Source of the DNA: Pseudoclavibacter helvolus
GTDB taxonomy: Bacteria; Actinomycetota; Actinomycetes; Actinomycetales; Microbacteriaceae
DNA: 35,591 bases
NCBI RefSeq assembly: GCF_014191305.1
Contig: NZ_JACHWJ010000007.1
Span: forward strand, 1 to 35,591
Reading direction: 5' to 3'
Shown one piece after another: positions 1 to 35,591 of this stretch; positions within the stretch are counted from its first letter, which is position 1; each line of letters opens with the position of its first letter. The notes beneath the pieces were generated by a model. It searched no databases, was not told the origin of the DNA, and worked only from the letters and a program-made list of their open reading frames with translations. The translations under genes and the position numbers were made by a program.

Positions 1-2
1 CA

Positions 3-203
3 TACTTCGAGTGCGGCACGCGCCTGGAAAGCACTGCCGCGCACCTGTTCGTGCACAAGAACACGGTCCGCCAGAGGGCAGAGCGTATCGACGCGATTCT
101 CGGCGCGGGCTGGCGTACGGCACCGCGGAGTGTAGACATCCACTTCGCACTGCGAGTTTGGCGTTTGCGCGAGGCCGAGGAATCGTCGACAGACATGCTC
201 TAG
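3..203 (+). CDS. PucR/CdaR-family transcriptional regulator, C-terminal end (partial)
   Basis: The 66 residues before the stop form the C-terminal helix-turn-helix of PucR/CdaR-type regulators. The signature is YFECGTRLESTAAHLFVHKN followed by TVRQRAERIDAIL, that is a short 'column' segment, a helix, HKNTVRQR as recognition helix, and a closing helix. PucR-type proteins regulate purine, sugar-acid or amino-acid catabolism and are normally 400-600 residues long, so most of the gene lies left of the window and its sensory domain cannot be seen. The gene converges on the LAxTG surface protein gene, with a hairpin between them. The family call is firm and the regulated pathway is unknown. Confidence 0.85.
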   Translation, partial: YFECGTRLESTAAHLFVHKNTVRQRAERIDAILGAGWRTAPRSVDIHFALRVWRLREAEESSTDML

Positions 204-267
204 ACAGCTAGTAGCTCGAGTGCCACTTCTTCCTCTACATGTGAAGAGTCACGATCATCCAGCAGCA

Positions 268-305
268 ACGAAGCCAGGGCCGAGACATCCGACACCTGGC
301 TTCGT
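268..305. terminator. Bidirectional terminator-like hairpin
   Basis: ACGAAGCCAGG (268-278) pairs perfectly over 11 bp with CCTGGCTTCGT (295-305) around a 16-nt loop. It sits between the convergent ends of the PucR-type gene (203) and the LAxTG protein gene (408). There is no long T tract, as is usual for high-GC actinobacterial terminators. The rest of 204-407 shows no gene. Confidence 0.55.
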
Positions 306-390
306 CACCACGACCACCACAGACCCACACACGGAATCCCTGGCCAACGCCCATCAGACCGCGATCACAACCTCACGGGTCAATCTCTCC

Positions 391-414
391 TACTCCTACT
401 CCTACTCCTACTCG
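391..414. repeat. TACTCC hexanucleotide repeat, four units
   Basis: Three exact TACTCC units and a fourth TACTCG lie head to tail. The tract spans the stop codon (408-410) and last codons of the LAxTG protein gene, so a change in unit number could alter the final residues. It is too short to be a CRISPR array. Confidence 0.7.
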
Positions 415-1667
415 GCGCGAGCTGACGCGCGACGTCGCAGGATGAGGACAACCGCGCCGCTCCCGAGGAGCGCCACGATGAGCAGGATCAGCGGTGGCTG
501 GCCGCCCGTGCTGGCCAAGCCGTCGCCGCCGGAGCCGGCCCCGCCCTCCTGGCCGCCGCCGGGCGTCAAGCCACTGCCGTCGCCGTCACTTGGCGCTGGC
601 GCGACAGTGTTCCCGGCGCCGTCCGTCGGGTTGGGAGTCGCCGTGGACCCGTCTGTGGGCGTGGGGCCGGGCGTGCCCGGTTGCCCGACGGCCGGTGACT
701 CCGCGGATCCGATGAACGGCGCGTATCCCGCTGCGTGCGCGAACACCCAGCCGCGGATCGTCTGCCCGTCGGCCGCGGCTGGCACGGTGAAGGGGTCCTC
801 GGCCGCGAGCTCGGTGTTCAGCCCCATGCTCCAGCGGTGCGAGACGAGCTCAGCGGTGGGGGTCAAATTCGGCGGGGTGAGCGTCAGGGTCTCACCGACA
901 GTGGCGGAACCCTCAAGTGCCGGGGCTCCGTCGGCGGTGATCTCGCCCGTCACAGCGTCCGGGATCTCGAGCTTGCCGAAGTCGATGTCGACGCCCGGAG
1001 TCACGATGGCGTCGGCAGCGACCGGAGCCAGCACGTTGCCGCCGGCCGCGATCCACGGGACGTGCGCGCCCGGCGCGACACGACGAATCTCGACGCTCCC
1101 GCTCTCCCCCGCCCAGAATTCCTGCGAGGAGAGAGCTGCGTCGCTTTCGTCGATGCCGCGCACGACACCCCTCGCGTCGTCGAGGTCGGTGAGCGTCTGG
1201 CCGTCACGGGTGATCTCGAGAGTCACCGTGCCGCCGAGGACACTGAGTTCCTTGTTGGCGAACTCGCCGCCAGAAGCCGTGCCTCCGGCCACTCGGAATG
1301 TCGGCTCGTCGCCGTCGAGCTCTGGGCTGCCGTCGAGGGTCTCGCCGAGCGCGTACTTCGCACTCGAATTGTCCGTGTCGTAGTACAGCGTGTAATTGAC
1401 ATCAGGAAGGAACTCGAGTGTCCATGCGCCGTCATCGCTGCTCTCAGTCTGCTGCTCGAAGACGTAGCCGCCGGTGCTGTCGTCGAGACGGTAGGCGCTC
1501 ACCGAGACATCGGCGACCGGTGCGTCGCCCTCGGTGACGACCCCGTTGATGGTCGCTTCGTCGGCGTGCGCGGTCGGGGCGGAGAGCACGGCGAGAGCAA
1601 GCACCGCCGGCGCGATCATGGGCAGCAGGCGCCGCCGTGCTGCGATGGTTGGGTGTGGGATGGACAT
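408..1667 (-). CDS. LAxTG sortase-anchored surface protein
   Basis: A 419-residue exported wall protein. The order is a signal peptide ending near AHADEA (about residue 38), a beta-rich stretch resembling carboxypeptidase-regulatory/Cna-B type folds (INGVVTEGDAPVADVSVSAY), a second beta-rich region around 240-330, and a Pro/Thr/Ser/Gly/Asp-rich wall-spanning linker. It ends with LASTG (384-388), a hydrophobic helix and RRR. LAxTG is the motif used by class E sortases of actinobacteria. The start is the ATG at 1667, with GGAG six bases upstream; an in-frame ATG at 1721 overlaps the stop of the upstream GH106 gene but lacks such a site and would put residues before the signal peptide. The gene is probably cotranscribed with the GH106 gene. 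The ligand is unknown, and binding of a glycan processed by its neighbour is an inference. Confidence 0.8.
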   Translation of the reverse strand: MSIPHPTIAARRRLLPMIAPAVLALAVLSAPTAHADEATINGVVTEGDAPVADVSVSAYRLDDSTGGYVFEQQTESSDDGAWTLEFLPDVNYTLYYDTDNSSAKYALGETLDGSPELDGDEPTFRVAGGTASGGEFANKELSVLGGTVTLEITRDGQTLTDLDDARGVVRGIDESDAALSSQEFWAGESGSVEIRRVAPGAHVPWIAAGGNVLAPVAADAIVTPGVDIDFGKLEIPDAVTGEITADGAPALEGSATVGETLTLTPPNLTPTAELVSHRWSMGLNTELAAEDPFTVPAAADGQTIRGWVFAHAAGYAPFIGSAESPAVGQPGTPGPTPTDGSTATPNPTDGAGNTVAPAPSDGDGSGLTPGGGQEGGAGSGGDGLASTGGQPPLILLIVALLGSGAVVLILRRRASARAE

Positions 1668-1673
1668 CGTCGT

Positions 1674-1677
1674 CTCC
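1674..1677 (-). promoter_or_regulatory. Ribosome binding site of the LAxTG protein gene
   Basis: GGAG on the minus strand lies six bases before the ATG at 1667. It decides this start over the upstream in-frame ATG at 1721. Confidence 0.55.
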
Positions 1678-1720
1678 GGGGTCGAAGCGGTCGGTTCGGT
1701 GGAGGATCGGTGGCTGCGCA

Positions 1721-4506
1721 TCAGGCCACCCGGGTGCGGCCGTATGGCGTGACGGTGACTGGGCCGATGAGACCGTAGTCCTGCCGCTTGACGCCTCCGT
1801 AGACCTCGGGCCGGAACACGCGGAGGCTGTTTGATGAGTGTCGACGCGACCTCGACGCGGATGGTGTTGCGTCCCGCTCTGACGTGGTCGCTGATGTCGA
1901 GGTCCGTGTCGGTGAGGTCACGGTGGGCCACGAGGCTGCTGTTCACCCACACCTGGAAGGTGTCCACGACCTTGCCGAGTGAAAGCACCACGCCCGCGCT
2001 GTCCGGCTGCCAGGTCTTGTCGAGCGTGAAGGTGCTCGAGTAGGTGCCGATCCCGGAGACATCCTCGATGCCTCCGATGGACGACCAAGGGAGGAGCCCG
2101 CTGAGGTTCATACGATGCTCGACGTGCGCGGTCTGCTGACCGTCAACACCTGGCTGCCAGCTGTCGACGACAAGCTGCCAGTCGGAGAGCTCGCTCGCGC
2201 CGGGCGCCTGTGCGATGCGGACGCGCTTGGTGATGCCCGTGCTGAGCGTCACGTCATGCACACCCGGGGAGTCGCTCTGCACGATCAGCTCACCGGAGGG
2301 CGTGAGCCGCGCGTCTCGAACGCTCGTGGAGACGATGGTCGCGCTGGGCACGGGGAGGCCGCTCCATCCTGGCGCAGCGACCGGCGTGACTTCGCCCGTC
2401 CACGCGTCGAGCTGGTAGGGGATGCGCCCGCCATCGCTGACGGTCATGCGCACCTCCTGCTCGAGGTACGCCAGCCGGTCCTTCCCGAAGTTGTGCTTCG
2501 CGTTGACGAAGTAGAAGTACTCGACCCCGTCCGCGACTCGGTGCACGTGCTTGAGGTGCGAGGAGTCGTGGGAGACGGTGGGGCGGATTCCGAGTGCAGA
2601 GAGCGCGACGGGGATGTCGTCGTTGCCTGCTGCGTCTCGGACGTTGCCGAGCGAGCGAATCTCGGCGACGAGTGCCGCCACCTCGGCGTTCACCGCCTGG
2701 TCGCGGTAGCCGGTCGACTCTGGAGCACTCCAGTCGCCGAAGAACACGACGGGGAGTCCCTGTCTCGCGAGTTCCAGGAGTCGCTTCGCGCCGCGCACGG
2801 ACATCGTCGCCTCTTGTCCGCGGAACCGGTCGATGTCGATGACGAGTGCCTTGTAGGCCCCGATGCCGGTCTGGCCCCAGCCCTTCTGCCGGAAGAAGCC
2901 GACGTCGTACCTGGGACGGCCCTGACGCAGCACCCACTGCGTGCGCGACAGGTAGTCTGCCGCCGACTTGAGGTGCCCCCCAGACGGGCATGCGCGGCCC
3001 CCAGGCCTCGGAGTATCCGACGGCGTTGTTGAAGCACGGGGTGAACGCGGCGAAACCCGGCCACTGCGAGCCCGGCGCCTTCGCGTAAGCGAACCCGTGC
3101 AGCACGGTCTGGTTCACGCCCCCGGCGAAGGTCTCACCCAGCGTGTTCAGCACTTCGTTCCAGGTAGAGCTGTACGACTTGCCGAGGTAGGCCGCGGCTT
3201 CACAGGACATGATGGTGCGCCCGGCGATGTCCCGGCCGCTGGCGAGCACGCGGTAGTCGTCGAGGTTCTTCGCGCCGAGCGACTCGGTCTCGATGATGTC
3301 GACGATCCCGGCCTGCTCGAGGGAGTCCTGCTCGAGACCGTACGCCTGCACGCGGTACTCGAGGCCGAAGCTGTGCGACCAGTCGCGCAGCGGCACGAGG
3401 TGATGGTCCGTGTAGAGCTGGCTCAGGACGAGGTTGAAGTCGTCGCGGACTCTGTGGCTCTTGATGTCGTCGAACTCGAAGGTGTAGCGCTCGTTGATCT
3501 CGAGGAGGACGGGGAGGAACGGCATGAGGTCGTAGCCGATGCGCGAGCTGAACTCGGTCTGCATCGCGCGCGTCCAGATGGTGGCGTGGGTCTCGATCTC
3601 GAGCGAGTCCTCGAAGAAGGTCCCGCCGGTCCTGCTGAGCAGGTCGCGCACCCTCGAGTTGAGGATGTTCTTCTCCCAGTAGGCGATGAGCGCATCCGCC
3701 CCTGCCCGACTGAAGTGGTCGACGACGTAGGACTCCGGGCTCGTATGCGGGCCGCCTTCGGCGACCTGCCCCATGCCGCGTTGCCAGTAAGCGAGCAGTA
3801 TCCACTCGCCGCCGTCGTCTGGCGCAGTCCAGTCGATCTTCGTTCCTGAGACCGTCGACGTGAGGTCGACCAATGACGAGCGGCGGAGGACGAGGACGTT
3901 CTTCTCACCTCGCGAAGCGATCTGCACTGCGTGCACCGCGAGCAGTTGCTTCCCGGAGACACCGCCCTTCGGTTCCACGACGGGCTCAGGAAGCTCGCCG
4001 GAGATCCGCTGGCCCGCCGTGAGCTCGACCTGGCCATGCACGAGCTCGACGAGGGCTGCCGGATCCTGCGGAGTGATGGTGGGGATCGCGGCAGGCCAGG
4101 ATGGTCCGAGCGTCACGTCGATCTCGACGCCGTGCTCGGCGCCAGCCTCGAGGGCGGCTTCGAGCGCTGCGATCCACTGGGGGCTGCCCCATCCGAGGTT
4201 CTCGACGTCGAGGACCTCACCCGGCACGCTGTGGTGCACGTTCGCGACTTCCAGACCGCCGAACCCGTTCTCGGCAACCTGCTGCACCTCTCGGCGGATC
4301 TCATCGATGTCTACCTCGCCGTTTGGCCACCACCACCGGAAACGAGGGGCCGTGGCCTTCGTCGGCAGGCTGAAGCCCTCGAGCGTGGCGGGTTGCGGGA
4401 GCGGCTGCACGGGGGTGCTTGCCAGGGCTCGCGGTGGCGCGGCTGCCGCGAGCATGGCCGCAGACGCGCCCGCGGCCGCCAGACCGAGGAGCGTGCGGCG
4501 GGACAT
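1721..4506 (-). pseudogene. GH106-type alpha-L-rhamnosidase-like protein, two frameshifts
   Basis: The conceptual product is about 927 residues. It has a Tat-type signal (MSRRTLLGLAAAG), the N-terminal GH106 motif PRFRWWWPNG (54-63), GFGGLEV, the acidic block FFEDSLEIETH (297-307), WT..M..EFSSRIGYDL, SCEAAAYLG, and HGFAYAK..WPGF..AWGPRMPVW. A galactose-binding-like C-terminal domain follows (GIGTYSSTF, VWVNSSLVAHRD, and after correction NSLRVFRPEVYGG...GPVTVTPYG). GH106 enzymes remove L-rhamnose from pectic and other glycans. Two single-base insertions break the frame: one G of a six-base run (C at 2976-2981 on plus) and one A of a three-base run (T at 1830-1832). Removing one base at each restores the family sequence across both junctions. 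An in-frame TGA also precedes the start at 4506. Either this is a young pseudogene or these are homopolymer errors. Confidence 0.8.
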
Positions 4507-4542
4507 TCACGGGGAGCGTTCGGATGGGGGACCGAATGGCAT
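4507..4542 (-). other. 11-codon leader ORF abutting the GH106 start
   Basis: ATG at 4542 has the best ribosome binding site of the locus but encodes only MPFGPPSERSP before a TGA that touches the ATG at 4506. Both ATGs are in the same frame. It may be a leader for coupled reinitiation, or the original N-terminus of the enzyme's Tat signal cut by a nonsense change such as CGA to TGA. Confidence 0.4.
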
Positions 4543-4548
4543 ACCTAT

Positions 4549-4555
4549 CTCCTTT
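4549..4555 (-). promoter_or_regulatory. Strong Shine-Dalgarno site of the GH106 leader ORF
   Basis: AAAGGAG on the minus strand lies six bases before the ATG at 4542. No comparable site precedes the ATG at 4506. Confidence 0.6.
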
Positions 4556-4566
4556 GATAGCTCTGC

Positions 4567-4584
4567 GCTTGAATCGATTCAAGC
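4567..4584. promoter_or_regulatory. LacI-family operator
   Basis: GCTTGAATCGATTCAAGC is a perfect 18-bp palindrome with the central CG and flanking A/T-rich half-sites typical of LacI-family operators. It lies immediately downstream of the predicted transcription start of the GH106/LAxTG operon, where bound repressor would block the polymerase. No lacI-type gene is present in the window, so the regulator is encoded elsewhere. Confidence 0.65.
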
Positions 4585-4593
4585 ACTGCATGA

Positions 4594-4622
4594 ACATTAC
4601 GGGGACATAGCGAAATTGTCGA
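4594..4622 (-). promoter_or_regulatory. Sigma-70-type promoter of the GH106 operon
   Basis: On the minus strand a -35 TCGACA (4617-4622) and a -10 TAATGT (4594-4599) are separated by 17 bases. The expected start near 4587 puts the LacI-type palindrome right at the beginning of the transcript. Confidence 0.5.
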
Positions 4623-4778
4623 CCCCCGCGAGCCCTGCTGGCTCTGACGTGCGCGTGGATGGCGGCCGAGCTGGCTGGGCCGATGCGTGGCGTCGCAAGC
4701 GCGGGGCCCAGCCCCAGAAGGCGCCTACGCGTGGTTGAGTCGGCGGCGACGCCGCGGCACGCGGTTCACTTCATCGCC

Positions 4779-5633
4779 TCAGCCGTCGAGGCCGAGTACC
4801 GCCAACGTCTCTCGGGCCACAAGCCCCGGCTCACTGGCGGTGACGACGTGGCCCGACTGCTCGGCCTGCACATGTACGGCCACCGGATGCGCGGCGACCG
4901 TCTCGAGGTGCGCCGCGATCAGCGGTGCGCGCGTTCGGTCGCCGGGGGCCGCCTTCATGCCCGAGATCACGCGGATCGGAAGGTCGCCGAGCCTCGGTGG
5001 GCGCGACCGCAGACCTGCGAGCTCGCTCCCCACGAGGCGCTGCTCGGCGGACGCCGCCCGCGCCGCACCCGGGTTCGTGGATGCATCCAGAGCCTGCGCC
5101 GCCGCGACCGGGTCCATCCCCTCGACGAGGCTACGCAGCTGCACGCGCAGCAGGCCGAGTCGGGCGGCCGGCTCCAGAACAGCCGCCGAGAACGCGAACA
5201 CTCGCCGCGTCGACGGCCGGAAGTATAGCGACGCGTGCTCGTCACTCTGGTCGACGAGCACAACCCCGTCCATCGCAGCGCCGGCCGCCAGGCGACGTGC
5301 CGCCAAGCACCGCACGATGGGCCCACCCCAGCTGTGCCCGCCGAGCACCAGCCGTGACGGCTCCTGCGCGTTGACGACCGCGTCGAGGTCGTCGGCGAGA
5401 TGCTCCAGTGTGCGAGACGCGGGATCCGGTGTGCTCTCCCCGTACCCGGCGCGCTCGTAGGCGACGACCCGCACGCGCTCCGCGAGCATCCGGTGCACGA
5501 GCCCCCAGTACAGGCCGCTCGCACCCAGGCCCGCCTCGAGCACGACCACGGCGCCCGAGTCGCGCGGCCCGCTCGCGAACGTGCGCAGGCGACGACCGTC
5601 CGGGGTGGTCACGAAGGCGGCGGAGTCGATCAT
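4779..5633 (-). CDS. Alpha/beta hydrolase
   Basis: A 284-residue alpha/beta-hydrolase-fold enzyme. Visible elements are the strand and oxyanion segment VVLEAGLGASG, GYGEST, the nucleophile elbow GHSWGG, VVLVDQSDEH as candidate acid region, and QSGHVV as the catalytic-histidine loop. The start at 5633 gives the usual N-terminus (MIDSAAFVTTPDGRRL); upstream in-frame codons run into the divergent gene's leader. No strong Shine-Dalgarno site is seen. The substrate cannot be predicted, since this fold covers esterases, lipases and haloperoxidase-like enzymes. It is divergent from the FGE-domain gene, with 73 bp between them. Confidence 0.85.
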   Translation of the reverse strand: MIDSAAFVTTPDGRRLRTFASGPRDSGAVVVLEAGLGASGLYWGLVHRMLAERVRVVAYERAGYGESTPDPASRTLEHLADDLDAVVNAQEPSRLVLGGHSWGGPIVRCLAARRLAAGAAMDGVVLVDQSDEHASLYFRPSTRRVFAFSAAVLEPAARLGLLRVQLRSLVEGMDPVAAAQALDASTNPGAARAASAEQRLVGSELAGLRSRPPRLGDLPIRVISGMKAAPGDRTRAPLIAAHLETVAAHPVAVHVQAEQSGHVVTASEPGLVARETLAVLGLDG

Positions 5634-5706
5634 CCCGGCATGCTCGCACGCGGCGACAGGCACCCGCCAGGCAACGGTTGCGGCCTCCGGTGCGAGGATG
5701 GCCCCA

Positions 5707-6459
5707 ATGGATATCGAATTCTCGGCCATCGACGGCGGCACCGTCGAACTGCACGACGCGCGCCGCAAGCTCCGCCGCCGCGTGGAGCTCGAGCCGTTCG
5801 AGATCGGCGTCTACGCGGTCACCCAGTCGCAGCTCGGCGAGCTCCTCGGCGAGGCGACGGACGACGGGACAAGCCATCCCGACCGGCCGGCGACCGACGT
5901 CAGCTGGCTCCGCGCCATCCGATTCTGCAACGCCGCCTCCGAATGGGAGGGTCTCGACCACGCCTACTCGTACGACGGCGAGCAGGTGACGTGGCACGTC
6001 GACTCGGATGGCATCCGCCTCCCCACCGAGTCCGAGTGGGAGTTCGCGTGCCGGGCCGGATCGACGGCCGCGCAGTACGGCCCGCTGGCCGACGTCGCCT
6101 GGACAAGCCTCGACGGCGTGACCAGCCCGCAGCCGGTCGGCGGCAAGCACCCCAACCTCAACGGGCTCTTCGACACCCTCGGCAACACGTGGGAGTGGTG
6201 CTGGGACCTGCTCGACCCGGCCCGCTACGACGACTACCGCGTGTTCCGGGGCGGCGGCTACGCCGACGACACGTGGAGCGTGCGCGCATCCGTCCGCCGC
6301 GGCGGGGCGCCCCGCATGCACCACGAGGACGTCGGGTTCCGCGTCGCTCGCGGTGGCTTCGACGCCGAGGATGCGGCCCAGGGCTGGTCCGCGGCCGCCG
6401 ACCGCGAGCGCGCGACGATCGAGGGGCCCACCCCGTTCGGGTGGACCCCTCTGCGCTGA
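5707..6459 (+). CDS. SUMF1/FGE-sulfatase-domain protein lacking the FGE cysteines
   Basis: A 250-residue protein made almost entirely of the formylglycine-generating-enzyme/sulfatase-modifying domain. Markers are GVYAVTQSQ, PATDVSWLRAIRFCNAAS, RLPTESEWEFACRAG, LNGLFDTLGNTWEWCWD and RVFRGGGYADDTW...GFRVAR. In true FGE the segment after RGGSW carries the copper-binding cysteines that convert a sulfatase Cys to formylglycine. Here it reads TWSVRASVRR without cysteine, so FGE activity is unlikely. Many family members act in other reactions or as scaffolds. The start at 5707 is preceded by GAGG about ten bases upstream. No sulfatase gene is in the window, and the real role is unknown. Confidence 0.8.
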   Translation: MDIEFSAIDGGTVELHDARRKLRRRVELEPFEIGVYAVTQSQLGELLGEATDDGTSHPDRPATDVSWLRAIRFCNAASEWEGLDHAYSYDGEQVTWHVDSDGIRLPTESEWEFACRAGSTAAQYGPLADVAWTSLDGVTSPQPVGGKHPNLNGLFDTLGNTWEWCWDLLDPARYDDYRVFRGGGYADDTWSVRASVRRGGAPRMHHEDVGFRVARGGFDAEDAAQGWSAAADRERATIEGPTPFGWTPLR

Positions 6460-6506
6460 GCACTCAGCATCGACAGCCGAGCAATGTGGTCAGCTCGTCC
6501 GCTGGC

Positions 6507-7001
6507 TCAGACGGCGAACGCGATGACGCCCGTGATGATGAGCGTGAGCAGCGTCGTCCACAGCACGATCGCGGCCGCCTGCCAGACGAGCACGCGCCCC
6601 TTCGAGATGCCGCTTCCCGCGAGCGCGGCTGCGGTGAAGTGGGTCGGGAGGAGCAGCGGGCCGAGCAGGCTCACGCCGGCGACGCCGTAGCGGTTGAAGG
6701 CGCGCTGGAACTTCTCGCGGTTCGCGGTCTTGGGCTTCGCATCCGCCGGCGACTTCGCGAAGCGGGCTCGGATGCCTGCGCCGAGGTAGACGACAGCCGC
6801 CACGGCGACGAAGTTGCCGATCGCGCCGGCGATAGCCGCGATGATCGGGTTGATGCCGCCGATGATGCCGATGGACGCGGCTCCCTCACCTTCGATGAAG
6901 GGCACGGCGCCAGCGAGGGCGACGATGAGCGGCTGCAGCCATTCGGGCAGACCGGCCATGAGGTTCTGGAAGCCGAGGATGAGCTCTGCGATGGGGTTCA
7001 T
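6507..7001 (-). CDS. Small multidrug export-type membrane protein
   Basis: A 164-residue protein with about four membrane segments. It shows PFIEGEGAASIGIIGG, typical of the small multi-drug export family (PF06695), and later RFNRYGVAG-like and LLGPLLLPTHFTAAALAGSG segments. The start at 7001 (MNPIAEL) has GAAAGG seven bases upstream. The family is named after a weak drug-export phenotype and its real substrate is uncertain. It is divergent from the two-component pair, with a 191-bp intergenic region that could serve both. Confidence 0.75.
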   Translation of the reverse strand: MNPIAELILGFQNLMAGLPEWLQPLIVALAGAVPFIEGEGAASIGIIGGINPIIAAIAGAIGNFVAVAAVVYLGAGIRARFAKSPADAKPKTANREKFQRAFNRYGVAGVSLLGPLLLPTHFTAAALAGSGISKGRVLVWQAAAIVLWTTLLTLIITGVIAFAV

Positions 7002-7144
7002 GGTGTGCCTTTCGGGGCGGTCAAGTTGGCAAGTCGGACAGCGTTCGGGCGTGCTGCTGTGATGACTCCATTCCACCCGCGATGCACGCCGGGCGGCAGT
7101 GCCGTGGCGTCACCAGTACTCGTGAGGATCCGCGTGCGGGTTCG

Positions 7145-7186
7145 TGACAAATGTCAGGGGTGCCCGACCGCCGTCTGGCCTACCGT
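7145..7186 (+). promoter_or_regulatory. TGACA-N2-TGTCA operator with -10 box before the histidine kinase gene
   Basis: TGACAAATGTCA (7145-7156) is a perfect inverted repeat with 5-bp arms. A -10 box TACCGT (7181-7186) lies exactly six bases before the ATG at 7193, indicating a leaderless transcript. The repeat is then centred about 42 bases upstream of the transcription start, a position typical of an activator. Autoregulation by the NarL-type response regulator of this operon is an inference. Confidence 0.5.
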
Positions 7187-7192
7187 GGAGGG

Positions 7193-8431
7193 ATGAGCAC
7201 TCCACGCATCGGCGAGATCGCGCTGGCCCGCGGGGTCACCGCCACCTGGTGGTACACGGCGGTCGGCGTGCTCGTCTTCGCGGGCGTCGCGGTGATGTTC
7301 TGGGTGCTCTGGGCGCGGGTGTCCCCCGACCTCGAGACGCCGTGGCGCCTCCCGCTCACAGCGGCTGGCGGCATCGCGTGGCTCGCAGGGGGCCTCCTCC
7401 TGCTCCTCGACTACCGGCCGAGTGTGTATGCGGTCCGCGACGGGGAAGTGCATCGCCCGTCGCGCCTGCACCTCTTCGGGCTCGGGCTCGCCGCACTCAG
7501 CGCGGCTTTGCTGGGGATCGGCACGTCGTCGTTCCTTGCGGCGGTCGCCGTGATTGGGTTCGTGCTCGCCGTGCGCCCGTGGACTCCAGGGGTGCGGTGG
7601 CGGGTTGTTGTCGGCGCCACGATCGCGATCGGCATCGTGATGTTCCTCGAGGCCCGCGCATTCGGCGAGCAGGGCTTCCCGGTCAACGCCTTCGCAGCGC
7701 ACGGCTTCTTCGTGCTCATGACACCCACCATGACGGCCTTCTCGCTCTGGTGGTGGGAGATCGTGCTCGAGCTCGACCGGGCCCGCGCCGCCGAGAGCCA
7801 GCTCGCGGCAACCCGCGAGCGCCTTCGCCTCGCCAACGACGTGCACGACCTGCAGGGCCACCACCTGCAGGTCATCGCATTGCAGCTCGAGCTCGCCGAG
7901 CGCCTCCTCACCAAGGACCCCGAGGCAGCAGCGGCCCAGATCAAGTCAGCCCTCGGTGCCGTCGACGAGGCACGCGCTGGCACGCGGGCCCTCGCGACGA
8001 GCTTCCGCGGGGTTCCCCTGCCCGACGAACTCGAGAACGCGGCCGACCTGCTGCGCGCCGCTGGCCACGACGTGCGGATGCACGTGGGAGCCGGTGCCGC
8101 ATCCGCCCCAGCCGCAGTGCTCGGCCCGATCGTGCGCGAGAGCGTCACCAACGTGCTCAAGCACGGTGACGGAGCCCGCGCTCGGATCGAACTCACCAAC
8201 GACGGTGACGCGTGGGTCTACCGCATGGTGAACGACGCCGCCGACACCCGTGTGCGCACCGGAACTGACGCCACCATCGCCTGGGGCAGCGGCCTCACCG
8301 GCATGGGTGAGCGCCTCGAAGCGAACGGCGGTGAGGTCGAGGCCTGGAATGACGGCACCAGCTTCACCGTGCAGGTCCGCCTGCCCATCTCGGCTGGCAA
8401 CGCCGCCGCACCCTTGGGGGAACACGCATGA
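7193..8431 (+). CDS. NarL/DesK-type sensor histidine kinase
   Basis: A 412-residue membrane kinase. About five hydrophobic helices cover residues 18-195 without a large extracytoplasmic domain, suggesting intramembrane sensing. A HisKA_3 dimerisation helix follows (RLRLANDVHDLQGHHLQ; His218 is the likely phospho-acceptor), then an HATPase_c domain with the N box VRESVTNVLKH and the G box WGSGLTGMGERLEANGG. The last bases ATGA are shared with the response regulator start, so the two are translationally coupled. The start at 7193 fits the TACCGT box six bases upstream; GGAGGG directly before it is too close to act as a normal ribosome site. The signal is unknown. Confidence 0.9.
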   Translation: MSTPRIGEIALARGVTATWWYTAVGVLVFAGVAVMFWVLWARVSPDLETPWRLPLTAAGGIAWLAGGLLLLLDYRPSVYAVRDGEVHRPSRLHLFGLGLAALSAALLGIGTSSFLAAVAVIGFVLAVRPWTPGVRWRVVVGATIAIGIVMFLEARAFGEQGFPVNAFAAHGFFVLMTPTMTAFSLWWWEIVLELDRARAAESQLAATRERLRLANDVHDLQGHHLQVIALQLELAERLLTKDPEAAAAQIKSALGAVDEARAGTRALATSFRGVPLPDELENAADLLRAAGHDVRMHVGAGAASAPAAVLGPIVRESVTNVLKHGDGARARIELTNDGDAWVYRMVNDAADTRVRTGTDATIAWGSGLTGMGERLEANGGEVEAWNDGTSFTVQVRLPISAGNAAAPLGEHA

Positions 8432-9030
8432 TCCGAGTACTGCTCGCCGACGACGAAGACATGATCCGCACGGCCCTCGCCTCATTGCTACGGCTCGAGG
8501 ACGACCTCGAGGTGATCGCCGAATGCAGCAACGGCAGCGCCGCGGTTGAAGCGGCGCTGCGGCTGAAACCCGACATCTGCCTGCTCGACCTCGAGATGCC
8601 GGGCCTCGACGGGGTCGAAGTCGCCGAGCGCCTGCAGGGCGTGCCAGAGGTGCGGTGCATCGTCGTCACGAGGCACGCGAGGCCCGGGGTGCTGCGGCGC
8701 GCGCTGTCTGCGGGTGTCGAGGGGTTCATCCCCAAGTCTCGTCGCGCGGAAGAAGTTGCCGACATCATCCGACGGGTCGCAGCTGGCCGACGCTACGTCG
8801 ACCCCGAAATCGCAGCGGATGCGCTCGCCGACGAACGCAGCCCCCTCACCGACAGAGAACTCGACGTGCTGCGAGCCGGGCAGCGCGGCGAGACGATCGC
8901 GCAGATCGCCCGCACCCTGCACCTCTCCCCCGGCACCGTGCGCAACCACGTGTCGTCCGTCCTCGGCAAGCTCTCCGTCGCGACGAGGCAGCAGGCGACG
9001 GTCGTCGCCCGCGAGCGCGGCTGGATCTAG
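8428..9030 (+). CDS. NarL/FixJ-family response regulator
   Basis: A 200-residue response regulator. The receiver domain has acidic residues at LLADDED (8-9), phospho-acceptor Asp54 in CLLDLEMPG, and Lys in GFIPKS. A LuxR-type helix-turn-helix covers about 137-198 (LTDRELDVLRAGQRGETIAQ, then IARTLHLSPGTVRNHVSSVLGKL). The usual threonine/serine switch region reads VVTRHARP. It overlaps the kinase gene by four bases (ATGA), so it is the partner of that kinase. No target gene follows it. The likely site is the TGACA-N2-TGTCA repeat ahead of the operon. Confidence 0.93.
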   Translation: MIRVLLADDEDMIRTALASLLRLEDDLEVIAECSNGSAAVEAALRLKPDICLLDLEMPGLDGVEVAERLQGVPEVRCIVVTRHARPGVLRRALSAGVEGFIPKSRRAEEVADIIRRVAAGRRYVDPEIAADALADERSPLTDRELDVLRAGQRGETIAQIARTLHLSPGTVRNHVSSVLGKLSVATRQQATVVARERGWI

Positions 9031-9101
9031 CGCGCCGCGCCGCATCCACCCCGCCGCGGTTCGCTCGCAGCCCCGCGTCCCAGTTCGCTCCCTGCAGACT
9101 C

Positions 9102-9161
9102 GGGATGGCTTACGCGCACGGAGATGGGTTGCAAGCCTTCCCGAAGCGTGGAACCCATCCC
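9102..9161. repeat. Intergenic hairpin element, copy A
   Basis: A 60-nt imperfect palindrome centred on TTGCAA (9129-9134). The outer arm GGGATGGCTT (9102-9111) pairs with AACCCATCCC (9152-9161) with one mismatch. It shares GGGATGGCTT, a 12-nt spacer, then ATGGGTTGCAAGCC with the element at 18451-18514. It lies between the convergent response regulator and LysR genes and may act as a bidirectional terminator. The rest of 9031-9219 shows no gene. Confidence 0.6.
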
Positions 9162-9219
9162 CAAACGGGCGAGGCGCGAGCGGAGGTGGCACGCGAGTGA
9201 CTGGCGCCGGCCGGAGGCG

Positions 9220-9257
9220 CCCGTCACGACGCGGACAGCCCGTCACGACGCGGTCAG
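9220..9257. repeat. 19-bp tandem duplication at the lysR 3' end
   Basis: Two adjacent copies of CCCGTCACGACGCGG[A/T]CAG differ at one base (9220-9238 and 9239-9257). The right copy contains the stop codon of the LysR-type gene (9243-9245). Confidence 0.7.
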
Positions 9258-10139
9258 CCGGTCGAGGACGTGGCGCAGCAGCGGCCACTCGGCCGTGCCG
9301 CGGAGGTAGGCGGCGGATGCGCGGAGCATGGGCGGGTCTTGCATCCGCACGATCCGCACGTTGTCGCACTTCTCTCGTGTGAGTGGCAGCATCCCGACGC
9401 CGAAGTCTGCGGCGATGAGGTCCTCGACGAGGGCCAGGTCGTCGGACTGGTGGGTGACGTTCGGCTCGTAGTCGGCGAGCGAGGCGAGCACCCCGATGGC
9501 GATCTCGTCGGCGTTGTTCCTCGAGTTGCCGATCCACTCCTGTTCCCGCAGGGCCAGCATCAACTCGACGTTCGGCAACACCTCCGCGCCCCCGCCTGGC
9601 AGGGTCGCCGCGACCCGGTCGGGTACGCCGACCCCCCACTCCCCTTGCCACAGCCGCACGCTCTCGTAGCCGGGCGGGATGCTCAGTGGCGCGAGCGTGT
9701 AGTCGTAGACGAGCGCGAGGTCGATGCGCCCGGCGTCAACGAGGGCAAGCGCCTCGTCTGGCTCCTGCTCCTCGAGCACAAGCCGCACGCCGGGGTGCGA
9801 TGCGGCGAGCTCGCGCATGATCGGGAACAGAGCACGTGCGGCGGTCGCGAAGCCCGCGACGCGGAGCGTTCCCTGCGGCTCGGCGTCTGGGTCGAAGTCG
9901 CGCCTGGCCTCGTCGAGGCTCGCGAGGATCCCGGATGCTCGAGACGCGAGTCGTGCACCCGCGGCGGTCAGCCGCACCCCGCGTCCGACCCGCTCCAGGA
10001 GGCTCGCGCCGAGCTCCTGCTGGAGGAGGGCGAGCTGCTGGGAGACCACAGAGGTGGTTGTCAGGTGCTGGTCCGCAACGGCCCGCATCGAGCCGAGGCG
10101 GTCGAGGTCGACGAGGTACTCGAGCCGCCGAGTCTCCAT
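9243..10139 (-). CDS. LysR-family transcriptional regulator
   Basis: A 298-residue LysR-type regulator. The N-terminal winged helix is MRAVADQHLTTTSVVSQQLA followed by LLQQELGASLLERVGRGVRL. A linker helix and a periplasmic-binding-like effector domain follow from about residue 90 (GTLRVAGFATAARALFPIMR). The start at 10139 has GGGAG five bases upstream, and the N-terminus METRRLEYLVDLDRLGSM fits the family. It is divergent from the EamA exporter, which it probably regulates through the palindrome between them. The effector, perhaps an amino acid or other exported metabolite, is an inference. Confidence 0.9.
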   Translation of the reverse strand: METRRLEYLVDLDRLGSMRAVADQHLTTTSVVSQQLALLQQELGASLLERVGRGVRLTAAGARLASRASGILASLDEARRDFDPDAEPQGTLRVAGFATAARALFPIMRELAASHPGVRLVLEEQEPDEALALVDAGRIDLALVYDYTLAPLSIPPGYESVRLWQGEWGVGVPDRVAATLPGGGAEVLPNVELMLALREQEWIGNSRNNADEIAIGVLASLADYEPNVTHQSDDLALVEDLIAADFGVGMLPLTREKCDNVRIVRMQDPPMLRASAAYLRGTAEWPLLRHVLDRLTAS

Positions 10140-10186
10140 GTGCGCTCCCGTCGAGTTCTGGTGTGGTGAGGCATCCATTGTCCGTG

Positions 10187-10211
10187 AAACGCGAACGATG
10201 TGTTCGCCTTT
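10187..10211. promoter_or_regulatory. Candidate LysR binding site between lysR and the EamA exporter
   Basis: GCGAAC (10191-10196), a 5-nt gap and GTTCGC (10202-10207) form a perfect inverted repeat. Flanking AAAC/CTTT extends it to 9 of 10 bp per arm. Its size and location in the divergent intergenic region fit a LysR-type site. Confidence 0.45.
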
Positions 10212-10252
10212 CTCGCGTGGACACGGATGCACGCTCGCGCCATCCTGAATCC

Positions 10253-11239
10253 ATGACCACGTCCAAGCTCGCGCCAGCCCCTCAGGGTTCGGCCCGCTCC
10301 GGCACGCTCATGACGATCTCCGCCATGCTGTTCGTGCAGCTCGGGTTGGCGCTCAGCACCGGCCTCTTCGAGCAGCTGGGACCGCTCGGCACCGGCTGGA
10401 TCCGCCTCGTCTTCGCTGCCGCGCTTGTCCTCGTGATCGTTCGGCCCCGCCGCTCCTGGTTCACGCGCAGCAGCTTCCTCGCCTGCGTTGTGCTCGGCGC
10501 TGCGACTTCGGGCATGACCCTGCTGTTCACGCTCGCGATCGACCGCATCCCGCTCGGGACTGCCGCCGCGCTCGAATTCCTCGGCCCGCTCGCCGTCGCC
10601 GTGCTGCGCAGCCGAGGCAAAGCGCTGCTGTGGCCGCTGCTTGCCGCGGTCGGAGTTGTGCTGCTCACCGAGCCGTGGACCGGAAACATCGACCCAGTCG
10701 GCGTGCTCTTTGCGCTCGCCGCGGCGGCCTGCTGGGCCGTGTATATCCTCTGCACGCAGCGTGTGGGCGACGAGCTCAGCGGGGTGCGCGGCCTGGCCGT
10801 TTCCATCCCGGTCGCGGCCGTCATCGCGAGCATCATCGCGGCCCCTGCGACGATTCCGCTCCTGACCTGGGAGGCGGCACTCGCGGGCTTGGGCCTCGCG
10901 GTGCTGTTGCCGACGGTGCCGTTCATGCTCGAGATCCAGGCGCTGCGCCGCATCACGGCAGCCGCCTACGGCACGCTCACGAGCCTCGAACCCGCAGTCG
11001 CCCTCGTCATCGGGCTCCTGCTGCTGCACCAGGTGCCCGGCCTGCTCCCAGTCGTGGGCCTCGTGCTCGTCATCGTCGCGGGCATCGGCGTGGAGCGCTC
11101 GGCTGGACGCACGGCATCGCCCTCAACTCTTGCTCCCGTGGAGCCAGGCACTGCGTCGCCGGCAGACCCGGCCTCGGCCTCAGGTGCCGACGAGGCGCCC
11201 CTTCAGCGCGACGAGCTCCGCACCGGTGAGCCCACCTGA
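10253..11239 (+). CDS. EamA-family exporter (RhtA-like)
   Basis: A 328-residue inner-membrane transporter with ten predicted helices arranged as two EamA repeats. Residues around LGAATSGMTLLFTLAIDRIPLG and LEFLGPLAVAVL resemble the RhtA branch of threonine/homoserine exporters. The C-terminal 45 residues are an Ala/Pro/Ser/Asp-rich tail. The start at 10253 lacks a clear Shine-Dalgarno site but lies six bases after CATCCT, a weak -10-like box. It is controlled probably by the divergent LysR gene. Its last 60 bases overlap, on the opposite strand, the end of the phosphatase gene. The substrate is not proven. Confidence 0.88.
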   Translation: MTTSKLAPAPQGSARSGTLMTISAMLFVQLGLALSTGLFEQLGPLGTGWIRLVFAAALVLVIVRPRRSWFTRSSFLACVVLGAATSGMTLLFTLAIDRIPLGTAAALEFLGPLAVAVLRSRGKALLWPLLAAVGVVLLTEPWTGNIDPVGVLFALAAAACWAVYILCTQRVGDELSGVRGLAVSIPVAAVIASIIAAPATIPLLTWEAALAGLGLAVLLPTVPFMLEIQALRRITAAAYGTLTSLEPAVALVIGLLLLHQVPGLLPVVGLVLVIVAGIGVERSAGRTASPSTLAPVEPGTASPADPASASGADEAPLQRDELRTGEPT

Positions 11240-11992
11240 CTGCAGGTAGGCAGCCGACCCGCCCTGCGCATCCACCCATTCAAACGCTCGCTCGATGGCC
11301 GAAGCCGGGGTGGCCGCGACGAGGTCCTTGATCTGGTCGGTGAGTGGCAGGCCGTACTGCGCGACCATGCCGTACATGCGCTCGGCCCACTCTCCCGAGA
11401 GGTTCGCACCTGACGACGCGTAGTCAGCGACGATCGCCGCGCGTTCGACCCCGACCGCGTCGAGGATCAACGCTGAGCTCACGCCTGTGCGGTCCTTACC
11501 TGCCGTGCAGTGCACAAGTACTGCCGTCGGCGGGTTCTCGGTTGCGTTCGCGACGAGGCGGGCGAGCTCGGCAAACGACGTGGCACCGTGCTCGAGCATG
11601 CCGACGTAGAGCTCTCCGAGCGAGGGAATCTGCGCGAGCACCGCGTCGACCGCCTTGGCTCGTGCCTCGGGGTCGCCGCCCTGCGCCGTCGACTGCAGGC
11701 CCTGCTGAACCAGCCCGGTCACGGCCCCCTCGAGCAACGGCAGTTCAACGACGTGGAAGGTTCGACTCACGGGCAGGCGGTCTGGCGCCATCTGGCGCTC
11801 GGCGGGGGTACGGAAGTCGACGATCGTGCCGATGTCACTCGCCGCGAGCTCCTCGAGCCCCTTCGGCGTGAGGGAGCTCAGCGCATCCGACCTGTAGAAG
11901 ATGCCGGAGGTGGTCGTGCCGCCGCCAGCAAGCGGCATGCCGCCCGTGTCGCGGAAGTTGAAGGTGCCCTCGAGTGATGTCGCCGTCGTCAT
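11180..11992 (-). CDS. Protein tyrosine phosphatase, DSP-like
   Basis: A 270-residue cysteine-dependent phosphatase of the bacterial tyrosine/serine phosphatase family (PF13350, MptpB/LipA type). N-terminal hallmarks are GTFNFRDTGG and FYRSDALSSLT, then TIVDFRTPAER. The active-site loop is HCTAGKDRTG, with Cys162 and Arg168. The family acts on phosphotyrosine, phosphoserine/threonine or phosphoinositides, and the target here is unknown. There is no signal peptide. A TAGGCT box six bases before the ATG (11999-12004) points to a leaderless mRNA. The 3' end overlaps the convergent EamA gene by 60 bp. Confidence 0.9.
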   Translation of the reverse strand: MTTATSLEGTFNFRDTGGMPLAGGGTTTSGIFYRSDALSSLTPKGLEELAASDIGTIVDFRTPAERQMAPDRLPVSRTFHVVELPLLEGAVTGLVQQGLQSTAQGGDPEARAKAVDAVLAQIPSLGELYVGMLEHGATSFAELARLVANATENPPTAVLVHCTAGKDRTGVSSALILDAVGVERAAIVADYASSGANLSGEWAERMYGMVAQYGLPLTDQIKDLVAATPASAIERAFEWVDAQGGSAAYLQSGGLTGAELVALKGRLVGT

Positions 11993-11998
11993 GCGATC

Positions 11999-12004
11999 AG
12001 CCTA
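11999..12004 (-). promoter_or_regulatory. -10 box of the phosphatase gene (leaderless)
   Basis: TAGGCT lies six bases before the phosphatase ATG. It shares its TAG with the stop codon of the upstream MFS gene. No good -35 box is seen. Confidence 0.45.
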
Positions 12005-13297
12005 GGCGGGGGCACCGACATTCACGCGAGTCGGCGTGGGCGTGCGGCGCACCACGATCGAGAGCACGGCAGCCACGACACAGAGGGCGGCACCGCCCCA
12101 CCAGGCGTACGTGTAGGTGCCGAGGGTGTCTCGGCTGAGGCCGGCCCCGAGCGCCGCCGCGGCGGCGCCGAGCTGGTGAGCCGCGAAGACCCAGCCGAAC
12201 ACGATCGTGCCCTGCTCACCGAAGATTTCACGGCAGAGCGCTGAAGTGGGTGGCACAGTCGCGACCCAGTCGAGTCCGTAGACGACGATGAAGATGATCA
12301 TGCTCGGATGCACGGTGTCGGCGAGCAGCCACGGCAGCACGAGCAGTCCCACGCCGCGGAACCCGTAGTAGGCGACCAGCAGGAAGCGCGGGTCGATCTT
12401 GTCGGTCAGCCAGCCGGATGCGACGGTGCCGAGGATGTCGAAGACGCCGACGACCGCGAGCAGACCGGCCGCGACGGTCGTTGCCATCCCGTGGTCATGG
12501 GCCGAGGGGATGAAATGCACGCCGATGAGGCCGTTGGTCGTCGCGCCGCAGATGGCGAATGCAATCGCGAGCGCCCAGAAGGAGCGGTGCTTCGACGCGA
12601 ACACCAGGCCGTCGATCGCGCGCCTCGCGGCGGAGAGCGCTGACCCCTTCGCGGGCCGCGGCGGCGCCACGTACGTCGCGGGATCAGCACCGAACGGCAG
12701 TACGCCGCGGTCACTCGGGTAGTCGCGCATGACGGCCCACACGATGGGGACGGCGACAAGCGCGGCGGCCGCGACGAGCAGCGAAGCCCAGCGCCAGCCG
12801 GCGGTCTCCGCGAGCGCCGCGACGGGCGGGAGGAAGATGAGTTGACCGGTGGCCGAGCCCGCCGTGAGCATCCCCATCACGAGGCCCCGGCGCTTCACGA
12901 ACCACCGGTTCGCGATGGTGGCGGCGAACACAAGCGCCATCGAGCCTGTGCCGATGCCAATCAGCAGGCCCCAGAAGATCAGCAGCTGCCACGACGCGGT
13001 CATGAGCACGCTACCGGCGGCGCCGAGCGCAACAAGGGTGAGCGCGACGGCGACAACCTGGCGTACACCGAAGCGATCCATGAGCGCGGCCGCGAACGGC
13101 GCGATGAGGCCGTAGAGCACGAGGTTGATGCTCACGGCGAGCGACATGGCGCTCGTCGACCAGCCGAACTCCTCGCCGAGCGGAACCATAAGCGCCCCTG
13201 GTGCGGCTCGGAATCCGGCTGCCGCCAGCAGGGCCACAAACGCGACGGCTGCAACCCACCAGGCCGGATGCACGCGGAATCCGCGTTCAGATGGCAC
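12002..13297 (-). CDS. Major facilitator superfamily transporter
   Basis: A 431-residue protein with 12 predicted helices. It is of the monocarboxylate/oxalate-formate antiporter-like MFS type, with FRAAPGALMVPLGEEFGWS after helix 1, the loop 2-3 motif DRFGVRQV, NRWFVKRRGLVMG, and GWLTDKIDPR in the second half. The substrate is probably an organic anion, by family only. The reading frame opens at a GTG (13297), directly after a seven-codon leader ORF in the same frame. The leader carries the better initiation signal, so the true N-terminus is uncertain. The phosphatase gene follows closely in the same direction. Confidence 0.85.
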   Translation of the reverse strand: MPSERGFRVHPAWWVAAVAFVALLAAAGFRAAPGALMVPLGEEFGWSTSAMSLAVSINLVLYGLIAPFAAALMDRFGVRQVVAVALTLVALGAAGSVLMTASWQLLIFWGLLIGIGTGSMALVFAATIANRWFVKRRGLVMGMLTAGSATGQLIFLPPVAALAETAGWRWASLLVAAAALVAVPIVWAVMRDYPSDRGVLPFGADPATYVAPPRPAKGSALSAARRAIDGLVFASKHRSFWALAIAFAICGATTNGLIGVHFIPSAHDHGMATTVAAGLLAVVGVFDILGTVASGWLTDKIDPRFLLVAYYGFRGVGLLVLPWLLADTVHPSMIIFIVVYGLDWVATVPPTSALCREIFGEQGTIVFGWVFAAHQLGAAAAALGAGLSRDTLGTYTYAWWGGAALCVVAAVLSIVVRRTPTPTRVNVGAPA

Positions 13298-13300
13298 CGC

Positions 13301-13336
13301 TCACAGCTCGTTCGACTCAGACATGCGCTGAGCCTA
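13301..13336 (-). promoter_or_regulatory. Leaderless promoter and seven-codon ORF before the MFS gene
   Basis: TAGGCT (13331-13336) lies six bases before an ATG at 13324, the same layout as at the phosphatase gene. That ATG reads MSESNEL and then TGA (13303-13301). The MFS GTG is in the same frame, one codon further on. Either reinitiation occurs, or the TGA interrupts the true N-terminus. The remaining 13337-13490 shows nothing recognisable. Confidence 0.4.
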
Positions 13337-13490
13337 GCGAGCGTGGGCCGCCGCCTCACGTGCCGCTTTCAACAACTGGTCTGCCCTCGCCCCTCTGGCC
13401 CGGCGCATCCACACGGTGAATGCTGGTTCGTTGGGCGAGGAACATGCATCTGGCGAGTGGAAACGGCGGCGAGGTGGCCGCTCCGAGCGC

Positions 13491-14252
13491 TCAGCTGATC
13501 TTGCGCTTGTAGATAACAGTCGCAGCGACGTACGCGGCGAGGAGGATGCCGACACACCACGCGAGCGCCACCCACAGGTCGCCGCTTACCTGCTTACCCT
13601 CGAGGAGTTGGCGGATGCTGTTCACGATGGACGTCACGGGCTGGTTCTCCGCAAACCAGCGCACGGGGCCCGGCATGGTCTCGGTCGGCACAAACGCCGA
13701 GCTGACGAACGGCAGGAAGATGAGCGGGTAGGAGAAGGCGCTTGCACCCTCAACGGTCTTCGCGGAGAGGCCCGCGAGCACCGCGATCCAGGTGAGGGCG
13801 AGCGTGAAGAGCACGAGGATGCCCGCAACAGCGAGCCACTCGAGCACCCCCGCACCGGAGCGGAAGCCCATGATGAGCGCCACCCCGACGACAACCGCAA
13901 CGGAGACGAGGTTCGCGACGAGCGACGTGGGGACGTGCGCCCACAGTGCCGATGATCGCGCGATGGGCATCGACTGGAACCGCTCGAAGATGCCACCCTT
14001 CAGGTCGAGGAAGAGCCGGTACGCCGTGTACGCGACGCCCGAAGCGACCGTGATGAGCAGGATGCCCGGCAGGAGGTAGTCGACGTACGCACCGGCGCCG
14101 ATGTCGATGGCCCCGCCGAACACGTAGACGAACATGAGCATGAAGGCGATGGGCATGACAGCCGTCGTCACGATCGTGTCTGGGCTGCGCAGCACGTGGC
14201 GCAGCGAGCGGCCAGTGAGCACGGCGGTATCGCCGAAGAAGTGCGTGGTCAT
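13491..14252 (-). CDS. ABC-2 type transporter permease (DrrB-like)
   Basis: A 253-residue permease with six predicted helices. The DrrB/ABC-2 pattern is RSLRHVLRSPDTIVTTAVMP near the N-terminus, GIFERFQSMPIARSS in the cytoplasmic coupling region, and SAFVPTETMPGPVRWFAENQPVTSIVN before the last helix. It overlaps the ATPase gene by four bases (ATGA), so the two form one exporter. DrrAB-like systems export antibiotics, lipids or peptides, and the cargo cannot be told. The operon is headed by a PadR repressor, which usually responds to toxic compounds. Confidence 0.92.
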   Translation of the reverse strand: MTTHFFGDTAVLTGRSLRHVLRSPDTIVTTAVMPIAFMLMFVYVFGGAIDIGAGAYVDYLLPGILLITVASGVAYTAYRLFLDLKGGIFERFQSMPIARSSALWAHVPTSLVANLVSVAVVVGVALIMGFRSGAGVLEWLAVAGILVLFTLALTWIAVLAGLSAKTVEGASAFSYPLIFLPFVSSAFVPTETMPGPVRWFAENQPVTSIVNSIRQLLEGKQVSGDLWVALAWCVGILLAAYVAATVIYKRKIS

Positions 14253-15028
14253 GACGCCACCTTCCGTACCTTGCTGGGATCACCGACGACGGCGAGGAAG
14301 ATCTCCTCGAGCGTGGGCTGCTTCTCGACGTACTCGACCTTCGCGGGCGGCAGCAGGCGCTTGAGCTCGGCGAGCGTGCCGTTGGCGATGATGCGGCCCT
14401 CGTGGAGGATCGCGATGCGGTCGGCGAGCTGCTCCGCCTCGTCGAGGTACTGAGTGGTGAGGAGCACGGTTGTACCCGCGGCGGCGAGCTCCCGCACGGC
14501 CGCCCAGACCTCGAGCCGAGCCTGCGGGTCGAGGCCGGTCGTGGGCTCGTCGAGGAACACGACGGACGGGTCGCCGATGAGGCTCATCGCGATGTCGAGC
14601 CGACGTCGCATCCCGCCCGAGTAGGTGCCGGCCCTTCGCCCGCCGGCATCAGCGACCGAGAACCGCTCGAGCAGCTCGTCGGCCACCCGATTGGGCTGCG
14701 GGACGTGCCGCAGCCGCGCGACGAGGGCCAGGTTCTCGCGCCCCGTGAGCACCTCATCCACAGCTGCGAACTGGCCAGTGAGGCTGATCGCACCCCGCAC
14801 TTCGGCGCCCTGAACTGTGACGTCGAAGCCGTTGACGGAGGCAGCACCGCCGTCGGCACGCAGAAGCGTCGAGAGGATGCGCACGAGAGTGGTCTTGCCG
14901 GCCCCGTTCGATCCGAGCAGCGCGAAGATGCTGCCCCTCTCGACGGCGAAGTCGACGCCGGTGAGCACGACGAGGTCGCCGCACGACTTGGTGATGCCAT
15001 CCACGACGATGGCGGGACGTGCACTCAT
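14249..15028 (-). CDS. ABC transporter ATP-binding protein (DrrA-like)
   Basis: A 259-residue ATPase. It has Walker A GSNGAGKTT, the Q loop LTGQFAAVDEVLTG, the signature YSGGMRRRLD, Walker B VVFLDEPTTGLD, and the H loop TTQYLDEAEQLADR. The Q-loop and DrrA-type C-terminus (VEKQPTLEEIFLAVVG) place it with daunorubicin-resistance-type exporters. The start at 15028 (MSARPAIVVDGITKS) lies two bases after the stop of the DUF1048 gene and the end overlaps the permease start. It energises the DrrB-like permease. Confidence 0.95.
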   Translation of the reverse strand: MSARPAIVVDGITKSCGDLVVLTGVDFAVERGSIFALLGSNGAGKTTLVRILSTLLRADGGAASVNGFDVTVQGAEVRGAISLTGQFAAVDEVLTGRENLALVARLRHVPQPNRVADELLERFSVADAGGRRAGTYSGGMRRRLDIAMSLIGDPSVVFLDEPTTGLDPQARLEVWAAVRELAAAGTTVLLTTQYLDEAEQLADRIAILHEGRIIANGTLAELKRLLPPAKVEYVEKQPTLEEIFLAVVGDPSKVRKVAS

Positions 15029-15030
15029 GA

Positions 15031-15393
15031 CTACTGCCCTCGCTCCGCTTCCTCGACGGCCTTCACCAGACGAGCGCGTTCCTTGTCGATCCACTGCTTC
15101 CCCGAGTACGACTGGCCGAAGGTCTCGGCGAAGTCGACCGGGTCGGAACCCACGATGTCGTGCACGGGCGTGCCATCCGCGGCCGCGCGCTCCCACAGGT
15201 CGGCGAGGTCGACGTTCATGCGAACCATCGACTCCCCGTCGGTGATGCCGCTGTAGTACATGAGGTAGCGCTGGATGGCCTGCGCCACCTTCGCGTACGG
15301 AGCAGGCAGGGACTCCAGCCGGGCCTGCGACTCCTTGTACTGCTTCTTCTCTTCGAGCGAGCCCGTACGGGCTTCGATCCACTTGGCGGCCAT
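15031..15393 (-). CDS. DUF1048 family protein
   Basis: A 120-residue soluble, mostly helical protein. It has MAAKWIEARTGSLEEKKQYK, SLPAPYAKVAQAIQRYLMYY and DLADLWERAAADG, as in the DUF1048 family. Members are short and are commonly found between a PadR gene and ABC exporter genes, exactly as here. Its molecular role is unknown, and a part in assembly or control of the exporter is an inference from location. Spacing is one base after padR and two bases before the ATPase gene, so all four genes form a tight operon. Confidence 0.85.
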   Translation of the reverse strand: MAAKWIEARTGSLEEKKQYKESQARLESLPAPYAKVAQAIQRYLMYYSGITDGESMVRMNVDLADLWERAAADGTPVHDIVGSDPVDFAETFGQSYSGKQWIDKERARLVKAVEEAERGQ

Positions 15394-15394
15394 G

Positions 15395-15769
15395 TCAGTT
15401 GCCTCTTCCTTCGTCTGTGCTGGTTTCAGCGGATGAACTGGTGTTGTTGTTGTCGCGGAGCTGCTCGAGGCGTTCCGCGAGGAAGCCCCACGTGCGCCAG
15501 AACTCCGCGAGATACTCGCTGCCCTCTGCGTTGATCGTGTAGACCTTGCGAGGCGGACCCTTCTCGGACGGGACCTTCTCGACACCGACGAGTCCCTTCT
15601 GCTCGAGGCGCACGAGCAGTGCGTAGACGGTGCCCTCTGCTATGTCGGCGAATCCCTGCTCGCGGAGCCAGGTCGTGATCTCGTACCCGTACGCGGAGCG
15701 CTTGGCGAGAATCGCGAGCACGATGCCCTCGAGCGTGCCCTTGAGCATCTCGGTTGCCTGCTTGCCCAT
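15395..15769 (-). CDS. PadR-family transcriptional regulator of the ABC operon
   Basis: A 124-residue small PadR repressor. The winged helix is LKGTLEGIVLAILAKRSAYG followed by YEITTWLREQGFADIAEGTV, then YALLVRLEQKGLVG and a wing PPRKVYTINAEGSEYL. A short C-terminal dimerisation helix follows (FLAERLEQLRDN). The start at 15769 has GAGGG five bases upstream; an in-frame GTG two codons earlier is less well placed. It is the first gene of the DUF1048/ABC operon and presumably represses it until an inducer, often the exported drug, binds. Repeated TACCAGTA sites lie upstream. Confidence 0.92.
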   Translation of the reverse strand: MGKQATEMLKGTLEGIVLAILAKRSAYGYEITTWLREQGFADIAEGTVYALLVRLEQKGLVGVEKVPSEKGPPRKVYTINAEGSEYLAEFWRTWGFLAERLEQLRDNNNTSSSAETSTDEGRGN

Positions 15770-15781
15770 GATCACCCTCTC

Positions 15782-15829
15782 TACTCAGTAACGATGACTA
15801 CCAGTAGAAAGCAACACTGAGTACCAGTA
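15782..15829. promoter_or_regulatory. Repeated operator-like motif upstream of padR (ABC operon)
   Basis: TACCAGTA occurs at 15799-15806 and 15822-15829, spaced 23 bp (about two helical turns). A related near-palindrome TACTCAGTA lies at 15782-15790. The position just before padR suggests binding of PadR dimers. Confidence 0.4.
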
Positions 15830-15902
15830 CTTAGCAACAGCGAGAAGCACGCGTCGAGCCAGCACCCAGGAGGACGGCAATACCCAGCTACACCGACATT
15901 CA

Positions 15903-15913
15903 CCGATGTATCG
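15903..15913. promoter_or_regulatory. Candidate operator of the second PadR gene
   Basis: CCGATGTATCG contains CGAT and ATCG in opposite orientation around GT, and GGTATCGG follows at 15927-15934. It lies about 45 bp before the second padR and differs from the TACCAGTA motif. The support is weak. Confidence 0.3.
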
Positions 15914-15956
15914 TCGGGTGTCGTCAGGTATCGGCACCCCCACGAAAGGAATGCTC

Positions 15957-16493
15957 ATGGTCGCTCAGCACACCCCAGGCGGACTCGGCTTCGGCCTCCG
16001 CGAAGCCGTCGACGAGATCCGCGAAACCTTCGCCTCGCGTCCCACACCAGCGCGGGCTGGCCGCGGCGATGTCCGAACGGCCCTGCTCGTCGCCCTCCTC
16101 GAAGGCCCCCAGCACGGCTACCAGCTCATCCAGGCGATCGAGGCTCGCACGAGCGGCGCCTGGAAGCCGAGCCCCGGCTCGGTCTACCCCACGCTCCAGC
16201 TGCTCTCCGACGAGGGCCTCGTCATCCCCGAGGTCTCCGGCGAGCGCAAGGTCTACGCGCTCACGGAAGAAGGGCGCGCCGTCGCCGCAGACGCCTCGAC
16301 CGGCGACCTCCCGTGGGAGTCTCCTGCGGCTCGCCGAGCAGAGCGAGCCGCGACGCTACCGAAGGCCGGAGCCCGACTCGCGCAGGCGGTTGTGCAGGTG
16401 CAGAGCAGCGCAACCCCAGACCAGGCCGAACGCGCCGCAGCGCTGCTCGACGAGACACGGCGCAAGCTGTACTCGATCCTCGCCGAGGACTGA
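15957..16493 (+). CDS. PadR-family transcriptional regulator (long form)
   Basis: A 178-residue PadR protein. After a 35-residue N-terminal extension comes the winged helix DVRTALLVALLEGPQHGYQL followed by IQAIEARTSGAWKPSPGSVY, PTLQLLSDEGLV and the wing GERKVYALTEEG. A C-terminal helical part holds RRAERAATLPKAGARLAQAV. The start at 15957 has AAAGGA six bases upstream; an ATG two codons earlier lies too close to that site. The AarF/ABC1 kinase gene follows after two bases, so both form an operon. It is transcribed away from the other PadR gene, and the two share only about a third of the protein by eye. Confidence 0.9.
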   Translation: MVAQHTPGGLGFGLREAVDEIRETFASRPTPARAGRGDVRTALLVALLEGPQHGYQLIQAIEARTSGAWKPSPGSVYPTLQLLSDEGLVIPEVSGERKVYALTEEGRAVAADASTGDLPWESPAARRAERAATLPKAGARLAQAVVQVQSSATPDQAERAAALLDETRRKLYSILAED

Positions 16494-16495
16494 AC

Positions 16496-18364
16496 GTGAC
16501 GGATGGCCCTGGCCTGACCGAGGAGCGGGCCGCTAAGGAGAGACCGGCAACGGCGGCAGCGCCCGCGACAACGGCAGCCTCGCTTCGCGCCGCGGCGGCG
16601 AGTGTCAGCGGCCGCCCGATCAAGGCCGACTCTGCGAGCACCGCGGATGGTCGTGCCAGGTATCGCAGGATCGTCCGGTTCGCGCAGCGCGCGATGGTGC
16701 AGATCTGGTGGTTCGAGATCTTCCTGCCGCGCATCCGCCTCGGGAAGCTCTCGGAGCGAGGTCGCACGGCGCGCATGCAGCGACTCGCTCGCCGCTTCCA
16801 CGCCCTTGCGGTGGAGCTTGGCGGGCTCATGATCAAGGTCGGGCAGTTCCTGTCGTCGAGACTGGACGTGCTCCCGCCGGAGATCACGGCAGAGCTCGAG
16901 GGGCTCCAGGATGAGGTGCCCGCGGTGGCCTTCCCGGCGATTCGCGCGCAGGCCGAAGCCGAACTCGGCATGCCGCTCTGGCAGGCGTACGCCAGCTTCG
17001 ACGAGACCCCCATCGCGGCAGCCTCGTTCGGGCAGGCACACCGGGCGACACTCACCCCGGCCCTTGCCGAGGAAACGGGCTACAGCCGCGTCGTCGTTAA
17101 GGTGCAGCGGCCTGGAATCGAGGACCTCGTCGCGACCGACCTGCGTGCGTTGCGCCGCGTCGGTCAGCTGCTCAAGCGCGTGGAGCTCGTGTCGAAGCGG
17201 GCCGACGCCCCCGCCCTCGTCGAGGAGTTCGCCGCGACGAGCCTCGAGGAGATCGACTACATCCACGAGGGTTCGAGCGCCGAGCGCTTCGCGGCAGACT
17301 TCGAGACCGACCCCCGCGTGGGAGCCGCGCAGGTCGTGTGGGAGCGCACAGCGTCGCGCATCCTGACCCTCTCAGACGTCACGGCCATCAAGATCACCGA
17401 TGTGGATGCCCTCCGCGCCGCCGGAATCGACCCCATCGAGGTCGCCAACGAACTCGCGAGGGCGACGTTCCAGCAGCTGTTCGTGGCCGGCTTCTTCCAC
17501 GCCGACCCGCACCCAGGCAACATCTTCGTCATGCCGCTCGCGACCCCACGGACACCTATCACGTCAGAGGATGGCGGGGACACCTCCACAGAGCCGCCCG
17601 CGCCGGTCACGTGGGAGCTGACCTACATCGACTTCGGCATGATGGGCGTCATCTCGGACACGCTGCGAGCGAGCCTGCGGCAGCTCATCTTCGCCATCGT
17701 CTCGCGAGACGGACCTGGACTGGTGAGGTCGATGCGGAGCGTCGGCGTGCTCCTCCCGGCCGGCGACACGATCGAGCTCGAGCAGGCGATGACCGAGCTG
17801 TTCGGGCGGTTCGGCGGCATGGGCGTGGCCGAGCTGCAACGAGTCGACCCCGCCGAGCTCGGCGACTTCGCCGACCGCTTCCGCGACACGATCCGCGAGA
17901 TGCCGTTCCAGCTGCCCGAGAACTTCCTCCTCATCATCCGCGCGATCTCCCTCGTTTCCGGAGTGACCTCGGCGCTCGACAAGGACTTCAACATGTGGGA
18001 GGCTGTCGATCCGTTCGCGCGCACGCTCACACGCGACGAAGGTGGAAACACCATCCAGGCCGTCACGAAGCAGGCCGTCTCAGCGCTCGCGACCGCCGTG
18101 ACGCTGCCGGGCCGACTGGATGCACTCACCACGCGGTTGGAGGCCGGTCAGCTCAAGGTGCAGACGCCGAGCGTCGACCGGCACATGCGCTCGCTCGAGC
18201 GGATGCTGCGCGGGGTGGTGTCGGCGATCGTCTTCGCGGCGCTCCTCATCGCTGGGGTGCTGGTGCTGCCGCAGCTCGCACCGCTCGGCGTCGTGCTCAT
18301 GAGCGTCTCGGTCGTGCCGCTGCTGCACGCCGCGGCGGTCGCGTTCGGCCGACGTCGACGCTGA
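16496..18364 (+). CDS. ABC1/AarF/UbiB-family atypical kinase
   Basis: A 622-residue ADCK/UbiB-type protein. The family motifs are the KxGQ motif MIKVGQFLSSR (112-122), the Ala-rich loop AAASFGQAHRA, VVVKVQRPG with Lys202, DYIHEGSSAERF, HADPHPGN (335-342), and the DFG motif (379-381). Two hydrophobic helices at the C-terminus (about 575-620) anchor it in the membrane. Relatives bind ATP and support isoprenoid-quinone or lipid metabolism, and actinobacterial members have no proven role. An acidic/Pro-rich insert (EDGGDTSTEPPAP) sits between HADPHPGN and DFG. The start is the GTG at 16496, with GAGGA six bases upstream. Confidence 0.92.
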   Translation: MTDGPGLTEERAAKERPATAAAPATTAASLRAAAASVSGRPIKADSASTADGRARYRRIVRFAQRAMVQIWWFEIFLPRIRLGKLSERGRTARMQRLARRFHALAVELGGLMIKVGQFLSSRLDVLPPEITAELEGLQDEVPAVAFPAIRAQAEAELGMPLWQAYASFDETPIAAASFGQAHRATLTPALAEETGYSRVVVKVQRPGIEDLVATDLRALRRVGQLLKRVELVSKRADAPALVEEFAATSLEEIDYIHEGSSAERFAADFETDPRVGAAQVVWERTASRILTLSDVTAIKITDVDALRAAGIDPIEVANELARATFQQLFVAGFFHADPHPGNIFVMPLATPRTPITSEDGGDTSTEPPAPVTWELTYIDFGMMGVISDTLRASLRQLIFAIVSRDGPGLVRSMRSVGVLLPAGDTIELEQAMTELFGRFGGMGVAELQRVDPAELGDFADRFRDTIREMPFQLPENFLLIIRAISLVSGVTSALDKDFNMWEAVDPFARTLTRDEGGNTIQAVTKQAVSALATAVTLPGRLDALTTRLEAGQLKVQTPSVDRHMRSLERMLRGVVSAIVFAALLIAGVLVLPQLAPLGVVLMSVSVVPLLHAAAVAFGRRRR

Positions 18365-18402
18365 GCGCCAGCCGCCTCGCCTCGCCTCACCTCACCTCAC
18401 GT

Positions 18403-18432
18403 CGAGTCGCCGCACCTCGAGTCGCCGCACCT
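18403..18432. repeat. 15-bp tandem repeat, two copies
   Basis: CGAGTCGCCGCACCT occurs twice head to tail (18403-18417, 18418-18432), preceded by a CTCRCC-rich tract from 18377. It lies in the spacer after the kinase gene and contains no gene. Confidence 0.7.
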
Positions 18433-18450
18433 CGTCCACGCACCCCCGTT

Positions 18451-18514
18451 TCGGGATGGCTTCCTCATCTCCGGATGGGTTGCAAGCCATCCCGAGATGA
18501 GAAAGCCATCCCGA
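18451..18514. repeat. Intergenic hairpin element, copy B
   Basis: A 64-nt near-palindrome centred on TTGCAA (18480-18485), with 29 of 32 possible pairs. The left arm TCGGGATGGCTT with CTCATCTC pairs with GAGATGAG and AAGCCATCCCGA on the right. The variable part of the stem (CTCATCTC/GAGATGAG) differs from copy A but stays paired, which suggests selection for the structure. It lies between the convergent kinase and DUF1905 genes and is a plausible bidirectional terminator. Confidence 0.65.
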
Positions 18515-18530
18515 GATAGCGCGTTGGGTG

Positions 18531-19133
18531 TCAGACCGCGAGCTTGCCGCTCTTCGACAGCTCCGGGTCGGTGCACGAAGAGAGGTCGAAGCAGCACGGG
18601 CGTCGCTTTCCGTCCTCGAGCTTCGAGAGGCCGACCTCGATGCGACGCTCCCGGGTCTTCACGACCCGCGTGGAGTTGATCCATCGCACCCACTCCCACC
18701 TCGCCATCGGCGTGATGTCGCGCCAAGTCTCGGCCGAGTCCGGGGCGTCCGCGAGCGCCTCGGCGAAGTCGGCCGGCACGTCTGGCTCTGGCCACTCGCC
18801 GCTCGGCCGCAGCTCCACACTGACCTCGCCACCGTCCGCTACGTCGGAGCCAAGCGCGGCGGCAACATCGAGCCAATGCCCGCGCAGCCCGTCTGGCTCG
18901 ATGACCGTCTCGAAGGGCCGCGGATCCCCGTCTGCTCCAGCACGAATCGATCCGACGACTGAGACCTGTCCCCGCGAGGGCAGCATCCGACTCGCGTCTT
19001 CAGGGAGCCGCACGATCAAGCGTTCGCCGTCATCGCCGACGACCGGTACACCGAGAACACGTGCCTCGAACCGTACTGCGCTGGTGTCTGGTGCCGTGCT
19101 CTCCTCGACGGAAACGCCCCGCTTGTCAGCCAT
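18531..19133 (-). CDS. DUF1905/YdeI-OmpD-associated family protein
   Basis: A 200-residue soluble protein with two parts. An N-terminal DUF1905 beta-barrel covers about 18-110 (VRFEARVLGVPV..RLIVRLPEDASRMLPSRG). A C-terminal YdeI/OmpD-associated helical domain follows (DVPADFAEALADAPDSAETW, ITPMARWEWVRWINSTRVVK). Enterobacterial relatives are linked to resistance to cationic peptides or bacteriocins; here this is only a family hint. An odd Cys-rich tail (RPCCFDLSSC) follows the conserved part. The start at 19133 has AGAGG close upstream; the ATG at 19148 is an alternative. A TACGCT box (19160-19165) may drive it. It is divergent from the receiver/TrxR-like gene. Confidence 0.8.
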   Translation of the reverse strand: MADKRGVSVEESTAPDTSAVRFEARVLGVPVVGDDGERLIVRLPEDASRMLPSRGQVSVVGSIRAGADGDPRPFETVIEPDGLRGHWLDVAAALGSDVADGGEVSVELRPSGEWPEPDVPADFAEALADAPDSAETWRDITPMARWEWVRWINSTRVVKTRERRIEVGLSKLEDGKRRPCCFDLSSCTDPELSKSGKLAV

Positions 19134-19225
19134 GAGCCTCTTTCTCATCCATGGCAGACAGCGTACGCTCGGGCGAAGCGTGAATGCCCGTTCCCCCAGC
19201 TACCCCAGAATCGCGCATCCGTAAG

Positions 19226-19231
19226 TACCCT
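19226..19231 (+). promoter_or_regulatory. -10 box of the receiver/TrxR-like gene (leaderless)
   Basis: TACCCT lies six bases before the ATG at 19238, matching the leaderless pattern seen at other genes in this window. Confidence 0.45.
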
Positions 19232-19237
19232 GATTGC

Positions 19238-20823
19238 ATGACTGACCAGCCCATCATCTTCATCGCCGCCGATGAGCGCCTCCCACAGATCGAAGCGGAA
19301 TTCCGGGCCAGGTATGACCGCGACTACCGGATCGTGACGGCCGACGATGCGCAGCACGCCTTGGAAACCCTCAAGGAGCTCGTCACCTCAGGCGCCACCT
19401 ACGCCGCTGTCCTGGACGATCTGCGGGAAGCCACCATCCGTCGCGACATCGACACCTTCACAGGCATACCCATGGGCCCGCGCGACGAGGAGTTCCACAC
19501 GATCGTTACAGAGCTGCTCTCCGAGTGGGGCTGGTCTGTGGCGCGTCCCGCGGTCAGCATCATCGATGTCGTCGCGGAGCCACACGACCGCGAGGCCGGC
19601 GCCATCCGGGACCTGCTCGAGCGCCTTGGCTTCCCGAATCGCATCCTCACCCCAGACAGCATCGAGGGTGCCGCGCTCGTCGCTGCCGCCTCAGCTGACT
19701 CCCCGGTCCCCATCGTGTTGCCGCTCGCGCGGGCCTATGACGGCCGACTCTTTCCAGCGGCAACGGCGAGGGGCCTCAACGAGCTCCTGTCGACCCAGTT
19801 CGACGCCGTTCCCGAGGGGGAGGTCAATGACGTTCTCGTCATCGGTGCCGGCCCCGCTGGCCTGGCCGCGGCCGTCTACGCTGCCTCCGAGGGGCTCAGC
19901 ACCGCCGTGCTGGAACGGGATGCGATCGGCGGGCAGGCAGGGTCGAGCTCCATGATCCGCAACTACCTCGGGTTCCCACGCGGAATCTCGGGCATGCGCC
20001 TCGCGCAGCGCTCCCGCATCCAGGCTGGTCGATTCGGCGCCAAGTTCTACACGGGCCGGTCCGTGACCGGTCTGGAGCCCTGCACGCTCGACGGCGTGCC
20101 CAGCTACCGGGTGCACCTCGGCGACACGGAGCTGCGTGCGCGAACGGTCTGATCGCGACGGGCGTCGCGTATCGCCGCCTCGGGATCGAGTCGGTCGACG
20201 AGCACACGGGCGCAGGCGTCTACTACGGCGCTGCGACCTCCATCGCCAGGGAAATGCAGGACAAGAACGTCATCGTCGTCGGCGGTGGCAACTCGGCGGG
20301 ACAGGCCGCGGTACACCTCGCGAAGTTCGCAAAGCACGTGACCATCCTCATCCGTCGTGCTTCGCTGAGCGAGTCGATGTCCGAGTACCTGATCCGTGAG
20401 CTCGAGTCGACCCCGAACGTCTCGGTCGCCGGCAACAGCGAGATCGCGGACGGAGGCGGCGAAGCCGCCCTCGAGTGGGTGACCGTGCGCGACCGAGTCT
20501 CGGGCGAGGAGCATCGCTTCGACATCGGCGGGCTCTTCTGCATGCTCGGTGCCCGGCCCGACTGCTCGTGGCTGCCGGAAGGCATCGCCTTGGACAAGGC
20601 TGGCTTCGTCCTCACTGGCCGCGACGTCCCCAAGGAGGCATGGACCGCGGGCATGCCTCCCGCCGATCTCGAGACGACTCTCCCTGGCGTCTTCGTCGCC
20701 GGCGATGTCCGTTCTGGCTCGATGAAGCGAGTCGCCTCGGCGCGCGGTGAGGGCGCATCCTCGCTCCCCCTCATCCACACCCACCTCGCCGCCCTGCGCG
20801 CTCGCGAGTTCGGCGCAGAGTAA
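19238..20823 (+). pseudogene. Receiver-like/thioredoxin-reductase-like fusion, one frameshift
   Basis: The conceptual product is about 528 residues. Residues 1-95 resemble a response-regulator receiver (IIFIAADERLPQIEAEF; Asp60/61 in AVLDD), 105-190 form a thioredoxin-fold-like segment, and the rest is an FAD/NAD oxidoreductase (FAD motif VIGAGPAGLAAA, 201-212; NAD motif VVGGGNSAGQAA; C-terminal GVFVAGDVRSGSMKRVA). NCBI-style naming would be 'fused response regulator/thioredoxin-disulfide reductase'. Where thioredoxin reductase has CATC, this protein has GAAT in YYGAATS, so it cannot work through that disulfide. One missing base near 20149-20150 turns TVLIATG into a TGA stop; adding one C restores the frame and the conserved sequence. 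The start at 19238 is supported by TACCCT six bases upstream. It is either decayed or a sequencing error. Confidence 0.82.
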
Positions 20824-20859
20824 GCAATCCACCCATTCCCGCGCCACCGGCGGCGCAGC

Positions 20860-20909
20860 CACACGAGAAATGCCGCTTCGTTTCGAAACGAAGCGGCATT
20901 TCTCGTGTG
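20860..20909. terminator. Perfect 50-bp palindrome, bidirectional terminator-like
   Basis: The 25 bases of 20860-20884 are the exact reverse complement of 20885-20909, with no loop (centre TTTCGAAA). The arm includes GAGAAATGCCGCTTCG, so each strand gives a GC-rich stem ending in a T-containing TTTCTC. It separates the convergent TrxR-like and NhaA genes. It needs a few unpaired bases at the tip when folded as RNA. Confidence 0.75.
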
Positions 20910-20939
20910 CATCCAGGTGGATGCGCGGCGCGCGGGGCG

Positions 20940-22781
20940 TTAAGAACGCCGGCGGATCGCGAGCTCCTTGCGCTGCGCCTCGATCGTCGCGATGAGCGTG
21001 CGTGCGTCGTGCGCACCGCTGTGACGCGTCTCACCGATGAAGAACGTGGGCGTGCCTCGCGCTCCGCTGTCGAGTGCGCTCTGCATGTCGTCGCGGATGC
21101 GCTGCGGCAGCGCCTCATCGAGCATGTCGGCGTCAAAGCGGTCGAGGTCAAGGCCGATCTCCTCCGCGTAACCGCGTAGGTACTGCACCTCGAGGCGCTC
21201 CTGGTTCGCGAAGAGCACGTTGTGCATCTCCCAGAACTTGCCCTGGTTCGCGGCGGCCTCTGACGCGATCGCGGCCTGGAAGGCATGCGGGTGGTAGTCC
21301 TCGAGCGGCAGGTGCCGCACGATGTACCGCGCCCCACCGTCGCTGAACTCGTCACGAAGGTCCTTCCACATGCCGGTCGCGCTGGCACAGAACGGGCACT
21401 CGAAGTCGAGGTACTCGACGATCGTGACCTGCGCATCCGGATCTCCGACGATGTGGTCATGCTCGGGGTCGACCGGGCGCGAGAGCGTGGTCGGCAGGTC
21501 CGCACTCGTCTCGTTCATCTTCACGCGCGCGAAGGTGAACGTGAGCCAGCCGATGACCCAGGAGAGCACCATCGCGATGAAGACGCCGACGATCGCCTGG
21601 CCGGCGACCTCGCCCTCGAGGGCGAGCGAGATGATGAGGAGCGACATCGTGAAGCCGATGCCGCTGAGCGCGGCGCCACCGGAGACGCTGCCCATGCCAA
21701 CACCCTGCGGGAGTGAGCCGAGGCCAGCTCGAACGGCGATCCAGCTGCCGAGCGCGATGCCGCCGAACTTGCCGAGGACAAGTCCCGCTACAACACCCCA
21801 GGTGACGGGTGAGGTGAGCGCGTCGCCGAGCATCCCACCGCGCAGGTCCACGCCAGCGTTGGCGAGCGCGAAGATCGGCACGATGAAGAGGGCGACGGGG
21901 CTGAGCAGAACCTCGTGGAGGCGCTCGTTGACGGAGATCGACTTGGCGAGGCCGAGCCGAACGTTGCGTGCCGCGTCTGCGCGCGGGGACTGCGTGAAGT
22001 CCCGGAACAGGCCCTTGGCTCGAACCACGTCTTCTCGTTCGGGGTCTGAAGCAGGAATGAGGAGGCCGGCTGCCATGCCGGCGAGTGACGGATGCACCCC
22101 GGAGGCGAGCGTCGCGGCCCACAGCACCACAATAAGCACGATGTACGGCGTGCTCCGCCACTCGTTCGCACGGGCGAGCAGGAACAGCAGCACGAGGCAG
22201 ACAACCGCGATACCGAGCGGCATCCACTGCACGGAGTCGGTGTAGACGATGCCGATGATCGACACCGCGAGGAAGTCGTCGACAACAGTGAGCGTCAGCA
22301 GGAACACGCGCAGCTGGCTCGACATCTTGGGGCCGACCAGCGCGAGCGCACCGAGCAGGAACGCCGTGTCAGTGCCGATGACGGCGCCCCACGCTTCTGG
22401 TGCGTCGCGGCCTGCGATGGCGAGGTAGATGAGTGCTGGCAGCACAACGCCGGCGATTCCGGCCACGATCGGGACAAGCGCCTGGCGGCGGTCGCGCAGC
22501 GAGCCGACCGCGAACTCCTGGCGAACCTCGAGGCCGATGAGGAAGAAGAAGATGACCATGAAGCCGTCGTTCACCCAGTGGTGCAGGCTCATGTCGATGC
22601 GGAAGTCGCCGATACCGATCGCGGCGTGCGTCTCCCAGAGGTGGACGTACGACTCAGACCAGGGCGAGTTCGCCCACAGCAACGCGAAGACCGCGACGCC
22701 CACGAGCAGCAGCGCGCTCCCCGACTCGGTGCGCAGCCTGTCGGCCACGAGTCGTACCCAGTCCTGTTTCTGTTTTCCCAT
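20940..22781 (-). CDS. nhaA: NhaA Na+/H+ antiporter fused to a DsbA-like thioredoxin domain
   Basis: A 613-residue two-domain membrane protein. Residues 1-425 form NhaA with about twelve helices, including the DLEVRQEF-like region GLEVRQEF, GTDTAFLLGALA, and the Asp pair TVVDDFLA (168-169) that carries ions in NhaA. Residues 435-613 form a DsbA/thioredoxin-like domain with CPFC (462-465), HLPLEDYHPHAF and a cis-proline loop GARGTPTFFIG. NhaA exports Na+ in exchange for H+. The extra domain would sit after the last helix and its partner is unknown; such fusions occur in other actinobacteria. GAGGGG lies five bases before the ATG. A TATGCT box (22836-22841) is a possible -10. Confidence 0.93.
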   Translation of the reverse strand: MGKQKQDWVRLVADRLRTESGSALLLVGVAVFALLWANSPWSESYVHLWETHAAIGIGDFRIDMSLHHWVNDGFMVIFFFLIGLEVRQEFAVGSLRDRRQALVPIVAGIAGVVLPALIYLAIAGRDAPEAWGAVIGTDTAFLLGALALVGPKMSSQLRVFLLTLTVVDDFLAVSIIGIVYTDSVQWMPLGIAVVCLVLLFLLARANEWRSTPYIVLIVVLWAATLASGVHPSLAGMAAGLLIPASDPEREDVVRAKGLFRDFTQSPRADAARNVRLGLAKSISVNERLHEVLLSPVALFIVPIFALANAGVDLRGGMLGDALTSPVTWGVVAGLVLGKFGGIALGSWIAVRAGLGSLPQGVGMGSVSGGAALSGIGFTMSLLIISLALEGEVAGQAIVGVFIAMVLSWVIGWLTFTFARVKMNETSADLPTTLSRPVDPEHDHIVGDPDAQVTIVEYLDFECPFCASATGMWKDLRDEFSDGGARYIVRHLPLEDYHPHAFQAAIASEAAANQGKFWEMHNVLFANQERLEVQYLRGYAEEIGLDLDRFDADMLDEALPQRIRDDMQSALDSGARGTPTFFIGETRHSGAHDARTLIATIEAQRKELAIRRRS

Positions 22782-22859
22782 CGGTTCCCCTCAAACTCCG
22801 CACTGGCCCGCATCAGACCTACGTGCCGAGGGGAAAGCATACGTCTCGGGGAAGACGAA

Positions 22860-22890
22860 GGGGACTGCCAGCCAGGTGCTGACAGTCCCC
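22860..22890 (-). terminator. Terminator of the small membrane protein gene
   Basis: GGGGACTGCCAGC (22860-22872) and GCTGACAGTCCCC (22878-22890) pair at 12 of 13 positions around a 5-nt loop. On the minus strand it lies just after the stop at 22916 and is followed by TTCGTCTT. Confidence 0.7.
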
Positions 22891-22915
22891 CTCTTGTGCG
22901 TGTTCGCGGTGCGCG

Positions 22916-23158
22916 TCAGGCGACGTTCTTGAACTTGCGGCGAGCGGCCACGTAGGCGGTGGACCAGGCGGCGACCATTGCCGTGTATCCGGTGGTCATC
23001 GCGATGATGAAGGCGGGAGTCACCGGTCCCGTCGTGATCCCGATGATGACGATGAGCAGCAGACCGGCAACTGAGGCGCCGACGCCGATCGCGAGGCCGC
23101 GGTACGTGGCGCGCTTCTGCTCGCTCTGGGACTGAGTGTTGAGGCCGTTGGTGTTCAT
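22916..23158 (-). CDS. Small two-helix membrane protein, unknown function
   Basis: An 80-residue protein with a polar N-terminus (MNTNGLNTQSQSEQKRATYR), two hydrophobic helices (about 23-44 and 48-70) and a basic end (ARRKFKNVA). No family is recognised. It is very likely translated, because GGGGAG lies five bases before the ATG and a strong hairpin terminator follows. The isolated position between dnaB and nhaA suggests a monocistronic unit. The 180 bp between it and dnaB show nothing recognisable. Confidence 0.7.
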   Translation of the reverse strand: MNTNGLNTQSQSEQKRATYRGLAIGVGASVAGLLLIVIIGITTGPVTPAFIIAMTTGYTAMVAAWSTAYVAARRKFKNVA

Positions 23159-23338
23159 TTCGACTCCCCTGTCGCTGCGCTGTCGTTGTGTGTGACCTTG
23201 GCCGTTGGCTTCGGTTCATCTGACTACGACGTTACGGATGCACGGGTCTCTGCCGCTTCCGTCTGGAGGGGGAAGTGCGCCGTCGCGCGCTGGAACTCGG
23301 TGGCCACGGCAGTAGCCGCGAGGATGAGCTGGCTGAGC

Positions 23339-24724
23339 CTACTGGCCTGTCGCGTAGCCGGGCGCCATGTCCATGAAGCGCGAGAAGTGCCCCTGGAAGG
23401 TCACGGTGATGGTGTCGGTCGGGCCGTTACGGTGCTTCGCGAGGATGAAGTCCGCCTCACCGCCTCGCGGGCTCTCACGGTCGTAGGCGCCTTCACGGTG
23501 CAGCAGGATGATCATGTCGGCGTCCTGCTCGAGCGATCCGGACTCACGGAGGTCGCTGGCCGCCGGGCGCTTGTCGGCACGCTGCTCAGGACCACGGTTC
23601 AGCTGGGAGAGCGCGATGACGGGCACGTCGAGCTCCTTCGCGAGCAGCTTGAGCGCACGAGAGAACTCGGAGACCTCCTGCTGACGGCTCTCGACGCGCT
23701 TGCCGCTTGTCATGAGCTGCAGGTAGTCGATGACGACGAGGTTGAGCCCGACCTTCTGCTTGAGCCTGCGGCACTTGGCCCGGATCTCGACGAGGGTCAT
23801 GTTCGGGCTGTCGTCGATGTACAGCGGAGCGTCCGAGATGTCACCCTGCGTGCGGGCGATCTGCGTGAGGTCCTCCTGCGTGAGGCCTCCAGCTCGCATG
23901 TGCTGCAAGCGCACGCTGGCCTCTGCCGAGATGAGACGCATGGCGATCTCGCTCTTGCCCATTTCGAGGCTGAAGAAGATCGAGGGCTTGCCGTGCGTGA
24001 TTGATGCGGAGCGTGCGAAGTCGAGGGCAACCGTCGACTTACCGAGACCGGGGCGCGCGGCGACGATGATGAGCTGGCCGCCGTGGAAGCCGTTCGTGAT
24101 GCGGTCGAGGTCACTGAACCCCGTCGGCACGCCCGTCATGCCGCCAGACTTGTTCTGGGCGGCGTCGATGTCGTTCTGCGCCTCGAGAATCGCCTCGGCG
24201 AGGACTACGTAGTCTTCCTTCTCGACGGCGCCCGTGACGCCATAGATCTCTGCCTGCGCCTGGTTGACGAGGTCGACGACCTCACCTTCCGCGAGGTAGC
24301 CCATCTGCACGATGCGCGTCCCGGCCTCGACGAGGCGCCGCAGCACGGCGCGCTCGGAGACGATGGCCGCGTAGTAACCGGCGTTGGCTGCGGTCGGAAC
24401 GATTCCGGCGAGCGTGTGCAGGTACTCGGCGCCGCCGGCGCGCGAGAGCTCGCCCGACTTCGTGAGGTGGTCGGTTACCGTGATGACGTCGGTCGGCTCG
24501 CCCGCCGCGTAGAGCGCGTGGACGGCGTCGAAGATGATCTCGTGCTTCGGCACGTAGAAGTCGATGCCGCGAACGCCTTCGACGACGTCGGCGACCGCAT
24601 CCTTCGAGAGGAGCATTCCTCCGAGCGCGGACTGCTCCGCGAGTAGATCGTGCGGAGGAGTGCGGACCCCGTCGTGCGTTTCGCGTTCACCCTGTGGCGG
24701 GGAACCGAGGTGCGCGATCGACAC
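23339..24724 (-). CDS. dnaB: Replicative DNA helicase DnaB
   Basis: A 461-residue replicative helicase that unwinds DNA ahead of the polymerase as a hexamer. The N-terminal domain contains PPHDLLAEQSALGGMLLSKD and the linker leads into a RecA-like domain with Walker A RPGLGKST (Lys229), FFSLEMGKSEIAMRLISAE, Walker B LVVIDYLQLM, and ALSQLNRGPEQR..RPAASDLRESGSLEQDAD. The start is the GTG at 24724, giving MSIAHLG as in related species, with AGGAG six bases upstream; a longer in-frame start at 24790 lacks such support. No intein is present. Upstream lies a cluster of DnaA boxes, so control by DnaA is possible. Confidence 0.97.
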   Translation of the reverse strand: MSIAHLGSPPQGERETHDGVRTPPHDLLAEQSALGGMLLSKDAVADVVEGVRGIDFYVPKHEIIFDAVHALYAAGEPTDVITVTDHLTKSGELSRAGGAEYLHTLAGIVPTAANAGYYAAIVSERAVLRRLVEAGTRIVQMGYLAEGEVVDLVNQAQAEIYGVTGAVEKEDYVVLAEAILEAQNDIDAAQNKSGGMTGVPTGFSDLDRITNGFHGGQLIIVAARPGLGKSTVALDFARSASITHGKPSIFFSLEMGKSEIAMRLISAEASVRLQHMRAGGLTQEDLTQIARTQGDISDAPLYIDDSPNMTLVEIRAKCRRLKQKVGLNLVVIDYLQLMTSGKRVESRQQEVSEFSRALKLLAKELDVPVIALSQLNRGPEQRADKRPAASDLRESGSLEQDADMIILLHREGAYDRESPRGGEADFILAKHRNGPTDTITVTFQGHFSRFMDMAPGYATGQ

Positions 24725-24814
24725 GGATGCTCCTGACTTCGCTCGAATGCCGGTGAGAGATTTCCCAACAGTAGTCCCCACCTCCCCCACCGAGCGAACG
24801 CTCCGCGGCGTGCC

Positions 24815-25060
24815 TGTGGATAACCCTGTGTGAAACTGTGGAGACGCGCCGTGGCACTTGTGGAAACTGTGTGGAAAACGTGGCTACCAATTGGTTGGTA
24901 TTTACCCGCAAAGCACGTTTGACCTGGTATTTACTCTTCCACAGGTGCTGTGCATAACAGGTGTGAAGCATCCATTGAAGGTTGAGAGTGCAGGGCGGCT
25001 CTGTGCATAACATCCAGCACAGACCCCGCGCAAACCGGAGATATCCGGGCGTTTTCCACA
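24815..25060. promoter_or_regulatory. DnaA-box cluster upstream of dnaB
   Basis: Five 9-mers match TTWTNCACA: TTATCCACA at 24815-24823 (minus, perfect), TTTTCCACA at 24870-24878 (minus), TTATGCACA at 24949-24957 and 25002-25010 (both minus), and TTTTCCACA at 25052-25060 (plus). Weaker sites are GTTTCCACA (24859-24867, minus) and TCTTCCACA (24935-24943, plus). The spacing of the five is about 50-80 bp, and the middle is clearly richer in AT than its surroundings. The whole 24725-25082 gap holds no gene. It could control dnaB, titrate DnaA or take part in initiation. Confidence 0.65.
24896..24934. repeat. AT-rich direct repeat inside the DnaA-box cluster
   Basis: TGGTATTTAC occurs at 24896-24905 and again at 24925-24934. 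The stretch 24885-24938 is among the most AT-rich of the window, and could be an unwinding element or an additional protein site. Confidence 0.5.
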
Positions 25061-25082
25061 GACCGCCGCCGCAACGGTGTGG

Positions 25083-26651
25083 TCAGCGTGACGTATCAGC
25101 CCGCAGCCGTTGCCTGCGCTTGCGCCTCGCAGCCAGGCTGTCGACCAGTACCTGGCCGTATGGGACCGCGACAAGCAGTGCGCGCCCTGAGACGTTCCTC
25201 GAGCGCCACCACCACACGAGTACCGACAGCGCGAACAAGACCGTGATGAGCGCTACGACGAGCCTCGTGTACGGCCCCTCGAAGAACGAGTCGGTTGGCT
25301 CGGCCAACGTCACCGTCGTGAAGAAGACCGTCGCAAGCACCGCCAGGTCCTCCTGCCCCTTCCGCCACGGCCCCGCGACGGCCGCGAAAGGGAGGATCCA
25401 CATCACGTACCAGGGGTGGATTGCCGTGGAAGCGGCCACGATGACCGCGGTGCACAGCACCAGGCGAAGCACGGGGTCGATAGGTCGCTTGGTGATGACA
25501 ACCCACGACGCGACGAGGCCCGCCAGCGAGAAGGCGATCACTTTGAGAATGATCTCGAACACAAACGGGTCAAGCGAGACAAGCTCGGCAAGACCGCGAA
25601 CCGTACCGACCATGAGCGTGAGCGGCGAGTACCAGTGCTGGATCGCCCCCGGAACCGTGAGCGCTGTCACCCACCCGAAGCCGAGGCCGAGCACAAGACC
25701 GAGAGCCCCGACCAGGCCGATGGCGATCGCGCCGTGCAGCGCCCAGCTCTTCACCCTGTCCCACAGAGGAAGCGTGCTCGGGCGGCCGACAAGCGCCACG
25801 ATGGGCAGGGCGATGAGCGCGATCGGCTTGATGGCGATCGCAAGCGCGATCAAGACGACTGCCAGGATGCGGCGGCCCTTGAGAGCCGCCAGAAGCCCGA
25901 ACCCCATACCGGCGAGCATGAGCCCGTCGTTGTGCCCTGAGGCGATGAACAGGAGGAGCGTGAGGGGGTTCGCCGCGATCATCCAGGCGACGAAGGCGCG
26001 ATTGCGGCCGCGGAGGGCGGCGATCTTGAGGAAGGCGACGACCATGAGCACGGCTCCCGCGGTCGCGGCCAGCCGGTTCAGGAAGAGCGCGTACTCGGGG
26101 ATCTCGGCACCGAGCCAGGAGAAGACGGCGGCGACCGCGATGAAGAGCGGGCCGTAGGGCGATTCGGTGCTCGACCAGAAGGGGTCGACTCCGAGCGAGT
26201 ACCAGCCTGCAATCTCGTTGACGCCGTGTTGGTACGGGTCGATGCCGGCCGCCATGAGGCGGCCCACCGCGACATACGAGAACATGTCCCGGCTGAAGAC
26301 TGGCACGCAGATGAGCAGGGGAAGAGCCCAGATCACGGAGGTCCTGATCACACGCCGCAACGAGGCGTCGTCGTCGCGAATGCTGGGTCTGAAGCGCAAC
26401 CACGCGATGACCAGGAGGAATCCGCCCACGATGAGCAGCATCGTGCAGAGGCGCGTCAGGTCGGGCGAACTCCGGAAGAACGCGATGGGAAACCACTCCC
26501 GCAAGCCGAGGCCGTCGCCGATCCAACCGGCACCGAACGAGCCGACAAGGATGCACAGCGAGCCGATCAGGCCGAGGAACGTCGGGCTCACTGTCGCCGG
26601 AAAGCGGCGCGGCTCGCGCGCGATCACGGTTCGGTGAGTTTGGTGCGGCAT
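25083..26651 (-). CDS. MptB-like polyprenol-phosphate-mannose mannosyltransferase
   Basis: A 522-residue GT-C-type membrane glycosyltransferase with about 12-13 helices. After helix 3 the motif SRDMFSYVAVGRLMAAGIDP (120-139) matches the MptB/MptA group, where the Asp (122) is the likely catalytic residue in the first outer loop; SPYGPLF and SGHNDGLMLAG follow, as in these enzymes. They add alpha-1,6-mannose from polyprenyl-phosphomannose to lipoglycans on the outer membrane face. The C-terminus is basic (ARRKRRQRLR). It sits between rplI and dnaB and separates this usually adjacent pair. The start at 26651 has no clear ribosome site. Confidence 0.8.
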   Translation of the reverse strand: MPHQTHRTVIAREPRRFPATVSPTFLGLIGSLCILVGSFGAGWIGDGLGLREWFPIAFFRSSPDLTRLCTMLLIVGGFLLVIAWLRFRPSIRDDDASLRRVIRTSVIWALPLLICVPVFSRDMFSYVAVGRLMAAGIDPYQHGVNEIAGWYSLGVDPFWSSTESPYGPLFIAVAAVFSWLGAEIPEYALFLNRLAATAGAVLMVVAFLKIAALRGRNRAFVAWMIAANPLTLLLFIASGHNDGLMLAGMGFGLLAALKGRRILAVVLIALAIAIKPIALIALPIVALVGRPSTLPLWDRVKSWALHGAIAIGLVGALGLVLGLGFGWVTALTVPGAIQHWYSPLTLMVGTVRGLAELVSLDPFVFEIILKVIAFSLAGLVASWVVITKRPIDPVLRLVLCTAVIVAASTAIHPWYVMWILPFAAVAGPWRKGQEDLAVLATVFFTTVTLAEPTDSFFEGPYTRLVVALITVLFALSVLVWWWRSRNVSGRALLVAVPYGQVLVDSLAARRKRRQRLRADTSR

Positions 26652-26784
26652 GTTCTGGAATCAATCAGGGGGAAGTTCTGGCCGGATGCTGGACTCCGCT
26701 GACCTTATAGCGTTCCGACGCATATACGCCCAGGTGTGGCACTGGCGCGCCTGACGGTGTAGCGAGTGGCTCTTCATTACAACG

Positions 26785-26822
26785 ACAACGGCCCAGGACA
26801 TCGAGATGTCCTGGGCCGTTGT
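26785..26822 (-). terminator. Terminator of the rpsF-ssb-rpsR-rplI operon
   Basis: A perfect 17-bp stem (26785-26801 with 26806-26822) around a CGAG loop lies 28 bp after the rplI stop. The GC-rich core is CGGCCCAGGACAT. No long T tract follows. Confidence 0.85.
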
Positions 26823-26850
26823 GGTGTCGCTACCGAACGGCAGCTGCTGG

Positions 26851-27303
26851 TTATCGCTGGGCGATGACCTGGAGCTTGACGGTTGCAACGAGGTCGTCAC
26901 GGAGGCGAACAGTCGCCTCGTGGTTACCCGTGTACTTGATCGGGTTCGGGAACTCGACCTTGCGCTTGTCGATCTGGCCGAGGCCAGCAGCTTCGACAGC
27001 GGTCGCAACGTCGGCGCCGCGAACGGAACCGAAGAGACGGCCTTCAGCGCCGGACTTCACCTGAAGCTTGACGAGGGCGGACTCGATCTTGTCCTTGAGC
27101 GCCTTCGCCTCTTCGAGGGTTGCGAGTTCGCGTGCGGCGCGAGCGGAACGGATCTGCTCGACCTGCTTCTCGCTGCCACGGGACCAGCTGACTGCGTAGC
27201 CCTTGGGGACGAGGTAGTTGCGGGCGTAGCCGCTCTTGACCTCGATGACGTCACCGGCTGCACCGAGGCCGGAGACCTCGTGCGTAAGAATTACCTTTGC
27301 CAT
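26851..27303 (-). CDS. rplI: 50S ribosomal protein bL9
   Basis: A 150-residue bL9. The N-terminal RNA-binding domain has [20 protein letters not shown] and [14 protein letters not shown], followed by a long central helix and the C-terminal domain ([14 protein letters not shown]...[20 protein letters not shown]). bL9 binds 23S rRNA near the L1 stalk and limits frameshifting. AAGGAG lies eight bases before the ATG. It is the last gene of the rpsF-ssb-rpsR-rplI operon, 12 bp after rpsR, and is followed by a strong terminator. Confidence 0.98.
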
Positions 27304-27315
27304 GTCGACTACTCC

Positions 27316-27576
27316 TTAGCGGCCAGAGCCGGCGTAGGGCAGGAGCGCCATTTCACGTGCGTTCTTGACTGCACGTGCAATGAGGCGCTGCTCCTGGACG
27401 GAGACGCCGGTGATGCGACGTGCGCGAATCTTTCCGCGCTCCGAGATGAACTTGCGGAGGGTGTTGACATCCTTGTAGTCGATGACTCCGACCCGGATCT
27501 GCTTCGCGGGAGCAGCGGGCTTGCCGCCCTTCCCGCGTACACCCTTGCGGCGGTCGCCGCTTGACTTTCCAGCCAT
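27316..27576 (-). CDS. rpsR: 30S ribosomal protein bS18
   Basis: An 86-residue bS18, with [20 protein letters not shown], then [20 protein letters not shown] and [10 protein letters not shown]. It binds 16S rRNA with bS6 on the platform of the small subunit. The N-terminal zinc-binding cysteines found in many bS18 proteins are absent, as in the zinc-independent form; this is common in related genera and not a sign of decay. It lies 38 bp after ssb and 12 bp before rplI. Confidence 0.98.
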
Positions 27577-27614
27577 TGGGATCTTCTTTCGTTGAGTGTG
27601 CTTGCGAGCACCCT

Positions 27615-28199
27615 TTAGAAGGGGGGCTCGTCAAAATCGTTCGATGCGCCGGGCGTCGCCCAGCCGGATGCGCCGTTGTCGCGAGGCTGGCCCGCAGGCT
27701 GTCCCCACGGCTCGTCCGCGGGCGCGGACTGGCGTCCACCGGCGTTACCGCCGCTGTTGCCGCCACCGAAGGAGCGCTGCTGGCCACCGCCGAAGCCGCC
27801 CTGGCCGCCACCCTGCTGTCCGCCGGCGCCGCCGGAGGACGTACGGGTGAGCTGAGCCGTGGCGTAGCGGAGGCTAGGTCCGATCTCTTCGATCTCGAGC
27901 TCGATGGAAGTGCGCTTTTCGCCTTCCTTCGTTTCGTAGGAACGCTGCTTCAGGCGACCCTGCGCGATGACTCGCGAGCCCTTGGAGAGGCTCGAGGCGA
28001 CATGCTCTGCGAATTCACGCCAGACGCTCGCCCGAAGGAAGAGTGCCTCGCCGTCCTTCCACTCGTTCGCCTGACGGTCGAACACGCGGGGTGTGGATGC
28101 GATGGTGAAGTTCGCGACTGCGAGCCCGTTCTGCGTGTAGCGGAGTTCGGGGTCAGCCGTGAGGTTGCCCACCACGGTGATGATCGTGTCGCCGGCCAT
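27615..28199 (-). CDS. ssb: Single-stranded DNA-binding protein SSB
   Basis: A 194-residue SSB. The OB-fold covers about 1-115 ([60 protein letters not shown]). A Gly/Gln-rich disordered tail follows ([16 protein letters not shown]), and the acidic tip DFDEPPF binds replication and repair partners. It coats single-stranded DNA during replication. The gene starts two bases after rpsF, with GAGG inside the end of rpsF. It is the usual member of the rpsF-ssb-rpsR operon. Confidence 0.98.
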
Positions 28200-28201
28200 G
28201 A

Positions 28202-28585
28202 CTAAGCCTCGGTGGTCGCCGCAGGCTTCGCTGCAGCAGCGGCCTTGGCAGCCTTGCGAGCCTCGTCGCGCTTCGCCTCGGAGGCAACGCGAGCGATGGC
28301 CTCTTCTGCGCGGAGCACCTTGGTGCGCATGACAGCTTCGGACAGGTTCAGCTGGCGGTCGAGCTCGTTCGCCGTTGCCGAGGTCGACGTGAAGTCAACG
28401 ACGGCGTAGATGCCTTCGCTCTTCTTGTTGATCTCGTAGGCGAGGCGACGACGGCCCCAGATGTCGGTCTTCTCGATGGTTCCACCGTCGTTACGAATGA
28501 CGTTGAGGAACTTATCGAGGCTCGGAGCTACGGTGCGCTCGTCGATCTCTGGATCGAGGATCACCATCAACTCATACTGATGCAC
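28202..28585 (-). CDS. rpsF: 30S ribosomal protein bS6
   Basis: A 127-residue bS6. It has [49 protein letters not shown] and [14 protein letters not shown], and a 25-residue Ala/Lys-rich tail. It pairs with bS18 on the platform of the small subunit. It is the first gene of the operon. The start is a GTG at 28585, preceded by AAGGAGGTG about nine bases upstream. A hairpin in the leader may serve feedback control by the bS6:bS18 complex. Confidence 0.97.
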
Positions 28586-28615
28586 GATAAACCCACCTCC
28601 TTCGGTCTAGAACGG

Positions 28616-28632
28616 CTGCAGACGATCTGCAG
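28616..28632 (-). promoter_or_regulatory. Leader hairpin before rpsF, candidate bS6:bS18 feedback site
   Basis: CTGCAGA and TCTGCAG form a 7-bp stem with a 3-nt loop in the rpsF leader. On the minus strand it is followed by CCGTTCTAGACCGAAGGAGG, where two CCG triplets flank the ribosome site. CCG-containing elements are typical of bS6:bS18 leaders, but the full motif cannot be confirmed by eye. A possible -10 TATGCT lies at 28685-28690. Confidence 0.35.
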
Positions 28633-28815
28633 CAGGAGGGTTATTGCGCGTGTCTGGGCAGTTGATCGCACAGACAACCTCGCCAGCATAGTCGCTTCTG
28701 CCTCCTAAATGCCAGCCAATTGGAAGAACTCCCCTTCGCGCAAGCGAATATGCTCGTTCCAGCACAACCGGCGGCCCCCGTGGTCCGCTGAACCGCACCA
28801 CTACCTAGGGGAATC

Positions 28816-30234
28816 ATGAGCGATCCAACAGGCGGCGCGGGCGAACGCGACCCGAACGCCCCCGTGCCACAGAACCCAGCACCGCAGAACGGCGACCCTG
28901 CTGCACCTCAGGCTCCGCAGGCGTCCTTCGGCGACCAGCCCGCCAGCGGCGAGCAGGGCGGCTATGGCGTCGGCAGCAGCTACGGCTCGAACGGCGATAA
29001 CTACCAGGCTCCGAGCAACTACACGGCGCCAGGTGGCTCGTACGAGGGCCCGGGTTCCGCATCCGGCTACCAGAGCGGCCAGTCCTCTTACTCTGGCTCG
29101 GCTGAGCCGAGCGTGCCGAGCGCCTCCTCCTCGAACTCGGGCTACTCGACTCCGGCCTACGGCTCGTCGAGCAACTCCTCTTACTCAGCGCCGAGCGCCG
29201 GTTCGTACACGGGAGACACCTCGTACACGGCACCTTCCGCATCCGGCAGCGACTACTCGGCGCCCGCCTACGGCAGCACGCCCGACTACTCGGCAGCTGG
29301 CGGATACGGCAACAGCAACGAGCCGGCCTCGTACGGCTCCGCACCTGCACCTGACGCCTACGGCGCACCTGACCAGAACGCGTACGGCTCGGCACCCGCA
29401 GACCCGAACGCCTACGGCGCAGCCGCACCAAATGCCTACGGCTCAGCACCTCAGGACCCGAACGCAGCTCCCGGCTACGGTGCCGCGCCTGCCTACGGCG
29501 TCGCTGGCGGTGCCGGCGGCGGCCAGCAGCAGTACGGCAACTACGCGCCGCAGGGCCAGGGCGGCATGAACACGCTCGGGCTCATCGCGCTCATCGCCGG
29601 CGCATTGAGCATCGCGATCTCCTTCATCCCGTTCTTCGGCTACTTCGGCATCCTGCTCGCGCTGGCAGCCATCGGCCTCGGTATCGCCGGGCTTGTCGTC
29701 AAGCGCTTCAATGCGAAGAAGCTCCTGGCCATCATCGGGCTTGTGCTCGGTGGCCTCGGACTCATCGTGGGACCGTTCATCACCACCGCGACGACCGTCG
29801 CTGCGGTCGCGAGCCAGATCCCTGAGGTCGACGACTACGAGACCCTCCTCGACGACGAGTACTCGACCCTCGACAACGGCTTCCCAGCTGAAGGCGAGAT
29901 CGAGGTCGAGCTCACCGTGACGAGCACATCGACGACGCCAGTCGACATCACCTACAGCTACGACAACGCGCTCACGGGCGCCGACCGCCAGCAGGTCGAC
30001 ACCGAGGCACTTGCAAGCGCAGTGCCGTGGTCGGAGTCGGTCACGATGAAGTACAAGGCCGAGTACGGCTACGACAGCTCATCCGCGTCGGTCTACGCGA
30101 CGACGAGCGACTACTCGGACACGTCGCAGCTCACCTGCACGCTGACGGTCAACGGTGCAGTTGTCGAGGAAGCGACGAGCTCGAGCTACGTCTCCTGCTC
30201 CGGCTACAGCCTCGCCGACTACCTGACCGAGTAG
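28816..30234 (+). CDS. Membrane protein with Tyr/Gly/Ser/Pro-rich tract and MmpS-like domain
   Basis: A 472-residue protein in three parts. Residues 1-245 are low-complexity, rich in Y, G, S, A and P, with repeats such as DPNAYG, YGSAP and SYTAPS. About 252-330 hold two or three helices resembling DUF4190 (LIALIAGALSIAISFIPFFG, LLAIIGLVLGGLGLIVGPFI). Residues 345-472 are predicted to be outside the cell and resemble MmpS domains: VELTVTSTSTTPVDITYSYD, VPWSESVTM, and two cysteines in LTCTLTVNGAVVEE and VSCSG that may form a disulfide. MmpS proteins assist MmpL lipid exporters, but no mmpL is present here. GGGGA precedes the ATG. The function is unknown. Confidence 0.8.
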   Translation: MSDPTGGAGERDPNAPVPQNPAPQNGDPAAPQAPQASFGDQPASGEQGGYGVGSSYGSNGDNYQAPSNYTAPGGSYEGPGSASGYQSGQSSYSGSAEPSVPSASSSNSGYSTPAYGSSSNSSYSAPSAGSYTGDTSYTAPSASGSDYSAPAYGSTPDYSAAGGYGNSNEPASYGSAPAPDAYGAPDQNAYGSAPADPNAYGAAAPNAYGSAPQDPNAAPGYGAAPAYGVAGGAGGGQQQYGNYAPQGQGGMNTLGLIALIAGALSIAISFIPFFGYFGILLALAAIGLGIAGLVVKRFNAKKLLAIIGLVLGGLGLIVGPFITTATTVAAVASQIPEVDDYETLLDDEYSTLDNGFPAEGEIEVELTVTSTSTTPVDITYSYDNALTGADRQQVDTEALASAVPWSESVTMKYKAEYGYDSSSASVYATTSDYSDTSQLTCTLTVNGAVVEEATSSSYVSCSGYSLADYLTE

Positions 30235-30253
30235 CTCCGGTCCGCACTGACAC

Positions 30254-30283
30254 GAACGGCCCCGTCTCTGGACGGGGCCGTTC
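30254..30283 (+). terminator. Terminator of the MmpS-like gene
   Basis: GAACGGCCCCGTC (30254-30266) and GACGGGGCCGTTC (30271-30283) form a perfect 13-bp stem with a TCTG loop, 20 bp after the stop. A smaller hairpin CCGAAG-A-CTTCGG (30297-30309) follows and could end the convergent pcnA transcript. Confidence 0.85.
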
Positions 30284-30343
30284 TGCGGTCCGAGGTCCGA
30301 AGACTTCGGTGTGCAGGCTGGAGTCTGCGGGTTGCTCGAGAAC

Positions 30344-31774
30344 TTACGAGCGGTTCGCTTCCCACCACTCGAGGAGTCGTTGCTTCGCGTCGTCGTGCCC
30401 GAGCGGTCCCTCATCGAGGCGCACTTCGAGCATGTGCTTGTAGGCCTTACCGACGAGCGGGCCTGGGGCGATCTGGAGGAGCGCCATGATCTGCTCCCCG
30501 TCGAGACTCGGGCGCACGGAGTCGAGCTCTTCCTTCTCCTGCAGTTCCAGGATGCGCCGCTCGAGGTCGTCGATCGCGAAGAGGAGACGGTCTGACTTCC
30601 TCTGGTTGCGGGTTGTGATGTCAGCGCGGATCAGGATGAGGAGTCGCTGCAGTTCCGGACCCGCATCCCGCGCGAAGCGGCGCACTGCAGAGTCCGTCCA
30701 GCCGGCGCCCTCGTAGTTGAAGACGCGCATGTGGAGCTCGACGAGACGCGAAACCGACTTGATGGTGTCGTTGTCGAAGCGCAGCGAGGTGAGGCGCTTG
30801 CGTGCGAGCTTCGCACCGACGACGTCGTGGTTGTAGAAGGTGACCTTCTTGTTCTCCCCGAAGCGGCGCGTCTTCGGCTTGCCGATGTCGTGCAGGAGCG
30901 CGGCAAGGCGCAGCACGAGGTCGGATTCCGCGCCTGGGTTGCGCTCGCGCTCGAGGCTGATCGCCTGCTCGAGCACCGTGATGGAGTGCTCGTAGACGTC
31001 CTTGTGGCGATGCGCATCGTCACGCTCCAGCTGCAGCGCGGGAAGTTCGGGGAGCACGAGCTCGGCGAGTCCCGTCTCGACGAACAGTTCGAGGCCCGCG
31101 CGAGGCTTGTCGGTCTTGAGGAGCTTCACGAGCTCGTCGCGAACCCGCTCGGCGGAGATGTCGAGGATGCGCCGCCTCAACTCAACGATGGCGTCGAACG
31201 AAGCCACGTCAAGCTGGAAGCCGAGCTGCGACGTGAAGCGGACGGCCCTGAGCATGCGCAGCGGGTCATCACCGAAGGAGACTGCCGCCTCGATGGGCGT
31301 GCGGAGCGTCGCGTCGATGAGGTCCTTCGTGCCGTCCGACGGGTCAACGAGGGTCAGCCCAGGCAGCTGCAGGGCAAGCGCGTTGACTGTAAAGTCGCGG
31401 CGGTGCAGGTCGCCCTCGATAGTGTCGCCGAACGCGACGACGGGCTTCCGGGAAGTTCCGTCGTAGCTGTCGGCCCTGTACGTCGTGATCTCGACGGTCT
31501 CGCCAGAGAACCTGGCCCCGATCGTGCCGAACTCGCGGCCGATGTCCCAGTGCGCATCCGCGATCGGGGTGACGATGCGGAGGATCTCATCAGGGCGCGC
31601 ATTCGTCGTGAAGTCGAGGTCGGTGACGTCCCGGCCGAGGAAGGCGTCTCGAACGGGGCCTCCCACGAGCGCAAGCTCAAACCCAGCCTCCTCGAAGGCG
31701 GCGGCGAGCTCGGCGACAGGCGAAGCGGTCGCGAGTCCGCGAAGGCGTTCCATGGCGGACTGCACGTTTTGCAT
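30344..31774 (-). CDS. pcnA: CCA tRNA nucleotidyltransferase with HD domain
   Basis: A 476-residue class II nucleotidyltransferase that adds or repairs the 3' CCA of tRNAs. The head domain has LALVGGPVRDAFLGR and the metal-binding DLDF, then RRDFTVNALA, PLRMLRAVRF (nucleotide-selecting region) and a C-terminal HD phosphohydrolase domain with LLHDIGKPKTR and FYNHDVVGAKLA. A TAGAAT box six bases before the ATG at 31774 indicates a leaderless mRNA. It is divergent from the DUF6049 gene (92 bp apart) and next to murJ, an arrangement conserved in actinobacteria. Confidence 0.97.
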   Translation of the reverse strand: MQNVQSAMERLRGLATASPVAELAAAFEEAGFELALVGGPVRDAFLGRDVTDLDFTTNARPDEILRIVTPIADAHWDIGREFGTIGARFSGETVEITTYRADSYDGTSRKPVVAFGDTIEGDLHRRDFTVNALALQLPGLTLVDPSDGTKDLIDATLRTPIEAAVSFGDDPLRMLRAVRFTSQLGFQLDVASFDAIVELRRRILDISAERVRDELVKLLKTDKPRAGLELFVETGLAELVLPELPALQLERDDAHRHKDVYEHSITVLEQAISLERERNPGAESDLVLRLAALLHDIGKPKTRRFGENKKVTFYNHDVVGAKLARKRLTSLRFDNDTIKSVSRLVELHMRVFNYEGAGWTDSAVRRFARDAGPELQRLLILIRADITTRNQRKSDRLLFAIDDLERRILELQEKEELDSVRPSLDGEQIMALLQIAPGPLVGKAYKHMLEVRLDEGPLGHDDAKQRLLEWWEANRS

Positions 31775-31780
31775 CCGCTC

Positions 31781-31786
31781 ATTCTA
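31781..31786 (-). promoter_or_regulatory. -10 box of pcnA (leaderless)
   Basis: TAGAAT on the minus strand, six bases before the pcnA ATG. No clear -35 box is seen. Confidence 0.55.
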
Positions 31787-31853
31787 CGAGCCGAGGGGGA
31801 TGCTCGCCGAGCCGCCCCGGGCGCGTACAGCTCCCGACCTCCCCGTCCGTACT

Positions 31854-31859
31854 TACTAT
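31854..31859 (+). promoter_or_regulatory. -10 box of the DUF6049 gene (leaderless)
   Basis: TACTAT lies seven bases before the ATG at 31867. The other in-frame ATG (31858) overlaps the box itself, so the start at 31867 is preferred. Confidence 0.55.
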
Positions 31860-31866
31860 GGAGGTC

Positions 31867-34227
31867 ATGGACCACGCACCGCGCGCAGCTGTGCCACGGT
31901 TCCTGCGTGCCTTTGCACGCCGGGTTGTCCCTGCGACGCTCCTGGCGTCGCTGTTGGCACTCGGGGTCGCCGGTGGCGCGTCAGCAGCACCCACGAGCCA
32001 GCCGAGCCCGACCACGATCGTTGCCCAAGCGGCCGAGCCGCGCGCGATCGCCGATGCTCCCGACGGGCAGGTGTCGATCTATGCCGCGCCTGCCGACGGC
32101 GGGCTCGTGCAGCCGGGCGGACCGCTTGTTGTTGAGCTCGTTGTCGTGAACAAGACCGAAGCGGATCTCGCTCCTGCCCAGCTCGAGTTGGCTGTCGGGG
32201 CCTCCACGATCGATACGAGATTCGCGCTGGATGCGTGGAGCTCCTCGAGCAACGAGGCTGCGGTCGAGCGCCTGGACGTCGTCGCGAGCCTGGCCACCAA
32301 GACCATCGCTCCCGGAGAGACGGACATCGTCAACGTCTCCGTTCCCGCAGAAGGACTTCCGTTCGCCGCGACCGACGACTTCGGACCGCGAGCTATGGCC
32401 GCGACCCTCACGAGCGAAGACTCGAAGCTCGCCCAGGCCCGTTCAACCATCATCCTCAACGGCGTCGCTGCAGCAGAGCCGACCCTCGTCTCGACTGTTG
32501 TCCCCATCACTTCTGGCCTGTTCGTCGACGCCGACGAACCGCTGCTCAATAGCCAGCACCTCGCCGAGCAGACCGCCCCAGGCGGGCGGCTGAACGAGAT
32601 CTTGACCGCGGTCGAGGCCAGCCCGAACACGACAGTCGCCATCGACCCCCGCATCCTCGCCTCGATCCGCGTGCTCGGCTCGGCGGCGCCCGCATCTGCG
32701 CTCAGCTGGCTCGACCGGCTGACGGCGCTCGACAACCAGACGTTCGAGCTGCCGTTCGCCGATGCGAGCCTCACGCTGCAGTCACAGTGGGGCGCGCAGC
32801 AGCCGCTCGAGGTCACGAACTTCGACTTCGCCATCGACCCGGCGAACTTCGCCGACCCGGAGGAGACCGAGACGGCCACGCCGGCTCCAACACCGACTGA
32901 GAGCGCAGACACTGGCACAACGACGCCATCCGAGGATGGCGATGCCGGCAACGGCGTCGACGCATCCATCACTCCGGAAGCCACGGACGCGGAGTCTCCC
33001 ACCGCGACGCCCACTGAGGAACCAGAGCCCGTCGCTCCTCCCGTTCCCACGACCGAGAGCCTCGTGAGCTTCCCCTACTCGATGAGCGGCGTCGTCTGGC
33101 CCCAGGCGGGCACTGTGCAGTCCACCGACCTCGACAAGTTCCGCGGCTGGGGCGGAGAGTCCATCATCCTCGATGACACCAACGCGGGCGTGAGCGCCGA
33201 TGCGGACTTCACTGAGAGCGCGCAGGCGACCGTCGCAGGCTGGAACGCGGTCATCGCCGAGAAGATCCTGGATGATGCGATCGACGACGCCGTGCACGCA
33301 GCGACGGACGAGGAATGGAACGAAGCCGCGACGCGCATCGCGACGCTGCTCGCCGTCGTGACGCGCGAGCTGCCGTACGAGCCCCGCACGCTTGTCGGTA
33401 CCGTCACACGGGACGAGTTTGACGGCGAGCGCCTTGCGCAGACCCTCCAGTTCGTGGACGGGCTGAGCTGGGCCGCAACGACGCCGTTGACGTTCCCTAG
33501 TGACGACGACTCGGAGCGCCGAGAGGCTTCGCTGATCGACGGCGGAGTCGGTGAAGTCGCGTTCAACCGGATGACAAGCGTCATGCAGACGATCGAGCGT
33601 GCCCAGGTCATCTCGACCATCTTCGATGACCCACTCGACTACAGCGACCCGGTGCGCACCGCAGGCGTCGGTGCGCTCTCGACGGGCTGGGCGACCGCAC
33701 CCGGCGACGCGCAGGACGCTGCGAGCAGCCTCCGCTCCTACGTGGACTTCACCGAGAACTCGGTACAGCTCGGCGACACCAGCGATGCGCTTATCGTCGG
33801 CCGGGACACTGAACTGCCGCTGTTCGTCTCGAACGCGGTCAAGAACAGAAAAGTCACGGTGCTCGTCGAGGTCCGCCCGACGACCGGTGCCGTCGAGACC
33901 GGTGACGCGGTGGCACTGTCGATCGAGCCGGAGTCCATGTCCCGCGTCGGCATCCCCATCACCGCGATCGCCAACGGGGCCACCTACGTCAAGGTTAACG
34001 TCATGACCCCTGAGGGTGAGCCCCTCGCCTCGACGAAGCAGATCCGACTGGATGTGCGCGCCGAGTGGGAGAGCATCGCCATCCTCATCGCGAGTATCGG
34101 ACTGGCCGTGCTCTTCGTCGCCGGCCTCGTGCGAACGATTCGTCGCCGACGCGCGGCGGTCGCGGGGGCAACCAGCGATGCGAGCGACGCCGACACCGTC
34201 GACGCGACCGAGAGCACCAAGGAGTAG
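31867..34227 (+). CDS. DUF6049 family secreted, membrane-anchored protein
   Basis: A 786-residue envelope protein. An N-terminal signal peptide (about 1-40, LLASLLALGVAGGASAAPTS) is followed by a beta-rich region (VQPGGPLVVELVVVNKTEAD), a polysaccharide-deacetylase-like middle part, a long Thr/Pro/Glu-rich insert (about 335-390), and one helix near the C-terminus (AILIASIGLAVLFVAGLVRT) with a basic stop and an acidic tail. The mycobacterial counterpart is Rv3909, always next to murJ and pcnA. Its function is unknown. Strong linkage to murJ (two bases apart) suggests a role in lipid II flipping or peptidoglycan assembly. Confidence 0.88.
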   Translation: MDHAPRAAVPRFLRAFARRVVPATLLASLLALGVAGGASAAPTSQPSPTTIVAQAAEPRAIADAPDGQVSIYAAPADGGLVQPGGPLVVELVVVNKTEADLAPAQLELAVGASTIDTRFALDAWSSSSNEAAVERLDVVASLATKTIAPGETDIVNVSVPAEGLPFAATDDFGPRAMAATLTSEDSKLAQARSTIILNGVAAAEPTLVSTVVPITSGLFVDADEPLLNSQHLAEQTAPGGRLNEILTAVEASPNTTVAIDPRILASIRVLGSAAPASALSWLDRLTALDNQTFELPFADASLTLQSQWGAQQPLEVTNFDFAIDPANFADPEETETATPAPTPTESADTGTTTPSEDGDAGNGVDASITPEATDAESPTATPTEEPEPVAPPVPTTESLVSFPYSMSGVVWPQAGTVQSTDLDKFRGWGGESIILDDTNAGVSADADFTESAQATVAGWNAVIAEKILDDAIDDAVHAATDEEWNEAATRIATLLAVVTRELPYEPRTLVGTVTRDEFDGERLAQTLQFVDGLSWAATTPLTFPSDDDSERREASLIDGGVGEVAFNRMTSVMQTIERAQVISTIFDDPLDYSDPVRTAGVGALSTGWATAPGDAQDAASSLRSYVDFTENSVQLGDTSDALIVGRDTELPLFVSNAVKNRKVTVLVEVRPTTGAVETGDAVALSIEPESMSRVGIPITAIANGATYVKVNVMTPEGEPLASTKQIRLDVRAEWESIAILIASIGLAVLFVAGLVRTIRRRRAAVAGATSDASDADTVDATESTKE

Positions 34228-34229
34228 GC

Positions 34230-35591
34230 ATGGCTCAGGGCATCGCTCGGGCGAGCGCGCTCCTGGCATCGGGCACCATGGTGTCGCGCGTGCTGGGCTT
34301 CGTGAAGGCCATCGTCATCGCGCAGACCATCGGCGTCATCGGCGTCTCCGCCGATGCGTTCGCCGGCGCGAACCAGCTGCCGAGCAACATCTACTCGATC
34401 ATCTCGGTCGGCCTCCTCAACGCCGTCATCGTCCCCCAGGTCGTGAAGGCGGCGAGGCACGAGGACGGCGGGCAGCTCTACGTCAACCGGCTCGTCACGC
34501 TCGCCATGGTGTTGCTCGGCGGGCTCACCGTCCTCGCAACGGTCGGCGCACCCATCATCGGCGCGCTGTACGGCGCCAGCCTCAGCTCCGAGCAGCTCGG
34601 CCTCCTCGTGGCATTCGCCTACTGGTGCATGCCGCAGATCTTCTTCTACGGCATGTACGCCGTGCTCGGCGAGATCCTCAACGCCCGCGGGCTGTTCGGG
34701 CCGTTCGCGTGGGCGCCCGTCATCAACAACGTAGTCGGCATCGCCGGGCTCCTGCTCTTCAGCACGGTCTTCGGTGCGGACCCGACGGGCCAGGACCGAA
34801 TGATCTCCGACTGGGATCCGACGATGATCGCAATGCTCGGCGGCACCGCGACAATCGGTGTCGCAATGCAGACCATCGTGCTCCTGTTCTTCTGGCGTCG
34901 CGCGGGCCTCCGCTTCGGCCTCGACTTCCAGTTCCGCGGCACCGGCCTCGGTCAGGTCGGCAAGCTCGCCGGCTGGACGCTCGGCATGCTGATCATCATG
35001 CAGCTCGCCGGGCTCGTCGAGACGATCGTCGCCAACCTCGCGTTCGGGCGTGCGGCGTCAATCGCGGCCATGCAGAACGCGTTCCTCATCTTTGCGCTCC
35101 CGCACGCCGTCATCGCCGTCTCCATTGCCACCGCCTTCTTCACCCGCATGAGCGCCGCGATCAGCGACGGGCGGCCGAAGGACTTCATCCGCGACCTCTC
35201 CGAGGGTTCGCGCCTCATCGGCATGTTCCTCGTCTTCTCCGGGTTCGGGCTGGCGATCGTCTCCGTGCCGTTCGCGAGGATCTTCGCTTCCACCGACGCC
35301 GGCATCAACTCCATCGCGATGACGCTCATTGCCTTCCTCGTCGGCCTCATCCCCTTCAGCGGCCTGTTCCTCGTGCAGCGCGCGTTCTACGCTCTCGAAG
35401 ACACGAAGACGGTGTTCTTCGTCTTCCTCTTCACGGTTCCCCTGCACATCTTCGGCATGGCACTCGCCGCGATTGGCCCGTTCGAGCTGATCGTCGTGGG
35501 CCTGGCCCTCATGCAGTCGATCATGTCGACGCTGCGGCTCGCGATCCTGCTCTTCATCCTTCGGAAGCGGATGGGGCAGCTCGACTTCGCC
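34230..35591 (+). CDS. murJ: Lipid II flippase MurJ (partial, 3' end outside window)
   Basis: The first 454 residues of MurJ, which flips the peptidoglycan precursor lipid II across the membrane. Translation gives SALLASGTMVSRVLGFVKAI at the N-terminus, then ADAFAGANQLPSNIYSIISV, GLLNAVIVPQVVKA, FAYWCMPQIFFYGMYAVLGE and NARGLFGPFAWAPVINNVVG, with at least twelve helices before the window end. AAGGAG within the end of the DUF6049 gene lies six bases before the ATG at 34230, and the two genes are two bases apart. No stop codon occurs up to the end. Actinobacterial MurJ often carries a long C-terminal extension, which cannot be judged here. Confidence 0.96.
   Translation, partial: MAQGIARASALLASGTMVSRVLGFVKAIVIAQTIGVIGVSADAFAGANQLPSNIYSIISVGLLNAVIVPQVVKAARHEDGGQLYVNRLVTLAMVLLGGLTVLATVGAPIIGALYGASLSSEQLGLLVAFAYWCMPQIFFYGMYAVLGEILNARGLFGPFAWAPVINNVVGIAGLLLFSTVFGADPTGQDRMISDWDPTMIAMLGGTATIGVAMQTIVLLFFWRRAGLRFGLDFQFRGTGLGQVGKLAGWTLGMLIIMQLAGLVETIVANLAFGRAASIAAMQNAFLIFALPHAVIAVSIATAFFTRMSAAISDGRPKDFIRDLSEGSRLIGMFLVFSGFGLAIVSVPFARIFASTDAGINSIAMTLIAFLVGLIPFSGLFLVQRAFYALEDTKTVFFVFLFTVPLHIFGMALAAIGPFELIVVGLALMQSIMSTLRLAILLFILRKRMGQLDFA

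Follow-up and report, generated by a model that had tools for sequence, protein, structure and literature searches.

An ordered module of DnaA boxes upstream of dnaB recurs across Actinomycetes and is a candidate for DnaA control outside the origin

What does a dense cluster of DnaA boxes do directly in front of the gene for the replicative helicase? The intergenic region upstream of dnaB in Pseudoclavibacter helvolus raises this question, as it holds an extra-origin cluster whose boxes lie far above chance and which is found at the same place in relatives. The control of DnaA outside oriC in actinomycetes is, to our knowledge, little understood, and the organisms concerned include antibiotic producers, soil and freshwater bacteria, and relatives of the tubercle bacillus.

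The stretch of DNA analysed here (the window) is a complete contig, C7, of 35,591 bp, taken from a draft assembly of 12 contigs and 3.84 Mb. The product of its dnaB gene is 99% identical over the best tblastn segment to the counterpart in Pseudoclavibacter terrae (class Actinomycetes, family Microbacteriaceae). Its start codon, a GTG at 24725, was inferred from the starts of relatives and leaves a gap of 357 bp to the end of the upstream gene at 25083. Searches of the draft assembly with family profiles detected neither dnaA nor dnaN, at a completeness given as 97.2%: PF00308 returned four partial matches of equal score, all on contig C1, which we infer to be other AAA+ proteins, PF08299 gave sub-cut-off matches only, and the beta-clamp family gave none. 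Contig C7 stops short of the position at which the dnaA cluster is expected from relatives. A tRNA scan found none, and an ORF on the minus strand at 20940-22781 presumably encodes an NhaA-like sodium/proton antiporter fused to a DsbA/thioredoxin-like domain, as judged by eye.

The five 9-mers of the pattern TTWTNCACA that the first-pass annotation had placed before dnaB are all present (Table 1), and the window contains no others. Across the 3.84-Mb genome the strict pattern occurs 34 times, with 5 of these occurrences packed into 246 bp upstream of dnaB and 29 elsewhere, while the reversed pattern occurs 9 times in the same genome; the density here is not ordinary, and the earlier statement that the boxes exceed chance is borne out. 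When up to two mismatches to TTATCCACA are allowed, nine matches fall within 24815-25060 and 32 across the window, with at most three per 400-bp stretch (steps of 100 bp) outside the dnaB gap. The AT-rich core that had been described also exists, but in a mild form, with 45-65% AT per 20-bp bin through the core vs 33% for the window. The direct 10-mer repeat TGGTATTTAC is real as a sequence, with copies at 24896 and 24925, but it is not a shared feature: none of 80 related loci carries two copies, and the second copy merely overlaps the conserved element CCAGGTCA. The repeat was therefore rejected as a core element.

Table 1. Features of the dnaB upstream region in the window; offsets are relative to the box nearest dnaB, and counts of family rows refer to the anchored alignment described in the text.
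Feature	Coordinates	Strand	Remarks
dnaB, replicative helicase	23339..24725	-	Pfam DnaB and DnaB_C; mechanical ORF start 24790
Glycosyltransferase-like membrane protein	25083..26651	-	GT87 match below cut-off; lies between rplI and the module
DnaA module, oriented as dnaB	24809..24966	-	Row 1 of alignment A2; profiles R1 and R2
DnaA box TTATCCACA, dnaB-proximal anchor, offset 0	24815..24823	-	Anchor of the family alignment by construction
Degenerate box GTCTCCACA, offset -22	24837..24845	-	Box-like in 8/80 family rows; usual step of class modules
Degenerate box GTTTCCACA, offset -44	24859..24867	-	Box-like in 35/80 family rows
DnaA box TTTTCCACA, offset -55	24870..24878	-	Box-like in 21/80 family rows
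10-mer TGGTATTTAC, two copies (24896-24905, 24925-24934)	24896..24934	+	Unconserved
Conserved non-DnaA element CCAGGTCA, offset -104	24920..24927	-	Belongs to the class-wide composite
Inverted degenerate box TCTTCCACA, offset -120	24935..24943	+	One half of the inverted pair
DnaA box TTATGCACA, offset -134	24949..24957	-	Second half of the inverted pair; box-like in 33/80 family rows
Outlying DnaA box TTATGCACA, offset -187	25002..25010	-	Family peaks at -189/-190
Outlying inverted DnaA box TTTTCCACA	25052..25060	+	Present in L016 too

Conservation was examined in the best 80 loci with a close DnaB relative, whose titles we take to be Microbacteriaceae or genera of that family, except for L071 and L080. 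The usual gene order in these relatives is rpsF-ssb-rplI-[module]-dnaB. Strict boxes number 124 in the 1.496 Mb covered, and 109 of them lie at most 700 bp upstream of dnaB, so the box cluster is conserved in close relatives; at least one such box precedes dnaB in 62 of the 80 loci, with 18 lacking any. A glycosyltransferase-like gene separates rplI from the module in the window, L015, and L016 (tblastn finds it absent from the rest of the 80 fetched loci), and an insertion of approximately 3 kb does so in L046; in each case the boxes remain with dnaB. In 36 of the 80 loci a different word, CAACCTTCAA with up to one mismatch, falls in the 700 bp preceding dnaB, where it stands upstream of the family module (e.g. 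L017, L027, and L075); none was found in 700-bp stretches tested inside dnaB.

An alignment of 80 sequences (79 loci and the window, L033 having no anchor) set on the box nearest dnaB uncovered a fixed arrangement. Forward box-like 9-mers, with two mismatches allowed, recur at offsets -12 (51 of 80), -44 (35), -55 (21), -57 (15), and -67 (44), and farther out at -134 (33) and -189/-190 (26), along with an inverted box at -121/-122 (23), relative to a background of 0.09 per offset in the flanks. Between the two groups, CCTGGTCA with up to one mismatch falls within 2 bp of -104 in 45 of 80 sequences, compared with 0.45 in random windows. Columns -70 to -2 carry 0.63 bits of information on average, those of the flanks 0.13-0.17. 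A profile built from 31 family rows, R2, in whose alignment (A2) the window is row 1, matches 58 of 60 Microbacteriaceae genera at E <= 0.01, although these 60 test genomes may include R2 training rows, which both this profile and the class profile R1 described below match by construction. Within the genome of the window, whose row is in the training set, the dnaB copy at 24811-24958 is the only R2 match at E <= 0.01 (E 1.2e-17). Thirty R2 matches were fetched, 29 placed at dnaB itself and 1 at rplI and ssb; a second copy is thus not obligatory, since all 30 fetched family matches are the dnaB copy. Some family genomes contain a weaker second R2 match, such as one of 41 bits at G365:C3:158901-159047, ~76 kb from the main match.

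For the view beyond the family, dnaB loci were drawn evenly across class genomes and across phylum genomes. The class box count rests on 29 full-length loci from 18 other families, several sharing one (e.g. L125, L126, and L140); they comprise 27 of the 30 loci fetched from the class draw and two from the phylum draw, about half of the 59 genomes matched being used, and the other-class set comprises 23 of 26 loci (six incomplete loci were left out: L137, L144, and L146 from the former, L188, L200, and L215 from the latter). In the 600 bp upstream of the DnaB domain, the class loci contain 92 boxes with up to one mismatch to TTATCCACA or TTGTCCACA, compared with 4.3 in dinucleotide-preserving shuffles, 4 matches to the reversed motif, and 9 boxes in 52 kb downstream, and 24 of the 29 loci contain two or more. 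The 23 dnaB loci from other classes, shuffled in the same way, contain 10 boxes vs 2.2 expected, and only one has two or more.

Inspection of the aligned print-outs yielded a class composite, TCCACA-N4-GTGGA-N11-CAGGTCA, in which an inverted box pair is followed by a motif unrelated to DnaA. With free spacing and up to two mismatches of 18, 42 of the 81 family sequences have it (the window among them, at a 6/11 spacing), as do 16 of the 29 class loci, compared with 0 and 0.1, respectively, in shuffles that preserved base counts only and 0 of 29 in the first 630 bp downstream; the remaining 39 family and 13 class sequences lack it at this stringency. The motif CAGGTCAG alone, with up to one mismatch, is modestly enriched (17 of 29 class loci vs 4.5 in base-count shuffles). 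At the fixed 4/11 spacing and with up to one mismatch, a search of 246 class genomes recovered 68 matches in 64 genomes, vs 6 matches for the backward control. None of the 12 genomes of the window's family in this sample, its own genome included, has the 4/11 form, because the family uses other spacings. Beyond the composite, TCCACA-like words in 30 fetched matches pile up at +64 (22), +86/87 (22), +108/109 (25), +119/120 (22), and +131/132 (23), with a lesser peak at +52 (6), over an average background of 1.4 per offset. These steps of ~11 or 22 bp give the same register as the family offsets -67, -44, -22, -12, and 0. As read from the alignments, the unit is a rigid module of ~150 bp, composed of an inverted box pair, a fixed CAGGTCA/CTGGTCA motif, and head-to-tail boxes on an 11-bp grid.

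A second profile, R1, was built from 30 class rows (alignment A1), which represent 28 distinct places, as L218 occurs twice and L217 and L129 are one place; 20 lie beside a YgjP-like gene and 8 at dnaB. R1 is built from rows of other families with the window left out, and it matches the window module with E 1.0e-6. Of 98 class genomes it matches 88 at E <= 0.01 and 79 at E <= 1e-6, and of 55 genomes from other classes 19 and 2, respectively; the E-values of both profiles are rough. At least 43 of the 58 class genomes in which dnaB was placed have an R1 match ahead of the DnaB domain at a distance of 135-375 bp, 8 of these 43 being training places, and among the matches listed the module is oriented as dnaB in 43 of 43. 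Confinement of the feature to Microbacteriaceae is contradicted by the class box counts and by the R1 matches, and was rejected. A feature of dnaB throughout the phylum was rejected on the single other-class locus with two or more boxes and the 2 of 55 other-class genomes matched at E <= 1e-6.

The module also has a second address. Among the 30 fetched matches to the 4/11 composite, 6 are at dnaB and the other 24 next to a gene encoding a YgjP-like metallopeptidase (PF01863), and the 30 fetched R1 loci divide in the same way, with the 6 at dnaB assigned by tblastn in three cases, by place in two, and by rplI and ssb in one; the two fetched sets (L216-L245 and L276-L305) overlap. The neighbourhood of the YgjP copy often includes a Zincin_2 gene and an enoyl-CoA hydratase-like gene, the latter named by eye. 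The YgjP copy presents its inverted-pair end to the gene in 24 of 24 cases in each of the two overlapping sets, whereas the dnaB copy presents its array end. At least 23 of 58 class genomes have both a match at dnaB and another of at least 40 bits, and at least 33 of 58, with weak matches counted, have an R1 match somewhere other than dnaB or dnaA. In two single-contig genomes, G056 and G089, dnaA and the second R1 match are 1.24 and 1.49 Mb apart, respectively. YgjP-side modules were seen in many actinomycete families (e.g. L219, L222, L237, and L276-L281); both other-class R1 matches at E <= 1e-6 belong to one family, f46, and the one that was fetched, L308, lies beside a YgjP-like gene. Neither the rigid architecture, nor the conserved non-DnaA motif, nor the second copy elsewhere in the class figured in the first-pass annotation.

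The relation of the dnaB site to the origin was evaluated in relatives. In all 30 family genomes searched, dnaA was located, and in the 28 that have both genes on one contig it lies 16.1-37.6 kb from dnaB, on its upstream side (28 of 28). The two genes are not on one contig in L063 and L081, and in L081 dnaB lies at least 330 kb inside its own contig and keeps three strict boxes. The same holds in G032, from another family of the order, where the module accompanies a dnaB that lies 473 kb or more inside a contig other than that of dnaA. An origin-like region follows the dnaA stop codon (13 of the 30 were printed), and most of these regions hold a pair resembling TTATCCACA-TTTCCACA with a TTAA-rich stretch behind it. 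The word TGTAGTTCCC occurs in 17 of the 30 family dnaA loci (L095-L124), between dnaA and dnaN in the printed cases. At least one strict box lies in 26 of 30 dnaA-dnaN regions. The site at dnaB is thus strongly supported as a second DnaA-binding locus apart from oriC, as had been suggested: the dnaA-dnaN regions of relatives hold boxes of their own, and dnaA is 16-38 kb away. Judged in relatives, since dnaA and dnaN were not found in the draft, the dnaB site lies outside the rpmH-dnaA-dnaN location of oriC. It is not the main origin, because a separate oriC follows dnaA in relatives; we rejected that role on this ground, on the distance to dnaA, and on the GC skew, which across 57 loci makes no turn from negative to positive along dnaB, the mean being +0.018 over the upstream 10 kb, where 48 of 57 loci are positive, and +0.002 on the downstream side, where 31 are, a weak signal. 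We also rejected the notion that oriC regularly bears the composite, which with up to two mismatches is found in 2 of the 30 regions on one strand and in 3 on the other, vs 0.1 each in base-count shuffles. Words like CCTGGTCA occur in 30 of 30 oriC regions, a count that is uninformative because a near match is encoded at the start of dnaN and roughly one such word per region is expected by chance.

Our preferred interpretation, which we hold with about even confidence, is that the region is a predicted DnaA-control module (a sink or activity switch, like datA and DARS) that would also influence dnaB. It is favoured by the box density, the conservation at dnaB in family and class, the rigid interior, the copy at a second gene, and the mycobacterial DnaA binding described below. 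Against it stand the 18 family loci without a strict box, the sequences that lack the composite, the modest class enrichment of CAGGTCAG alone, the R1 matches in other classes at E <= 0.01, and the finding that a second copy is not obligatory. Chance enrichment or a compositional artefact has next to no probability: strict boxes are short and 29 others are scattered over the genome, yet the 92 class boxes stand against 4.3 expected, with only 4 and 9 (in 52 kb) in the reversed and downstream controls, the spacing is fixed across genera, and the conservation that was found refutes chance. An auxiliary origin, or the distant half of a bipartite oriC, where DnaA would melt the DNA, can appeal to the strict boxes of the 30 genomes, which total 50 on the dnaB side vs 60 on the dnaA-dnaN side (where some stretches extend into dnaN) and are as numerous or more so on the dnaB side in 14 of 30, as well as to the 4 of 30 dnaA-dnaN stretches that have no strict box, to the proximity of dnaA in 28 of 28 genomes, and to a moderate rise of AT content to 0.54-0.57 beside the array in the family. 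We consider it very improbable, as relatives have the separate origin-like region after dnaA, the site is distant from dnaA in L081 and G032, and the upstream skew, although weak, is positive in most loci where an origin here would give a negative value. The linker in 30 class modules is not AT-rich either (0.32 vs 0.28 in the flanks), and given this, the unconserved 10-mer, and the missing turn in mean skew, the replication-start element that the first-pass annotation had entertained is not supported.

A more substantial alternative, credible to us though somewhat short of probable, is that the module is a regulatory site of the dnaB promoter only, at which DnaA bound upstream would activate or repress dnaB so that helicase supply tracks the initiator, the YgjP copy marking a second target gene. 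Plain gene regulation fits because all placed copies lie directly 5' of dnaB or of the YgjP-like gene, and because the module stays with dnaB despite the insertions between rplI and dnaB (the glycosyltransferase-like gene, and ~3 kb in L046 and G032), as it does deep inside contigs without dnaA (at least 330 kb in L081, 473 kb in G032) and in its constant orientation. Direct regulation of dnaB fits also because the DnaA I282T variant binds the dnaB promoter less and under-expresses dnaB, as reported in the available part of PMC7738170, which in addition cites DnaA binding upstream of dnaB in Caulobacter. Against a mere promoter switch, in our judgement, a rigid 150-bp array with a fixed second motif exceeds what such a switch needs, the distance from the module to a promoter-like motif varies from 63 to 273 bp, and the entire module recurs at an unrelated gene with its opposite end facing that gene. 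Taken together, the internal rigidity, the looser outer spacing, and this reversed reuse suggest a unit whose target is DnaA itself more than a promoter switch.

The promoter-like motif in question is the word TGTCRG-N9-13-TA, which we take to resemble the RecA-NDp/PafBC DNA-damage promoter. Among the 81 family sequences, 40 carry it ahead of dnaB (1.6 in base-count shuffles), as do 12 of 29 class loci (0.4); it was not found in the window. In 38 of the 40 it stands 63-155 bp from the anchor box, and in the other two 270-273 bp. PafBC acts via RecA-NDp (PMC6789036), and the mitomycin response of dnaB in M. tuberculosis is partly PafBC-dependent (PMC8151990), according to the portions of these papers available.

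Under the DnaA-control reading, DnaA would bind the inverted box pair and assemble along the head-to-tail boxes, which lie about one helical turn apart; the phased head-to-tail row suggests such an oligomer. A putative partner protein would probably sit on the fixed CAGGTCA/CTGGTCA motif between pair and row, the constancy of this motif being what suggests a partner. The module would then most likely withdraw DnaA near the origin or alter its nucleotide state, in the manner of datA, DARS, and oriC-proximal clusters, and its occupancy by DnaA may also tune dnaB transcription, since it lies directly upstream of that gene; if so, the module may tie helicase supply to the initiator. Titration of DnaA and coupling of dnaB expression to DnaA, both proposed in the first-pass annotation, are thus candidate roles that do not rule each other out. 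A bolder and on the whole doubtful extension is that this is the Actinomycetes' own counterpart of datA/DARS, a rigid module of inverted box pair, putative partner-protein site at CAGGTCA, and 11-bp-phased DnaA platform, set at dnaB (origin-proximal) and at the YgjP-like locus (apparently origin-distant), that would reset or sequester DnaA and time replication; if true, it would do so in a class for which little is known of such controls. The fixed layout, the fixed second motif, and two predictable addresses make DnaA control outside oriC directly testable in these bacteria.

Parts of this picture are already known. DnaA-box clusters outside oriC have been described as datA, as DARS, and in Bacillus subtilis and Streptomyces coelicolor, and binding of mycobacterial DnaA in front of dnaB is published. 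Five regions are recovered with DnaA of M. tuberculosis, namely oriC, Rv0010c-Rv0011c, Rv0057 upstream of dnaB, Rv3843c-RVnc0040, and rpmH-dnaA, and the binding upstream of dnaB was seen by IDAP-seq (Rv0057 region) and by ChIP-seq in the homologous region of M. smegmatis (available part of PMC7738170). That site resembles the present one as a DnaA site directly upstream of dnaB and one of five highly enriched regions, but the accessible text of PMC7738170 describes no ordered array, CAGGTCA motif, or class-wide conservation, and does not name a YgjP site among the five. A literature search, to which subscription papers were mostly closed, surfaced no description of the rigid module, the CAGGTCA motif, the class-wide spread, or the YgjP copy.

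Among the known systems, the S. coelicolor clusters outside oriC (Smulczyk-Krawczyszyn et al. 2006) lie near oriC, repress untimely initiation, and are analogous to datA, according to the excerpts available of PMC10950094 and PMC4585315; one of them may be the dnaB module. The oriC-proximal DnaA-box clusters of B. subtilis (Okumura et al. 2012, as cited in the available part of PMC10950094) likewise repress untimely initiation and are likened here by description. The E. coli sites datA, DARS1, and DARS2 share with the present module a non-coding location and several DnaA boxes, and datA and DARS2 also have fixed sites for other proteins, DARS2 carrying six boxes with IHF and Fis sites (PMC4585315, in the part available). 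In this comparison, likewise drawn from descriptions, the present module is marked by the CAGGTCA motif, a candidate site for a partner protein, and DARS2 by its IHF and Fis sites.

A further box cluster was seen in the genome of the window (G000) at positions 25326-25346 of contig C8 (L009 5326-5346), where two strict boxes 12 bp apart and inverted near-boxes lie between crgA (PF06781) and a rhomboid gene, with a cyclophilin gene and a PASTA kinase gene nearby. Rv0011c is crgA, and the cluster may be the counterpart of the published mycobacterial site Rv0010c-Rv0011c.
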